50,992 bases of DNA, taken from Clostridia bacterium. GTDB taxonomy: Bacteria > Bacillota > Clostridia > Oscillospirales > Acutalibacteraceae. The position numbers and the translations under genes were made by a program. Location: the NCBI GenBank assembly GCA_017409845.1, contig JAFQRY010000020.1:1-50992 (forward strand), written 5' to 3'. A model generated the notes under the pieces. It was not told the origin of the DNA, ran no database searches, and saw only the letters and a program-made list of their open reading frames with translations. Every line of letters begins with the position of its first letter. Position 1 is the stretch's first letter. Shown here in pieces: positions 1-50,992 of this stretch.

Positions 1-86
1 ACATACTCAAATTAATCTTCAAGGGTTTTTCTTGAATCGTTGTTTAATTTTCAAGGTGCGTTTCTCTCCGCTCTCTTGCGGAGTGC
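1..86 (-). ncRNA. Probable 5' leader of an rRNA operon (continues left of window)
   Basis: Read on the minus strand, the transcript from the promoter at 93-121 begins near 86. It contains a hairpin (CTCCGC, positions 66-71 and 78-83) and then CACCTTGAAAATTAAACAAC. A motif of this kind, CTTGAAAAnTnAACA, is typical of the precursor leader or spacer of clostridial rRNA genes. No mature rRNA sequence lies inside the window, so the operon itself is inferred. Another stable RNA operon is possible. Confidence 0.55.
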
Positions 87-92
87 TCGACT

Positions 93-121
93 ATAATATC
101 AAATTCATCCCCGTTTGTCAA
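93..121 (-). promoter_or_regulatory. Strong consensus promoter reading out of the left edge
   Basis: On the minus strand there is TTGACA (121-116), a 17-bp spacer, then TATTAT (98-93). An A-rich tract lies directly upstream (122-150) and could act as an UP element. This is the architecture expected of a highly expressed rRNA or tRNA operon. Confidence 0.75.
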
Positions 122-264
122 CACTTTTTTTCAACTTTTTTGCTTCAGTTGTCAACCGCTCCGTGTGTTTCTCGATTGCCTTCGCCCCGATTTCCTTGCC
201 TGTCAACGGGTTTACAGTTGTCATCTTTTATTAAGATTATTATTTCTCTCCTTCAGTCCTACGG

Positions 265-355
265 ACAGCGATTTGGCTCCCTCGAGAGGGAGCTGGCGAG
301 CAAAGCGAGACTGAGGGAGTTATCAGAGGAAGCCCAGGGAGTAAACAATATTATA
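265..355 (+). repeat. Interspersed repeat A, copy 1
   Basis: About 90 bp with a perfect inner palindrome (GCTCCCTC-GA-GAGGGAGC, 276-293), followed by GAGCAAAGCGAGACTGAGGG and an AT-rich end. A near-identical copy lies on the minus strand at 31354-31443, a partial one at 31125-31175, and a diverged one at 32822-32870. It has no coding potential. It behaves like a MITE or REP-type intergenic repeat that is probably scattered through the genome. Confidence 0.7.
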
Positions 356-382
356 CAGATAATATATGCCGGAGTAATCTGC

Positions 383-405
383 GGTCGTCTTCAGGCCGAC
401 CCTAC
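383..405 (-). repeat. GTAG-type REP element 1
   Basis: On the minus strand GTAGGG is followed by an imperfect hairpin (stem GGTCG/CGACC). It shares the GTAGGG head with the elements at 603, 648, 7267, 7436, 31173, 31209, 31513 and 32888. Confidence 0.55.
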
Positions 406-602
406 GGTGGGTTGTTTGGCTTTGCATTATATTTATGTTTGGTTTTGAAACAGCAGGCGTTTCACGGTTCGCCCGAAAACCCGCAATAACGAAAGATTAC
501 TGTTTATATTATTTAACTATTATACTTGTCTGAATAATCCGACCATTTAAAGGACTCTGCATTTTTATTATTCTTTTTTCCTTCGCTTCTGACGGTGCGG
601 TC

Positions 603-627
603 GGGTCGTCGGATCGCCGACCCCTAC
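603..627 (-). repeat. GTAG-type REP element 2
   Basis: On the minus strand GTAGGGG leads into a hairpin with stem GGGTCG/CGACCC (603-608, 618-623). Confidence 0.6.
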
Positions 628-647
628 ATGGAATAAATCAACGGTCA

Positions 648-673
648 GTAGGGAATGTCATCCCCGACATTCC
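648..673 (+). repeat. GTAG-type REP element 3
   Basis: On the plus strand GTAGGG overlaps an 8-bp perfect stem, GGAATGTC/GACATTCC (652-659, 666-673). It is in opposite orientation to element 2, 20 bp away, as in paired REP (BIME-like) arrangements. Confidence 0.6.
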
Positions 674-703
674 GCAGAACGCTGATGGCAGCGTTTCCTG
701 CAA

Positions 704-732
704 TAAAAAACGGACTTCCGTGATGAAGCCCG
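704..732 (-). terminator. Intrinsic terminator of dagK / aro region
   Basis: On the minus strand the stem ACGGGCTTC/GAAGTCCGT (732-724, 718-710; one G-U pair) has a 5-nt loop and is followed by a run of six T. It lies 24 bp past the dagK stop. Confidence 0.8.
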
Positions 733-755
733 TTTTATATAATCATAGTTATGTA

Positions 756-1694
756 TTATTTTTCAACAGTTTCCGAAGCCGACATTTCATTGATGAGGGG
801 CGGACGGAAGAAATTGAAGGCATGCTTATGAACATCAATTACAACCTTATTATCGTCGCCGCCGTATTCACCGTCAAGAGTCCAGGGAAGCGGTGAACCG
901 TCTGTGGTTTCGATTTCGATATGCTTTCCCTTAAGGAAAACAATGTTGGGATTATTGAGATTCTTTTTGAGAACGGCTGCGGCAAGCTCCGCCCAGCCCT
1001 TGACCGTGCCGGGATTTTTCGCAAGTATAACCTCATAAAGTCCGTCATTAAGGCATACCTCGTTGCGGTCAAGGTGGATAACCTTTCCGACCGTATAGGA
1101 GTTTGAGATTGCTCCGAAAATGAATTCGCCTTCAACCTCAGTACCGTCAACGCTGCAACGCAGAGGAATATTGTGGATATCCTTGATTTCCTTTGCAGCC
1201 TCGTAAAAATAGGCAAATCTTCCGATTTTATTCTTGAGCTTCTGAGGTGTTGCGTAGGAGCATTCGGTAAGTGCACCGAACGAGGCAACATATGTAAAAT
1301 ACTTACCGTTGAAGGTTGCAAGGTCATAAGGAAGTGCGGATTCTTTAACGATAAGCTGTGCGGCTTTACCCGAAAGCCTTGCGGGGAGAGCAAGATTATT
1401 TGCAATTTCGTTTGTTGTGCCCGCAGGCATGTAGCCGATATCAGGCTTCTTTTCAAGCTGCATGATGCCGTTCATCATTTCGCAGAAGGTGCCGTCGCCG
1501 CCTCTGCAGACAACAACATCATATTTGTCGCCGTGCTCCTTAGCATAGTCGGTTGCATCACCCGTCTTTTTGGTATGCATAACGGTTATTTCATAGCCGT
1601 GTGCACCGAAAACAGCGGTTGCATCCATAAGGTCATCGTTGATTTTGTTGATACCCGAACAAGGGTTGATAATCAACAGAAGCTTCTTTTTCAT
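756..1694 (-). CDS. Diacylglycerol/lipid kinase family protein (DagK/YegS-like)
   Basis: 312 aa, the usual length of the DagK catalytic-domain family, which phosphorylates diacylglycerol or related lipids at the membrane. The N-terminus reads LLLIINPCSG, followed by the nucleotide-binding GGDGT motif near residue 65 (CRGGDGTFCEMMNGI) and a PAGTTNEIANNL block, all family hallmarks. The last gene in the aro direction, it has its own promoter (1744-1772) in the gap after aroQ, so it need not depend on the aro attenuator. A terminator follows. The lipid substrate cannot be told from sequence. The ribosome binding site is weak. Confidence 0.85.
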   Translation of the reverse strand: MKKKLLLIINPCSGINKINDDLMDATAVFGAHGYEITVMHTKKTGDATDYAKEHGDKYDVVVCRGGDGTFCEMMNGIMQLEKKPDIGYMPAGTTNEIANNLALPARLSGKAAQLIVKESALPYDLATFNGKYFTYVASFGALTECSYATPQKLKNKIGRFAYFYEAAKEIKDIHNIPLRCSVDGTEVEGEFIFGAISNSYTVGKVIHLDRNEVCLNDGLYEVILAKNPGTVKGWAELAAAVLKKNLNNPNIVFLKGKHIEIETTDGSPLPWTLDGEYGGDDNKVVIDVHKHAFNFFRPPLINEMSASETVEK

Positions 1695-1743
1695 CTTTCT
1701 ACCGTCTCTTTCATTTCTCGTGTGTTTGTGTTACAACTTTGCT

Positions 1744-1772
1744 ATTATAGCATTAATTGTAACGCTATGCAA
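1744..1772 (-). promoter_or_regulatory. Promoter for the lipid kinase gene
   Basis: On the minus strand TTGCAT (1772-1767), a 17-bp spacer and TATAAT (1749-1744). The -35 box lies just inside the 3' end of the gap and aroQ (stop at 1776). Confidence 0.65.
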
Positions 1773-1775
1773 GCT

Positions 1776-2201
1776 TTATTTCTCAATAAGATAATCAATG
1801 CCTCTGAGATAGCCGTCAAAACCGAGACCGATGAAGGATTTTTCACATGCCATGCCCGCATAGGATATCTGTCGGAAGTCCTCTCTTGCGGAAACATCCG
1901 ATATATGTATTTCAACTGCAGGAATTGCAACGGATTTAAGTGCATCAAGGATTGCAACGCTTGTGTGGGTATATGCGGCGGGGTTTATGACTATGCCGTT
2001 AAATTTTCCGTATGCCGCCTGAATTTCATCAACGATGCTGCCTTCGTGATTGGATTGAAAAATTTTAACCTCAACGCCTTTTACGGCAGCATAATTTTCA
2101 ATCAATTCACAAAGGTCGGCATATGTGTTTTTGCCGTAAATGTCAGGCTCTCTGATGCCCAGCATATTGAGATTGGGTCCGTTTATTACAAGGATACGCA
2201 T
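1776..2201 (-). CDS. aroQ: 3-dehydroquinate dehydratase, type II
   Basis: 141 aa, standard length for the type II dodecameric enzyme that dehydrates 3-dehydroquinate to 3-dehydroshikimate in the cytoplasm. It starts MRILVINGPNLNMLGIREP, with the family NGPNLN motif. The flexible-loop region includes the catalytic Tyr (IYG). Later come QSNHEG, INPAAYTHTSVAI and EIHISD, the last contributing the His pair. AAGGAGG lies upstream of the ATG. The start overlaps the end of the aroEK fusion gene by 16 nt, so the two are translationally coupled. Confidence 0.95.
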   Translation of the reverse strand: MRILVINGPNLNMLGIREPDIYGKNTYADLCELIENYAAVKGVEVKIFQSNHEGSIVDEIQAAYGKFNGIVINPAAYTHTSVAILDALKSVAIPAVEIHISDVSAREDFRQISYAGMACEKSFIGLGFDGYLRGIDYLIEK

Positions 2202-3409
2202 TCAAGAATCCTCCTTACCGTTATTTCGGGGTCTCTGTCAACTTCGATTGTGAAATCCGCCGTTTCAAGATAAAGCGGAAGCCTTTCGGCAAGCATTTTT
2301 TCAAGCACCTCGGGGCTTTTTGAAAGAGGTCTTCCGTCGGTTGCAAGACCTTCAACGGGTGCTTTGAGGAAAACAACCGTTGAATTTTCACGCAGTGCAA
2401 TACGGTTTTCTTTTTTGAGAATTGCACCGCCGCCCGTTGCGATTATTTTGCCCGCACCTTTACCTGCGGTGCGTACTGCTTCCGTTTCGCGGTTTCTGAA
2501 TTCCGTTTCACCGTATTCCGCAAAAATATCGGGAATGCTTTTGCCCGATGCTTCAACAACTATGGCGTCCGTATCAACGCACTCACGCCCCGTTTTCTTT
2601 GAAAGGAGTGCAGCCGCTGTTGATTTTCCGCAGCCCGGCATTCCGACAAGAACGAGGTTTTTCTGCTCCGATATAATCGCATTATATATTTCGTCAATAC
2701 GGGAAAGGGGTATGGTTTTTTTCGTAAAGATTTCAGCGGCACGGAGTGCCTGAGCAACAAGCATGTAAAGACCGTTTATGCAGTCGATACCGAGCTTTTC
2801 GGCATCGAGAAGAAAAACGGTGCGTGCAGGATTATAGATCAACTCAAGTGCTTTTCTGCATTTTGTAAATTCCGAAAGGTCGATAAGCCTTTCGCCGTTA
2901 TTCGGATACATTCCGACGGGCGTTGTGTTGACAATTATATCCGCATCGTAGTGGCGGCTTATGTTGGTATAATTATTTTCTCCCGAGCGTGAAACAACAA
3001 CAACTTCACCTGCACCCTCATCCTTCACAACATTCTGAACGGTAAGACTTGCTCCGCCGTTGCCGAGAATGAGCACTTTTTTGCCCCTGAAATCGCAGCC
3101 GCATTTTTTTGCCATGTAAAGGAAGCCGAAATAATCGGTATTATCGCCGTAAAGAGTGCCGTCGGGTCTGCGGATAACGGTGTTGACACTTCCTGCCTTC
3201 TCCGCCGTTTCGCTTCGCTCGTCACAGCGGTTGAAGGCTTCGATTTTATAGGGAATTGTAACATTGAAACCCTTCAGACGGGTATCGGAAAAGAATGCAT
3301 CAAGGCATTCGGGCTCTGTGGGATACAGTTTATATTCGTAATCACAGAGGTGCGAATGAATCTGCGGCGAAAGCGAGTGACCGAGCTTTCTGCCCAAAAG
3401 ACCAAACAT
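2186..3409 (-). CDS. Bifunctional shikimate dehydrogenase-shikimate kinase fusion (AroE-AroK)
   Basis: 407 aa with two complete enzymes in one chain. Residues 1 to about 240 are shikimate dehydrogenase: GHSLSPQIHSHL, NVTIPYK with the catalytic Lys, GDNTDYFGF with the catalytic Asp, and the NADP-binding LILGNGGAS. Residues of about 245-407 are shikimate kinase: Walker A GMPGCGKST, VDTDAIV, GGGAI and the lid motif GRPLS. Together they turn dehydroshikimate into shikimate-3-phosphate, two consecutive steps, which may help coupling. GGAGG lies 8 nt before the ATG, which is only 3 nt past the pheA stop. Both active sites look intact. Confidence 0.93.
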   Translation of the reverse strand: MFGLLGRKLGHSLSPQIHSHLCDYEYKLYPTEPECLDAFFSDTRLKGFNVTIPYKIEAFNRCDERSETAEKAGSVNTVIRRPDGTLYGDNTDYFGFLYMAKKCGCDFRGKKVLILGNGGASLTVQNVVKDEGAGEVVVVSRSGENNYTNISRHYDADIIVNTTPVGMYPNNGERLIDLSEFTKCRKALELIYNPARTVFLLDAEKLGIDCINGLYMLVAQALRAAEIFTKKTIPLSRIDEIYNAIISEQKNLVLVGMPGCGKSTAAALLSKKTGRECVDTDAIVVEASGKSIPDIFAEYGETEFRNRETEAVRTAGKGAGKIIATGGGAILKKENRIALRENSTVVFLKAPVEGLATDGRPLSKSPEVLEKMLAERLPLYLETADFTIEVDRDPEITVRRILECVSL

Positions 3410-3412
3410 TTT

Positions 3413-4549
3413 TTATTCCTCCGTATAGCTTCCGAGATAGCTGAACTGCTCCGAATCATTTTCAAGCTCACTGAGAAGAGCTCTGAGATTTTCGGAGTAA
3501 ACGGAAGCATCAATATCAAAGTAAAACATGAATTCAAAATTACTGCCCGGAATCGGACGGCTTTCAAGCTTGGTCATGTTGAGTCCGAGAGCGGCAAATC
3601 TTGAAAGAATATTATAAAGCGAGCCGGGCTCGTGGGGAATTGTCATCATAAAGCTTGTCTTTTTTGCACCCGGATAGATTTCAGGCTTCTTAGAAATGCA
3701 GATGAAACGGGTATAGTTATTATCCGTGTTCTGTATGCCCGTTTCGAGCACCTGCAGACCGTAAAGCTCCGCACTTTCCTTTGAGCCGATGGAAGCACAG
3801 TCTTTTCTGCCGCTTTCGGCAACCATTTTTGCGGCAACCGCCGTATTTTCACACGGAGTAACCTTAACGCCGAGAGCCGAAAGATATTCCGAGCACTGGT
3901 TGAGTGCCTGCTCATGGGAGAAAACCTCTTTGATATCCGAAAGCTTCACCCCAACGGGAGCGAGAATTGAATGTCTGATAAAAAGCTTGAGGCTGTGAAC
4001 AATATAGAATTTATGCTCCTTCATAAGGTCATAAACCTTGTTAACCGTGCCCGCGGTGCTGTTTTCAACGGGAAGAACACCGTAGCGACAAAGGCCGCTG
4101 TCAACCGCCTTGAAAACATCGTTGAAGCCTCTGCAATATACGATTGAAGGATAGGTGAACATCTTGTCGCACGCAAACTGTGCATACGCACCCTCAACGC
4201 CCTGACAAGCAACAACCGCTCTGTCGGGTCTTTCGCAAGGAGTTGAAACGGTTACCTCTTCAATCATTTTTGAAAGCTTCGACCCGGGGCTGATGATTCT
4301 TTTCTGATATGAACGGCTGACATTGAACATTGTTTCGTAGAGGGTTTTTGTGTAGCCCTGAAGCTCGGGAGGCATACCCTCGGTAACGCTGTTGAGGACC
4401 TCTCTTTCACGCTCTTTGTTGAAAACGGGCATGCCGTTTTCTTTTTTATATTTTGCGATTTCGGCAGCGGTTTCCATTCTTTCTTTAAAAAGCTTTGTCA
4501 GCTCGCCGTCGATTCGGTCTATGTTGTTGCGAAGTTCTTTTATATCCAC
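3413..4549 (-). CDS. pheA: Chorismate mutase / prephenate dehydratase (P-protein)
   Basis: 378 aa, in line with fused P-proteins. An AroQ-class chorismate mutase domain (about 1-85; LRNNIDRIDGEL, AEIAKYK) is followed by prephenate dehydratase (VACQGVEGAYAQFA, PVENSTAGTV, NYTRF) and a C-terminal ACT domain with ESRPIPGS, the Phe-sensing site. It makes phenylpyruvate from chorismate and should be feedback-inhibited by phenylalanine. The GTG at 4549 is chosen because GAGGTG sits 6 nt upstream. The longer frame starting at 4558 would begin inside that ribosome binding site. Confidence 0.93.
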   Translation of the reverse strand: MDIKELRNNIDRIDGELTKLFKERMETAAEIAKYKKENGMPVFNKEREREVLNSVTEGMPPELQGYTKTLYETMFNVSRSYQKRIISPGSKLSKMIEEVTVSTPCERPDRAVVACQGVEGAYAQFACDKMFTYPSIVYCRGFNDVFKAVDSGLCRYGVLPVENSTAGTVNKVYDLMKEHKFYIVHSLKLFIRHSILAPVGVKLSDIKEVFSHEQALNQCSEYLSALGVKVTPCENTAVAAKMVAESGRKDCASIGSKESAELYGLQVLETGIQNTDNNYTRFICISKKPEIYPGAKKTSFMMTIPHEPGSLYNILSRFAALGLNMTKLESRPIPGSNFEFMFYFDIDASVYSENLRALLSELENDSEQFSYLGSYTEE

Positions 4550-4558
4550 GATTAACAC

Positions 4559-4670
4559 CTCATTTTTAAGCTTAAGCGAAAAGCACCCGGCAAGCTCTGC
4601 CTGTTATCGATTATATAACGGGGTGTGGGTTACACCCACCCTTAATTCTTCACTTTTCACTCTTCATTTT
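4559..4670. other. 112-bp spacer between aroC and pheA with repeat-like sequence
   Basis: It contains a palindrome GTGGGT-TAC-ACCCAC (about 4624-4638) and the phrase TTCACTCTTCATTTTTCACT, which resembles sequence at 31310-31340. No terminator with a T-run on the minus strand is obvious, so transcription probably continues from aroC into pheA. Confidence 0.4.
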
Positions 4671-5747
4671 TCACTTGAAAATATAGTCTGCAATAACGAT
4701 TGCCGCCGCCGCTTCAACGCACGGCACGGCTCTGGGAACAATGCACGGGTCATGTCTGCCGCCGATAACAAGAGCTTCTTCCTCTCCCGTTACGGTATTG
4801 ACGGTTTTCTGCTCCCTGCCGATTGAGGGGGTCGGCTTTATTGCACATCTGAAAACTATCGGCATGCCCGACGAAATGCCGCCGAGGATTCCGCCGTGAT
4901 TATTGGTTGCGGTTCTGATTTTTCCGTCAACGCTGATAAAATCGTCATTGCTTTCGCTTCCGTGCATTTTTGCACTCTCAAAGCCTGCACCGAATTCGAT
5001 ACCCTTTACCGCGGGAATGCCGAAAACAGCACAGCTTATTCTGTTTTCAATTCCGTCAAAAATCGGATCTCCGATGCCCGCAGGCATTCCCACAACCGCA
5101 CATTCGATTGTGCCGCCGACGGAATCGCCCTCTGCCTTTGCTTCATAAATCTCTTTTCTCATAAGCTCGCCCTGCTTATCACTGATAACAGGGAAGCTTT
5201 TTCCGAGAAGTGCGTCGAAATCATCACCGTTTACGTTAACGGGATCAAATCTTTCATCGGCAGTTTTGCCGATTGATGAAATATGGCCACCTATTTTTAT
5301 TCCTTTTTCTTCAAGCAGCTGCATGCATACCGCACCCGCAAAGCAAAGAGGAGCGGTCAGTCTGCCGCTGAAATTGCCGCCGCCTCTGATATCGTTGAAG
5401 CCGTTGTGCTTCATCATTGCGGCAAAATCGCTGTGAGAGGGTCGGGGAAGAATGCGGAGCTTATCGTAATCACCCGAGCGTGTGTTTGTGTTTTCGATAA
5501 CGGCACAAAGGGGTGCACCACAGGTAACATTATCAACAACGCCCGAAATAATTCTGACCTCATCCGCCTCTTTTCTCGGGGTTGAAAGGTCATTCTGACC
5601 CGGTGCACGCCTTGCCATGAAGGCGGCTGTTTTTTCTGTATCAATTCTGAAGCCTGCGGGCAGACCGTCAATCACAACTCCGATTGCTTCCGAATGCGAC
5701 TGACCGAAAATTGTTATTTTGATATTGTTTCCGAAATTACATGACAC
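4671..5747 (-). CDS. aroC: Chorismate synthase
   Basis: 358 aa. It converts 5-enolpyruvylshikimate-3-phosphate to chorismate using reduced FMN. Family motifs are GQSHSEAIGVVIDGLPAG near the N-terminus, RRAPGQNDLSTPRKEADE, GGGNFSGRLTA and GGISSGMPIVFR. The GTG at 5747 (VSCNFGNNIKI, matching the usual MSSTWGNNIK-type start) has GGAGG 8 nt upstream. A longer frame to 5780 would add 11 unfamiliar residues. The start overlaps the aroA end by 11 nt. Confidence 0.94.
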   Translation of the reverse strand: MSCNFGNNIKITIFGQSHSEAIGVVIDGLPAGFRIDTEKTAAFMARRAPGQNDLSTPRKEADEVRIISGVVDNVTCGAPLCAVIENTNTRSGDYDKLRILPRPSHSDFAAMMKHNGFNDIRGGGNFSGRLTAPLCFAGAVCMQLLEEKGIKIGGHISSIGKTADERFDPVNVNGDDFDALLGKSFPVISDKQGELMRKEIYEAKAEGDSVGGTIECAVVGMPAGIGDPIFDGIENRISCAVFGIPAVKGIEFGAGFESAKMHGSESNDDFISVDGKIRTATNNHGGILGGISSGMPIVFRCAIKPTPSIGREQKTVNTVTGEEEALVIGGRHDPCIVPRAVPCVEAAAAIVIADYIFK

Positions 5748-6966
5748 GGGCTTTTCCTCCCAGCTTGTTAAAATCTTCAAAAAATGCAGGATATGATTTG
5801 TTCACGGCTTCGGCATTGCGGATAATAACATCGCCCTTGCATCTGAGCGATGCAACCACCGCCGCCATTGCTATTCTGTGGTCGTTGAATGAATCCGTTT
5901 CGCCGCCCGAAAGATACGGCTTTCCGCTGATAATCATTCCGTCATCCGTTTCCGTTATATCACCGCCGAGTGAACGAATCATGCTGACGGTTGACATTAT
6001 TCTGTCGCTCTCTTTTATGCGGAGTCTTTCGCCGCCGTAAATTACCGTTTCGCCCTCTGCGGTTGCAGCAACCGCCGCTATGACGGGCACGGCATCGGGA
6101 ATATCGGATGCGTTGACTCTGCAGCCGTGAAGAGCAGAAACATCGGCTTTAAAGCTGCCGTCGGTCCGTGTTATATCCGCACCCATTTTTTCAAGGACAT
6201 CAATTATCGCCTTGTCGCCCTGGGTTGAAGCAGGATTGAGTCCCGTCACCTCAGCACCCATGCACAAAGGAAATGCGGCATTTGACCAGTCGGCTTCAAC
6301 CGTAAAATTGCAGCCGACAAGGGAGCTTTTATTTATATAAAAAGTATTATTTTCTTCTTTAATATCTGCTCCGAAGGTGCGTAAAACTTCAAGAGTGATG
6401 TCTATATACGGTCTTGACTGCACGGGCGGAATCAATTTTATAACACCGCCGCCGAGATACGAAAGAGCCATGAGCAGACCCGTCACAAACTGCGAGCTGA
6501 CATCGCCTCTGAGCGAATATTCTCCCACCGTGATTTTTCCGTACACATCAAGCGGAAAAGCATCTGAAATCACGGCACCCATGCGGATTAATTCTTCTTT
6601 AAGGGGAGAAAGCGGTCTTTCGGGAAGTCTGCCCGAGCCGTGAATTTCTGTTTTTATTCCCAATGCACATATAACGGGAAGCAGAAAACGGATTGTTGAA
6701 CCGCTTTCGCCGCAGTTGATTTTTGCTTTTTCGGGTAAAGCACCAATCGGCGTCACCTCATAGGTAACACCGTTTTTTTCTATTCCTGCACCGAGATTGC
6801 GAAGGCAGTCAACCGTTGCTTCAATATCGGCAGAGGTGGTATTTATTTTTATTTTGCTTTTTCCGTTTGCAAGGCAGGCACATATCAATGCCCTGTGTGC
6901 AAAGGATTTTGAGGCTATGCCCTCAATGCTGCCCGAAATCGGGGAGGGCGAAATTCGGATATCCAT
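5737..6966 (-). CDS. aroA: 3-phosphoshikimate 1-carboxyvinyltransferase (EPSP synthase)
   Basis: 409 aa. It joins PEP to shikimate-3-phosphate. Visible motifs are SKSFAHRALICA, GESGSTIRFLLP (usually GNSGT), LRIKESDR and FNDHRIAMA. The divergent SGSTIRFL variant is typical of clostridial enzymes. The ATG at 6966 follows GGAG and overlaps the stop of a small upstream frame as TAATG. Position in the operon is after the transposase and before aroC. Confidence 0.95.
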   Translation of the reverse strand: MDIRISPSPISGSIEGIASKSFAHRALICACLANGKSKIKINTTSADIEATVDCLRNLGAGIEKNGVTYEVTPIGALPEKAKINCGESGSTIRFLLPVICALGIKTEIHGSGRLPERPLSPLKEELIRMGAVISDAFPLDVYGKITVGEYSLRGDVSSQFVTGLLMALSYLGGGVIKLIPPVQSRPYIDITLEVLRTFGADIKEENNTFYINKSSLVGCNFTVEADWSNAAFPLCMGAEVTGLNPASTQGDKAIIDVLEKMGADITRTDGSFKADVSALHGCRVNASDIPDAVPVIAAVAATAEGETVIYGGERLRIKESDRIMSTVSMIRSLGGDITETDDGMIISGKPYLSGGETDSFNDHRIAMAAVVASLRCKGDVIIRNAEAVNKSYPAFFEDFNKLGGKARVM

Positions 6967-7052
6967 TATATTTTTAACTCCATTTTCATTCTCAGCGGAG
7001 AAAAACCGAGATTTTCGTAATCTTTAATTGTCGCACACCCTATAATCGTCAT
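6966..7052 (-). pseudogene. Orphan 28-codon frame, possible remnant of an older gene
   Basis: An ATG five codons after the transposase stop, in the same frame, opens MTIIGCATIKDYENLGF and ends in TAA that overlaps the aroA ATG (TAATG). That tight stop-start fusion is what a real gene upstream of aroA would show. The frame has no good ribosome binding site and no family I recognise. I infer it may be the surviving C-terminus of a gene displaced by the transposase insertion. A chance frame is the alternative. Confidence 0.35.
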
Positions 7053-7067
7053 ATGAAAATCTTTTCT

Positions 7068-7583
7068 TTATAGGTTGTTTTCTTTTTTTAGCAAATATTT
7101 TAACGGATTATTTTCAATATATTGCCACACTTCAAGATAATGATTTTCATTTTCTGTTATTTCGTCATAAAAAGAAACCTGAAACAGCTTTTTCCCGGGA
7201 GTACCGAATTGTTTGTTACAAATTCTTGTTGTAAGAGATTTAAACGCACAAATGATATCAGGAACGGTAGGGCGGGGGCTTGCTCCCGCCGCAGGGTCGT
7301 TTAAAATAAGAATTGCATGAATATGATTAGGCATAATAACGTATTTATCTATCTTAAGTTCCGGATATCTTTTTTCCAAATCAAAAAGTTGTTCCTCCGC
7401 CACTCTGCCGACAGGAGTGAGTTTTACTTCGACTCCGGCGGGAGCAAGCCCCCGCCCTACCCTGGACAAAACAGCTTTATTGGCATAAGTATTGATTGTT
7501 ACATAATAGTATCCGCTGCTGCTGTAGTCATAATTCTTTAAACGGGGGTGTTTTCTTTTTGGTAAATCACTGTTCATAATCAT
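7068..7583 (-). CDS. REP-associated tyrosine transposase (RAYT, IS200-like Y1 fold)
   Basis: 171 aa. The HUH motif MPNHIHAILIL and the downstream catalytic Tyr in SFYDEITENENHYLEVWQYIENNP identify the Y1 transposase family linked to REP elements (TnpA-REP), which nicks and moves short palindromes. It lies between aroB and aroA and its ATG overlaps the aroB stop (ATGA), so it is read as part of the aro operon. Its reading frame contains two inverted copies of a 25-bp REP-like palindrome, translated as VGRGLAPAGV and AGASPRPT. The frame and active site are intact. No other mobile-element ends are seen. Confidence 0.85.
   Translation of the reverse strand: MIMNSDLPKRKHPRLKNYDYSSSGYYYVTINTYANKAVLSRVGRGLAPAGVEVKLTPVGRVAEEQLFDLEKRYPELKIDKYVIMPNHIHAILILNDPAAGASPRPTVPDIICAFKSLTTRICNKQFGTPGKKLFQVSFYDEITENENHYLEVWQYIENNPLKYLLKKENNL
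7267..7291 (+). repeat. REP-like palindrome inside the transposase gene, copy 1
   Basis: 25 bp starting GTAGGGCGGGGG. It can fold as GCGGG-G-GC/GC-T-CCCGC. It is the exact reverse complement of 7436-7460 and has the GTAGGG head of the intergenic REPs. Confidence 0.75.
7436..7460 (-). repeat. REP-like palindrome inside the transposase gene, copy 2
   Basis: 25 bp, a perfect reverse complement of copy 1 about 145 bp away. It is read in frame as part of the protein, so the pair forms a long inverted repeat in the transposase mRNA. Confidence 0.75.
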
Positions 7584-8629
7584 CTGTATTCCGCAACTTT
7601 ATACAAATCCTCAACGGGGATTTTTTTCAAAACACATTCACCCATAACCTTCGGCACAACGAAATTAATCGTGCCGCCCGTGCGTTTTTTATCCGATAGG
7701 GCAACATCTGCAAGGTCTGCAGGGTCAAAACCGCATTCAACGGGAAGGTTATTGTTTTTATTTGCTTCAATAATGGCCTGAGTGCTGTCCTCATCGCTCC
7801 AGCCGAGTGCATGGCTTGCTCTTGCGGCAATGACCATTCCGATTGCAACAGCAGAGCCGTGAGAAATTTCAAAATTGCTGCATTTTTCAATCGAATGTGC
7901 CATGGTGTGGCCAAAATTGAGAAGCTGTCTGTCGCCCTTGTCGAATTCATCCTTCGCAACAACATCTCTTTTAAGCTCAACGCAGCGTGCAATGATATCC
8001 TCAATATCGTTTTTAACATCGCCGCTGCTTACTTTATCAAACAAATCTTTGTCAAAAATAACACCGTATTTGATGACCTCAGCCATTCCGTCTGCAAAGA
8101 TATTTTCCGGCAGAGTGCCGAGGGTGCGTGTATCGCAAAGCACAAGAGCCGGCTGATAGAATGCACCCATAAGATTTTTGCCTGCTTTTAGATTGACGGC
8201 AGTTTTACCTCCGACAGAAGAATCAACCGCCGCAAGAAGTGTTGTGGGCACCTGAACAAACTCGATTCCTCTCAGATAAAGCGAGGATGCAAGACCGACC
8301 ATATCGCCCGTAACGCCGCCGCCGAGAGCAACCGCAAAATCCGAGCGGGTGAGTCTGTTTTCCGCCATAAATTCAATAAGCTCAGAAAGTGTTTCAATAC
8401 TTTTTGACTCTTCACCTGCCGCAAAAACAAATTCAACCGTTTCAATTCCCGCATCATTGAGGCTCTTTTTTGCTTCGTCAAGCCAGAGAGGTGCAACATT
8501 GCTGTCCGTCACAATAACAGCCCTGCCTTTCCCGAATAGAGAAACGCATTTTTCGCCGAGAGTGGAAAGAATTCCTTCGCCGATAATTACATCATATTTT
8601 TTTGAGGCATCAACATTGATTATTTTCAT
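7580..8629 (-). CDS. aroB: 3-dehydroquinate synthase
   Basis: 349 aa. This NAD- and metal-dependent enzyme makes 3-dehydroquinate from DAHP. It shows the glycine-rich ALGGGVTGDMVGLASSLYLRG, PTTLLAAVDSSVGGKTAVN, and metal-ligand His motifs such as LNFGHTMAHSIE. GGAAATATA precedes the ATG, 8 nt after the tyrA stop. Its stop codon overlaps the transposase start. Confidence 0.95.
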   Translation of the reverse strand: MKIINVDASKKYDVIIGEGILSTLGEKCVSLFGKGRAVIVTDSNVAPLWLDEAKKSLNDAGIETVEFVFAAGEESKSIETLSELIEFMAENRLTRSDFAVALGGGVTGDMVGLASSLYLRGIEFVQVPTTLLAAVDSSVGGKTAVNLKAGKNLMGAFYQPALVLCDTRTLGTLPENIFADGMAEVIKYGVIFDKDLFDKVSSGDVKNDIEDIIARCVELKRDVVAKDEFDKGDRQLLNFGHTMAHSIEKCSNFEISHGSAVAIGMVIAARASHALGWSDEDSTQAIIEANKNNNLPVECGFDPADLADVALSDKKRTGGTINFVVPKVMGECVLKKIPVEDLYKVAEYR

Positions 8630-8637
8630 TATATTTC

Positions 8638-9468
8638 CTACTTTGCCTGTTTTTTGCTGTCCGTGCCTTCCTTAAGAAGTGCGACAAGACCTTCTCTGTC
8701 GTCCGCCTTGAGAGCGGTGCTGTATTCACTGAGCCTTTCAACAAGAAAATCAATTTCATTTATGAGATTATCCTTGTTTTCAAAGAAAAGCTCCGTCCAC
8801 ATTTTTTCATTGAGCTTTGAAACACGGGTCAGATCCCTGTAGCTTCCTGCCGAAAATCCCTTCTGCTTTACCGCCGTATGACTTTTGACATAGGCATTTG
8901 AAATAATATGCGGCAATTGAGAAGTGAACGCTATTACTTTATCATGTTCTTCGGGAGTTGTAAAGTTAATTGCACCAAAACCTGCATCATTGAGCGCATT
9001 TCTGAGCTTTTCAAGAATCCGGATATCTGTATTTTCTTTCGGAGTTACAATCATCGTGGCATTCTTAAAAAGATTTCCCCTCGATGAGTTGAATCCCGAA
9101 AACTGAGTGCCTGCCATGGGATGTGCACCGATAAAGATAAATCCGTTTTCCTCCGCAATCTTTTCGCACGGAGCACAAATCGGTCTTTTAACGCCGCCGC
9201 AGTCGGCGACGATTGCACCTTTTTTGATTTTATCCGCATTCGCTTCAACAAATTCAACCGTTGCCTGAGGATAAAGAGCAATGAATATCATATCGCATTC
9301 GCCGATATTGCTCTCATTCATTTCATCCGTGATTGCACCAACCATTTTTGCTGCGAGAAGCGAGCTTCTGTTGCGGTCAAGACCGAGAATTTCATGCTTT
9401 CCGCTGTCTGCAAGTGCTCTTGCAAGCGAACCGCCGATAAGGCCGAGACCTGCTACACCTATCTTCAT
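8638..9468 (-). CDS. tyrA: Prephenate dehydrogenase
   Basis: 276 aa, a monofunctional TyrA without chorismate mutase or ACT domain. It oxidises prephenate to 4-hydroxyphenylpyruvate. The N-terminal dinucleotide-binding motif is GLGLIGGSLARAL. The substrate-site block HPMAGTQFSGF is clear. AAGGTG lies ahead of the ATG, 9 nt after the aroF stop. With no ACT domain, Tyr control would fall mainly on transcription and on DAHP synthase. Confidence 0.93.
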   Translation of the reverse strand: MKIGVAGLGLIGGSLARALADSGKHEILGLDRNRSSLLAAKMVGAITDEMNESNIGECDMIFIALYPQATVEFVEANADKIKKGAIVADCGGVKRPICAPCEKIAEENGFIFIGAHPMAGTQFSGFNSSRGNLFKNATMIVTPKENTDIRILEKLRNALNDAGFGAINFTTPEEHDKVIAFTSQLPHIISNAYVKSHTAVKQKGFSAGSYRDLTRVSKLNEKMWTELFFENKDNLINEIDFLVERLSEYSTALKADDREGLVALLKEGTDSKKQAK

Positions 9469-9477
9469 AATATCACC

Positions 9478-10485
9478 TTAAAACTTTGTCATAATCTCTC
9501 TGATTGCATTTGCTTCTTTCACAACCTTTGCGAACTCTTCGGGTCTGAGAGCCTGAGGTCCGTCACACATTGCGTGTGCAGGGTCGTTGTGTACCTCAAT
9601 CATAAGACCGTCCGCACCTGCCGCAACCGCCGCAAGAGCAAGGGGGCGGACCATTCTTGCCATACCCGCAGCATGACTGGGGTCTGCAATGATGGGAAGA
9701 TGAGTTTTTTCCTTGAGAAGTGCGATTGCCGAAATATCCATGGTGTTTCTTGTGTAATGCTCAAAGGTTCTTATTCCTCTTTCACAGAGCATAACCTTGC
9801 TGTTGCCGCCTGCCATAATATATTCCGCACTCATAAGAAGCTCCTCCATTGTTGCGGCAAGGCCTCTTTTGAGAAGAATGGGCTTATCCGTTTTGCCGAG
9901 CTCCTTGAGAAGCTCAAAATTCTGCATATTTCTTGCACCGACCTGAATAACATCAACATTTTCAAAAAGAGGAAGGTGTGACAAATCCATGATTTCAGTA
10001 ACAATCGGAGTGCCCGTTTCTGCCTTTGCCTTTTCGAGAAGCTCAAGTCCCTCCGCTCTCATTCCCTGGAATGCATAGGGAGAGGTTCTGGGCTTGAACG
10101 CACCGCCGCGGAGAAGATTTGCTCCTGCCGCCTTTATATCGTTTGCAATTGAGCAAATCTGCTCAGTTGACTCAACCGAGCACGGACCTGCAATAAACTG
10201 GAAGTTGCCGCCGCCGATTTTGTGACCGCACACATCAATAACCGTATCGTCAGGATGGAATTTTCTGTTGGCACTCTTATAAGGCTCGCTTATTCGTGCA
10301 ACATTATTAACAATATTAAGACCGCTGATAAGGTCGATATCAACATGGCTTGTGTCACCCACCAGACCGAGAATGGTATCATACTGACCGTTGCTGCGGT
10401 GAATTTCAAGATTCAGGCTTTTAAGCCATTCAACAAGATTTTCAATCTGAGCTTCGTCTGTTCCCTTTTTAATTGATACAATCAT
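9478..10485 (-). CDS. aroF: 3-deoxy-7-phosphoheptulonate synthase (DAHP synthase, AroF/AroA-beta type)
   Basis: 335 aa. First committed step, joining PEP and erythrose-4-phosphate. A short N-terminal ferredoxin-like/ACT-like regulatory domain (about 1-70) precedes the barrel with IAGPCSVES, KPRTSPYAFQG, RGIRTFE and DPSHAAG. The ATG at 10485 has GGAGG 8 nt upstream. The frame could extend to a TTG at 10500, but that codon is part of the ribosome binding site. First structural gene of the operon, directly behind the attenuator terminator. Confidence 0.95.
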   Translation of the reverse strand: MIVSIKKGTDEAQIENLVEWLKSLNLEIHRSNGQYDTILGLVGDTSHVDIDLISGLNIVNNVARISEPYKSANRKFHPDDTVIDVCGHKIGGGNFQFIAGPCSVESTEQICSIANDIKAAGANLLRGGAFKPRTSPYAFQGMRAEGLELLEKAKAETGTPIVTEIMDLSHLPLFENVDVIQVGARNMQNFELLKELGKTDKPILLKRGLAATMEELLMSAEYIMAGGNSKVMLCERGIRTFEHYTRNTMDISAIALLKEKTHLPIIADPSHAAGMARMVRPLALAAVAAGADGLMIEVHNDPAHAMCDGPQALRPEEFAKVVKEANAIREIMTKF

Positions 10486-10500
10486 CTTTCTTACCTCCAA

Positions 10501-10536
10501 AAAAATAAACCACGCAGCGTAAATTTCACTGCGTGG
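10501..10536 (-). terminator. Attenuator terminator of the aro operon
   Basis: On the minus strand the perfect 8-bp stem CCACGCAG/CTGCGTGG (10536-10529, 10517-10510) encloses an 11-nt loop and is followed by TTTATTTTTTT, which runs straight into the aroF ribosome binding site. It is the 3:4 hairpin of the attenuator. Confidence 0.92.
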
Positions 10537-10605
10537 CGTTAAATAACCGCTTTAATGTTTTTCAGCAAAACTTACTAAACCCTATCAAATTACTTGATAA
10601 AGTAA
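10519..10605 (-). promoter_or_regulatory. Antiterminator and protector hairpins of the aro attenuator
   Basis: On the minus strand, region 2 GTAAGTTTTGCTG (10575-10563) can pair over 13 bases with region 3 CAGTGAAATTTAC (10531-10519, three G-U pairs). Region 3 takes three bases of the terminator's 5' arm plus its loop. Region 1, inside the leader codons, forms a competing hairpin with region 2: TTACT (10605-10601)/AGTAA (10576-10572) and TATCAA (10599-10594)/TTGATA (10588-10583). Stalling on the Phe/Tyr codons would block region 1 and favour the 2:3 antiterminator. Confidence 0.8.
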
Positions 10606-10643
10606 AAGTAAAAATATGCTGCTGTGAAAACATTGTTTTTCAT
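10590..10643 (-). CDS. Phe/Tyr leader peptide of the aro operon attenuator
   Basis: 17-codon frame MKNNVFTAAYFYFYFIK with GAGG 8 nt before the ATG. It has an uninterrupted run of six alternating Tyr and Phe codons (TAT TTT TAC TTT TAC TTT) plus one earlier Phe, and no Trp. The stop lies just before the antiterminator arm. It resembles the enteric pheL leader in principle but senses both Tyr and Phe, matching an operon that carries both tyrA and pheA. No other role is likely for so short a peptide. Confidence 0.9.
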   Translation of the reverse strand: MKNNVFTAAYFYFYFIK

Positions 10644-10677
10644 CGGAATAACCTCTGTTTTGTTATTTGTTGGGTAT

Positions 10678-10706
10678 AGAATAGCACTTTGAATTTTGTT
10701 TGTCAA
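10678..10706 (-). promoter_or_regulatory. Promoter of the aro operon
   Basis: On the minus strand TTGACA (10706-10701), a 17-bp spacer and TATTCT (10683-10678). Transcription should start near 10671, about 28 nt ahead of the leader-peptide ATG. Confidence 0.85.
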
Positions 10707-10754
10707 TAGTTTTTGTGAAAAAACTTTAGCGATTTAAAGCTTTTAATCAAGAAA

Positions 10755-11324
10755 TTATTTGAGTTTGTTTACAAGAATGGTTTTTTCACCTGCAATTTTA
10801 TCAATTTTTTCCTTTTTCAGTAGTGTCATATGTATCTGATTGAGTCTGTAATCATTGGTATTGTTGAAGAAAAACGATTTGCAAAACATTTTATCTTCTT
10901 CATTGCTGTCAATGAAGATATAGTTGGTTTTTCCATCGAGCTCCGTTTCAAGAAAATATTCCGCATCAATTTGCGAAAAGCTTGATTTGTTTTTATAAAA
11001 CCTGAAAACAGTTTCATTGTTATCAAGGATTTTTTCGATTTCCGATATTTTTTCGATTCTCTCTTCAGCTTTGATATAAAATGAACTCTTTTTGAGAACA
11101 TCTTCCGAAATTCTGCCACTGATGATTTCATCAAAAACAGAATCACGGTTTTTCTTTAACTGGGGAATATCCTTCAGGTATTGCAGGCCGGCAAGATGAA
11201 AAAAATCCTGTTTTCTGAATTCAATAATAAAAGAATAAAGCTTCTTCTTTTTACCTAACACGATAAGATACTCATAATCAAACAGTTTTTGAAAAGCCTT
11301 TGCACTTTTTTGCAGATTATCCAT
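10755..11324 (-). CDS. PBECR4-like protein (putative phage/Barnase-EndoU-type nuclease-fold domain)
   Basis: 189 aa. The run FFHLAGLQYLKDI, then VFDEIISGRIS, VFRFYKNKSSFSQIDAEYFLE and a C-terminal LLKKEKI is the pattern I associate with the PBECR4 domain, a family predicted to be RNase-like and common in phage and mobile regions of Firmicutes. Catalytic residues cannot be assigned with confidence. No signal peptide or membrane segment. GGGAAG lies before the ATG. An RNA with its own promoter and terminator (11339-11540) lies directly upstream, so expression may depend on readthrough. Codon use is more AT-rich than in the neighbouring aro genes. Confidence 0.5.
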   Translation of the reverse strand: MDNLQKSAKAFQKLFDYEYLIVLGKKKKLYSFIIEFRKQDFFHLAGLQYLKDIPQLKKNRDSVFDEIISGRISEDVLKKSSFYIKAEERIEKISEIEKILDNNETVFRFYKNKSSFSQIDAEYFLETELDGKTNYIFIDSNEEDKMFCKSFFFNNTNDYRLNQIHMTLLKKEKIDKIAGEKTILVNKLK

Positions 11325-11338
11325 TTTACACTTCCCGC

Positions 11339-11368
11339 AAACAAAATAGGCTCTGTAAAAACAGAGCC
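11339..11368 (-). terminator. Terminator of the structured RNA
   Basis: On the minus strand the stem GGCTCTGT/ACAGAGCC (11368-11361, 11356-11349) is followed by TATTTTGTTT. It sits 15 nt ahead of the PBECR4-like start. Confidence 0.75.
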
Positions 11369-11505
11369 CATAAATGTTTTCTTTCGGAACAAATCCTATT
11401 CAAGTTGCGGTTAACATATAACCCATAGAAGGCTCGGAATTGCACTGCATCTTGAAACAGCACAAATCTTCATCGCCACACGGACATTCTTGATGCCCGT
11501 CTTAC
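11339..11505 (-). ncRNA. Unidentified structured RNA / leader
   Basis: A transcript of about 165 nt from the promoter at 11512-11540 would fold into three or more hairpins: ACGGGCAT/ATGTCCGT near the 5' end, GATTTGTGCTG/CAGTGCAATTC with a 10-nt loop, GGTTA/TAACC, and a terminal intrinsic terminator. GAGCC in the middle could pair with GGCTC of the terminator as a switch. It is either an independent small RNA or a riboswitch-like leader of the PBECR4-like gene. I do not recognise the class. Confidence 0.55.
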
Positions 11506-11511
11506 AGCTAT

Positions 11512-11540
11512 ATTTTAAGGCATATTTTCGGTTTTGTCAA
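11512..11540 (-). promoter_or_regulatory. Promoter of the structured RNA
   Basis: On the minus strand TTGACA (11540-11535), a 17-bp spacer and TAAAAT (11517-11512). Confidence 0.75.
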
Positions 11541-11589
11541 TAGCCTTTTTGCTGTATTAATATTATACGCAAAAAACAGCAGATATGCA

Positions 11590-12114
11590 TCATCTGTTTT
11601 CGATTTTTATCTGGCAGACTGTCATTGCATCAAGTGCTCTTTCGTGGCTTTCGGGGGTAACTCCCGCACAGCATTCCGCATCAACAAAAAGCGGAGTTTC
11701 GGGGAGATAAGCCTTGATGATCATTGCGTTTGAAATAACACATATGTCGGTGCAAAGTCCGATAAGTGTTATGCTTTCTATTTTTTCTTCATAGGTATCG
11801 TATGCCTTCAGCAGCTGACCGAGGGCAACGGAACCGAATGAAGGCTTGTCAATCGCCTCTTCCTTGCGGAGTGCATCAAGCTCGGGTCTTATCTGCCAGC
11901 CGTCGGTGCCTTTTATACAATGCTCAACGGGAAGATTCTTACCCTCCTGAGTTTGCATATAATCCGTTTCATGGGTATCTCTTGTAAAAAGCACTCTGCC
12001 GTCAAAGCCTTCGATTTTTGCTTTTACTGCAGGAAGAATCGCAACAGCCTCTTCTGTGCCGAGTGCTCCGTCGATAAAATCATTCTGCATGTCAACAACA
12101 ACAAGAATTTTCAT
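11590..12114 (-). CDS. Isochorismatase-like cysteine hydrolase
   Basis: 174 aa. The fold of nicotinamidase and isochorismatase is shown by VVVDMQNDFIDGAL (catalytic Asp), KPSFGSVAL (catalytic Lys) and LIGLCTDICVISNAM (catalytic Cys and preceding turn). It probably hydrolyses a small amide, but the substrate is not evident. The metal-binding pattern of true nicotinamidases is incomplete (TRDTHETDY). GGAG lies ahead of the ATG and overlaps the stop of the upstream sortase-fusion gene, so the two form an operon with a 9-nt gap. Confidence 0.8.
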   Translation of the reverse strand: MKILVVVDMQNDFIDGALGTEEAVAILPAVKAKIEGFDGRVLFTRDTHETDYMQTQEGKNLPVEHCIKGTDGWQIRPELDALRKEEAIDKPSFGSVALGQLLKAYDTYEEKIESITLIGLCTDICVISNAMIIKAYLPETPLFVDAECCAGVTPESHERALDAMTVCQIKIENR

Positions 12115-12123
12115 ACCGTTCTC

Positions 12124-13986
12124 CTATTCAAAAATAATCGGGTCATCCTTATATGGATTTTCAATCCGTTTAACATCATAATATGCCTGCGGAAACTTGG
12201 GATTCGGATTTTCCTGTGCAAGCGACAAATCAACATGTGCACTCTCGCCCTCACGCAGAAGCCTGCCCACCACAACAAGACTTGCTCCTTCAAAGTCATA
12301 GCAGCAGGTTGAAAGAGTCAGGATTTTGTCGTTTTTGTTTATGTCAACACCTGTGTTATAGAGCTTGCGTTTGTCGATTTCGGCAAGATAATTCGCAAAT
12401 CGCTCCTCGCCCGCATTGACAAAAATATAGTTGAAGATTTTTCCGTTATCATCGGAAGCATCACGGTTTGAAATGAAAACAGCATAAACCTTGAAGGTGT
12501 AGTCACCGTAAAGCGTGCTCATTCCGATAAGCGGAGCCTTTCTGAATCCGTCAATTGTTTTGTATTGCTCAAGAGTGCCGAAAATTTTATCGTCATGCCT
12601 CATGTTATGACCGTAAATAACTGTGTTTCTGCTGAGATTTCTCATCTGACAGCGATAGTCGAAAAACGGCACACCGTATGAGGTATACTTTCCGTAAAGG
12701 TCACGCCTGAGATATTTATCGTTATCCTCAGCCTGAACAACGGAATAGTTTATGTTAAGCTCAGGAATTGAAATCCAGCCTGCGAATTCGGGATTTATTG
12801 CATAAAGGTCCGAAAAAGCGGGGTTCATTCCGTCGGGAAACTCTATGTCGGGATATTTGTTTATTATTTCAATCCAGGGGTCCGCCATGGGAGTTGTTGT
12901 TGCCTGAGAAACAAGATTTGCAAGCTCCTCCGACTGCTTATCCTCCTTTGCAGGCTCAATCAGATAAGTATTAATCAGCACGGCAGCGGCAGCCGTTATC
13001 ACCAGTATGGCGAGAATCAAAATAATCTTTCTTATCGGCAGACGGCTTAAAAGCGGCTTCTTTTCCTGAGTAAAGCTTTGTCCGCCAAGCTCTGCCGCAA
13101 GCTCCTGTGCAGATTGATACCTTTCATTTTTATCGAAGGCAAGTGCACGCTCGATTATTCTTTTTTCTTTTTCTTTCATGCCCTCGGGAAAACGCAGAGC
13201 CCTGCCCTTGCTTCTTTCCGCGGCGGTTGGAGGAAGACTGCCCGTTACCGCCTCATAGAGAATTGCACCGATTGCATAAACATCCGTAAAGGCTCCGCAA
13301 TGCTTTGCACCGAGCTGCTTTTCGGGTGCATCGAAGGGAGAAAGTATGCTTTTCGGCGGATAAGTATAGCCCGTCAGAGCAATTATTTTTCCTCCGTCGG
13401 TAATCAGCGAATACGGGGAAATACCGCCGTGCCACTTGCCTGCTTTTGCAAGCTTGCAGGCACATTCAACAACGGGCTTCATCAGCAATGCCGCCTTTGA
13501 AAACGACATGGTTTTTCCGTTTCCGATAAAAGAAGAAAACGGCACACCCGATGTCACGGAACACACATAATAGAAGGTGGAATTTTCCGCAAAGCAGTCC
13601 GTAAAATCAAGGATGCTTGTTTTTGAAACGGAACAAAGCCTGAGATAATGCGAATAATACGCCGAAATCTCCTTATCGCCTCTTGCACTGCAGCGTTCAT
13701 CATTGAATTTTATTATCAACTCACCGGGCAAACGGTAAATCAGCTTTTCGTGAAGATATTCCGTAATTCTTACCCTCTGACGGCTTTGGGTATCAAGTGC
13801 ATGATAGGAAGTAAATATTTTCCCTTTTGAGATTATTCCGCCCACGATATAGCGGTTGTTGAGCCTCGTGCCTATGGGCAGACAGTTTTCGGGATTTTTT
13901 TCGTCCTTGCCTCCGCTGAAGCCGCACAGAGGGCAGGACTTTGCATCATCGGGGCATTCATTCAGACAGTAAATGCAGCGTTTCAT
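12124..13986 (-). CDS. Zinc-ribbon / pseudokinase / transmembrane / class B-like sortase fusion
   Basis: 620 aa. Residues 1-25 hold a zinc ribbon (CIYC, SCPLC). Residues of about 45-300 have the layout of a Ser/Thr kinase, with a DVYAIGAILYEAVTG F-helix. However, the catalytic HRD Asp is replaced (HGGISPYSLI, His186) and the DFG site reads LTGY, so it is probably a pseudokinase. One membrane span covers about 320-339. Residues of about 385-582 form an extracellular sortase with VIYGHN (His460), TLSTC (Cys561) and VGRLL (Arg575). The predicted layout is a cytoplasmic sensor joined to a surface transpeptidase. The ATG at 13986 follows AAAGGAGG. Confidence 0.85.
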   Translation of the reverse strand: MKRCIYCLNECPDDAKSCPLCGFSGGKDEKNPENCLPIGTRLNNRYIVGGIISKGKIFTSYHALDTQSRQRVRITEYLHEKLIYRLPGELIIKFNDERCSARGDKEISAYYSHYLRLCSVSKTSILDFTDCFAENSTFYYVCSVTSGVPFSSFIGNGKTMSFSKAALLMKPVVECACKLAKAGKWHGGISPYSLITDGGKIIALTGYTYPPKSILSPFDAPEKQLGAKHCGAFTDVYAIGAILYEAVTGSLPPTAAERSKGRALRFPEGMKEKEKRIIERALAFDKNERYQSAQELAAELGGQSFTQEKKPLLSRLPIRKIILILAILVITAAAAVLINTYLIEPAKEDKQSEELANLVSQATTTPMADPWIEIINKYPDIEFPDGMNPAFSDLYAINPEFAGWISIPELNINYSVVQAEDNDKYLRRDLYGKYTSYGVPFFDYRCQMRNLSRNTVIYGHNMRHDDKIFGTLEQYKTIDGFRKAPLIGMSTLYGDYTFKVYAVFISNRDASDDNGKIFNYIFVNAGEERFANYLAEIDKRKLYNTGVDINKNDKILTLSTCCYDFEGASLVVVGRLLREGESAHVDLSLAQENPNPKFPQAYYDVKRIENPYKDDPIIFE

Positions 13987-14005
13987 ATTTACCTCCTTTC
14001 CGATG

Positions 14006-14034
14006 TTGAAAAATAACATTTGATATGGTATATT
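14006..14034 (+). promoter_or_regulatory. Promoter of the yfbR-like gene
   Basis: TTGAAA (14006-14011), 17-bp spacer, TATATT (14029-14034), 30 bp before the ATG. It lies in the 78-bp divergent gap with the sortase-fusion gene. Confidence 0.55.
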
Positions 14035-14064
14035 AATAGAAAATATATTCTCAGGTGATTATAA

Positions 14065-14646
14065 ATGAAAAACGGATTTTTTGCAATGGTTTCAAGAATG
14101 AAATATATCAACCGCTGGGCACTCATGAGAAATGAACACAGCGAAAATCTCTGTGAACACAGCTTTGAGGTTGCCGTTATTGCTCATGCACTTGCCGTTA
14201 TCGGCAACAAGCGTTTCGGAAAAAATCTCAACGGCGAAAGAGCCGCCCTTATCGGACTTTATCACGACACACCCGAAACTCTCACGGGAGATATGCCTAC
14301 ACCCGTCAAATATTACAGCGAAGAGGTTCGGCTGGCTTATAAAACGGTTGAAGAAAATGCCTGCAGAAGCCTTGTTGATATGCTTCCCGAGGATTTCAGG
14401 GATGATTTTTCGGCAATGTTCATTCCCGAAGAGGATGATGCAGAGCTGTGGAAGCTTGTGAAGGCTGCCGATAAAATCAGTGCACTCATCAAGTGCAACG
14501 AAGAAAAGAAGGCAGGTAACACGGAATTCATAAAAGCAGGCGAAGGCATCCGAAAATCAATTGATGAGCTTGACCTGCCCGAAGCAAAGGTTTTCGTTGA
14601 AGAATTTCTTCCCGCCTACGAAATGACTCTTGATGAACTCAGATAA
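14065..14646 (+). CDS. yfbR: 5'-deoxynucleotidase (YfbR-like HD-domain protein)
   Basis: 193 aa, the size of YfbR, a metal-dependent HD hydrolase that removes the phosphate from deoxynucleoside 5'-monophosphates. Motifs are NRWALMRN, SENLCEHSFEVAVIAH (first His) and YHDTPETLTGDMPTPVKY (HD pair), then AADKISALIKC. Cytoplasmic, no membrane segment. AGGTGATTATAA precedes the ATG. It converges with the next gene, the two stops being 1 nt apart. Confidence 0.88.
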   Translation: MKNGFFAMVSRMKYINRWALMRNEHSENLCEHSFEVAVIAHALAVIGNKRFGKNLNGERAALIGLYHDTPETLTGDMPTPVKYYSEEVRLAYKTVEENACRSLVDMLPEDFRDDFSAMFIPEEDDAELWKLVKAADKISALIKCNEEKKAGNTEFIKAGEGIRKSIDELDLPEAKVFVEEFLPAYEMTLDELR

Positions 14647-14647
14647 A

Positions 14648-15442
14648 TCACAGCCCGAGCAGTTTTCGTGCATTTTCGCCGAGAACTGCTTTTTCTTCTT
14701 CCGAAGAAAGCCCGAGGCATCTGACCGTTTCCATATCCTGCCACGGTGCATTCCACGGTGCGTCACTTGCAAAAAGTATTTTGTCAACGCCGTGAATGTC
14801 AATGATTTCCTTTGCGTAACGGGGAGTTATCATGCCGTAGCAATATGCCGTGTCGAGATAAACATTCTTTCCTGCAAGATATTTACGGGTTTCGGGCAAA
14901 GACCATATTCCGCCGAAATGAGCGGCAACAACGGGAGCTCCGCCAAAAACGGGCAAAACCTCCGAAAGTGCCTGAGCCGTGCAGTGAACGGGCTCGGGAT
15001 AGCCGATATCATAGCCGCAATGGAAAAGAGTTATCATCCCCAGCGAAGCAATTTTTTCATATATGGGAAGCATCTTTTTATCGTTGACAAAGAAATCCTG
15101 ATAATCGGGATGAAGCTTGACACCTTTTATTCCGTTTGATTTCAGCCTTTCAAGCTCGTCAAGAGCATCGGGGCTGTCGGGGTGAACACTTCCGAAAGGA
15201 ATTATGCCGTCAACATCTATGAGCGAAATTGCAAAATCGTTTACCTTTGTCTGCTGATGCGGATTTGTTGCAATATTGAGCACAACGGAATAATCAACGC
15301 CGTCTTTTTTTGCAAGTTCAAGCAGACCCGCAACCGTACCGTCATGAAAGGGCCTTGTTATTCCCGAGCGGAGCTTGAGAACGGGCAATGCCTTTTCCGC
15401 CAGTTTGTCGGGAAAACAGTGAGTGTGAAAGTCAATAACCAT
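14648..15442 (-). CDS. Amidohydrolase family protein (amidohydrolase 2-like)
   Basis: 264 aa, a TIM-barrel metal hydrolase. Evidence is the N-terminal metal motif VIDFHTHCFP, then GVKLHPDYQDF, LFHCG, VAAHFGG and FASDAPWN with the conserved Asp. The closest named groups are ACMSD/amidohydrolase-2 proteins acting on carboxylates or small amides. The exact substrate is unknown. The gene has its own promoter (15479-15507) and stands alone. Confidence 0.8.
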   Translation of the reverse strand: MVIDFHTHCFPDKLAEKALPVLKLRSGITRPFHDGTVAGLLELAKKDGVDYSVVLNIATNPHQQTKVNDFAISLIDVDGIIPFGSVHPDSPDALDELERLKSNGIKGVKLHPDYQDFFVNDKKMLPIYEKIASLGMITLFHCGYDIGYPEPVHCTAQALSEVLPVFGGAPVVAAHFGGIWSLPETRKYLAGKNVYLDTAYCYGMITPRYAKEIIDIHGVDKILFASDAPWNAPWQDMETVRCLGLSSEEEKAVLGENARKLLGL

Positions 15443-15478
15443 AATATATCCTCTGCTTGATTATGAAACTATAAAATT

Positions 15479-15507
15479 ATTTTACACCGAACACACCCGT
15501 ATATCAA
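15479..15507 (-). promoter_or_regulatory. Promoter of the amidohydrolase gene
   Basis: On the minus strand TTGATA (15507-15502), 17-bp spacer, TAAAAT (15484-15479). Confidence 0.6.
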
Positions 15508-15538
15508 TATCAAATCCGAAAGATTTTGCAGGAATTTG

Positions 15539-15567
15539 TTGACAATCTCATATGCAGGTTTTATAAT
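15539..15567 (+). promoter_or_regulatory. Perfect consensus promoter of tRNA-Ala
   Basis: TTGACA (15539-15544), 17-bp spacer, TATAAT (15562-15567), 12 bp before the mature tRNA. Confidence 0.9.
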
Positions 15568-15579
15568 TTTATTGTATAA

Positions 15580-15655
15580 GGGCCCGTAGCTCAGTTGGGA
15601 GAGCATTCGGTTCGCATCCGAAAGGTCATGGGTTCAAATCCCACCGGGTCCACCA
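15580..15655 (+). tRNA. tRNA-Ala (anticodon CGC)
   Basis: 76 nt with encoded CCA. The acceptor stem GGGCCCG/CGGGTCC includes the G3-U70 wobble that marks alanine tRNAs. The anticodon stem TTCGG/CCGAA encloses the loop TTCGCAT, giving anticodon CGC, which reads GCG. The T arm is GGGTTCAAATCCC. It is a single-gene transcription unit with its own promoter and terminator. Confidence 0.95.
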
Positions 15656-15656
15656 G

Positions 15657-15693
15657 AAAAAGTTATCACAGCTTTTGCTGTGATGACTTTTTG
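15657..15693 (+). terminator. Terminator of tRNA-Ala
   Basis: Stem GTTATCACAGC/GCTGTGATGAC (one G-U pair) with a TTTT loop and flanking A and T runs. It ends in TTTTTG. Confidence 0.85.
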
Positions 15694-15697
15694 TTTT

Positions 15698-15712
15698 CAG
15701 TGGGATTTGAAG
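15698..15712 (-). repeat. Inverted fragment of the tRNA T arm
   Basis: TTCAAATCCCAC of the tRNA T arm recurs here in reverse orientation (GTGGGATTTGAA), just after the tRNA terminator. It may be a scar of integration at the tRNA 3' end or a chance 12-mer. Confidence 0.35.
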
Positions 15713-15784
15713 GACGAGCGGCACAGAGCAACAGTCCCCCGCAGTAATCATATATAATATAACTTTGCAGACAAAACTTTATTC

Positions 15785-15824
15785 CAAAAAATGGCTTGAG
15801 AGGATTCTTCCTTCTCAAGCCATT
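15785..15824 (-). terminator. Terminator of the lipoprotein gene
   Basis: On the minus strand the perfect 12-bp stem AATGGCTTGAGA/TCTCAAGCCATT has an 11-nt loop and is followed by TTTTT. Confidence 0.88.
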
Positions 15825-15835
15825 TGATTGTTATC

Positions 15836-16786
15836 CTATCTGATTCTGTCGATCAGTCTGTCGGCGGCATTTCCGTTTTCTTCAACGGTCAGGGTCGCAA
15901 TGTAATCCTCGGTTTTTTTGTCCGCTTCGGCGGAATAGAGGTCGCTGATGCAGGAGGAGCGGTAGTTTGCGTAAACTCCCTCGCCCTTGTCCCTGAGGTT
16001 TTCTTTTACAACCGCAAAAACACATTCGTCATATACGATAAGCTGAACGGTATTATCCGACTGCGTATTTACCTTTTCGAAAAAACCGTCGGGATATCCG
16101 TCAGAGCCTTTTTTCAGCAAAACGGAGTCAGACAAAGGATAGCCCGCATTGTTAACGGCTTCGGCAAAGGTTTCTGTATCCGCACCCGCCGTTTTGACAT
16201 GTCCCTCAAGTGCCTCAAGAAGATCATTTTTTTCACTCTGAGTCATCGGTGTAACACCGTCGGCAGCCGTAAAATAAATGCATATTGTGCGGAAGCTGAT
16301 ATAGTTGCCGTAAAAATAATCCTGAATTTCTTTTTCCGCCGCAGCATCGGACATGCCCTTGTCGTAGGTTTCGGTAAAAATTGCTTCTTTATATGCCTCC
16401 GAGGTGAAAACCTTTGTAAGCGTCTGCTTTGAAACGCCGATTTCCTTGTAGTGGTTTTCAAATCTGACCCAGAAATCGTTGACGGTCTGAGAAATATCAA
16501 CCTTTTCGGCTGAACTGAGAGAAAGACCCGCATCACGGAAATCGGTATTCGCGGCAAGATATTTTTTGCATTCGTCAATCGTTTTTGCCTTAATATCCTT
16601 GTCAACGGGATTGTCGGTCAGGCCGTAATCGGTGGGACGGTGAACAACCTTATCAAGATAGTAAGTAAAAATTTCACTGTCTATTTCCGTACCCGATATT
16701 GTAAGCACGGTCTTTTTTTGTGCCGTGCAGGCACAGAGCGAAAATATCATTATAACGGCAAGAAGTACCGCAACGGTTTTTTTCAT
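15836..16786 (-). CDS. Putative lipoprotein of unknown function (SurA/PrsA-like in layout)
   Basis: 316 aa. A signal peptide with a lipobox (MKKTVAVLLAVIMIFSLCAC, lipid-modified Cys probably residue 20) anchors it outside the membrane. The body is mostly helical, begins LTISGTEIDSEIFTYYLDK and contains ISFRTICIYF. This layout resembles the chaperone-like peptidyl-prolyl isomerase lipoproteins, but no intact parvulin domain is evident, so no activity is assigned. The ATG at 16786 has AAGGATG upstream. A longer frame to 16843 would put 19 charged residues before the signal peptide. Own promoter and terminator. Confidence 0.7.
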   Translation of the reverse strand: MKKTVAVLLAVIMIFSLCACTAQKKTVLTISGTEIDSEIFTYYLDKVVHRPTDYGLTDNPVDKDIKAKTIDECKKYLAANTDFRDAGLSLSSAEKVDISQTVNDFWVRFENHYKEIGVSKQTLTKVFTSEAYKEAIFTETYDKGMSDAAAEKEIQDYFYGNYISFRTICIYFTAADGVTPMTQSEKNDLLEALEGHVKTAGADTETFAEAVNNAGYPLSDSVLLKKGSDGYPDGFFEKVNTQSDNTVQLIVYDECVFAVVKENLRDKGEGVYANYRSSCISDLYSAEADKKTEDYIATLTVEENGNAADRLIDRIR

Positions 16787-16810
16787 AAAGAAATCATCCT
16801 TTCGCCCGTA

Positions 16811-16839
16811 ATTATAACACAGAATTCGCCTTTTATCAA
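16811..16839 (-). promoter_or_regulatory. Promoter of the lipoprotein gene
   Basis: On the minus strand TTGATA (16839-16834), 17-bp spacer, TATAAT (16816-16811). Confidence 0.65.
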
Positions 16840-16902
16840 TCAAACGGGAAAAATAGTATCAAAAAATTTAAAAAATCTCTTTATTCCTGCGGATAAATGT
16901 TG

Positions 16903-16908
16903 TATAAT
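16903..16908 (+). promoter_or_regulatory. -10 box of the zapA-U32 operon
   Basis: TATAAT, 34 bp before the zapA ATG. The -35 at 17-bp spacing (TTTATT) is weak. Confidence 0.45.
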
Positions 16909-16942
16909 TACAATGTATTATTATCTTTAAGAGGTGCAGGAC

Positions 16943-17281
16943 ATGGAAAAAATCAAAATCATCATTGCAAACGAAGAATACAACATTTCAACCGATAACG
17001 ATCTTGAATATGTTGCCCAGCTCGGAGAGGAGCTCAATCAGAGAATTACCGCCATCATGGCAAACAGCACAAGAATTTCCGTGACTCAGGCCGCTATTCT
17101 CACCGCTCTCGAATATGCCGATGCATCAAAGAAGGGCGAAATCGCATCTGAAAATCTCAGAGGACAGATTCAGGAATACCTTGAAGATGCCGCAAGAGCA
17201 AGAACAGATGCGGAAATCGCAAAGCGTGAGCTTGAAAGAGTAACCAAAGAGCTTTCGGCACTCAAGGCAGCTAAGAAATAA
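16943..17281 (+). CDS. zapA: Cell division protein ZapA
   Basis: 112 aa. ZapA binds and bundles FtsZ at the division ring. It starts MEKIKIIIANEEYNISTDND, with the family pattern of an N-terminal beta domain then LNQRITAI, and a long C-terminal coiled coil (about 60-112) rich in Ala, Glu and Lys. GAGGTG lies 6 nt before the ATG at 16943. An in-frame GTG at 16934 is part of that site. The stop overlaps the next start by 1 nt (TAATG). Confidence 0.85.
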   Translation: MEKIKIIIANEEYNISTDNDLEYVAQLGEELNQRITAIMANSTRISVTQAAILTALEYADASKKGEIASENLRGQIQEYLEDAARARTDAEIAKRELERVTKELSALKAAKK

Positions 17282-19329
17282 TGATTTCTGAAATTCTCGC
17301 TCCCGCCGGCAGTCTCGAAGCATTGACCGCTGCGGTCAGATGCGGTGCAAACGCTGTTTATCTCGGCGGAAAAGCCTTCAACGCACGAAGGAATGCCTCC
17401 AATTTTTCGGACGATGAGCTCAGGCAGGCTGTTGAATACTGTCATGCAAGAAACGTGAAGGTTTATCTGACTCTCAATACCCTTGTGGGCGACGGAGAGC
17501 TCAAAACCGCATATGAGGCAATCAGAAGTGCCTGCGAAGCAAACATTGATGCACTTATTTTGCAGGATACAGGACTCGCCGCCATGGTGCGACGGGTCTC
17601 TTTGTCTATGCCCATGCATGCATCAACCCAGATGTCTGTGCAGAGCATTGAGGGAATAAGAATTCTTGAAAAGCTCGGTTTTTCGAGAGTTGTTCTCCCG
17701 AGAGAGCTTTCCGAAAAAGAAATAAAAACGATTTCCTCACAGACGGATACGGAGCTTGAATATTTTGTTCACGGTGCACTCTGCATGTGCGTTTCGGGTC
17801 AATGCCTTATGAGCTCAGTACTCGGCGGCAGAAGCGGAAACAGAGGGCTTTGTGCCCAGCCGTGCAGGCTTCCCTTCGGAATAAATTCAAAAGGCGGCAA
17901 CAATCTCAGTCTCAAGGATTTGTCGCTTGTCGGTGAGCTTCGTCGTCTTGAAAAAGCAGGAGTCTGCTCCTTCAAAATCGAGGGCAGAATGAAGCGCCCC
18001 GAATATGTTGCCGCAGCGGTAACTGCGTGCAGAAACAGTCTTGACGGCATAAACGACGAGGAAACAAACAATTCACTCAGAGCAGTTTTTTCACGCTCAG
18101 GCTTCACAAAAGGATATTTTGAAGGCAGGCTCGGCAGAGAAATGTTCGGCACACGCCGCAAAGAGGATGTTGAAGGTGCGGCAGGCGTGCTTTCGGGTCT
18201 GCAAAGACTTTATGACAAGGAAAAGCCGCTTCTTCCCGTTGACTTTTCTCTTGTTTTCAAGGAAAACGAGCCCATGATACTCAGAGCGGAGTGCAACGGC
18301 TTCTCTGCGGAATGCATCGGCGAAAAGGCACCCGAAAAGGCGGTCAACAAAGCCCTGACCCGTGATGAACTCACACAGAGAATTTCTAAATGCGGCGGCA
18401 CTCAGTTTTATGCACGGAGAGTTGAAATTGATTTTGAGGAAGGACTGAACACCCCGGCAGGTGCACTCAACGAGCTTCGCAGAAGCGTTATTTCCGCCCT
18501 CGAAAAAGAAATAATCAAAAGAGAAAAAACAGAAATTCTTCCCTTTGAAACGGAATACAGACCTCACAGAGCAAGCCCTCCCTCTCTTCACGCAAGATTT
18601 TTCGACGAATCGCAGATTCCCGGAAATCTCAGCGGAATCACAAGGGTCATCCTGCCGATTGAGGTCGGTGCAAAAACCGTGAAAGCATTGAAATCAAAAG
18701 GCATTGAAATTGCGATTGAAATCCCCGCACCCGTATTTTCAAATGCCGATAAATATATTGAAAAGCTGACGGAGCTCAAGGGCAGCGGTGCCGACCTTGC
18801 CTGGACATGCACTCTTGACGGCGTCGGCATTGCCGAAAAAGCAGGCATTCCTTTTGCGGCAGGCTTCGGAATGAATATTTTCAACAGCATGTCGCTTGAT
18901 GTAATGAAAAATCTCGGAGCAAAGGATGCTCTCCTTTCATGCGAAATCAGCCTTTCGGATGCATCAGGGCTTTCTTCGGGTATTCCGAGGGGCATCATGG
19001 CTTACGGAAGAATTCCGCTTATGCTCACAAGAAACTGTCCCGTTAAAAACAAGCTGACCTGCCGGGAATGCGGCAAAAAAAGCATGCTTGTTGACAGAAT
19101 GGGCGTTCATTTTCCCGTCATCTGCAAAAACGGAGCAAGCTTTATTCTTAATTCACGACCCGTGTGGATGGCAGATAAAAAAGCTGAAATCCGCAATCTT
19201 GATTTCTCTTTGCTTTATTTTACAAACGAAGAAAAAGCGGAGTGCGAAAGAGTAATTGCGGCTTATAATAATAACGAAAAGCCCGACGGCGAATTTACAA
19301 GAGGGCTTTATTTTAAAAATGTTCTGTAA
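17281..19329 (+). CDS. U32 family peptidase / RNA hydroxylation protein (RlhA/TrhP-type)
   Basis: 682 aa. U32 proteins of this size are linked to hydroxylation of 23S rRNA (RlhA) or tRNA wobble uridine (TrhP) and were once called collagenases. The start EILAPAGSLEALTAAVRCGANAVYLGG and the cysteine block CMCVSGQCL...NRGLCAQPC are diagnostic. A further Cys pair lies near CPVKNKLTCRECG in the C-terminal region. It is coupled to zapA by TAATG. RlhA or TrhP activity cannot be separated by eye. Confidence 0.85.
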   Translation: MISEILAPAGSLEALTAAVRCGANAVYLGGKAFNARRNASNFSDDELRQAVEYCHARNVKVYLTLNTLVGDGELKTAYEAIRSACEANIDALILQDTGLAAMVRRVSLSMPMHASTQMSVQSIEGIRILEKLGFSRVVLPRELSEKEIKTISSQTDTELEYFVHGALCMCVSGQCLMSSVLGGRSGNRGLCAQPCRLPFGINSKGGNNLSLKDLSLVGELRRLEKAGVCSFKIEGRMKRPEYVAAAVTACRNSLDGINDEETNNSLRAVFSRSGFTKGYFEGRLGREMFGTRRKEDVEGAAGVLSGLQRLYDKEKPLLPVDFSLVFKENEPMILRAECNGFSAECIGEKAPEKAVNKALTRDELTQRISKCGGTQFYARRVEIDFEEGLNTPAGALNELRRSVISALEKEIIKREKTEILPFETEYRPHRASPPSLHARFFDESQIPGNLSGITRVILPIEVGAKTVKALKSKGIEIAIEIPAPVFSNADKYIEKLTELKGSGADLAWTCTLDGVGIAEKAGIPFAAGFGMNIFNSMSLDVMKNLGAKDALLSCEISLSDASGLSSGIPRGIMAYGRIPLMLTRNCPVKNKLTCRECGKKSMLVDRMGVHFPVICKNGASFILNSRPVWMADKKAEIRNLDFSLLYFTNEEKAECERVIAAYNNNEKPDGEFTRGLYFKNVL

Positions 19330-19346
19330 ATTATTGATTTTTTCTA

Positions 19347-19375
19347 TTGAATTATAAATTTTTTTGCAGTATACT
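19347..19375 (+). promoter_or_regulatory. Promoter of ddh
   Basis: TTGAAT (19347-19352), 17-bp spacer, TATACT (19370-19375), with T-rich flanks. Confidence 0.6.
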
Positions 19376-19409
19376 TTTTTCATAATTTTTTAACAAGAAG
19401 GTATGTGTT

Positions 19410-20390
19410 ATGATAAGAGTCGGTATTTACGGCTACGGCAACATCGGAAAGGGCATTGAATGCGGAATCCGTCAGAATTCCGATATGACACTTGCTGCGG
19501 TCTTTACAAGAAGAGACCCTTCGCAGGTCAAAACCGTTTTCGGCGACACTCCCGTGTATTCCGCCGCTGATGTTCTGGATTATAAGGATGAAATTGATGT
19601 TATGATCATGTGTGGCGGCAGTGCAACGGATCTGCCCGTTCAGACACCCGCACTTGCAGAGCATTTCAATGTTATCGACAGCTTCGATACCCATGCACGC
19701 ATTGCGGAGCATTTTGCAAATGTTGATAAAACCGCAAAGGCAGGCGGTAAAACCGCCATTATCTCGGTTGGCTGGGATCCCGGTCTTTTCTCGCTCAACC
19801 GTCTTTATGCGGAAGCCATTCTTCCTGAAGGAGAAAATTACACCTTCTGGGGCAAGGGCATAAGCCAGGGTCATTCCGATGCAATAAGAAGAATTGACGG
19901 CGTTCTTGATGCAAGGCAGTATACCGTTCCCGTTCCCGCAGCGGTTGAGGCTGTCAGAAACGGCGAAAACCCCGAGCTTACAACACGCATGAAGCACACA
20001 AGAGAATGCTGGGTTGTTGCGGCAGAAGGTGCGGATAAGGCAAGAATTGAAAATGAAATCAAGACCATGCCCAACTATTTTGCAGACTACGATACTACCG
20101 TAACCTTCATTTCTCAGGAAGAGCTTAACGAAAAGCACGGCGGTCTGCCTCATCAGGGAATTGTTTTCCGTTCGGGCTGCACGGGAGCAAACAAAGAAAA
20201 CAAACACATTATCGAATATTCAATCAGACTTGATTCAAATCCCGAATTCACCTCAAGTGTTATCCTTGCCTATGCAAGAGCGGCATACAAGCTCAGCAAA
20301 GCGGGCGACACCGGCTGCAAAACCGTTCTTGATATTGCACCTTCCGTGCTTTCGCAGAAAAGCGGCATTGAACTCACACAGTATATATAA
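19410..20390 (+). CDS. ddh: meso-diaminopimelate dehydrogenase
   Basis: 326 aa, the usual length. It makes meso-diaminopimelate for peptidoglycan and lysine in one NADPH-dependent step from tetrahydrodipicolinate. Motifs are VGIYGYGNIGKGIE (nucleotide binding), MCGGSATDLP, SFDTHARI, SVGWDPGLFSLNR, WGKGISQGHSDAIRRI and HQGIVFRSG. AGAAGG lies upstream of the ATG. Its presence points to a DAP-type cell wall. Single-gene unit behind its own promoter. Confidence 0.95.
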   Translation: MIRVGIYGYGNIGKGIECGIRQNSDMTLAAVFTRRDPSQVKTVFGDTPVYSAADVLDYKDEIDVMIMCGGSATDLPVQTPALAEHFNVIDSFDTHARIAEHFANVDKTAKAGGKTAIISVGWDPGLFSLNRLYAEAILPEGENYTFWGKGISQGHSDAIRRIDGVLDARQYTVPVPAAVEAVRNGENPELTTRMKHTRECWVVAAEGADKARIENEIKTMPNYFADYDTTVTFISQEELNEKHGGLPHQGIVFRSGCTGANKENKHIIEYSIRLDSNPEFTSSVILAYARAAYKLSKAGDTGCKTVLDIAPSVLSQKSGIELTQYI

Positions 20391-20493
20391 TGTAATGTAA
20401 ATATTATATTGCTCAGGCAACACAAGATGTTGCGGTGCGGTATGATATGCTGCATAATGAATTAAAAAAATTTCAAAAATCCGAAAAAAGTGC

Positions 20494-20522
20494 TTGACTG
20501 CAGGGGATGATTGTGCTATGAT
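20494..20522 (+). promoter_or_regulatory. Promoter of the rpmG-secE-nusG operon
   Basis: TTGACT (20494-20499), 17-bp spacer, TATGAT (20517-20522). The leader of about 130 nt to rpmG contains a hairpin (AGGC...GCCT, 20584-20607). No known leader class was recognised. The ddh-side half of the gap holds only a short GCAACA/TGTTGC hairpin. Confidence 0.75.
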
Positions 20523-20656
20523 TATTCTACCTCTGCAGGAGGGTTCTTTTTTTGTGCCCGAAAATAAATTGTTACGCAGAGGGAGGCTGGCCTTGAAAAG
20601 GTTGCCTGATAGACCTTAACCAAGGCTGAATATTCCAAAAAATGGAGGTGCCGCAC

Positions 20657-20821
20657 ATGGCTGCTAACGGTAAAAGAGTAAAAATCACACTTTCTTGCAC
20701 CGAATGCAAACAGCGCAATTACAACACAATGAAAAACAAGCAGAACACACCTGACAGGCTGGAGATGAACAAGTACTGCCGTTTCTGCAGGAAGCATACT
20801 CTCCACAAAGAAACAAAGTAA
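20657..20821 (+). CDS. rpmG: 50S ribosomal protein L33
   Basis: 54 aa: [18 protein letters not shown] start, CRFCRKHT later. The two CxxC pairs (SCTEC, YCRFC) make it the zinc-binding form of L33. GGAGGTG lies 7 nt before the ATG. It heads the rpmG-secE-nusG order common in Firmicutes. Confidence 0.95.
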
Positions 20822-20837
20822 GCGGGAGGATTAACCT

Positions 20838-21239
20838 ATGGCTAAAAAGGAAGTTTCCCAAGCTGCAGAAAAAGTTGCCGCCGCCGAAAAGAAAAAAGAT
20901 AAGAAGCCTGCTAACCCCAACGGAAATATTTTCGTAAGAGCCGGCAAGGCAATCAAAAAGTTCTGCAAAGATCTCAAGGGAGAGATCAAAAAGATCGTAT
21001 GGCCCGACGCAAAAACCGTTCTTAAGTCAACACTCGTGGTTCTTGCAGTAGTTGCAGTCTGCGGACTTGCAATCGCTATTGTTGACTGGCTCCTTTCACA
21101 GGGTCTTTCACTCCTTGAAATGGCTGCTGCAAAGGTAGGCGAATCAGCTGCAGATGTAGTTGCTACCGCTTCCGATGCTGTTATTGATCACGGCGATCAC
21201 ACACATGCCGCCGGTATTATGAACAGCATAATCGGCTGA
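20838..21239 (+). CDS. secE: Preprotein translocase subunit SecE
   Basis: 133 aa. SecE clamps SecY in the membrane channel. The core is GKAIKKFCKDLKGEIKKIVWPDAKTV followed by a single membrane span (about 70-90). The protein is longer than minimal SecE (about 60-75 aa). A charged Ala/Lys-rich N-terminal extension (1-32) and a C-terminal Ala-rich tail with HGDHTH account for the extra length. GGGAGG precedes the ATG. Confidence 0.9.
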   Translation: MAKKEVSQAAEKVAAAEKKKDKKPANPNGNIFVRAGKAIKKFCKDLKGEIKKIVWPDAKTVLKSTLVVLAVVAVCGLAIAIVDWLLSQGLSLLEMAAAKVGESAADVVATASDAVIDHGDHTHAAGIMNSIIG

Positions 21240-21255
21240 TACGGGAGGATTATCA

Positions 21256-21804
21256 ATGTCTGTTGACACAAGATGGTATGTAGTCCATACCTACTCCGGT
21301 TATGAAAACAAGGTTGCAACCAACATTGAAAAGATGGTTGAAAACCGTAAAATGCAGGATCAGATCCTTGAGGTCAAGATTCCTACAGAAATTGTTACCG
21401 ATGTCGAGAAAAAGAAAGAGGTTGAGCGTAAGCTTTTCCCCGGCTATGTTCTCGTTAAGGTTGCAGTTACGGCTGACAGGGACAACCGTCCCGCGATGAG
21501 CGATGAAACATGGCTTCTCATCCGCAACACCAGAGGCGTAACCGGTTTTGTCGGCCCCGAAAACAAAGCAATTCCCCTTACCGACGAAGAAGTTATCAGG
21601 CTCGGAGTCGAGAAGAGAACTGTTGAGGTTTCATATCAGGTTGGCGATACCGTCAACATCATAGATGAAATATTCGACGGATTCACGGGCGTTGTTGAGG
21701 AACTGGATGTTGATAACAATGTTGTCAAGGTTTCGGTTTCAGCACTCTTTGGCAAACAGACAACCGTTGAGCTTGAGCTTGACCAGGTTGAGCTTGCCGA
21801 ATAA
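21256..21804 (+). CDS. nusG: Transcription termination/antitermination factor NusG
   Basis: 182 aa. N-terminal NGN domain (WYVVHTYSGYENKVATNIEK, KLFPGYVLVK) that binds RNA polymerase, then a KOW domain (VGDTVNIIDEIFDGFTGVVEELD). GGGAGG precedes the ATG, 16 nt after the secE stop. Confidence 0.97.
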   Translation: MSVDTRWYVVHTYSGYENKVATNIEKMVENRKMQDQILEVKIPTEIVTDVEKKKEVERKLFPGYVLVKVAVTADRDNRPAMSDETWLLIRNTRGVTGFVGPENKAIPLTDEEVIRLGVEKRTVEVSYQVGDTVNIIDEIFDGFTGVVEELDVDNNVVKVSVSALFGKQTTVELELDQVELAE

Positions 21805-21932
21805 TCACGGTAATTTGAGGGTATATCCCTTTCAAATTTAGTGCGTTTATCGCACAGTCCGTTTTCACGGGCTTCGTGGGAGGAGCAAAAAAAGCTCCGC
21901 AATTTACCACAAAATATGGAGGTTTATTAATT
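21805..21932 (+). other. Leader between nusG and rplK
   Basis: 128 bp with two hairpins, AATTTGA/TCAAATT (about 21812-21839) and GGAGC/GCTCC (about 21890-21906). No T-run follows directly and no new promoter is clear. It may influence rplK translation. Confidence 0.4.
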
Positions 21933-22358
21933 ATGGCACAGAAAGTTGTCGGCTTAATTAAGTTACAGATCCCCGCAGGTAAGGCCACTCCGGCTCCCCC
22001 TGTAGGTCCTGCACTCGGTCAGCACGGTGTTAACATTATGTCCTTCACAAAGGAATTCAATGAGCGCACCAAGAACGACATGGGTCTTATCATCCCTGTT
22101 GTTATCACTGTTTATGCAGACCGCACATTCAGCTTCATCACAAAGACCCCGCCCGCAGCAGTCCTCATCAAGAAGGCTTGCGGTATCGAAAGCGGTTCGG
22201 GCGTTCCCAACAAAACCAAGGTTGCAACAATCACACAGGAACAGGTTCGCAAGATTGCTGAGCAGAAGATGCCTGACCTCAACGCAGCTTCAGTTGAAGC
22301 AGCTATGAGCATGATCGCAGGTACTGCACGCAGCATGGGCGTTACCGTTACTGATTGA
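21933..22358 (+). CDS. rplK: 50S ribosomal protein L11
   Basis: 141 aa. Starts [20 protein letters not shown], with [15 protein letters not shown], the family signature. Part of the GTPase-associated centre. GGAGG lies upstream of the ATG at 21933. A longer frame from 21876 adds 19 non-homologous residues. Confidence 0.97.
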
Positions 22359-22416
22359 TGCAGACTGTGGGAGGAAAAATCCGATTTAACCACATGATTG
22401 GGAGGAATTAATTAAC

Positions 22417-23127
22417 ATGAAACACGGAAAGAAATATAACGAGAGTGCAAAGCTTGTTGACAGAGCTTCACTCTATGATACCGACGCTGCACTTGAGCTC
22501 GCAGTTAAGACCGCAAGTGCAAAGTTCGATGAAACAGTTGAAGTACACATCCGTCTTGGTGTTGACTCACGTCATGCAGACCAGCAGGTTCGCGGTGCTG
22601 TTGTACTTCCCAACGGTACAGGCCGTACAGTAAGAGTTGCAGTTTTTGCTAAGGGCGCAGATGCAGATGCAGCAGCTGCTGCAGGTGCAGAAGTTGTCGG
22701 TGCTGAAGACCTTGTTGCAAGAATCCAGGGCGAAGGCTTCATGGATTTCGATGTATGTATCGCAACACCCAACATGATGGGTCTTGTTGGTCGTCTCGGT
22801 AAGGTTCTCGGTCCCCGCGGTCTTATGCCCAGCCCCAAGGCAGGCACAGTTACTCCTGACGTTGCTAAGGCTGTTACAGAAGCTAAGGCAGGTAAGATTG
22901 AGTACCGTCTTGACAAAACAAACATCATCCACTGCCCCATCGGCAAGGTTTCATTCGGTGCTGAGAAGCTCGCTGAAAACTTCAATACTCTCCTTGACGC
23001 TGTTATCAAGGCTAAGCCCGCAGCAGCAAAGGGTCAGTATATCCGTTCATGCGTTCTCGCAACTACAATGGGCCCCGGCGTAAGAGTTAACCCCAACAAG
23101 ATTGGCACAGTAACTGCCGAAGCATAA
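22417..23127 (+). CDS. rplA: 50S ribosomal protein L1
   Basis: 236 aa. [15 protein letters not shown] start. Core motifs are [49 protein letters not shown] and [10 protein letters not shown]. Builds the L1 stalk and usually represses its own operon. GGGAGG precedes the ATG. Confidence 0.97.
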
Positions 23128-23135
23128 AAAAACAC

Positions 23136-23164
23136 TTGACAAGCACAAAAAATTGTGCTATCAT
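23136..23164 (+). promoter_or_regulatory. Promoter of rplJ-rplL
   Basis: TTGACA (23136-23141), 17-bp spacer, TATCAT (23159-23164), only 9 bp past the rplA stop. Confidence 0.85.
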
Positions 23165-23170
23165 ATCCAA

Positions 23171-23313
23171 GCTGTTCTTTTTAAGACAGCAGGTGCTTTT
23201 CGCATAAAGGTATTTTTTACCGCCTGCCGAGAGAGGAAGCATACCAAAAGTAATATTGACTTACTTAGTATGTTCATGCCCTTTCCGGTAATGCGGAAAG
23301 GGCTTTAATTTTG
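23171..23313 (+). promoter_or_regulatory. L10 leader (autoregulatory ribosomal protein leader)
   Basis: The leader of the rplJ-rplL mRNA shows the AGACAGCAGGTGC ... CCTGCCGAGAGAGGAAGC pairing region characteristic of the Firmicute L10 leader, then a terminator hairpin. In this class L10(L12)4 binds the RNA and shifts it toward termination. Confidence 0.85.
23278..23313 (+). terminator. Attenuator terminator of the L10 leader
   Basis: Perfect 10-bp stem GCCCTTTCCG/CGGAAAGGGC with a 6-nt loop, then TTTAATTTT, 31 bp before rplJ. Confidence 0.88.
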
Positions 23314-23343
23314 TTATCATTTACCCTACGGAGGTGAAAATAC

Positions 23344-23877
23344 ATGCCCAGCGCAAAGGTTTTAGAGCAGAAGAAACAGATTGTCGCAGACCTTACCGAG
23401 CAGCTTCAGAATTCAGTTGCAGGTGTTCTCGTTGACTATAAGGGTATCAACGTTGCCGACGATACAAAGCTCCGTAAAGAGCTTCGTGAAGCAGGTGTCA
23501 AGTATTCAGTAGTTAAGAACACACTCCTCGGTCTTGCAGCAAAGAACGTAGGTCTTGACGATATGTGCGGCGTTCTCGAAGGCACAACAGCTATCGCTAT
23601 CAGCCCCGAGGATCACACAGCAGCTGCAAGAATCCTCTCAAAGTTTGCTGATACTCACAAGAATTTCTCAGTAAAGAGCGGTTATCTTGACGGCAAGGTT
23701 GTTGACACAGCAACTATCGACTCACTTGCAAAGCTTCCCACAAGAGAAGTACTTCTTGCAACAGTTTGCAACGCATTCAATGCACCCATCGCTTCATTCG
23801 CAAGAGCTATCCAGGCTATTGTTGATAAGAGCGGCGAAGCTCCCGCAGCAGCTGAAGAAGCTCCTGCAGAAGCATAA
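23344..23877 (+). CDS. rplJ: 50S ribosomal protein L10
   Basis: 177 aa. MPSAKVLEQKKQIVADL start, VDYKGINVADDTKLRKELREAGV, YSVVKNTLLGLA. Anchors L12 dimers on the stalk through its C-terminal helix. The tail is Ala/Glu-rich. GGAGGTG precedes the ATG. Confidence 0.97.
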   Translation: MPSAKVLEQKKQIVADLTEQLQNSVAGVLVDYKGINVADDTKLRKELREAGVKYSVVKNTLLGLAAKNVGLDDMCGVLEGTTAIAISPEDHTAAARILSKFADTHKNFSVKSGYLDGKVVDTATIDSLAKLPTREVLLATVCNAFNAPIASFARAIQAIVDKSGEAPAAAEEAPAEA

Positions 23878-23919
23878 TTCAATTTTAATTTAAAATCTAT
23901 TTATTTGGAGGAAAATAAA

Positions 23920-24297
23920 ATGGCATCAGAAAAGATTGCAGCAATGATTGAAACAATCAAAGAACTTACAGTACTTGAGCTTTCAGAGCTCGTTCACGCA
24001 GTAGAAGAAGAATTCGGCGTATCAGCAGCAGCAGCAGTTGCAGTAGCAGCTCCCGCAGAAGCAGGTGCAGCAGCAGCTGAAGAAAAGACAGAATTCGACG
24101 TTATCCTTGCTGAAGTTGGCGCAGAAAAGATCAAGGTTATCAAGGTTGTTCGTGAGCTCACAGGTCTCGGCCTTGCAGAAGCTAAGGCAGCTGTTGACAG
24201 TGCACCCAAGGCTCTCAAGGAAGGCATCTCCAAGGAAGATGCAGAAGCAGCTAAGGCTAAGCTTGAAGAAGTTGGCGCAAAGGTTGAAATTAAATAA
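23920..24297 (+). CDS. rplL: 50S ribosomal protein L7/L12
   Basis: 125 aa. N-terminal dimer domain ([20 protein letters not shown]), Ala-rich hinge (about 37-55), C-terminal domain ([32 protein letters not shown]). GGAGG precedes the ATG at 23920. A TTG-start frame from 23905 overlaps the ribosome binding site. A strong terminator follows, so rpoB is not the next gene here. Confidence 0.97.
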
Positions 24298-24314
24298 GTT
24301 TGATTTCAATAAGC

Positions 24315-24346
24315 AAAACGCTGTGCAGAAATGCACAGCGTTTTTT
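24315..24346 (+). terminator. Terminator of rplJ-rplL
   Basis: Perfect 12-bp stem AAAACGCTGTGC/GCACAGCGTTTT with a 6-nt loop and TTTTTT. Confidence 0.93.
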
Positions 24347-24347
24347 G

Positions 24348-24376
24348 TTGACAACCTCACTTGACAGTGCTATTAT
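24348..24376 (+). promoter_or_regulatory. Promoter of the 24415 gene
   Basis: TTGACA (24348-24353), 17-bp spacer, TATTAT (24371-24376). A second TTGACA at 24361 could use a later AT-rich -10. Confidence 0.75.
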
Positions 24377-24414
24377 AAAATTATAATTCAGAATTATAAA
24401 ACGGAGGAATTATA

Positions 24415-24879
24415 ATGGCAGCGATTTTGTTAAAGGTATTTTCGGCGGTAATGTCGGTGGTTGTTACTCTTTCAGGCACTTTTCCCGCACTTTTCGGAAA
24501 CAGGGTTTATATTGACCCTGCGGAAAATACGGAGCTTCTTGACGGGGTTAAGGAATTAACGGTTATTACCGATTTCGAAACAGCAGACAGCGTGTTAAAT
24601 ATAAATGAATCCGTAAAGTTTGATGAAGAATTCTTCAGGAGCAATAATCTTGTCTGCATTCCCGTTACCCTTCCGAGCACAAGCTATAAAGCCTTTGTCA
24701 GCAGCATTGCAGAAAAAGGCGATACGGCTGAAATCAACTACAGCCTTGTGAATGACGGCTGTGTTGGTCTGACGGTGATTTGCCGGGAAACAATCTGTGT
24801 TGCGGTCAGCAAAAACATTAAAAATGCAGAGGTGAGCGAAACAAAAATCTTCGTTCCGTTCTGCATTCATGAAGATTAA
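24415..24879 (+). CDS. Secreted or membrane-anchored protein of unknown function
   Basis: 154 aa. The N-terminal 30 residues (LLKVFSAVMSVVVTLSGTFPALFG) form a signal peptide or anchor. The rest is a small beta-rich domain with four Cys (VCIPV, GCVGL, ICRETICV). I recognise no family. GGAGG precedes the ATG. It is a single-gene unit with a near-consensus promoter and a terminator, so it is probably well expressed. Confidence 0.6.
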   Translation: MAAILLKVFSAVMSVVVTLSGTFPALFGNRVYIDPAENTELLDGVKELTVITDFETADSVLNINESVKFDEEFFRSNNLVCIPVTLPSTSYKAFVSSIAEKGDTAEINYSLVNDGCVGLTVICRETICVAVSKNIKNAEVSETKIFVPFCIHED

Positions 24880-24888
24880 TTCTGTAAG

Positions 24889-24920
24889 GAGTCGGTGCAG
24901 ACTGCATCGGCTCTTTTTTT
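24889..24920 (+). terminator. Terminator of the 24415 gene
   Basis: 11-bp stem GAGTCGGTGCA/TGCATCGGCTC (with G-U pairs), 3-nt loop, then seven T. Confidence 0.8.
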
Positions 24921-24927
24921 AAAAAAA

Positions 24928-24954
24928 TGCAACTTTTGGCTGTTTTCATGCGTT
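24928..24954 (+). promoter_or_regulatory. Candidate ECF-type autoregulated promoter
   Basis: TGCAAC (24928-24933), 17-bp spacer, CGTT (24951-24954), 26 bp before the sigma-factor start. This matches the general ECF pattern (A/C-rich -35 with AAC, -10 with CGT) and is unlike the housekeeping promoters elsewhere in the window. Confidence 0.5.
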
Positions 24955-24979
24955 CTTAAGGTTGAGAGGGGATGATAAA

Positions 24980-25456
24980 ATGAAACAACCCGACAATGCA
25001 TTGTTTGAAAACCTTGTCAATATCCACGCCGATGCGGTCACCCGTATTTGTTATATGAACCTGAATAACCGTTCAGATGCCGAGGATGCATGGCAGAATG
25101 TGTTTATGAAGCTGTGGAAAACAAAGAGCATATGGGAAAGATCCGAAAACGAGCTTCATAAATGGCTCGTTACGGTAGCTCTCAACGAATGCCGTGATAT
25201 CAAACGCAGACTTTTTCACCGTTCGCATTTAGACATCGACGAGCTGACGGTGGAATATACCGAGGATTTTGACAAAGAGGTTATTTCGGCGGTCAAAGCC
25301 CTGCCCGATAAATATTTTCAGGTGATTTATCTCTATTATTTTGAGGGCTACGACATCCGTGAAATATCATCCATTCTCCCGGCAAAAGAAAACACGGTCA
25401 AATCCCGCCTTAAACGCGGCAGGGAAATGCTGAAAGGAGTGCTGAGAAATGAATAA
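24980..25456 (+). CDS. ECF-family RNA polymerase sigma factor
   Basis: 158 aa. Region 2 (VTRICYMNLNNRSDAEDAWQ, VFMKLWK) binds the -10 and core. Region 4 (LPDKYFQVIYLYYFEGYDIR, SILPAKENTVKSRLKRGREM) is the helix-turn-helix for the -35. There is no region 1 or 3, as in ECF factors. The ATG at 24980 follows GAGAGGGG. It overlaps the next gene by 8 nt, the usual sigma/anti-sigma arrangement. The trigger is unknown. Confidence 0.9.
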   Translation: MKQPDNALFENLVNIHADAVTRICYMNLNNRSDAEDAWQNVFMKLWKTKSIWERSENELHKWLVTVALNECRDIKRRLFHRSHLDIDELTVEYTEDFDKEVISAVKALPDKYFQVIYLYYFEGYDIREISSILPAKENTVKSRLKRGREMLKGVLRNE

Positions 25457-26426
25457 CTTCATTGTTATAACCCCCGACGCATGGAAAGAAAGGCTTTTTG
25501 ACAATCTTGATCCCCCCAAAAAAAGAATAACCTGCAAGACCCTTGTGACGATTGCGGCGGTAATTGCCGTTGTCGCAGTATCAACAACGGGCTTTGCCTG
25601 GTCACAGGCACCCGAATATTTCGGTTCGTTGATGTTCAGATCAGGTCAGGAGGATGTGAGCAGCATTTATTCCTCCAAAAATATTGTTTTTGAAAGTCCG
25701 TCAGAGGATTTTTCGCTCATCTGCAGCGGTATTGCAGGTGACAGAAGGAGCCTGGTCACAGTTCTTGAGCTCAGGTCAAACGGCGATTACTGCTTTGATC
25801 CCGAGAAAACCTGTTTTATAGGAGAATGGGGAGTTGAAACGATACCTTTTAACCTTGACGGTTATTCGATAGGCTCATCCTCGACCTATGTTGACGAAAA
25901 AACCGTGCTGCTTGATGTGCATTTCAATTCGCACACGCTCAATATAATCGGCGGAATTCTTGATATTGAACTCAAAGATATTGTTATCGGCTTCGGCGAA
26001 GATGCACAAACGGTTGTTCCCGGCATATTCAGGGGAAAAATAAAGGTTGACTACCCGAACACGGTGGTTAATCTTGACAAAACAAAAAATACGGTCTGCA
26101 CGGACGGCGTAACCGTAAAAGCGAAAAAAGCCTGGATAAGCAATCTCGGCTTTGATGTTGAACTCAGAGTGGTCGGCAGCACGGAAAAAACTGCGGAATT
26201 TGAAGACCACGAAATAATTCTGAAAACAATGACTCTGAATTATGCCGACGGCACCTGCGAGCAATTCAATCTGAAATTGCCTTCGAAGTCGGAAGATGAT
26301 GCGGTTATCGGCAGTGTTTCAAAGGATGAAAAGTCAATTGCATTCAGAGGTAAATTCCCAAGGCTCATAAATTCATCTGAAGTGGTTTCGCTCGCTGTTG
26401 ATGATTGTGTTATGTTTGTTGTATAA
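25449..26426 (+). CDS. Membrane protein co-encoded with the ECF sigma factor (putative anti-sigma)
   Basis: 325 aa. A short cytoplasmic N-terminus (1-28, basic), one membrane span (about 31-51; LVTIAAVIAVVAVSTTGFAW) and a large extracellular beta-rich domain. It lacks the zinc-binding HxxxCxxC anti-sigma motif. The layout recalls DUF4179/RsiV-like partners of ECF factors. Position and translational coupling to the sigma gene suggest that it holds the factor at the membrane. That role is inferred. Confidence 0.6.
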   Translation: MNNFIVITPDAWKERLFDNLDPPKKRITCKTLVTIAAVIAVVAVSTTGFAWSQAPEYFGSLMFRSGQEDVSSIYSSKNIVFESPSEDFSLICSGIAGDRRSLVTVLELRSNGDYCFDPEKTCFIGEWGVETIPFNLDGYSIGSSSTYVDEKTVLLDVHFNSHTLNIIGGILDIELKDIVIGFGEDAQTVVPGIFRGKIKVDYPNTVVNLDKTKNTVCTDGVTVKAKKAWISNLGFDVELRVVGSTEKTAEFEDHEIILKTMTLNYADGTCEQFNLKLPSKSEDDAVIGSVSKDEKSIAFRGKFPRLINSSEVVSLAVDDCVMFVV

Positions 26427-26427
26427 T

Positions 26428-26474
26428 AAAAAAACCTGCTTTGCGAGAGTTGTCTCCCAAAGCAGGGTTTTTTG
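26428..26474. terminator. Bidirectional terminator
   Basis: Stem CCTGCTTTG/CAAAGCAGG (26435-26443, 26458-26466) flanked by A7 and T6, so it works from both sides: for the sigma operon on plus and the small protein at 26530 on minus. Confidence 0.85.
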
Positions 26475-26529
26475 TGTTTGTTATATAAGACAAATGTAAT
26501 CCCGGATAAAGTAAACAGAATAATTAATT

Positions 26530-26751
26530 TTATTTCTTTATTTTCGGAATCACGAGGCAGCCTGCGATAACCGCAATTGCTGCCACAACGGCAATAACCA
26601 CCCAGAGCATGGGCTGACTGCCCGTAGCAGGTGCCGCTGCAGCAACGGGCTCTGCCGCAAAAGCATAAAGAGCTGCCGTGCCTACGCCGAGAATCATTAT
26701 TACGCAGAGAAGGATTGCCACTATTCTTACAAATAAATTTCTTTTATTCAT
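26530..26751 (-). CDS. Small surface/membrane protein with a sorting-signal-like tail
   Basis: 73 aa. A signal peptide (MNKRNLFVRIVAILLCVIMI... to AFA-AEP), about 15 residues rich in Ala and Pro, then APATG-SQ, a hydrophobic span and a KIKK tail. The end has the layout of an LPxTG-type cell-wall sorting signal with Leu replaced by Ala. It could be a minimal sortase substrate or simply a two-span membrane peptide. The ATG at 26751 follows GAGGTGG. No known family. Confidence 0.6.
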   Translation of the reverse strand: MNKRNLFVRIVAILLCVIMILGVGTAALYAFAAEPVAAAAPATGSQPMLWVVIAVVAAIAVIAGCLVIPKIKK

Positions 26752-26771
26752 ATTTTCCACCTCGTTTTCTT

Positions 26772-28490
26772 TTATATTCCGAGCAGCTTCTTCATCGCTT
26801 CGCCGAGCTTGTCGGCAAGCTCCCCTGCTGCTTCCTTTGTTTTTCCGCAGCCCGTGATATAAACCTTGATTTTAGGCTCCGTTCCCGAGGGTCTTACTAT
26901 CGCAAAATTGCCGTCGGGCAGAGTATAGGCAAGCACGTTTGACTTCGGCAAACCGATTTCTCTTTTTTCTCCCGTTGCGGTGTCTGTTATCGTGCCCGAT
27001 TCAAAATCGTGAACCTCAAGAACGCTGAGACCCGCAAGCTCCTTCGGCGGATTTTTTCTTGTTTCGCTCATAAGCTCCGCCATTCTGACCATTCCGCTTG
27101 CACCTTCAAACACAAAATTATAAAGGCTGTTGACATAGCATCCGAATTCGGAATAAATATCATTGAGAACATCAACAAGCGTTTTACCCATGCTTTTGTA
27201 ATAAGCCGCCATTTCACAGACCATAAGGGAAGCCGAAACACCGTCCTTATCCCTCGCATGAGTGCCGATAAGATAACCGTAGGCTTCTTCAAAGCCCATG
27301 ATAAAGCGGTGCTCATCGCCCGTTTCTTCAAGCTTTGAGATGAATTCGCCCACATATTTGAAGCCCGTGAGCACATCAACAACCGTACAGCCGTATTTTG
27401 CGGCAACTCTGTCGATAAGCTTTGTTGAAACAAAGGACTTGGTCATCAGGGAGTTTTCGGGAAGAGTACCCTTCTCTTTTCTTGCCGAAAGCATATATTC
27501 CGCAAGCAAAACTCCGACATCGTTGCCCGAAAGAAGAACATACTCCTCTCCCGTCAGCACAGCTATTCCCACTCTGTCGCAGTCGGGGTCGGTTGCGAGC
27601 AGAAGGTCAGCTTTTTTGCTCTTTGTCATTTCAAGGGCACACTCAAAAACCTGCCTGATTTCGGGATTGGGATAGGGGCAGGTCGGGAATTTTCCGTCGG
27701 GCATTTCCTGCTCTTTTACTATCGAAACATTACTGAATCCCGCTCTGTCAAGGATAGTCCGCACGGGTATATTTCCCGTTCCGTTAAGCGGAGTGTAAAT
27801 GATTTCTATATCGCTTTCACGAATGATTCCGGGGTTAATCGGCTTTTGCAAAACCAGCGAATAAAAATTCTCAATAACCTCGTCCGGAATATATCCGGCA
27901 AGCCCTTTTTCAATCGCTTCCTCAAACGGAATACGCCTGACATCCTCAAACATATCAACCTTGCGGATGAAGCTGTAGGTTTCATTTGCCGCCTCATCGG
28001 TCATCTGATAGCCCGAAGGGTCATAGCACTTATAGCCGTTATATTTTGAGGGATTGTGGCTTGCAGTAATAACGATTCCGCCGTCACACTTCAGATGCCT
28101 GATTGCATACGAAAGCATCGGAGTAGGCATAAGATGAGGAAAAATATAAACCTTGATTCCGTTTGCGGCAAGCACCCCTGCACATTGCTTTGCAAAAACA
28201 TCGGAATTGATTCTGGAATCATATCCGATTGCAACGCTCGGATTTTCAACCCTGCCGTTAAGATAATCCGCAAGTCCCTGCGTTGCCTGACAGACGGTAT
28301 AGGTATTCATGCGGTTTGTGCCCGCACCGAGAACGCCTCTGAGCCCCGCCGTGCCGAATTCGAGGTTACGGTAAAAACGGTCAAGAATTTCTTCTTCGTT
28401 ATCCCTGATTGCAATAAGCTCCGCCTGAGCTTCGTCATCTCCTGCAGTCTTTTCAAGCCACAGCTCATAAAGTCTGTTGACATCGTTCAC
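26772..28490 (-). CDS. Phosphoglucomutase/phosphomannomutase (alpha-D-phosphohexomutase)
   Basis: 572 aa, the size of the PgcA-type enzymes of Firmicutes. It interconverts hexose 1- and 6-phosphates, feeding UDP-glucose and wall precursors. Motifs are EFGTAGLRGVLGAGTNRMN, the phosphoserine loop ITASHNPSKYNGYK, the metal site TDPDCDR, GFEEAYGYL, and the phosphate-binding RPSGTEPKIK near the C-terminus. The GTG at 28490 has AGGGG 7 nt upstream. Starts at an ATG (28496) or GTG (28508) would be too close to or before that site. Confidence 0.9.
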   Translation of the reverse strand: MNDVNRLYELWLEKTAGDDEAQAELIAIRDNEEEILDRFYRNLEFGTAGLRGVLGAGTNRMNTYTVCQATQGLADYLNGRVENPSVAIGYDSRINSDVFAKQCAGVLAANGIKVYIFPHLMPTPMLSYAIRHLKCDGGIVITASHNPSKYNGYKCYDPSGYQMTDEAANETYSFIRKVDMFEDVRRIPFEEAIEKGLAGYIPDEVIENFYSLVLQKPINPGIIRESDIEIIYTPLNGTGNIPVRTILDRAGFSNVSIVKEQEMPDGKFPTCPYPNPEIRQVFECALEMTKSKKADLLLATDPDCDRVGIAVLTGEEYVLLSGNDVGVLLAEYMLSARKEKGTLPENSLMTKSFVSTKLIDRVAAKYGCTVVDVLTGFKYVGEFISKLEETGDEHRFIMGFEEAYGYLIGTHARDKDGVSASLMVCEMAAYYKSMGKTLVDVLNDIYSEFGCYVNSLYNFVFEGASGMVRMAELMSETRKNPPKELAGLSVLEVHDFESGTITDTATGEKREIGLPKSNVLAYTLPDGNFAIVRPSGTEPKIKVYITGCGKTKEAAGELADKLGEAMKKLLGI

Positions 28491-28523
28491 GGGCATTCCC
28501 CTTTTCACAGTTTTACATTTTAT

Positions 28524-28552
28524 ATATTACCCGTTTTTTATTTTATTGTCAA
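28524..28552 (-). promoter_or_regulatory. Promoter of the phosphohexomutase gene
   Basis: On the minus strand TTGACA (28552-28547), 17-bp spacer, TAATAT (28529-28524). Confidence 0.8.
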
Positions 28553-28589
28553 TCTTGCCGAAACATTCTTTTTATTAACATTTATTTAA

Positions 28590-28618
28590 TTGACTAAAAT
28601 TTTCCGTTTTGATATAAT
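28590..28618 (+). promoter_or_regulatory. Promoter of the 28649 operon
   Basis: TTGACT (28590-28595), 17-bp spacer, TATAAT (28613-28618). Confidence 0.8.
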
Positions 28619-28648
28619 AAAATAAATATGGCTTTTGAGGTGACATAT

Positions 28649-29491
28649 ATGACGGCTTTTCAGCTTATGCTCAATAAGGTTTTATCATTTGTTTTTGCAG
28701 TTTTTCTTGTTCCTTTTACGGCTCTGACCCACGGAATTGACCTTATTTCCGCAGGCGAACGAACAGATACGGAGAAAACAAACATTGTCGGTATCGGAGC
28801 ATATTTCCACTCTCAGGGCATGACCTCCGACGGCGAGACGCTTTATTTTTCATCAAAAACCACGCTTATCCGCACCGAAGACGATGCAAAAACACTCATC
28901 AACGCAAATTATTTTGCAATTCCCGACGAGCTCAAGGAGCTCGGAATTGCTCACATCGGCGGACTGAGCTATTATAACGGGTTCATTTATGCAGGTCTTG
29001 AAGACAGCAAGGTCTGGGATTACCCCATCGTCGGCGTTTACGATGCCGAAACTCTTGAGCTTGTCGACTATTACATTCTTGATGCAGAAAAAATAACAAG
29101 AGGTCTGCCGTGGGTATGTGTCAATCCCGATAACGGCTATCTCTACTGCACCGACCATTCAAAAAATCCTGCAAAGCTTCTCGTTTATGACACCGCAAAC
29201 GGAATGGAATTCATAAAAGAGGTTGCTCTTGAAGAATCGCCCTATGCAATTCAGGGAGCGGAATTCCTTGACGGCACGCTTTATGCCGCAACAAACGACG
29301 ATACCCAGGCTGTTTACACCGTCAATCCCGACAGCGGAGAGGTTGAAAAGCTTTTTGACAGAAATCTGACCTCGGGCAGCGAAGGCGAGGGCATGACCTT
29401 TATGACAAAGGACGGAAAGCCCGTGCTGATTGCTATGGATATGGGACCCTTGTTTATCAACGCATTCGTGCGTGAATACAGCATATCTTAA
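28649..29491 (+). CDS. Exported beta-propeller-like protein of unknown function
   Basis: 280 aa. A signal peptide or N-terminal anchor (about 1-30) is followed by repeated blade-like segments: GMTSDGETLYFSS, HIGGLSYYNGFIYAG, VGVYDAETLELVDYY, NGYLYCTDHS, GAEFLDGTLYAATND, YTVNPDSGEVEKLF. That is a small propeller of the type that reads out ligands or enzymes outside the cell. The family is not named with certainty. The ATG at 28649 has GAGGTG 6 nt upstream. First of three collinear genes with the DUF4474 and NUDIX genes. Confidence 0.65.
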   Translation: MTAFQLMLNKVLSFVFAVFLVPFTALTHGIDLISAGERTDTEKTNIVGIGAYFHSQGMTSDGETLYFSSKTTLIRTEDDAKTLINANYFAIPDELKELGIAHIGGLSYYNGFIYAGLEDSKVWDYPIVGVYDAETLELVDYYILDAEKITRGLPWVCVNPDNGYLYCTDHSKNPAKLLVYDTANGMEFIKEVALEESPYAIQGAEFLDGTLYAATNDDTQAVYTVNPDSGEVEKLFDRNLTSGSEGEGMTFMTKDGKPVLIAMDMGPLFINAFVREYSIS

Positions 29492-29512
29492 CTCAGGCAG
29501 GAGGAGAAAATA

Positions 29513-30586
29513 ATGAAAGGAAAATTACTGACGGTTGTTGTTGCGGCAGTCGCTGCGGCTATGGTGTGCATAGTAGCCGTGCTTGTGCTCAGGATGAACG
29601 GCAACAGCAACATTATTCCCGTTGAGCCCGAAAACAACGATGCTTTCGGCTCCATAACCGAAAACAACAAAACCTTCCCCGTTTATCCCGACGAGGAATT
29701 ATCAACCTTCCCCGGTTTTTCAACTGAAAATCCTTATACTTCATGGCAGGATACAACGGCGGAATCAACAACCGAAGCTGTCAGCGAAACTGCAGCGGAG
29801 CAGGAAACAACATCGGAAGAGGCTTCAACGGAAGAAGGCGAAACAACAACCCTGACCGAAAAGGTCACGGAGCTCACAACGGTCATCAACGCCGCTTTTT
29901 CGGAGGTTTTCTCACTTCCGAGAGCACCGAAATACATTCCTCCAGAGTCAAAAATCGACTATGAAAAGGTAAATCTTGCTTCCTACCGTTACAGCGGTGA
30001 AGGCAATTACTATTACACCGACGACAAGGAATGCTGGCAGAAAAACTTCGGCTTCAACGAGGTTTATGATAAATTTGCTCCCCTGAGCATCATGTATTAC
30101 GACACCGTTCGTACCACCTTTGAATACGGCGGCAAGGAATGGATGATTCAGATGTGGAAGGGTCAGTACGGCATGGTATTCGTCGGCGGTGAGGTCGGCG
30201 TTTACACAAGAAAGCCCGGCAGCAGCGGCACTCACTACGTCTGTGCCGATAAGGAAGACTGGCTCAACATGGAAATGGCATTCATGTGGGATGAATTTGA
30301 AGACGGCAACTACAAGGCGATTTTTAACCGCGATTACGAAAAATACTGGTGGTGCACGGGCTTTGTTGTCGGCTTCCCCAACGGCAGCCTGAGAAAAACT
30401 CTTACGGAATTCCGCCTTGTTCATCACATCACATTCAAAGACACCAAAATGGCAAACGCATTCTGTGAAGCCTTTGAAGCAAACGGTTTCACAAGGGTTT
30501 CAACGCTCGACAACAACGCACCCGACACTTTTGTGCAGGTCGGACCCGATGTTGCGTTCGTATGGCAGAACATAAATCACAAATAA
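29513..30586 (+). CDS. DUF4474 domain membrane-anchored protein
   Basis: 357 aa. N-terminal membrane anchor (about 4-26), then a Thr/Ser/Glu-rich linker (about 75-125, many TTE repeats) as in wall-spanning proteins, then a C-terminal domain with GKEWMIQMWKGQYGMVFVGG, EVGVY, YVCADKEDWLNMEM and WWCTGFVVG, the pattern of DUF4474, whose function is unknown. GGAGG precedes the ATG, 21 nt after the previous stop. Exported domain by topology. Confidence 0.75.
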   Translation: MKGKLLTVVVAAVAAAMVCIVAVLVLRMNGNSNIIPVEPENNDAFGSITENNKTFPVYPDEELSTFPGFSTENPYTSWQDTTAESTTEAVSETAAEQETTSEEASTEEGETTTLTEKVTELTTVINAAFSEVFSLPRAPKYIPPESKIDYEKVNLASYRYSGEGNYYYTDDKECWQKNFGFNEVYDKFAPLSIMYYDTVRTTFEYGGKEWMIQMWKGQYGMVFVGGEVGVYTRKPGSSGTHYVCADKEDWLNMEMAFMWDEFEDGNYKAIFNRDYEKYWWCTGFVVGFPNGSLRKTLTEFRLVHHITFKDTKMANAFCEAFEANGFTRVSTLDNNAPDTFVQVGPDVAFVWQNINHK

Positions 30587-30587
30587 T

Positions 30588-31055
30588 ATGAGAAGCGAAA
30601 AAGTAAGAATTGAGCTGACCAATATGGTCATGGTTGAAGATAAAAAAACGGGTAAGGTGCTTGTTCAGGAGCGTCTGAAAAGCTGGACGGGGCTTTCATT
30701 CCCCGGAGGTCATGTTGAAGCGGGCGAAAGCTTTGTTGACTCAGCTGTCCGTGAGGTAAAGGAGGAAACGGGGCTTGATATCCGCAATCTGAAAACCTGC
30801 GGAGTTATCCATTGGATACACAGAACACGCAAGGACAGATACATCGTTTTTCTTTATAAGACAAACGATTTCAGCGGCACTCTGCTTGACGCAACCGATG
30901 AAGGCAGAGTATTCTGGATTGACCCCGACGAGCTGAAAAACGAAAAGCTTTCAACAAATTTTGCAAACTATCTTCCGATGTTTTTCAGCGACGAATATTC
31001 CGAAGCTCTCGGTGAATGGAGCGAAGACGAGCCCGATGTTCTGATTTATAAGTAA
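30588..31055 (+). CDS. NUDIX hydrolase (8-oxo-dGTP diphosphatase-like)
   Basis: 155 aa. The Nudix box GGHVEAGESFVDSAVREVKE followed by ETGL is complete (GX5EX7REXXEE). The protein resembles MutT/YtkD-type enzymes that hydrolyse nucleoside triphosphate derivatives. Its start lies 1 nt after the DUF4474 stop with no separate ribosome binding site, so it is probably translated by coupling. A terminator follows. Confidence 0.85.
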   Translation: MRSEKVRIELTNMVMVEDKKTGKVLVQERLKSWTGLSFPGGHVEAGESFVDSAVREVKEETGLDIRNLKTCGVIHWIHRTRKDRYIVFLYKTNDFSGTLLDATDEGRVFWIDPDELKNEKLSTNFANYLPMFFSDEYSEALGEWSEDEPDVLIYK

Positions 31056-31060
31056 TAAAG

Positions 31061-31091
31061 AAAGCAGCTTGCATATGCAGGCTGCTTTTTC
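31061..31091 (+). terminator. Terminator of the 28649-31055 operon
   Basis: Stem AGCAGCTTGC/GCAGGCTGCT (one G-U pair), 4-nt loop, then TTTTT. Confidence 0.85.
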
Positions 31092-31124
31092 GTTGATAAA
31101 TAATAAACACAAAACAAATCAGAT

Positions 31125-31175
31125 TATAATATTGCTTACTCATCGGGCTTCCTTTGTTAACTCCCTCAGTCTCGA
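31125..31175 (-). repeat. Interspersed repeat A, partial copy
   Basis: Matches the AT-rich end and the GTTAACTCCCTCAGTCTCG part of 31354-31443, then breaks off into a REP. Confidence 0.6.
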
Positions 31176-31193
31176 TTCGTAAATCGCCCCTAC
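31173..31193 (-). repeat. GTAG-type REP element, short
   Basis: On the minus strand GTAGGGG then a CGATT/AATCG hairpin. Confidence 0.45.
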
Positions 31194-31208
31194 TGTTTTG
31201 CCGTTTTC

Positions 31209-31231
31209 GGGCGGATAATATCCGCCCCTAC
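31209..31231 (-). repeat. GTAG-type REP element
   Basis: On the minus strand GTAGGGG then the 8-bp stem GGGCGGAT/ATCCGCCC. Confidence 0.6.
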
Positions 31232-31280
31232 CGAAAGATTAATTGTTAGATAGGTAACAGTTATTATCCGCCTCTGCATA

Positions 31281-31324
31281 ATCGGTCACAGGCGGAGCCT
31301 GTCCGAAACTTTTCACTATTCACT
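31281..31324 (+). repeat. 44-bp module B, copy 1
   Basis: Identical to 32939-32982. It contains the palindrome CAGGC-GGA-GCCTG. Confidence 0.7.
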
Positions 31325-31353
31325 TTTTAACTCTTCATTAAAACTCCGATTTA

Positions 31354-31443
31354 TATAATATTGCTTGCCCATCGGCTCCTTTGTTAACTCCCTCAGTCTC
31401 GCTTCGCTCGCCAGCTCCCTCACGAGGGAGCCAAATCGCTGTC
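31354..31443 (-). repeat. Interspersed repeat A, copy 2
   Basis: Near-identical to 265-355 in the opposite orientation, including the GAGGGAGC/GCTCCCTC palindrome. Confidence 0.7.
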
Positions 31444-31493
31444 GAGCATAGCGAGACTGAGGATTGATGAATGCGTCAGCATTCGGGCGATTC
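31438..31493 (+). repeat. 56-bp module C, copy 1
   Basis: Identical to 32841-32896. It ends in a palindrome (GGCGATTC/GAATCGCC) that here lacks the CCCTAC end. Confidence 0.7.
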
Positions 31494-31512
31494 ATGAATC
31501 GCCAAAAAAATC

Positions 31513-31538
31513 GGGACGGCACTGAGGCCGTCCCCTAC
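31513..31538 (-). repeat. GTAG-type REP element
   Basis: On the minus strand GTAGGGG then the 7-bp stem GGGACGG/CCGTCCC. Confidence 0.6.
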
Positions 31539-31567
31539 GATAGCTACATATAAAACAGAAGCATTGT

Positions 31568-32692
31568 TTATGCATTATAATGAATTGTTGCGTCGGTGAG
31601 GCGTGCATTGCTTTCGCCGATTGTGATTGCATTCCACTGTGCCTCGGTGCCTGCATAATATACATCGGTAAGATTACCGCAGTTTGCAAATGCCATTTCG
31701 TCAATATTAGTAACATTTGCACCGATTGTAACGGTTTTGAGATTTGTGCAGTTATAGAATGCCTGATAACCGATTGATTTAACGCCCTTGCCGAGTGTTA
31801 CCTTTCCGAGTTTTGTGCAACCTGAGAATGCATAACTGTCAATGCTTGTCACGCTGTCGGGGATTGTTACGCTTGTGAGACTTGAGCAGCCTTCGAATGC
31901 AGACAAGCTTATGACTTTTACACTGTTGCCGATTGTTACGCTTGTGAGACTTATGCAGTATTGGAATGCAGAACTGCCGATGCTTGTCACACTGTCGGGG
32001 ATTGTTACTCTTGTGAGACTTGAGCAGTCGAAGAACGCATAACTGCCTATGCTTGTCACACTGTCAGGGATTGTTACACTTGTGAGGCTTGAACAGCTTG
32101 AGAATGCAGAACCGCCTATGCTTGTTACGCTGTCGGGGATTGTTACTCTTGTGAGGTTTCTGCAGATGTAGAACGCATCGTCGCCAATGCTTGTAACACC
32201 GTCTTTGATGACAACCTTTTTGATTATGCCATCATACTTATCCCAACCCGGTGTTGCATCATACATTGCGCCCTTGCCGCCGATTATAAGCTCACCGTTG
32301 GAATAAAGCTCCCATGTTGCATAGTCGCCGCAATAACCGCTGTCAACAAGATATACTGCCGTAGCGGTTACGGTTGTTGATTCGGGAGGTCTTGTTGTGG
32401 GCACATCCGTTGGTTTTTCGGGAAGCTTTGTGGTAGGAACAACGGTTGTTACTGGTCTTTTCTTGGTTGTTGTAACGGGCTTGTGTGTTATATCTCCGTT
32501 GGGTGATGTGGTCGGAATATCAGCTATGCCGTGGTAATCCTCCATCTGACCTCTGAGAGCCGAAACCTCTTCTCTGAGTGCCACAACTTCGCTTTCAACG
32601 CTTGATACCCTTGCTTCAATTGCCGTGTCAACAATCGTATAGCCGAAAAGTCCGACGATTGCAGAGAGAACTGTTGCAATTATTCTTTTCAT
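31568..32692 (-). CDS. BspA-type leucine-rich repeat surface protein
   Basis: 374 aa. N-terminal signal anchor (about 1-22), a short coiled coil (about 30-55), a Thr/Pro/Lys-rich linker (about 60-105, PTTRPPE repeats), then about eight 23-residue LRR_5 repeats with the core LTSVTIPDSVTSIGSYAF. Such proteins bind host or partner surfaces. There is no C-terminal sorting signal, so the N-terminal anchor should hold it. The repeats are very similar at DNA level (69-bp period), which favours slippage in repeat number. Repeats and REPs surround the gene on both sides. Confidence 0.88.
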   Translation of the reverse strand: MKRIIATVLSAIVGLFGYTIVDTAIEARVSSVESEVVALREEVSALRGQMEDYHGIADIPTTSPNGDITHKPVTTTKKRPVTTVVPTTKLPEKPTDVPTTRPPESTTVTATAVYLVDSGYCGDYATWELYSNGELIIGGKGAMYDATPGWDKYDGIIKKVVIKDGVTSIGDDAFYICRNLTRVTIPDSVTSIGGSAFSSCSSLTSVTIPDSVTSIGSYAFFDCSSLTRVTIPDSVTSIGSSAFQYCISLTSVTIGNSVKVISLSAFEGCSSLTSVTIPDSVTSIDSYAFSGCTKLGKVTLGKGVKSIGYQAFYNCTNLKTVTIGANVTNIDEMAFANCGNLTDVYYAGTEAQWNAITIGESNARLTDATIHYNA

Positions 32693-32725
32693 TTTTTACA
32701 CCTGCTTTTTTATTATATTGTTTTG

Positions 32726-32753
32726 ATTATATCACCGTGATTTTTATTTTCAA
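32726..32753 (-). promoter_or_regulatory. Promoter of the BspA-like gene
   Basis: On the minus strand TTGAAA (32753-32748), 16-bp spacer, TATAAT (32731-32726). Confidence 0.65.
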
Positions 32754-32821
32754 TGCTTTTTATTTAATTTTGTAAGGTTTTTTGCTTTTTTCAGCGATTC
32801 AAATGCAAAGTAAAAAGTTCC

Positions 32822-32870
32822 TCGGCTCCTTTGAAAAGGAGCTGTCGAGCATAGCGAGACTGAGGATTGA
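32822..32870 (+). repeat. Interspersed repeat A, diverged copy
   Basis: CGGCTCCTTTGAAAAGGAGC palindrome followed by GAGC-TAGCGAGACTGAGG-type sequence. Part of the gene-free stretch 32754-33016, in which nothing else was seen apart from modules B and C and one REP. Confidence 0.55.
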
Positions 32871-32896
32871 TGAATGCGTCAGCATTCGGGCGATTC
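32841..32896 (+). repeat. 56-bp module C, copy 2
   Basis: Identical to 31438-31493 on the other side of the BspA-like gene. Confidence 0.7.
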
Positions 32897-32911
32897 GTGA
32901 ATCGCCCCTAC
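32888..32911 (-). repeat. GTAG-type REP element
   Basis: On the minus strand GTAGGGG then the 9-bp perfect stem GGGCGATTC/GAATCGCCC. Confidence 0.65.
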
Positions 32912-32938
32912 TGTTTTGCGTTTTTCGGGCAAATAATA

Positions 32939-32982
32939 ATCGGTCACAGGCGGAGCCTGTCCGAAACTTTTCACTATTCACT
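32939..32982 (+). repeat. 44-bp module B, copy 2
   Basis: Identical to 31281-31324, same orientation. Confidence 0.7.
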
Positions 32983-33016
32983 CTTAGCTTTTCACCGAAA
33001 CAGTCAATTCGCCGAA

Positions 33017-33475
33017 TCACGCCAACGCACCGCACATGCGGTGGATTTCGATTGCCTTTCGCATGAATTCCTCGGTCACGTCAAAATGCTCCGCAAGTGA
33101 CCATATTTCATTGATTCCGTGTGCAAGGGCTTCAGTCAGCTCCCGAACGGGAACAAGCCGCAACGCCGCCCAGCGATCCGCTCTTTTCTCATGCTTTTCA
33201 CGGATTTCAAGCGGCGAATATGTATTATAAAACGAAAGCGTTTCGCAATGGCCGATTTCGTGGGCAAGATGCACCCTCTCCTCGGCTGTTGTTTCTATTT
33301 CAAACGGGTCGATGCCGATAAAGCATCCGCCTGCAGGCGTTTCCACCGAAACGGAGCACGCATTCGGCAGACTGCAGCAGATAATTTCCGTGCCGCCCTT
33401 TTCCGCAATTTCATAAAGCTCACTTGTTCTCGTTTCTTTTCGCCTCCCTTGCTTCAACGAATTTTGCAAATTCAA
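33017..33475 (-). CDS. ImmA/IrrE family metallopeptidase
   Basis: 152 aa as the longest frame. The zinc-protease motif HLAHEIGHCET is followed by EKRADRWAALRLVPVRELTEAL, the ImmA/IrrE pattern. Such proteins cleave XRE-type repressors to relieve repression of phage or mobile elements. The frame overlaps the upstream repressor gene. In-frame starts are only TTG codons inside that gene, so translation is probably coupled and the true start uncertain. It is paired with the XRE gene, as in ICEBs1 and phage regulators. Confidence 0.82.
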   Translation of the reverse strand: MNLQNSLKQGRRKETRTSELYEIAEKGGTEIICCSLPNACSVSVETPAGGCFIGIDPFEIETTAEERVHLAHEIGHCETLSFYNTYSPLEIREKHEKRADRWAALRLVPVRELTEALAHGINEIWSLAEHFDVTEEFMRKAIEIHRMCGALA

Positions 33476-33782
33476 CGACCTCCTGCCACATTTCGTCGGT
33501 CACTTCGCCCGCTCCCGAAAAAAGGGCAACCTTCGCCGCTTCTATATTGTTTTTATGAGTTTTTTCTTCGCTTTCCGTGCCGCTGAGATAATCAAGAGAA
33601 ACGCCGAAAAACTGTGCAAGACACGAAAGAGTCGAAACTTTCGGTGTCTGAAAACCCGTTTCCCATTTGCTTATCATAACACGGTCCGTATTTAATCCGA
33701 ACTGACTGTTGAGCTTTTCCGAAAGCTCCGTCTGAGTCATTTTATTATCTTTTCTCAATTTTTTGATTTTTTCTCCGAGCAT
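33420..33782 (-). CDS. XRE-family HTH repressor
   Basis: 120 aa. N-terminal helix-turn-helix (about 1-65; GEKIKKLRKDNKMTQTELSE, MISKWETGFQTPKVSTL) typical of Cro/CI-type regulators, with a C-terminal helical tail that probably dimerises or is cut by ImmA. The ATG at 33782 has GAGAGGTG just upstream. An in-frame GTG at 33791 is part of that site. It faces the lysis cassette across a 211-bp regulatory gap with three operator-like sites. Confidence 0.88.
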   Translation of the reverse strand: MLGEKIKKLRKDNKMTQTELSEKLNSQFGLNTDRVMISKWETGFQTPKVSTLSCLAQFFGVSLDYLSGTESEEKTHKNNIEAAKVALFSGAGEVTDEMWQEVVEFAKFVEAREAKRNENK

Positions 33783-33800
33783 TTCACTCACCTCTCTCAG

Positions 33801-33829
33801 ATAATATCATAAATGTTTCTTAAACGCAA
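33801..33829 (-). promoter_or_regulatory. Promoter of the repressor-ImmA operon
   Basis: On the minus strand TTGCGT (33829-33824), 17-bp spacer, TATTAT (33806-33801). Confidence 0.65.
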
Positions 33830-33855
33830 CATTTTTTTGAAAATATATCAAAAAA

Positions 33856-33871
33856 GTGTTGACAACGACAA
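33856..33871 (+). promoter_or_regulatory. Operator-like site O1
   Basis: Matches 11 of 16 positions of the perfect palindrome at 33892-33907 and overlaps the -35 box of the lysis-cassette promoter. Confidence 0.4.
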
Positions 33872-33887
33872 CAAACATTGCTAATAT
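33859..33887 (+). promoter_or_regulatory. Promoter of the lysis cassette
   Basis: TTGACA (33859-33864), 17-bp spacer, TAATAT (33882-33887). The perfect operator covers the predicted start site. Confidence 0.82.
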
Positions 33888-33891
33888 AAAA

Positions 33892-33907
33892 GTGTCGTAT
33901 ACGACAC
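33892..33907. promoter_or_regulatory. Perfect 16-bp palindromic operator (O2)
   Basis: GTGTCGTATACGACAC, four bases past the -10 box of the cassette promoter and so over the transcription start. It is the likely binding site of the XRE repressor encoded next door. Confidence 0.8.
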
Positions 33908-33953
33908 GAATATAAGAGGGTGAGGAACATATTATATTTTTTTGTTCTATTTT

Positions 33954-33969
33954 GTGTCGATTGCGAAAC
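33954..33969 (+). promoter_or_regulatory. Operator-like site O3
   Basis: GTGTCGATTGCGAAAC, 12 of 16 positions as in O2, 62 bp further into the leader. Confidence 0.4.
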
Positions 33970-33993
33970 TATATTTTGAAAGGAGAATAAATA

Positions 33994-34251
33994 ATGAACG
34001 CAAATTTAATCACAGAGAGTACGGATATCCCCGTTGGCGAGCTCAGGCAGCAGCTTGACTACGCAAGGGTTATCGGCGGAGACCTTCTCAATGCTTTTTC
34101 AAAAAAAGCGGAGAAAAAATCTGACGAAGACCGTGAAGATGAAATTACCGCACAGAAAATTTCAATGCTTCTTGATTTTCTGTTCCAGGCAGAGCTCTGG
34201 TGCAATATCCTTGAGGAGCAATTCATAGTTTTTAAAAAGGAGGAAATATGA
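33994..34251 (+). CDS. Small acidic helical protein of unknown function, first gene of lysis cassette
   Basis: 85 aa, no signal or membrane segment. Mostly helical and charged (KKAEKKSDEDREDEITAQKI), ending in LLDFLFQAELWCNILEEQF. AAAGGAGAA precedes the ATG. It overlaps the next start by 4 nt (ATGA type). No family recognised. Its place right after the operator suggests an early or regulatory role in the cassette, as inference. Confidence 0.7.
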   Translation: MNANLITESTDIPVGELRQQLDYARVIGGDLLNAFSKKAEKKSDEDREDEITAQKISMLLDFLFQAELWCNILEEQFIVFKKEEI

Positions 34252-35147
34252 GAGAATTAACAGTTGATTTTAACCTTGAAAATCCCCTTTCGGGCGGATG
34301 CTATGCAGGATATATCGGCGAAAATAACGCAACAAAGCTTATTCTGAAGCCTTCTGCGGAGCATCTCGGAAGCGGTGCGGTATTTTTTGTTGCGGTGTTT
34401 ATGTCAAAGGGCAAGGTTTTCCGCTCGGAGCATTTTGAACCTGCTGAATCTTTTGAAATCATGCTCGGTTCACATCTGACGCAAGACCACTGTCTCAGGG
34501 TTCAGCTCGAAGGCTATGCGGAGAAAAATATGCTTGTGTGCAAAAGTCCCACGGTATCGGAAATCCGTCTTTCGCCTTCAATAACGGGAAGCGAATGCGA
34601 TGTTGACAAGGGTGATTATCTGCTCCGCACGCAGATTGAGCTGAACACCGCATTCCGCCATGCCCATGAAAATTCCCCTACGCTCAGTATGCTTTCGGAA
34701 AAAGGCAAAAGGCTTTCTTACAAAGGCAAAGCGGTTTGCAGCCTTGCAGACGAAAAAACCGTTGAACTTTCCGTTGATAACGGTGAGGTTGATGCGATGC
34801 TGAATATTGACGGCTTTTCTTCACTCAATGTTTTCACATATTCCGCAATTGACGATTTTGTTATCCCCGAAAATGCCGAAATAAAATCCGTTGAGCTGAA
34901 CATAGAGCATCCCGATCTTCCCGAATGGTTTGATATGCATGACATGTTTATTTACGATCACAAAAATCCTTATGTTTATTTCTGCCGCAAAATGTTTGTT
35001 GACAAAAGCACTGATCTCACAACTTTTTGCAAGGCATATTTTCTTAATACTGCAAACAGCATTTCAGACATGATTTCTCGAATGCTTCTGAAAAAAGTAA
35101 GGATAACCTATTCCGAACCGCCTGCGGAAGTGAGTGCCGATGAGTGA
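34248..35147 (+). CDS. Phage-like protein, possibly baseplate or tail-fibre associated
   Basis: 299 aa. The N-terminal half (VDFNLENPLSGGCYAGYIGE, FVAVFMSKGKVFRSEHF, LRVQLEGYAEKNMLVCKSP) recalls the BppU-like or hypothetical proteins that sit between tail and holin genes in Clostridia prophages. The C-terminal half is unfamiliar. No signal peptide. GGAGG lies upstream of the ATG. It is translationally coupled to its neighbours. Assignment is by resemblance of context and style, so it is tentative. Confidence 0.5.
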   Translation: MRELTVDFNLENPLSGGCYAGYIGENNATKLILKPSAEHLGSGAVFFVAVFMSKGKVFRSEHFEPAESFEIMLGSHLTQDHCLRVQLEGYAEKNMLVCKSPTVSEIRLSPSITGSECDVDKGDYLLRTQIELNTAFRHAHENSPTLSMLSEKGKRLSYKGKAVCSLADEKTVELSVDNGEVDAMLNIDGFSSLNVFTYSAIDDFVIPENAEIKSVELNIEHPDLPEWFDMHDMFIYDHKNPYVYFCRKMFVDKSTDLTTFCKAYFLNTANSISDMISRMLLKKVRITYSEPPAEVSADE

Positions 35148-35406
35148 AATAACTTTAACAGAGATTGAGCACCGTCTGATTCAGGCGGAAGAAAACATAA
35201 AAGAGCTTTTCGGAAAATATAACGGAATTGATAAATCGCTCGTAGCCACCACCACAACCCTCAACAATCTGCTTGCACTTGTCGGGGAGCTGAAAGCGGC
35301 AATCGAAGCGCTGAAATCAAAGCCCGGAGATTTCTGGGACAAGCTTATTTATGCATTTATCGGTGCGGCGGCAAGTGCCGCAGCCGCATATTTTATAGGA
35401 GGATAA
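35140..35406 (+). CDS. XhlA-like membrane protein (haemolysin/holin accessory)
   Basis: 88 aa. N-terminal coiled coil (about 5-55; EHRLIQAEENIKELFGKY, LNNLLALVGELKAAIEALK) and one C-terminal membrane span (about 66-86, Ala-rich). This is the layout of XhlA, which works with holins to release lysis enzymes. The ATG at 35140 overlaps the previous stop. Confidence 0.65.
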   Translation: MSEITLTEIEHRLIQAEENIKELFGKYNGIDKSLVATTTTLNNLLALVGELKAAIEALKSKPGDFWDKLIYAFIGAAASAAAAYFIGG

Positions 35407-35407
35407 T

Positions 35408-35632
35408 ATGAAAAAAGAAACAAAAGAAATGATTTACGACGTGCTTGAAAGAGCAGGCAAAACCTTTTTTCAGGCATTTTTGTCGGCAATATCCGTTGAT
35501 GTGCTTCTCGGAGTAACGGATTTTAACGCATTTAAAAAGGTCGGGCTCTCAATGCTTGTTGCCGCTCTTGCGGCAGGAATTTCCGCCGTGTGGAATGCTG
35601 CGGTAAATTCGCTTGAGGGAGGTGCGGTATGA
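35408..35632 (+). CDS. Phage holin (r1t-type)
   Basis: 74 aa. LERAGKTFFQAFLSAISVDV then VGLSMLVAALAAGISAVWNA gives two membrane spans, and ERAxKTFxQA is the signature of the r1t holin family. Such holins open the membrane to let endolysin out. GGAGG precedes the ATG. It overlaps the endolysin start by 4 nt. Confidence 0.8.
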   Translation: MKKETKEMIYDVLERAGKTFFQAFLSAISVDVLLGVTDFNAFKKVGLSMLVAALAAGISAVWNAAVNSLEGGAV

Positions 35633-36333
35633 CAAAAACAAGCAGGGGTCTTGTTGAATATGCTTCGGCACAGCTCGGCAGACCCTACTGGTACGGCACC
35701 TTCGGCAATACAGCCACAAACGACCTGCTTGCAATGAAAAAAGGTCAGTATCCCGCTCACTATCAGCAGGCAAGAATGCAAAAATACAAATCGCAGCTCG
35801 GCGAAAGAGTGCACGACTGCGTTGGTCTTATCAAGGGATATTTATGGAGCTGCTCTCCCGATTCAAAGCCCGTATATAATTCTTCTCAGGATGTTTCCGC
35901 AAACGGAATGCTTCTTAAATGCAAAGAAAGAGGAAGGATTTATACCCTGCCTGAAATTCCCGGAATTCTTGTTTTCATGCCCGGGCATGTCGGAATTTAT
36001 ATCGGCGGCGGCAGGGTGATTGAGGCAAGAGGCTTCAATTACGGCGTTGTTGAAACGGATATAAAAAACAGGCCATGGGAATCCTGGGGCAAATGTCCGT
36101 GGATTAAATATCCGACGGCATCAAGGTATTTTGCAAAATGCGATAAGAATGAAACCTCAATCGTTGATGCACTCAAATCAATCGGCGAAAACAGTGCCTA
36201 TGCCGCCAGAAAAGCAATTGCCGCGGCAAACGGAATTGAGAATTATACGGGTACGCCGAAGCAGAATATTTCGCTTCTCTCTCTTCTCAAACAAGGCAAA
36301 CTCATTAAGCCCGAAAGAGCCTATGTGGCATAA
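35629..36333 (+). CDS. NlpC/P60-type endolysin with C-terminal wall-binding-like repeat
   Basis: 234 aa. N-terminal cysteine peptidase with HDCVGLIKGYLW (catalytic Cys near 63) and PGHVGIYIGGGRVIEARG (catalytic His), which cleaves peptidoglycan stem peptides. A C-terminal segment (about 183-228; SIVDALKSIGENSAYAARK, NYTGTPKQNISLLSLLKQGK) looks like a wall-binding repeat seen on phage hydrolases. It has no signal peptide, so export depends on the upstream holin. Last gene of the cassette. Ribosome binding site GGGAGG lies in the holin gene. Confidence 0.85.
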   Translation: MTKTSRGLVEYASAQLGRPYWYGTFGNTATNDLLAMKKGQYPAHYQQARMQKYKSQLGERVHDCVGLIKGYLWSCSPDSKPVYNSSQDVSANGMLLKCKERGRIYTLPEIPGILVFMPGHVGIYIGGGRVIEARGFNYGVVETDIKNRPWESWGKCPWIKYPTASRYFAKCDKNETSIVDALKSIGENSAYAARKAIAAANGIENYTGTPKQNISLLSLLKQGKLIKPERAYVA

Positions 36334-36348
36334 AAATCCAAAATAATA

Positions 36349-36377
36349 TTGCAGACAGACAATTTACCTGCTATAAT
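36349..36377 (+). promoter_or_regulatory. Promoter of the metallophosphoesterase gene
   Basis: TTGCAG (36349-36354), 17-bp spacer, TATAAT (36372-36377). An inverted repeat GACAGACAAT/ATTGTCTGTC (about 36354-36363, 36388-36397) brackets the -10 box and could be an operator or a weak terminator of the lysis cassette. Confidence 0.65.
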
Positions 36378-36461
36378 TCAGTTGTAGATTGTCTGTCTTT
36401 CATTATAATTGCATCCATGCACGAAAAAACGGACAACAAATCAATTCAGGAGGCGGAAAAC

Positions 36462-37901
36462 ATGAAAAAAATGAAAAAAGCTGTTGCGATTATCCTTTGC
36501 TTTTCGATGATGCTGGGACTCTGCATCACCGGTTCGGCGGATTTCAACGCACCAAAGCTCACACAAAACGAGTGGGATGAAATTTACACATCCCTCAGCG
36601 ATGAAAACACCCTTCCCATGCTCAACGTCGGTGCAAACGCAGGCGAGGTAAGCCTTTGCTGGCATGCAGATGCCGAAAAAGCAGATGCAAAGGTCAGAAT
36701 TTCTGAAAGCTTTTCAATGGCAGGAGCAAAAGCCTTTACGGGTGAAAAGACCGAGGCCGAAACAGAAGAACAGGTTGTTTGCCGCGTTGACATCAAGGGT
36801 CTCAAAGAAAACACAACCTACTATTATCAGTGGTATACCGAAAACGGTTGGAGCGAGGTATGCAAATACGAAACAAAATCCTTCGGTGACCACAAGGCAG
36901 TGGTTATCGGCGATATCCAGATAGGCGGTCAGACAGAGGATTCAACCGTGCAGTCGATGAACGGCTTTACATGGAATAATGTTCTTGCTGAAGCACTCGA
37001 AAAGAATCCCGACATCAGCTATCTTGTTTCTCCCGGCGATAATACCTCAACGGGTAAGACCGCTGACGAATGGCAGACACTTCTTATGCCTCCCGCACTC
37101 AGAAGCCTTCCTCTTGCTCTTGCAATAGGAAATCACGATAAAAAGGGCATGATGTATAACTACTACACAAACATGCCCAACGAATTTTTCGGCGAATATT
37201 TTGAGGGGCTTGACAGAGATTTCTGGTTCCGTTACGGCGATGTTCTCTATCTGGTGTTTGACGCCTGCTCGGCATCCGCCGCAGACCACATGGCAATGGC
37301 AAAGGAAGCTACCGCAAAAAATCCTGATGCAAAATGGCGAATCGGCGTTATGCATCAGGCTCTCAACGGACCTGCATTCTGTGCATTCAGTGCAGAAACC
37401 CAGATTCTTCTCAACGCTGTATTCAGCCCGATTTTTGATATGTTTGATGTTGACCTTGTTCTCACGGGACACAGCCACATTCAGGGCCGTTCGCATTTCA
37501 TGTATGAAAGCATGACCGTCGGCAAGGCTGAAAGCGGCAAAACCTACACCGATCCTCTCGGCACGGTTTATCTCAACACAAACGCAATCTGTGACCAGAA
37601 CAGCTTCGAGGAATATGAATTCCTCAACCTTCCCTATGTTGCCTACAGCTTCGGCAAAAATGATGTTACAACATACACCACCCTTGATTTCAAGGGCGAT
37701 ACTATGGAAATCAAAACCATGAGGGGCGACAACAGCGAGCTTCTCGATTCGCTCACCATCAGAAAGACCGACAGCGACCACAACGACAACTCGATTTTCA
37801 AGCTCATCCACAGAGCACTTTATAAGGTTGTTGAATTCCTCGGCTGGGTTTATCTTGAAGGTGATAAGATCACCGTTGCAATCAGAGGCGGACATTTTTA
37901 A
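36462..37901 (+). CDS. Exported metallophosphoesterase with fibronectin-like N-terminal domain
   Basis: 479 aa. Signal peptide (about 1-27; AVAIILCFSMMLGLCITGSA), a purple-acid-phosphatase-type N-terminal domain (about 50-145; VSLCWHADAE, TTYYYQWYTENGW) and a calcineurin-like phosphoesterase domain with VIGDIQIGG, SPGDN, GNHD, VMHQ and TGHSH. The metal-ligand set is complete. It probably releases phosphate outside the cell. The ATG at 36462 has GGAGG 8 nt upstream. Single-gene unit. Confidence 0.88.
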   Translation: MKKMKKAVAIILCFSMMLGLCITGSADFNAPKLTQNEWDEIYTSLSDENTLPMLNVGANAGEVSLCWHADAEKADAKVRISESFSMAGAKAFTGEKTEAETEEQVVCRVDIKGLKENTTYYYQWYTENGWSEVCKYETKSFGDHKAVVIGDIQIGGQTEDSTVQSMNGFTWNNVLAEALEKNPDISYLVSPGDNTSTGKTADEWQTLLMPPALRSLPLALAIGNHDKKGMMYNYYTNMPNEFFGEYFEGLDRDFWFRYGDVLYLVFDACSASAADHMAMAKEATAKNPDAKWRIGVMHQALNGPAFCAFSAETQILLNAVFSPIFDMFDVDLVLTGHSHIQGRSHFMYESMTVGKAESGKTYTDPLGTVYLNTNAICDQNSFEEYEFLNLPYVAYSFGKNDVTTYTTLDFKGDTMEIKTMRGDNSELLDSLTIRKTDSDHNDNSIFKLIHRALYKVVEFLGWVYLEGDKITVAIRGGHF

Positions 37902-37959
37902 TTCGCATTTTTTTAATTCAATACTGCAAAGCGGGGTGTTGTGTCCCGTCTTTAACTGA

Positions 37960-37995
37960 AAAAGCCTGTTTCATCAAATGGTGAAACAGGCTTTT
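37960..37995. terminator. Bidirectional terminator between convergent genes
   Basis: 14-bp perfect stem AAAAGCCTGTTTCA/TGAAACAGGCTTTT with an 8-nt loop, serving 36462-37901 on plus and 37999-38943 on minus. Confidence 0.9.
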
Positions 37996-37998
37996 CTT

Positions 37999-38943
37999 TT
38001 ATAGATTGTTGAGTATATTAAGCACGCATCTGAATTCTTCGGGCTTGAATTTATCAACGGGCTTATTGTTTTCAACGCAGTCCGCAAAATAGATAAGCTC
38101 GTTTGCGTATGCATCACTCTTGGGCAGATTGATTGAGCCCGTGTCGCCCTCCGCCTGCTGCGAAAGGTCGATTTTTTTATCGCCCTCAAGATAAATTATC
38201 ATTTTGCCGTTTTCGTTACAAACAACAGCATCCTCAAACTGGAAGCGGAACTCTGCGGCAAACGGAAAATCGGTTGCGTACCACGAGGATTCGCAATTGA
38301 CCGAAAATTCGCCGAAATCGTAGTTGATGCAAATGTAGTCACGGTCGGCAAACTTCGTTCTGCTCTGATATTTCACCTCAGGCATTCCGAAGGCATATAC
38401 CATGAAATCAAGGTCGTGGATATGAAGGTCAAACGGCACAAGACCGCTTCTTTTTTCGTCTGCCATCCAGTTATCCCATGTCCATCTCGGGAAGCCGCCA
38501 AGTCTTATCATTGTGCCTGAAAGAAGCTTTCCGTATTTCTTCGTGTCATAGATTTCCTTGAGAAGCACATATTCGGGCCAGAATCTGAGCACCTGAGCAA
38601 CCATGAATTTAACGCCGTTTTTCTCTGCCGCTCCGTAAACTCTGTCAACATCCTCTTCCTTGAGAGAAATAGGCTTTTCCGTGATAACATTAATTCCCTT
38701 TTCCATTGCCTTTACGGCAAAATCCGCATGAAGATATGTGGGCAGACAGATATCAAGAATATCGAGCTGCTCGTTTTCAAGCATCTCGTCAAAATCGGTA
38801 TAGCAACGCTTACCGCTGTATTTTTCCATTCTTTCGGGGCGGATATCGCAAAGAGCAACAAGCTCGGCATTTTTCATTTCTTCCCATGCGGGGATATGTG
38901 CACCGCTTATTCCGCCGACACCGACAAGACCAACCTTAAGCAT
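37999..38943 (-). CDS. Gfo/Idh/MocA family oxidoreductase
   Basis: 314 aa. N-terminal Rossmann motif VGLVGVGGISGAHIPAWEE and the family catalytic EKP motif (INVITEKPISL), followed by FMVAQVLRFWPEY. These enzymes oxidise or reduce sugars, inositols or glycosides with NAD(P). It is divergent from the DUF4838-NhaC-luxS operon, which hints at a link to sugar use. Substrate unknown. GGAGG precedes the ATG. Confidence 0.87.
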   Translation of the reverse strand: MLKVGLVGVGGISGAHIPAWEEMKNAELVALCDIRPERMEKYSGKRCYTDFDEMLENEQLDILDICLPTYLHADFAVKAMEKGINVITEKPISLKEEDVDRVYGAAEKNGVKFMVAQVLRFWPEYVLLKEIYDTKKYGKLLSGTMIRLGGFPRWTWDNWMADEKRSGLVPFDLHIHDLDFMVYAFGMPEVKYQSRTKFADRDYICINYDFGEFSVNCESSWYATDFPFAAEFRFQFEDAVVCNENGKMIIYLEGDKKIDLSQQAEGDTGSINLPKSDAYANELIYFADCVENNKPVDKFKPEEFRCVLNILNNL

Positions 38944-38973
38944 AATAACAACCTCCGTTTCGTGATTGGATTT

Positions 38974-39002
38974 ATTTTATCACTCTTGCCGCAATCCGTC
39001 AA
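38974..39002 (-). promoter_or_regulatory. Promoter of the Gfo/Idh gene
   Basis: On the minus strand TTGACG (39002-38997), 17-bp spacer, TAAAAT (38979-38974). Confidence 0.7.
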
Positions 39003-39009
39003 CTTTTCC

Positions 39010-39038
39010 TTGAAAACATCCTTCATATGTGATAATAT
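39010..39038 (+). promoter_or_regulatory. Promoter of the DUF4838-NhaC-luxS operon
   Basis: TTGAAA (39010-39015), 17-bp spacer, TAATAT (39033-39038). It is back-to-back with the previous promoter, so one regulator could act on both. Confidence 0.65.
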
Positions 39039-39063
39039 TCGATATATAAAGGAGGCTATCAGG

Positions 39064-40929
39064 ATGTCTGCATTAAAAGGTATCATCGCTCTCATTGAGG
39101 TCATTCTTGTTGCGGTGGGTCTCATACCCGTCACAACGGAAATAAACTATGGCGGAAACAAATATCAGGCTCCGCCGATAACAAATCCGATGTATATTGT
39201 TGAAAACGGCATTTCGGATTATTGCATCGCTACCGAAAATAATCCCGAGGAAGCCCTGCTTACCGCCGCAGAAGAGCTTCAGACCTATATTGAAAAAATC
39301 AGCGGTGCAAAGCTTGCCTGCATTACCGAAGACGAGCTTGAAGACGGGCAGAAAGCAATTATTCTCAGAAGCTCCGCCAACGAAGATATTGCCGCAGACG
39401 GCTTTTCTCTCAGGTCAGACGGCAACTGCCTTTATATAACGGGCGATGATGACCGCGGCACCCTTTACGGAGCTTACACCTTCCTTGAAGAATATCTCGG
39501 CGTGCGTTGGTTCACGCCCGAGCTTGAGGTTGTACCTGAAAGCAAGGATATTGTTATTGATTCGGCAATTGACAGAATTGTTGAGCCTTCCTTTTCCATT
39601 CGCAGAAACGACACCGCAGGCACAAACGATGCCTACCGTGCGAGAACAAAAATGAATGTTTCGTTCTGGAAGGAAATGCCTGATTACGGCGGTGCTCTCA
39701 CCTATGTTTTATGGGATGTAACTCTCGATACTCTTGTTCCCGATGCTCTTTTTGCGGAGCATCCCGAATATTTCGCAATGAATCCCGACGGCACACGCAC
39801 CACAGACCATGTATGCCTGAGTCATCCCGAGGTGCTTCCCATCGCAATTGAAAATGCAAGAAATGCCATTCTTGAATGCGAAAGAAAAACCTCAGACCAC
39901 ATCCACATAGGTCAGAAGGATAACTCAAACTATTGCCATTGCGAAAAATGCGAGGCTCTTTATGAAAAGCACGGCAGCATTTCCGCTCCCACGATTATTT
40001 TCACCAATAATTTTGCCGATGCTCTTGATGACGAATTCCCCGATTTCACCTTCACCTTCTATGCATACGGTGAAACCGACCGTCCGCCCACAGACCCGAC
40101 CCTCCGCTGCAATGCAAATGTTGTGCCCGTACTTTGCGGACTTCACAAAGCCTGCCGCAGCCATCCTCTGACCGAATGCGGTGCAATGGACGGTATCGAA
40201 AACGAAACCTTTGAAATGCAATACGGCGATCCAGAGCCTCAGGTTGCACAGGATTTTGCAAACTGGGTCAAGGTTGCCGACACAACATATATTTATGATT
40301 ACACGATAAATTTCCTCAACACGGCTCAGTTTTTCTCGAATTTTGAAACCATGCAGTCCACGATGAAATACATGCATGACATCGGCATCACGGGCTATGT
40401 TTATAATTGCGGTGACGGACATTATGCCGCCTTCAACGAGCTGAGAAACTATCTTCTCACAAAGCTTCAGTGGGATGTCAACTGCGATGTTGAATATCAC
40501 ATGAACGATTTCCTCAGGGCTTTTTACGGCGAGGATGCTGCACCCTATATCAAAGAAATCATCGACATTCAGACGGCATATCTCAGAGAAACGGGTCACT
40601 CCTTTGACTTTGACTGGCATTACCAGGCAGGCTTTATTCCTCTGAATATCTGTGCAAAGCTCGATCTTCTCTGGCAAAAGGCTCTCAATGCCGATATAAC
40701 CGACGAACAGCGATTCGAGGTTGAGGTCGCAAATCTCAGCTGGGAATATTTCAAATCCAACCTCTTTATCGGAGAATATTTCTTCCTCAATCCGTTCAGA
40801 CTCAGGGCAAATGAAGAGCTCTATGACGGCTTCATTTCACACGGACTCAACAGAGTTTCGTCATTTGCGACCATTCCCGAAAAAAGCGAAATTGATTTTA
40901 TAAACAGACCTTATACCTGGGGAAAGTAA
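39064..40929 (+). CDS. DUF4838 protein (glycoside-hydrolase-like, exported)
   Basis: 621 aa. N-terminal hydrophobic segment (about 5-22), then an alpha-glucuronidase-like N-domain (AAEELQTYIEKISGAKL, DDRGTLYGAYTFLEEYLGVRWFTP) and the DUF4838 region (HIHIGQKDNSNYCHCEKCEAL, TFTFYAYGETDRPP, GITGYVYNCGDGHYAAFNEL). Proteins of this family occur in polysaccharide-use loci. The activity is not established. The ATG at 39064 has AAAGGAGG 8-9 nt upstream. The open frame continues upstream to 38728 but without support. Confidence 0.82.
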   Translation: MSALKGIIALIEVILVAVGLIPVTTEINYGGNKYQAPPITNPMYIVENGISDYCIATENNPEEALLTAAEELQTYIEKISGAKLACITEDELEDGQKAIILRSSANEDIAADGFSLRSDGNCLYITGDDDRGTLYGAYTFLEEYLGVRWFTPELEVVPESKDIVIDSAIDRIVEPSFSIRRNDTAGTNDAYRARTKMNVSFWKEMPDYGGALTYVLWDVTLDTLVPDALFAEHPEYFAMNPDGTRTTDHVCLSHPEVLPIAIENARNAILECERKTSDHIHIGQKDNSNYCHCEKCEALYEKHGSISAPTIIFTNNFADALDDEFPDFTFTFYAYGETDRPPTDPTLRCNANVVPVLCGLHKACRSHPLTECGAMDGIENETFEMQYGDPEPQVAQDFANWVKVADTTYIYDYTINFLNTAQFFSNFETMQSTMKYMHDIGITGYVYNCGDGHYAAFNELRNYLLTKLQWDVNCDVEYHMNDFLRAFYGEDAAPYIKEIIDIQTAYLRETGHSFDFDWHYQAGFIPLNICAKLDLLWQKALNADITDEQRFEVEVANLSWEYFKSNLFIGEYFFLNPFRLRANEELYDGFISHGLNRVSSFATIPEKSEIDFINRPYTWGK

Positions 40930-40935
40930 AAGCAT

Positions 40936-42267
40936 ATGGAAATTTTAACCCTTGCACTTTTCTGCGTATCTCTGCTGATATGCATCGTTCTTGATGCCTC
41001 GGTGCTTTACGCTCTTGCGGCGGGACTTGTAATTTTTTGTGCCTACGCCAAAATCAGAAAGCATTCCTTCAAGGCAATTCTGAAAATGGTTTTTGACGGA
41101 ATAAAAACCTCAAAAAATATCCTGATTGTTTTTCTGATTGTAGGCGTGCTCACCGCCTCGTGGCGTGCGGACGGCACGATAGCATTCATCATCTGCTCTG
41201 CGGCAAGGCTTATAAATCCTTCCGTTTTCGTGCTGATGACCTTTCTTCTTTGCTGCGGCGTTTCATTTCTTATGGGAACCTCCTTCGGCTCTGCCGCAAC
41301 AATAGGCGTTATCTGCATGACAATGGCTCATTCAATGAACATCAATCCCGTCATTGCAGGCGGTGCAATGCTTTCGGGTGTTCTTTTCGGCGACAGATGC
41401 TCCCCCGTTTCAACAAGTGCTCTGCTTGTTTCTGAGCTTGCCAAAACCGATATTTTCACCAACATAAAAAACATGTTCCGCTCGGCGGCGGTGCCGTTTG
41501 CAATAACCTGCATCGTTTATACCGTTCTCGGCTTTTCTTCGGGCAATGCGGGAGAAATTCCCGACCTTACAGCGATGTTTTCAAAGGAATTCAATCTTCA
41601 TTGGACATGCATCATCCCTGCCGCAGTTATCCTCACCCTCTCACTTTTTAAGGTGAAGGTTAAATTCGCAATGCTTGCAAGCATCGTTTCCGCCATTGCG
41701 GTCGGCATGGCTGTTCAACGGCTTGAAATCGCTGAATTTCTTGAAATTCTGATTTTCGGTTATAAAGCGGATGCGGCGGAACTCAGCGGCATGATCAACG
41801 GCGGAGGTCTTGTTTCAATGCTGAATGCGGCAGCAATAGTCTGCATTTCTTCGGCATATTCGGGCATTTTTTCCGCAACAGGTCTTCTCTCGTCACTCAA
41901 AGAAAAAACGGCACAGCTGAGCAAAAAAATAACACCCTTCGGTGCAACGATGGTAACAGCCGTTTTCACTTCGCTCATTGCCTGCAACCAGACGCTTGCA
42001 ATTATCCTCACGCACCAGCTTTGCGACGGTGACGAAAAGGATTCAGGCAAGGCGGCAATCAATCTTGAAAATTCGGCGGTGGTTATTTCTCCGCTTGTTC
42101 CGTGGTCGATAGCAGGAGCAGTTCCTCTGACCTCGGCGGGTGCACCCACAGCAGCACTTCTTGCGGCATGCTTTCTCTATATACTGCCTATTTATTCATT
42201 TATCATTTCATTAATCAAAAGCAGAAAGGACATAAAGAATGAACAGAATAACAAGCTTTACCGTTGA
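40936..42267 (+). CDS. NhaC-family Na+/H+ antiporter-like transporter
   Basis: 443 aa with about ten to twelve membrane spans. The block LLCCGVSFLMGTSFGSAATIGVICM followed by GGAMLSGVLFGDRCSPVSTSALLVSELA is the NhaC signature. The protein exchanges cations or possibly amino or organic acids for protons or sodium. It lies 6 nt after the DUF4838 stop and its end overlaps luxS by 29 nt. Specificity unknown. Confidence 0.82.
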   Translation: MEILTLALFCVSLLICIVLDASVLYALAAGLVIFCAYAKIRKHSFKAILKMVFDGIKTSKNILIVFLIVGVLTASWRADGTIAFIICSAARLINPSVFVLMTFLLCCGVSFLMGTSFGSAATIGVICMTMAHSMNINPVIAGGAMLSGVLFGDRCSPVSTSALLVSELAKTDIFTNIKNMFRSAAVPFAITCIVYTVLGFSSGNAGEIPDLTAMFSKEFNLHWTCIIPAAVILTLSLFKVKVKFAMLASIVSAIAVGMAVQRLEIAEFLEILIFGYKADAAELSGMINGGGLVSMLNAAAIVCISSAYSGIFSATGLLSSLKEKTAQLSKKITPFGATMVTAVFTSLIACNQTLAIILTHQLCDGDEKDSGKAAINLENSAVVISPLVPWSIAGAVPLTSAGAPTAALLAACFLYILPIYSFIISLIKSRKDIKNEQNNKLYR

Positions 42268-42691
42268 CCACGACCTTCTGACCGAGGGCATTTATGTTTC
42301 ACGCATCGACGGCGACATCACCACCTATGACATGAGAACAAGGATTCCCAATTCGGGCGATTTCATGGATACAACAACCGCTCACACCGTTGAGCATATG
42401 TTTGCAACCTTCGTTCGCAATTCCGAAATAAAGGATGATGTTATTTATTTCGGACCCATGGGCTGCAGAACGGGATTTTATCTGCTTGTCCGCAATGCCG
42501 ACAATGCAAAAATCCTTGAAATCACAAAGAAAATCCTTGCGGATATCATCGCATATGACGGCGAGGTTTTCGGCAACACAAGAAAGGAATGCGGAAATTA
42601 TCTTGACCTTGACCTTGAAAAGGCAAAGGAAGAATGCCGCAGATATCTCAAAGCTCTCGAAGCGGAGCAGACATTTGAATACAAGGCATAA
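42239..42691 (+). CDS. luxS: S-ribosylhomocysteine lyase (autoinducer-2 production)
   Basis: 150 aa. LuxS splits S-ribosylhomocysteine to homocysteine and the AI-2 precursor. Metal-binding TTAHTVEHMFATFVRN (His pair) and the later ECGNYLDLDL Cys are present, as is MGCRTGFYLL. AAAGGA precedes the ATG. The start lies inside the NhaC gene (29-nt overlap), so expression is tied to it. Confidence 0.95.
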   Translation: MNRITSFTVDHDLLTEGIYVSRIDGDITTYDMRTRIPNSGDFMDTTTAHTVEHMFATFVRNSEIKDDVIYFGPMGCRTGFYLLVRNADNAKILEITKKILADIIAYDGEVFGNTRKECGNYLDLDLEKAKEECRRYLKALEAEQTFEYKA

Positions 42692-42695
42692 AAAT

Positions 42696-42724
42696 CGGTC
42701 GGGTTTCAAAGCGAAATCCGACCG
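42696..42724. terminator. Bidirectional terminator after luxS
   Basis: Stem CGGTCGGGTTTC/GAAATCCGACCG (one G-U pair) with a 5-nt loop, flanked by A and T runs. Serves luxS and the convergent gene at 42733. Confidence 0.88.
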
Positions 42725-42732
42725 TGATTTTT

Positions 42733-43491
42733 TTAATTTGTTGCAGTTTCCTTCTGCTCGTCAAAGCTGAAGGCAAGCTTGCCTTTGTGGCGGTAAGGCA
42801 CAAACTTGATGAAAAGATAAGAAAGTGCAGCACCGACAGAATTGAGAACGATATCTGCCATGGTATCCATAATAGGCCATCTTTCGGGAACGATGGGAGG
42901 AAAGAGAGTCAGCTCCTTGGGAGTGCCGAGTGCAAGCTCGAGCGACCAGTGCTGAGCATCGCCGGGATATCCGCCCATCATTCCTGCAATCTGGTCAAAT
43001 CCGAATTCAAACAGCTCCCAGCAGGTTGATGCAAGGAACGAAAATCCGACCGATGCAAGAAGAATAAGGGTCATGGGTGCGGTTGCTTTTTTCGCCTTGA
43101 GAATTGCACAGACTATTTCGTAGCCGAAGAATACGCAGGCACCGCCGCCGATAAAGTGGAGGGCAACATCCCACCATCTGAAATCATAATAGAGGTTGAG
43201 GAACTTTCCGCCGAAGGAGCCGCACCAGATCATAAGCATAAGTGCACTCTGGAATCCCGAGGCAATGTGACGGAAAATGCTCTTTTTTGGGAAAGCCATA
43301 AAGATTTCCCATGCGAAGGTGCACAGAAAATTGGCACCGACCTGAAGCGGGTCTGTGATATCAAAAGCTTCGCCTTCCGCAGGGAAAAAGCCCTTTACAA
43401 AAGCAAAAAGCAATGTGGCTCTGAGTATCCACCAGAAAACAAATCTGTAGGTGGGGCAATTGTCCTTTAAACGCTGAATGTATTCTTTCAT
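42733..43491 (-). CDS. Integral membrane protein (YjdF/DUF2238-like)
   Basis: 252 aa with about seven hydrophobic segments. RWWDVALHFIGGGACVFFGYE, STCWELFEFGFDQIAG and DTMADIVLNSVGAALSYLF resemble the YjdF/DUF2238 membrane family, whose function is unknown. The Asp, His and Glu in these membrane motifs are conserved-looking. No clear promoter was found. It stands alone, convergent with luxS. Confidence 0.65.
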   Translation of the reverse strand: MKEYIQRLKDNCPTYRFVFWWILRATLLFAFVKGFFPAEGEAFDITDPLQVGANFLCTFAWEIFMAFPKKSIFRHIASGFQSALMLMIWCGSFGGKFLNLYYDFRWWDVALHFIGGGACVFFGYEIVCAILKAKKATAPMTLILLASVGFSFLASTCWELFEFGFDQIAGMMGGYPGDAQHWSLELALGTPKELTLFPPIVPERWPIMDTMADIVLNSVGAALSYLFIKFVPYRHKGKLAFSFDEQKETATN

Positions 43492-43592
43492 GCTTTTTCT
43501 CCGTTCGTGTTTTTATACGGTTAAAACCAAAACAAGTATATCAATAAAAACTAAAAGTGTCAACAACAGTTTTATAATGTAATAAAAATGTT

Positions 43593-43621
43593 TTGATTTT
43601 GTAGCATAAATGTGATATTAT
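43593..43621 (+). promoter_or_regulatory. Promoter of the alaX-like gene
   Basis: TTGATT (43593-43598), 17-bp spacer, TATTAT (43616-43621). Confidence 0.65.
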
Positions 43622-43658
43622 GATAAACAGTATAAATTCACTTTTCAAGGAGTACACC

Positions 43659-44792
43659 ATGACACAGAAGCTTTACTATGAAAATCAATACATAAAAGAA
43701 TTTACCGCATCGGTTATTTCATGCACCGAAGGCAAAAAAGGCTTTGAAGTTATTCTTGATAAGACTGCCTTTTTCCCTGAGGGCGGCGGTCAACCCGGTG
43801 ACACGGGCTTTATCGGCACCGCAGAGGTTATTGATACCGTTGAAAGCGGCGAAGATGTTGTTCACATCTGCAGCGAAGCTGTTTCGGGTGAGGTTGAATG
43901 CAGACTTGATTTCGAAAAAAGATTTTCCTTTATGCAGCAGCATACGGGTGAACATATTTTTTCGGGCATAATACATTCAATCTGCGGATGCGATAACGTA
44001 GGCTTTCATATGGGCGAGCACAATATAACCGTTGATTTCAACTGTGCAGTCAGTCAGCAGCAGCTTGAAGAAGCCGAAAGACTTTCAAATGAGGCGGTTT
44101 TTGCCAACATTCCCGTTGAAGCCGTTTACCCTTCGGATGACGAGCTTTGCAATTATGACTACAGAAGCAAAAAGGAAATCAAGGGTCAGGTGCGTCTTAC
44201 AAAAATCGGGGGCGTTGACCTCTGTGCGTGCTGCGGAACCCATGTCGCTTTCACGGGCGAGGTCGGAATAATAAAGGTTATTTCGATGGCAAACTATAAA
44301 TCGGGTGTACGCATAACCCTGCAGATTGGCAGAAAGGCTCTTGCCGACTACTGCGAAAAAAATAAGAGCGTACATGAAATTTCGGCACTTCTCAAAGCAA
44401 AAACCGAAGAAATCACTCCTGCGGTTGAACGCGTTATGGCTCAGCTTCAGGATGCGAGATATAAATATTCCGCCCTTAAAAAGGAAATTTTCGCCTTCAG
44501 GGCAGCGGATGCATCGGGTGAAAAATACATTGCCTTCGATGACGGCGGAGAAGCAGAGGATGCCAGAATTTTCAGCGATATGCTTGCTGAAAAATGCGGC
44601 ATTGCGGCTGTTTTTTCGGGCAATGACGAATCGGGCTACAAATATGCAATCACAAGCCGCTCCGAGGATGTTAGAGCGATCGGAAAAGAGCTCAACTCCG
44701 CATGCAACGGCAGAGGCGGCGGAAAAAGCGACATGGTGCAGGGCTCGGTTGCGGCAAAGCGTGAGGAAATCGAAAAATTCTGGAACAAATAG
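43659..44792 (+). CDS. Alanyl-tRNA editing protein (AlaX-L type)
   Basis: 377 aa. A free-standing homologue of the AlaRS editing domain that clears Ser- or Gly-tRNA-Ala. Features are FFPEGGGQPGDTG, the zinc motif QQHTGEHIFSG, the second zinc site CACCGTHVAFTGEVG, and a C-terminal DHHA1-like domain ending GRGGGKSDMVQGS. AAGGAG precedes the ATG at 43659. Upstream ATGs lack such a site. Confidence 0.9.
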   Translation: MTQKLYYENQYIKEFTASVISCTEGKKGFEVILDKTAFFPEGGGQPGDTGFIGTAEVIDTVESGEDVVHICSEAVSGEVECRLDFEKRFSFMQQHTGEHIFSGIIHSICGCDNVGFHMGEHNITVDFNCAVSQQQLEEAERLSNEAVFANIPVEAVYPSDDELCNYDYRSKKEIKGQVRLTKIGGVDLCACCGTHVAFTGEVGIIKVISMANYKSGVRITLQIGRKALADYCEKNKSVHEISALLKAKTEEITPAVERVMAQLQDARYKYSALKKEIFAFRAADASGEKYIAFDDGGEAEDARIFSDMLAEKCGIAAVFSGNDESGYKYAITSRSEDVRAIGKELNSACNGRGGGKSDMVQGSVAAKREEIEKFWNK

Positions 44793-44805
44793 GAGCTATC
44801 GTAAT

Positions 44806-44852
44806 AAATCCCGGCTTGCAAATGTTATCATTTTTTCTGCAAGCCGGGATTT
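44806..44852 (+). terminator. Terminator of the alaX-like gene
   Basis: 15-bp perfect stem AAATCCCGGCTTGCA/TGCAAGCCGGGATTT with a 17-nt loop, then TTGTTTGGTTTG. Confidence 0.75.
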
Positions 44853-44884
44853 GTTTGGTTTGTTTCTTTTGTTGTTCAATTGTC

Positions 44885-45898
44885 CTATTCTTTCCAATAT
44901 CCTATGTCTTTTACAAGCTGCTCGAATATCGGTATATCGTCAATAGTTCCGTGCACCTCTATAACCGAATTTCCAAAGCGAGCAACGCTCCAATAGCTTG
45001 TACCGTATGTTTCGGAATAGCAGATGAAGCCATTTTCGTTAATAATGGGTCCTTCTTTTGCAGTGAAGTGATATTTATTGATATAATACCCGTAGCATTC
45101 CTCTGCATCTGAAATCCCTTCAAAAAAATAAAAAACCATCGAAACATCTTCTTTGTGCGTAGTGAATGCGTCTGTCAGGGACTCCCAATTATTGCGGTAA
45201 TATGCAGTATCATCAAAAATCTGCATGCCTTGTTCTTCAAGTTGCAGCTTTACGGTCTGTGAATCAACCGTTTTGTTTGCGGCAATTTTTTCGGATATTA
45301 TTTCCGTTTGTTGGGTCATAAAGGAAAATCCTGCCCACAAAAATACCGCAGTCCATATCACAACGACAATCAATTTTGGCAGGTTTGAGGGTACATAATG
45401 GAATTTTATTTCTCTTTTACCTGTTTTCCATTCGTCTGCCGTTTCTTCCAGCTGAAGGGATTTCAGACTCGTCGGTAAATCTGTATCAACCGCAGAATAA
45501 TCGGGTTCTTTCGAAAATCTTTTATAGATTAGTCCGATTACCGATAGTGAAAAATACACGCACGGCAAAACAACCGCAAGCACTTCCGATACAGAAATCA
45601 ACGGCTCAACAAAATATGCCATAACCGCAATTCCCGTTGCAACGGGACCGGGAATAAATAAAACACTATGGAGAGTGACGATAAGCAAGGTTTTGTGGGG
45701 TGTCGGTGAAGTGTTTATCAACCAGTCATTAACAAAGCTCTGACCCTTGAAATTTCTGTTTTCAATTTCATATTGCCTCACATCATCCTCATGCTTCACA
45801 GACGAACGGCACGCCGCTGTCCAAATCCAATTGATGCAAAAATGCGATATAGGAACAAACAAAACAAAATATATAATTCTCAGAAAATGATTTTCCAT
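44885..45898 (-). CDS. Membrane protein of unknown function
   Basis: 337 aa. About four membrane spans: near the N-terminus, two around 70-120, and one about 170-195. The C-terminal extracytoplasmic domain of about 140 residues contains EISEKIAANKTVDSQTVK, YRNNWESLTDAFTTHKEDV and YSETYGTSYWSVARFGNSVI. No family was recognised. The ATG at 45898 follows GGAGTGG. Own promoter. Confidence 0.65.
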   Translation of the reverse strand: MENHFLRIIYFVLFVPISHFCINWIWTAACRSSVKHEDDVRQYEIENRNFKGQSFVNDWLINTSPTPHKTLLIVTLHSVLFIPGPVATGIAVMAYFVEPLISVSEVLAVVLPCVYFSLSVIGLIYKRFSKEPDYSAVDTDLPTSLKSLQLEETADEWKTGKREIKFHYVPSNLPKLIVVVIWTAVFLWAGFSFMTQQTEIISEKIAANKTVDSQTVKLQLEEQGMQIFDDTAYYRNNWESLTDAFTTHKEDVSMVFYFFEGISDAEECYGYYINKYHFTAKEGPIINENGFICYSETYGTSYWSVARFGNSVIEVHGTIDDIPIFEQLVKDIGYWKE

Positions 45899-45927
45899 TT
45901 TAACCACTCCGTTTTTTGTATAATCCG

Positions 45928-45956
45928 ATTATACTATTGATTTTTTTGACAGTCAA
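45928..45956 (-). promoter_or_regulatory. Promoter of the 44885-45898 gene
   Basis: On the minus strand TTGACT (45956-45951), 17-bp spacer, TATAAT (45933-45928). Confidence 0.8.
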
Positions 45957-46073
45957 CAGAAAGAACTGAAACACAATCAAGGATAATTTTCTTCGCAAAG
46001 GTAGATGAGAGAGCTTTTTGTATCTTCAGGCGATAAACTTTGTTGAATAATATAAAAAAACTGCTGTCAGCCG

Positions 46074-46102
46074 TTGACATTACCGAAAAAAAATGTTATT
46101 AT
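46074..46102 (+). promoter_or_regulatory. Promoter of the secreted zinc-finger-like gene
   Basis: TTGACA (46074-46079), 17-bp spacer, TATTAT (46097-46102). Confidence 0.82.
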
Positions 46103-46154
46103 TCAATATATAGTGTTTTCAGCACAAATCAAAAAATTGAAAGGATAAACCAAA

Positions 46155-46601
46155 ATGAAGAAATTAACAGCTATCGTTCTCGCTCTTGTTATTGCTCTTT
46201 CAGTTGCAGTAACCGCTTTTGCAGCATCAACCTATCAGTGCCCCCACTGCTTTGAAGTTGTTGAAGGCGAAAAAGAATATAATGATCACCTCTCAAAAAC
46301 ATGCCCCGTAGTCGGCTCAGATGCAGCAAAGCAGGAAGAAATCAAAAAGCAGACCTGCCCCTACGGCTGCAGCGCTCCTTTCGCTAAAGAAGAAGACTAC
46401 AAAAAGCATCTTGAAATCTGCCCCCTCAAGCCCGAAGAAACTTTTGCAGACAAGGTTGAAGCTTTCCTTCTCGACTTCACAATTTTTGATGCAATCGGCC
46501 CTGTTATGGACCTTCTCGGCAAGCTTGACGGTCCCAGCATTCTTGTTACAATCATCGACCTTCTTGAAAAGGCTGTAACAGCTATTATCGGTGCTATCTA
46601 A
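46155..46601 (+). CDS. Secreted protein with two zinc-finger-like motifs
   Basis: 148 aa. A clean signal peptide (MKKLTAIVLALVIALSVAVT, cut after AFA) is followed by two C2HC repeats, C-x2-C-x12-H-x4-C (CPHC ... HLSKTC) and C-x3-C-x12-H-x3-C (CPYGC ... HLEIC), then an amphipathic helical tail (about 100-148). Zinc fingers of this type are normally cytoplasmic, so an exported one is odd. The family is not recognised. AAAGGATAA precedes the ATG. Strong promoter and terminator suggest high expression. Confidence 0.78.
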   Translation: MKKLTAIVLALVIALSVAVTAFAASTYQCPHCFEVVEGEKEYNDHLSKTCPVVGSDAAKQEEIKKQTCPYGCSAPFAKEEDYKKHLEICPLKPEETFADKVEAFLLDFTIFDAIGPVMDLLGKLDGPSILVTIIDLLEKAVTAIIGAI

Positions 46602-46612
46602 ACTGAATTTTC

Positions 46613-46643
46613 AAAGAGCAGTCCTCACGGGCTGCTCTTTTTT
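46613..46643 (+). terminator. Terminator of the secreted zinc-finger-like gene
   Basis: Stem AAAGAGCAGTCC/GGGCTGCTCTTT (one G-U pair), 4-nt loop, then TTTTTT. The stop codon of the convergent ATPase gene (46625) lies in its loop. Confidence 0.85.
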
Positions 46644-49258
46644 CCTGCAAAAATTATTTTACCGATTTCTCCCGTTATCAGCGGTACAAGTGAAAGTCCT
46701 GCAACCGCACCCCATTGAACGGCATTAAGAGGGATTACTCCGAATATCCCGGCAAGCGGCGGAATCACAACAACCGAGGCCTGCACCGCACCGCAGAGCA
46801 GCACCGCTGCATTCATCATGCGGTTTGAAAAAATCCCCGCTTTATAAAGCGGCAGCGATGAACGGGTGTTGACGGCATGCACTATTTCGCAGAGGCTCAG
46901 GGTGCAGAATGCCATCGTTCTCCCGAGAAGAAGGGGGGATTCACTCGGAAAAGCAAGGCTTCCTAGAAGAAATGCAAGCACCGTCAATGTTCCCACAAGC
47001 ATACCCTCGAGTGAAATATCAATCCACAGACCGTCGGCGAAAAAGCCCTTTTGGGGTGAAACCGGCGGTCTTTTCATTATGTCCTTTTCGATTTTCTCCG
47101 TTCCGAGTGCCATGGCAGGGAGTGAATCCGTTACAAGATTGACCCATAAAAGCTGAATAGGCAAAAGCGGAGCCTCAAGCCCGAGCAGCGATGCGGCAAA
47201 AACCGCAAGAATTTCACCGATGTTCGTTCCGAGAAGAAAATGCACCGCCTTTTTTATATTGTCAAATATTCCTCTGCCCTGCTCAACCGCACGGACTATC
47301 GTTGCAAAATTATCATCCGTCAGAATCATATCTGCCGCGTTCTTTGCAACATCCGTGCCGCCCTTTCCCATAGCACAACCGATATCCGCCGCCCTGAGTG
47401 CAGGGGCATCGTTAACTCCGTCACCCGTCATTGCAACTATCTCGCCCTTTGCCCTGAACGCCTTCACTATCCGCACCTTATGCTCAGGGCTGACCCTTGC
47501 AAAAACCCTGCAGCTCTTTATTGATTCCGCAAGGCTTTCATCGCTCATACGGTCAAGGTCATTTCCGCTCACGGCATTCAGCCCGTCTTCGAGAATACCG
47601 AGTTTTTTTGCAACGGCACATGCGGTTACAATATTATCGCCCGTTATCATAACGGGAATTATTCCTGCCCTCTTACAGGTAGCAACCGCCTTTGCCGCTT
47701 CCGGTCTCGGAGGGTCGGTCATTCCGATAAGACCCGCAAAAATGAGATTATTCTCTCCGTTATCGTCGGCACCCGTCGATTTTCTGTAGGCAACTGCAAT
47801 AACCCTGAGTGCATCCTTTGCCATCTGCTCATTCTGCATAAGGATTTTCCTGCACCTGCCCTGAGTCATCTGCACCGTGCCGCCTCCCGACACGGCAGAA
47901 ACACAAAGCGGCAGCACAACCTCGGGTGCACCCTTGACTATAAGGCGTGTGCCCGTTCCGAAGGTATTCACCGTTGACATCAGCTTTCTTTCACTTGTGA
48001 ACGGGGCTTCGTGAAGCCTCGGATAAGTTTTTTCAAAAGAAAAAGCATTTTCTCCTGCCTCATATGCCGCAGAAATAATAGCCGTTTCCGTGGGGTCACC
48101 GCTGAAGGCAACTGTCTTTCCTTTCTTTGTAATCCTTGCATTGTTGCACAGCGAGCCCATCAGAAGAATGCTTCTTGCCTCATTGCTTTCCGCCGATATT
48201 TCACCCGACTCGTTACGGATTTGCGTGACGGTCATTTTATTCTGCGTGAGGGTACCCGTTTTATCCGAGCAGATAACCGTTGCCGCACCGAGGGTTTCAA
48301 CCGCAGGCAGGTGGCGGATAATCGCATTGCTCTTTGCCATACGCTGAACACCCATTGAGAGCACAATGGTCACAATCGCAGGAAGACCCTCAGGGATTGC
48401 CGCAACCGCAAGGCTGACCGAAAGCATGAAGGATGGCAGTATTCCGCTTTTTCTTATTATTCCGAGGACAAAAACAAAAGCACAGATAACAAGTGCTCCG
48501 ATGCCGAGAGCCTTGCCGATTTTTCCGAGCCTTTGCTGAAGCGGAGTCTGCGGAGCTTCTTCGTTTGCAAGCAGATGTGCAATTTTTCCGACCTGAGTTG
48601 CCATTCCCGTTTCGGTCACTATCGCTCTGCAGTTACCTGCAATAACGGTAGTTGACGAAAAAATCATGTTTTTTCTTTCGGCAAGAGGACATTTTTCTCC
48701 GCAGACCTCCCCGTGAACCTTCCCGCAGGGAACAGATTCGCCCGTCAATGCACTTTCCTGCACCGCAAGTCCGTTAGAAGAAACAAGCCTCGCATCCGCG
48801 GGCACCATGTCGCCGCTTTCAAGCACAATAAGATCTCCCTGCACGAGCTGAGCCGCAGGGATTTTTTTCATCTTGCCCGAACGGATAACGCACGCCGTCG
48901 GAGCCGACATTTTTTTAAGAGCTTCAATCGCCCTCTCTGCCCTCTGCTCCTGAAAAACTCCGATTGCGGCATTAAGAATAACTATCATCAGTATCACAAT
49001 CGGCTCAACAAAATCCCTGCTGCCGTCGATAATGCTTGTCAGAAAGGAAATTATGCATGCAATAAACAGAATGATAACACAGAAATCGGAAAACTGTGCC
49101 GCAAACCGTCTTATAAGCGAAATTTTTTTATGACCCTCCAATATGTTTTCGCCGTTTTTCAGTAATCTTGCCTTCGCCGTCTGTTCGCTGAGCCCTTTTT
49201 CCGCATCGCTGCCGAGAGCTTCCGCTGTTTGCAAAGACGTTTTTGTGTGCCACTCCAT
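46625..49258 (-). CDS. Calcium-transporting-type P-type ATPase
   Basis: 877 aa, P2A/P2B layout. N-terminal cation-ATPase domain, LTGESVP actuator loop, AAIPEGLPAIVTIVLSMG in membrane helix 4 (cation site), DKTGTLTQNKM phosphorylation site, MTGDNIVTA, TGDGVNDAPALRAADIG and a C-terminal membrane domain with six spans. The PEGL motif fits Ca2+ transport (SERCA/PMCA-like LMCA1 type) rather than heavy metals. AAAAGGAG precedes the ATG. The stop lies within the convergent gene's terminator. Confidence 0.9.
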   Translation of the reverse strand: MEWHTKTSLQTAEALGSDAEKGLSEQTAKARLLKNGENILEGHKKISLIRRFAAQFSDFCVIILFIACIISFLTSIIDGSRDFVEPIVILMIVILNAAIGVFQEQRAERAIEALKKMSAPTACVIRSGKMKKIPAAQLVQGDLIVLESGDMVPADARLVSSNGLAVQESALTGESVPCGKVHGEVCGEKCPLAERKNMIFSSTTVIAGNCRAIVTETGMATQVGKIAHLLANEEAPQTPLQQRLGKIGKALGIGALVICAFVFVLGIIRKSGILPSFMLSVSLAVAAIPEGLPAIVTIVLSMGVQRMAKSNAIIRHLPAVETLGAATVICSDKTGTLTQNKMTVTQIRNESGEISAESNEARSILLMGSLCNNARITKKGKTVAFSGDPTETAIISAAYEAGENAFSFEKTYPRLHEAPFTSERKLMSTVNTFGTGTRLIVKGAPEVVLPLCVSAVSGGGTVQMTQGRCRKILMQNEQMAKDALRVIAVAYRKSTGADDNGENNLIFAGLIGMTDPPRPEAAKAVATCKRAGIIPVMITGDNIVTACAVAKKLGILEDGLNAVSGNDLDRMSDESLAESIKSCRVFARVSPEHKVRIVKAFRAKGEIVAMTGDGVNDAPALRAADIGCAMGKGGTDVAKNAADMILTDDNFATIVRAVEQGRGIFDNIKKAVHFLLGTNIGEILAVFAASLLGLEAPLLPIQLLWVNLVTDSLPAMALGTEKIEKDIMKRPPVSPQKGFFADGLWIDISLEGMLVGTLTVLAFLLGSLAFPSESPLLLGRTMAFCTLSLCEIVHAVNTRSSLPLYKAGIFSNRMMNAAVLLCGAVQASVVVIPPLAGIFGVIPLNAVQWGAVAGLSLVPLITGEIGKIIFAGKKSSP

Positions 49259-49318
49259 TCCTTTTCTCCTTTTCGTGAAATATTTCGATTGTTCAACTCA
49301 TATATATTCACAAAAGGG

Positions 49319-49352
49319 CAAAAAAATCCCCGAACGGAGAAATCCGCCCGGG
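49319..49352 (-). terminator. Terminator of the abrB-like gene
   Basis: On the minus strand TCCCG/CGGGA with inner CGGA/TCCG and a GGATTTTTTT run at the end. Confidence 0.7.
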
Positions 49353-49363
49353 AAGATTATCTG

Positions 49364-49609
49364 TTATTCCGATTTAAGCTTTTCAAGGCATCCTGCACAG
49401 ATGCATTTTCCTTCAAATTCATGCAGCTCTGTTTCGCTCTTGCAGAAAACACAATCCCTTACTGCTTTTTTCACAATAATCTGTTTTCCGTCAGAAAACA
49501 TTTCAACCCTGCTGCCAAGCTCAACAAGACCGAGCTCTTTTCTGATTTGCATGGGAATTACAACTCTGCCGACGCTGTCAATTTCACGAATAAAACCTGC
49601 GTACATCAT
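49364..49609 (-). CDS. AbrB/SpoVT-family regulator with C-terminal zinc-ribbon-like motif
   Basis: 81 aa. The swapped-hairpin DNA-binding domain (about 3-48; GFIREIDSVGRVVIPMQIRK, KELGL) is typical of AbrB, a transition-state regulator. The C-terminal 30 residues contain CVFCKS and CICAGC, two CxxC pairs that could bind zinc. GGAGGG lies ahead of tandem ATGs at 49609 and 49606. Own promoter. It sits directly upstream of, and divergent from, spmAB. Confidence 0.88.
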   Translation of the reverse strand: MMYAGFIREIDSVGRVVIPMQIRKELGLVELGSRVEMFSDGKQIIVKKAVRDCVFCKSETELHEFEGKCICAGCLEKLKSE

Positions 49610-49650
49610 TAACCCTCCAATATCTTTGTTTTCCCTTTTATTTCCATTTA

Positions 49651-49679
49651 TTTATACCATATTTTGACATATTTGTCAA
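49651..49679 (-). promoter_or_regulatory. Promoter of the abrB-like gene
   Basis: On the minus strand TTGACA (49679-49674), 17-bp spacer, TATAAA (49656-49651). Confidence 0.78.
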
Positions 49680-49721
49680 CATAAAATTGACTTTTTTTGT
49701 AAATTTTCAGGAGGATGCACC

Positions 49722-50318
49722 GTGATTAATTATATATGGTCTGCAATGGTCGTTTTTTCGCTTATTGCATCGTTTTTTGGCGGCACGGGCAGCGGGCTTT
49801 CAGAAGCGATATTTTCAAGTGCATCGGATGCCGTTTCTCTCTGCATCCGGCTTGCAGGCACAATCTGTCTGTGGGGCGGTCTTATGGAAATTGCAGAGCA
49901 GTCGGGGCTCACAAACACCGTCTGCAGACTTATTTCTCCGATACTCAGACTGATTTTTCCGAAAATGGATATGAAAAGCAAGGCGGCAAGAGCGATTTCA
50001 ATGAATGTAACCGCAAATCTTCTCGGTCTCGGCAATGCCGCAACTCCGCTCGGGCTTGAAGCAATGAAGCATCTGCAGAGCGAAAACCCGTCAAAAGAAA
50101 AGGCAAGTGCAGACATGGTTAAATTTGTTGTTATGAACTCCGCAGCCTTTCATCTCATCCCGACAACCGTTGCGGCATTGCGACGGGATTACGGAAGCGA
50201 TAATCCTTTTGATATAATGCTTCCTTCATGGATATCTTCCGCTGCCGCTCTGACCGTCGGTCTTACCGCCGCCGTTATCTTTATCAGAATAAGCGAGGTT
50301 GTGAAATGGAGAAAATAA
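49722..50318 (+). CDS. spmA: Spore maturation protein A
   Basis: 198 aa, GTG start with GGAGG 8-9 nt upstream. Membrane protein of the nucleoside-recognition (Gate) family. WSAMVVFSLIASFFGG start, TICLWGGLMEIAEQSGLT, ANLLGLGNAATPLGLEAM and NSAAFHLIPTTVAALR are characteristic of SpmA. With SpmB it is needed for spore core dehydration in endospore formers. No housekeeping promoter was identified upstream, in keeping with sporulation control, though this is inference. Confidence 0.92.
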   Translation: MINYIWSAMVVFSLIASFFGGTGSGLSEAIFSSASDAVSLCIRLAGTICLWGGLMEIAEQSGLTNTVCRLISPILRLIFPKMDMKSKAARAISMNVTANLLGLGNAATPLGLEAMKHLQSENPSKEKASADMVKFVVMNSAAFHLIPTTVAALRRDYGSDNPFDIMLPSWISSAAALTVGLTAAVIFIRISEVVKWRK

Positions 50319-50827
50319 CCGCATATCTTTTGCCCGTAATAACGGCAGTCATCATAATTTTCGGACTTGCAAAGGGAATAAAGGTTTTTGACTGCTTTAC
50401 CGTCGGTGCAGCAAAGGGCATGAAAACAGCCGTGAAGCTCCTGCCGCCGCTTATGGGTCTTGTGCTCGGAGTTACAATGCTCCGCAGCTCGGGTGCACTC
50501 GATGTTATAACAAAAATGCTCTCTCCGCTTGCAGAGCTGACGGGAATTCCTGCCGACGTGATGCCGCTGACGGTGCTCAGCCCGATATCGGGCAGCGGCT
50601 CGCTGACAATGTTTGAACAGATTCTCAAAGGCTTCGGGCCCGATTCTCCCGAAGGCCGCATTGCCTCGGTCATCATGGGCTCAACTGAAACAACCTTTTA
50701 TGCCGTAACGGTCTATTACGGCTCGGTCGGCATAAGAAAAAGCGGCTGCACCGTGCCTGCCGCCCTTATTGCGGATATGACAAGCTTTTTTCTTTCCGCT
50801 CTGACCGTTACCGTGTTTGACTTCTGA
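50306..50827 (+). CDS. spmB: Spore maturation protein B
   Basis: 173 aa. Gate-family membrane protein, partner of SpmA. Motifs are GAAKGMKTAVKLLPPLMGLV, MLRSSGALDVI, VLSPISGSGSLTMFEQIL, IMGSTETTFYAVTVYYGSVG and a final membrane span. The ATG at 50306 has GAGG upstream and overlaps spmA by 13 nt. A longer frame from 50228 lies in spmA and adds an Arg-rich stretch without merit. Confidence 0.92.
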   Translation: MEKITAYLLPVITAVIIIFGLAKGIKVFDCFTVGAAKGMKTAVKLLPPLMGLVLGVTMLRSSGALDVITKMLSPLAELTGIPADVMPLTVLSPISGSGSLTMFEQILKGFGPDSPEGRIASVIMGSTETTFYAVTVYYGSVGIRKSGCTVPAALIADMTSFFLSALTVTVFDF

Positions 50828-50881
50828 TTTCTTTTTCAGATTATGCAAAATTTGTAGGTTTGTCAATGATGTGTTACAAAA

Positions 50882-50992
50882 TTAGAAAACCTCGCCGAAA
50901 TTAATAAAAGCCTTAATATAGTCGGCAGGAGATTTCCAATTCAACGGACGCATGGGGAAATTATTGTATTTTCTGCTGTGAACAGCTAATTG
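50882..50992 (-). mobile_element. C-terminal end of an insertion-sequence transposase (cut by window edge)
   Basis: The minus strand from the right edge encodes 36 residues ending in TAA at 50882, including YNNFPMRPLNWKSPADYIK. This is the style of the last part of DDE integrase-core transposases (IS3- or IS30-like RPLxxxSP motif). Only the tail is in the window, so family and integrity cannot be judged. Inverted terminal repeats were not identified in the 54 bp between it and spmB. Confidence 0.65.

Follow-up and report, generated by a model that had tools for sequence, protein, structure and literature searches.

Genomic context of the leader

The window, that is, the whole 50,992-nucleotide stretch of DNA analyzed here, carries on its minus strand a run of genes for aromatic amino-acid synthesis headed by a DAHP synthase gene (9478..10485; NCBIfam NF006421 and TIGR01361). 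The remaining operon genes (1776..9468, minus strand), assigned by family matches, are tyrA (9468-8638), aroB (8629-7580), aroA (6966-5737), aroC (5780-4671), pheA, encoding a chorismate mutase/prephenate dehydratase (4558-3413), an aroE-aroK fusion (3409-2186), and aroQ (2201-1776). The matches of tyrA, pheA, and the aroE-aroK fusion fall below the curated cut-off of their families. An ORF resembling a REP-associated tyrosine transposase lies between aroB and aroA on the same strand (7068-7583; NF047646, 52.9 bits, below the cut-off of 80). From gene order, we assume that the aro operon is read as one transcript.

Upstream, the leader promoter is adjoined by a minus-strand ORF of 189 amino acids (10755-11324), with no NCBIfam match at E 1e-5, and a drum RNA (RF02958, 88.3 bits) is located just 5' of this ORF at 11369-11478 on the minus strand. 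The window also has a Ribosomal protein L10 leader (23162-23318) and a tRNA (15580-15652), both on the plus strand.

Anatomy of the leader

A preliminary description of this DNA had drawn a promoter, a 17-codon leader peptide with six Tyr/Phe codons, a protector hairpin, a 13-bp antiterminator, and a terminator. Apart from the protector, which is considered below, each of these was found at its claimed place on the minus strand, between 10706 and 10499. The promoter, found by a promoter scan (10678..10706), is of the sigma-70 type, with TTGACA (10706-10701), a 17-nt spacer, and TATTCT (10683-10678). Promoter-like sites are not in excess in the scanned 1.1 kb (3 vs 3.5 expected), and the TTGACA is kept in all 12 distinct sequences of the genus. 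The leader ORF, MKNNVFTAAYFYFYFIK, consists of 17 codons and TAA (10590..10643) and was called from its sequence and from conservation in the genus. Its Shine-Dalgarno (SD) sequence, AGAGG (10652..10656), was read from the sequence; among 12 genus rows, GAGG precedes the ATG in 11 and AGGA in one (L093). Codons 10-15, TAT TTT TAC TTT TAC TTT (10599..10616), specify Tyr Phe Tyr Phe Tyr Phe and are the presumed control codons.

The intrinsic terminator (10499..10537), identified by a terminator scan and by covariation, has a stem-loop at 10537-10509 and a T-run at 10508-10499. It reads GCCACGCAGTG-AAATTTA-CGCTGCGTGGT plus the T-run and is followed by the SD sequence and ATG (10485) of the DAHP synthase gene. 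The scan of 1.1 kb returned 3 terminator-like sites vs 0.4 expected. Upstream of the terminator, GTAAGTTTTGCTG (10575-10563) can form 13 pairs with CAGTGAAATTTAC (10531-10519) as an antiterminator. The latter sequence, segment 3 (10519..10531), is at once the 3' arm of the antiterminator and the 5' arm and loop of the terminator, and its loop is conserved. Segment 2 (10554..10588) contains the 5' arm of the antiterminator and is the partner of segment 1 (10619..10634), the outer 5' arm of the protector stem, which spans codons 4-9. Segment 2 was delimited by folding and pairing tests, and segment 1 by the minimum free energy (MFE) fold and by comparing self with permuted pairing at 74 loci.

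The leader RNA folds to -44.6 kcal/mol vs -27.65 ± 3.33 for shuffled sequences (z -5.09; 0/200 as good), and the MFE fold holds protector and terminator simultaneously. In this fold, the inner part of the protector joins ACUUUAUCAA, which runs from the last control codons onward, to UUGAUAGGGU; in the outer part, AAUGUUUU and CAGCAG of codons 4-9 are paired to AAAACAUU and UUGCUG. The protector hairpin of the preliminary description is present, but it was drawn too short, as it extends 5' of the control codons. Its outer arm (10634-10619) pairs with 10568-10554, which is the 3' end of the antiterminator strand together with the bases beyond. Judging by usual footprint sizes, a ribosome on the F/Y (Phe/Tyr) codons would cover most of segment 1, and one at the stop codon would leave the outer arm free. 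As modeled, the leader geometry is that of a classical attenuator.

Conservation within the genus

We searched 45 genomes of the genus with a model, R1, built from the window leader. A DAHP synthase of the window type was matched in only 17 of the 45, and many of the other genomes may belong to aromatic auxotrophs or use another synthase. R1 matched in 15 genomes, and 13 of these 15 matches stand before a DAHP synthase gene. In G032 (L147), the leader MNNIFATAYFYFYFCSEK stands before aroB-aroA-aroC-pheA, that is, before a different first gene. G040 gave a weak match (E 8e-4) with none of the window's genes nearby (L148). No R1 match was found in G017, G024, G025, and G035, four genomes whose DAHP synthase is more distant; the last has its own F/Y leader (L115).

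The preliminary description had proposed aligning the leader in relatives to look for conserved codons and covarying stems. In the genus alignment, the F/Y run, the strand GGTARGTTTTGCTG, and the terminator loop are all kept, and this loop is the part that pairs in the antiterminator. Of the six control codons, three are invariant across 12 distinct leaders, two differ by synonymous changes only, and one has Tyr replaced by Cys in a single leader (L099). Eleven of the 18 leader codons vary, four of these synonymously only, and all but one of those varying non-synonymously lie near the N-terminal end. The terminator covaries as well: in 14 sequences, it is 98.0% paired, with two-sided changes in 7 of its 11 pairs. 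In the antiterminator, 99.4% of cells are paired in the 14 genus sequences and two-sided changes number 0, so that its support within the genus comes from conservation only. By eye, the outer protector arm and its partner change jointly (AATG/CATT, AACG/CGTT, AATTCCG/CGGAATT in L095, and GAAACA/TGTTTC in L009).

One genus locus (L094 in G023) has approximately 110 extra nucleotides between the terminator and the SD sequence. By eye, the insert has the look of an inverted repeat, as if a small element had landed there.

Phe/Tyr leaders before other DAHP synthase genes

To look beyond the genus, 110 DAHP synthase loci (80 + 30) were cut to their upstream regions, of which 107 had at least 300 nt and 100 were non-redundant. 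A short ORF with an SD sequence and at least five F/Y in eight residues was found in 68/100 upstream regions vs 15/2000 dinucleotide shuffles (0.75%). Without the SD filter, an F/Y-rich leader was found in 79/100 (the shuffle rate belongs to the SD-filtered count only). A terminator under -8 kcal/mol accompanies 76 of these 79 leaders, and 78 of them contain both F and Y, the exception, L103, having F only. No such leader was found in the other 21 upstream regions, in 20 of which Rfam likewise returned no family. At L107, one of the 21, a leader lies at a greater distance from the gene, still on its upstream side (L168), and the Treponema loci L019, L024, and L035 are among the leaderless.

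Applied to 89 loci, R1 gave 58 matches, five of which fell on the strand opposite to terminators. A second model, R2, was built from 44 loci; it left out five true-match loci with an opposite-strand match (L092, L094, L096, L097, and L100) and four weak true-match loci (L037, L064, L071, and L108). At E 0.001, R2 matched in 72/197 genomes of the order and 45/245 of the class, in a search whose filters were stricter, at the cost of weak matches; part of the weak matches are false. Named holders of the leader, going by locus titles, include Sporobacter termitidis (L047), Yanshouia hominis (L056), and Angelakisella massiliensis (L017). F/Y leaders also occur at loci titled Lentisphaerae (L049, L066), Victivallales (L080), Kiritimatiellae (L078), and Treponemataceae (L040), which may reflect transfers or bin errors.

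The competing stems were assessed at 74 of the 79 leader loci, after dropping those with a weak terminator or none (L016, L027, L036, L064, and L083). Segments 1 and 2 paired better with each other at their own locus than when permuted among loci (mean -17.59 vs -14.01, sd 0.35; 0/2000 permutations), as did segments 2 and 3 (-14.78 vs -11.41, sd 0.29; 0/2000). The control pairing of segments 1 and 3 gave -7.75 vs -7.29 (41/2000). The effect against same-locus shuffles was modest, with mean z of -1.36 (1:2), -1.53 (2:3), and -0.39 (1:3 control), and 20, 28, and 12 of the 74 loci, respectively, in the top 5% of their own shuffles. An anchored ungapped count also picked up 2:3 (74% vs 62% paired, 0/5000, 45 loci) and gave no signal for 1:2 (47% vs 45% paired, 1146/5000 permutations, 29 loci). 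The 1:2 signal is seen in the gapped duplex test only, which we attribute to bulges. In a 44-row alignment, 88.3% of cells are paired and 39/41 pairs show two-sided changes (314 cells vs 97 in shuffles), in an alignment that was fitted to the model and hence leans to its structure.

Switching was approximated in silico by cutting the RNA at the terminator loop and computing the probability that the 5' arm of the terminator pairs upstream. Over the 74 loci, the mean antiterminator probability was 0.53 for the RNA alone. Placing a ribosome on the third F/Y codon raised it to 0.71 and on the last to 0.66 (0.72 for the better of the two, with a rise in 66/74 loci); one at the start codon gave a rise too (0.60), and one at the stop codon gave 0.47. 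The change exceeded 0.3 in only 22/74 loci. The step of 0.53 to 0.72 shrank to one of 0.59 to 0.63 when segment 2 was shuffled. In these models, the shift has the direction expected of attenuation and a modest size, which we ascribe to equilibrium folding ignoring kinetics.

Control codons and the regulated gene

Downstream genes were inspected for 79 loci hit by the models, which are a part of all order and class matches. The gene was DAHP synthase at 60, pheA at five, tyrA at two, leuA at two, and ilvB, a TrpB-like gene, and aroB at one each. The remaining seven had no sensible gene or leader and were taken as false. At these and further loci, the leader codons tend to match the gene behind. 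All five pheA leaders, which come from one genus, have six to nine F and no Y, with one Trp in two of them; when 30 pheA loci were sampled, one passed the filter that was also applied to tyrA (L277), and L275 and L276 also stand at model hits. Leaders dominated by Y were found at 3/30 tyrA loci: MISRLLAATYYYLGFVYYYDKAYLRFAADTV (G206), MVTRLSAAAYYYLSLVYYYYYYDKAFRVMLQ... (G153), and a third in G162 (L251). G206 and G153 additionally retain an F/Y leader at their DAHP synthase gene (L132, L165).

Other amino acids are represented as well. The leader before leuA at L191 is MKSQFSAQLNLLNLALLLQG (Leu), and that before ilvB at L223, read by eye, is MDSLDRRVSSVNVVIIGSVIIIDSAYLRYAARRT (Val/Ile). At L138, before the TrpB-like gene, MKNANCIAKYWYFYFTQVAR comes with a terminator (L138:1501-1655), and a second tiny ORF, with Trp at its end, lies behind it. 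Both leuA elements (L191 and L218) came from the model search. Leu leaders were not found in the 30-locus leuA sample, where the maximum was three Leu in eight residues; many of those genes may be internal to operons. Among 30 ilvB loci, six (L364, L366, L368, L369, L370, and L348) have short upstream ORFs with 7/8 Ile/Leu/Val, which are likely branched-chain leader peptides in the same order.

To see if these elements share a frame, a profile was made from only the part 3' of the F/Y run at 74 DAHP synthase loci and run on 129 targets, with E-values that apply to this small set. It finds the tyrA elements (E 2e-11 and 1.7e-8), ilvB L223 (3.9e-9), leuA L191 (3.3e-7), the pheA elements (6e-8 to 1.6e-5), the aroB element (1.7e-4), and the ilvB upstream region L348 (6.2e-6). 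Among the 129 targets, no reversed sequence scored under E 5.5 and no trpE upstream region under 3.2. The terminator contributes to every score. Because most of the other finds had been pre-picked by R2, only L348 is free of selection bias. The tyrA element L208 and ilvB L223 share GATA..GCTTATTTGCGTT..GCTGC with the control codons exchanged, in a pairwise comparison whose shuffles keep only base content. The profile misses the TrpB-like L138, L218, L251, and the ilvB leaders L364, L366, and L368-L370, which may consequently be independent; R2 does give weak matches at L366, L368, and L369 (E 1e-5 to 5e-5).

Taken as a whole, these data lead us to lean toward the view that copies of one clostridial attenuator design have spread among amino-acid operons and gained new addresses through exchange of the control codons alone. 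The design would comprise a 5' arm with CAGC, the control codons, GGTAAGGTTT...GAGTTTTGCTG, and a CCGCAG-type terminator, and its addresses would be Phe/Tyr at DAHP synthase, Phe at pheA, Tyr at tyrA, Leu at leuA, and Val/Ile at ilvB. If true, this would be a leader-peptide counterpart of specifier switching in T-boxes, operating alongside the trpE T-boxes of the same order.

T-boxes and other RNA families

The preliminary description found a leader peptide of this kind unexpected in a Firmicute, where T-box or TRAP control would be anticipated. No T-box (RF00230) matched in the window, nor at the leader itself up to E 10. The window's genome has 12 T-box matches, five of them over the cut-off, with pheS and trpB among the genes behind, and no match to the trpE N-terminal family. 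In the order, 24 of 27 trpE loci were searched: 4/20 upstream regions had a T-box over the cut-off and 19/19 had one at E 0.001 in a laxer search, together 23/24. Conversely, Trp leaders were not found before trpE, where none of 27 loci had a short ORF with more than two Trp in eight residues. With T-boxes at trpE and leader peptides at the aro operon, the two kinds of sensing coexist and are split by branch. The contrast with T-boxes (trpE, pheS, and trpB) is therefore real, but the leader is less unexpected than it had seemed, since His, Leu, and Phe leaders have been published.

At the leader, no Rfam family reached its gathering score, and there were sub-threshold matches only. At 10 and five further loci, Rfam returned isolated matches of E 0.15-0.4 to plainly foreign families. 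One sub-threshold match at the leader, to the trpB motif RF04312 (10498-10576, minus strand; 25.8 bits, cut-off 59), was followed up because the authors of this orphan, a strong riboswitch candidate, leave classic attenuation open (PMC11109978). We could draw no link, as RF04312 is carried by 0/99 relatives.

Proposed mechanism and alternatives

The locus combines a short ORF led by an SD sequence, a run of codons for end products (the operon has both tyrA and pheA), a terminator, and mutually exclusive stems. Judged from sequence, the element is very probably a transcription attenuator of the classical ribosome-mediated type, acting on the aromatic amino-acid operon. At that level, the leader ORF, the conservation of its codons, and the three competing stems are in evidence, each stem by covariation or locus-specific pairing, and the genes behind and their match with the leader codons emerge from comparison among loci. 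A ribosome would translate the leader behind RNA polymerase. With Phe-tRNA and/or Tyr-tRNA uncharged, it would stall on the YFYFYF codons and cover segment 1; segment 2 (GTAAGTTTTGCTG) would then pair with segment 3, no terminator would form, and the operon would be read. When charged tRNA is plentiful, the ribosome would reach the stop codon and leave, 1:2 and 3:4 would pair, and transcription would end before the DAHP synthase gene. We infer that Tyr would be sensed in addition to Phe, with either tRNA possibly dominant. The preliminary description had likewise read the locus as attenuation of aromatic genes; the dual Tyr/Phe sensing that it added is tempered by a C. glutamicum leader that responds to Phe alone (see below). 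Codon conservation with synonymous changes, terminator covariation, and locus-specific 1:2 and 2:3 pairing support the attenuation reading, and it also fits L147, with its other first gene, and control codons that track the regulated gene.

A narrower version of the same attenuator would sense only the charging of Phe-tRNA, with the Tyr codons as passengers. This has a precedent in the aroR leader of C. glutamicum (Phe-Tyr-Phe), which, according to a review, responds to Phe and not to Tyr limitation (PMC11802643), and the pheA leaders of the clostridial family contain Phe and no Tyr. However, Tyr codons are kept, with both residues in 78/79 DAHP synthase leaders, and the runs of Tyr in the three tyrA leaders indicate that codons for this residue can serve as a sensor in this family. 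We regard sensing of Phe alone as rather unlikely, a possibility with some substance nonetheless. Near-fixation of the peptide MxKNVFTAAYFYFYFIK across the genus could instead suggest a TnaC-like arrest peptide, in which the nascent chain itself, independently of tRNA charging, would stall the ribosome in response to the binding or absence of free Phe or Tyr. Across families, though, the length, the F/Y order, and the two ends are highly variable, the identity of the sensing residues depends on the regulated gene, and the residues ahead of the run are explained by the pairing of their codons with segment 2, which makes an arrest peptide very improbable.

Slightly less probable still are two readings in which the ORF has no regulatory part. 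A metabolite riboswitch or a protein-bound leader with an accidental ORF would agree with a 5' leader under terminator control and with the sub-threshold RF04312 match. Against it, the conserved part is codons and simple stems, F/Y-rich ORFs occur in 68/100 upstream regions vs 0.75% by chance, and RF04312 occurs in none of the 99 relatives; the riboswitch was dropped for want of a conserved aptamer beyond codons and stems. An ordinary gene for a small hydrophobic peptide, with its own terminator and unlinked to the operon, is an equally faint prospect. F/Y-rich peptides give the impression of hydrophobic small proteins, but the terminator stem ends 23 nt before the DAHP synthase start codon, no further promoter-like site appears on the minus strand between the leader promoter and that gene in the consensus scan, and the competing stems are locus-specific.

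Comparison with known systems

Ribosome-mediated attenuation is usually taught from Proteobacteria and, by sequence, looks widespread in clostridial synthesis of aromatic amino acids. Many of the Clostridia concerned are uncultured gut bacteria. The natural exchanges of control codons (Phe, Tyr, Phe/Tyr, Leu, and Val/Ile), seemingly in one frame, offer a test of whether control codons alone set specificity, and codon-exchanged attenuators could serve as a family of parts for reporter work. They also serve as a warning that a short ORF rich in F/Y ahead of aro genes is likely to be a regulator.

The pheL-pheA and trpL-trpE attenuators of E. coli combine leader codons, a protector, an antiterminator, and a terminator, with only Phe as the sensed residue in pheL. 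The clostridial element has the same anatomy; unlike it, these are proteobacterial, and the likeness drawn here is one of anatomy. Both are named in a review (PMC11802643).

Closer in its gene is aroR of C. glutamicum, a Phe-Tyr-Phe leader before aroF (DAHP synthase) on which Phe limitation reportedly acts and Tyr limitation does not (PMC11802643; for the leader, PMC4046766). Like the window's leader, it appears to combine a DAHP synthase operon, mixed Phe/Tyr leader codons, and ribosome-mediated attenuation; unlike it, aroR belongs to the Actinobacteria and has three control codons, in a comparison made by description, not by sequence. Similarly, uORFC-13-1 places a Phe-codon uORF and a terminator before the DAHP synthase gene (aroF) of Acholeplasma. 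It comprises 24 sequences, from Acholeplasma and environmental samples only, and is described as having at least one Phe codon, with no mention of Tyr (PMC8632094); here too, the likeness is by description.

Within the Firmicutes, His leader attenuators are described from Eubacteriales, Erysipelotrichales, and the B. cereus group (PMC9413887), and for bacilli also in PMC2965389. They share classical attenuation in Firmicutes, including Clostridia, and differ in serving histidine genes in few species. The Leu-rich ilv-leu leader of S. aureus, for which an antiterminator that pairs with the U-tail has been proposed (PMC5794164), is another leader-peptide attenuator of a Firmicute, and differs in its branched-chain genes and in that U-tail antiterminator. 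No earlier description of a Phe/Tyr leader in Clostridia was found in the open-licence literature, and an earlier mention elsewhere is possible. As far as we searched, the mechanism proposed here is of a known kind, and what is new is a wide clostridial family of such leaders together with its codon-swapped versions.
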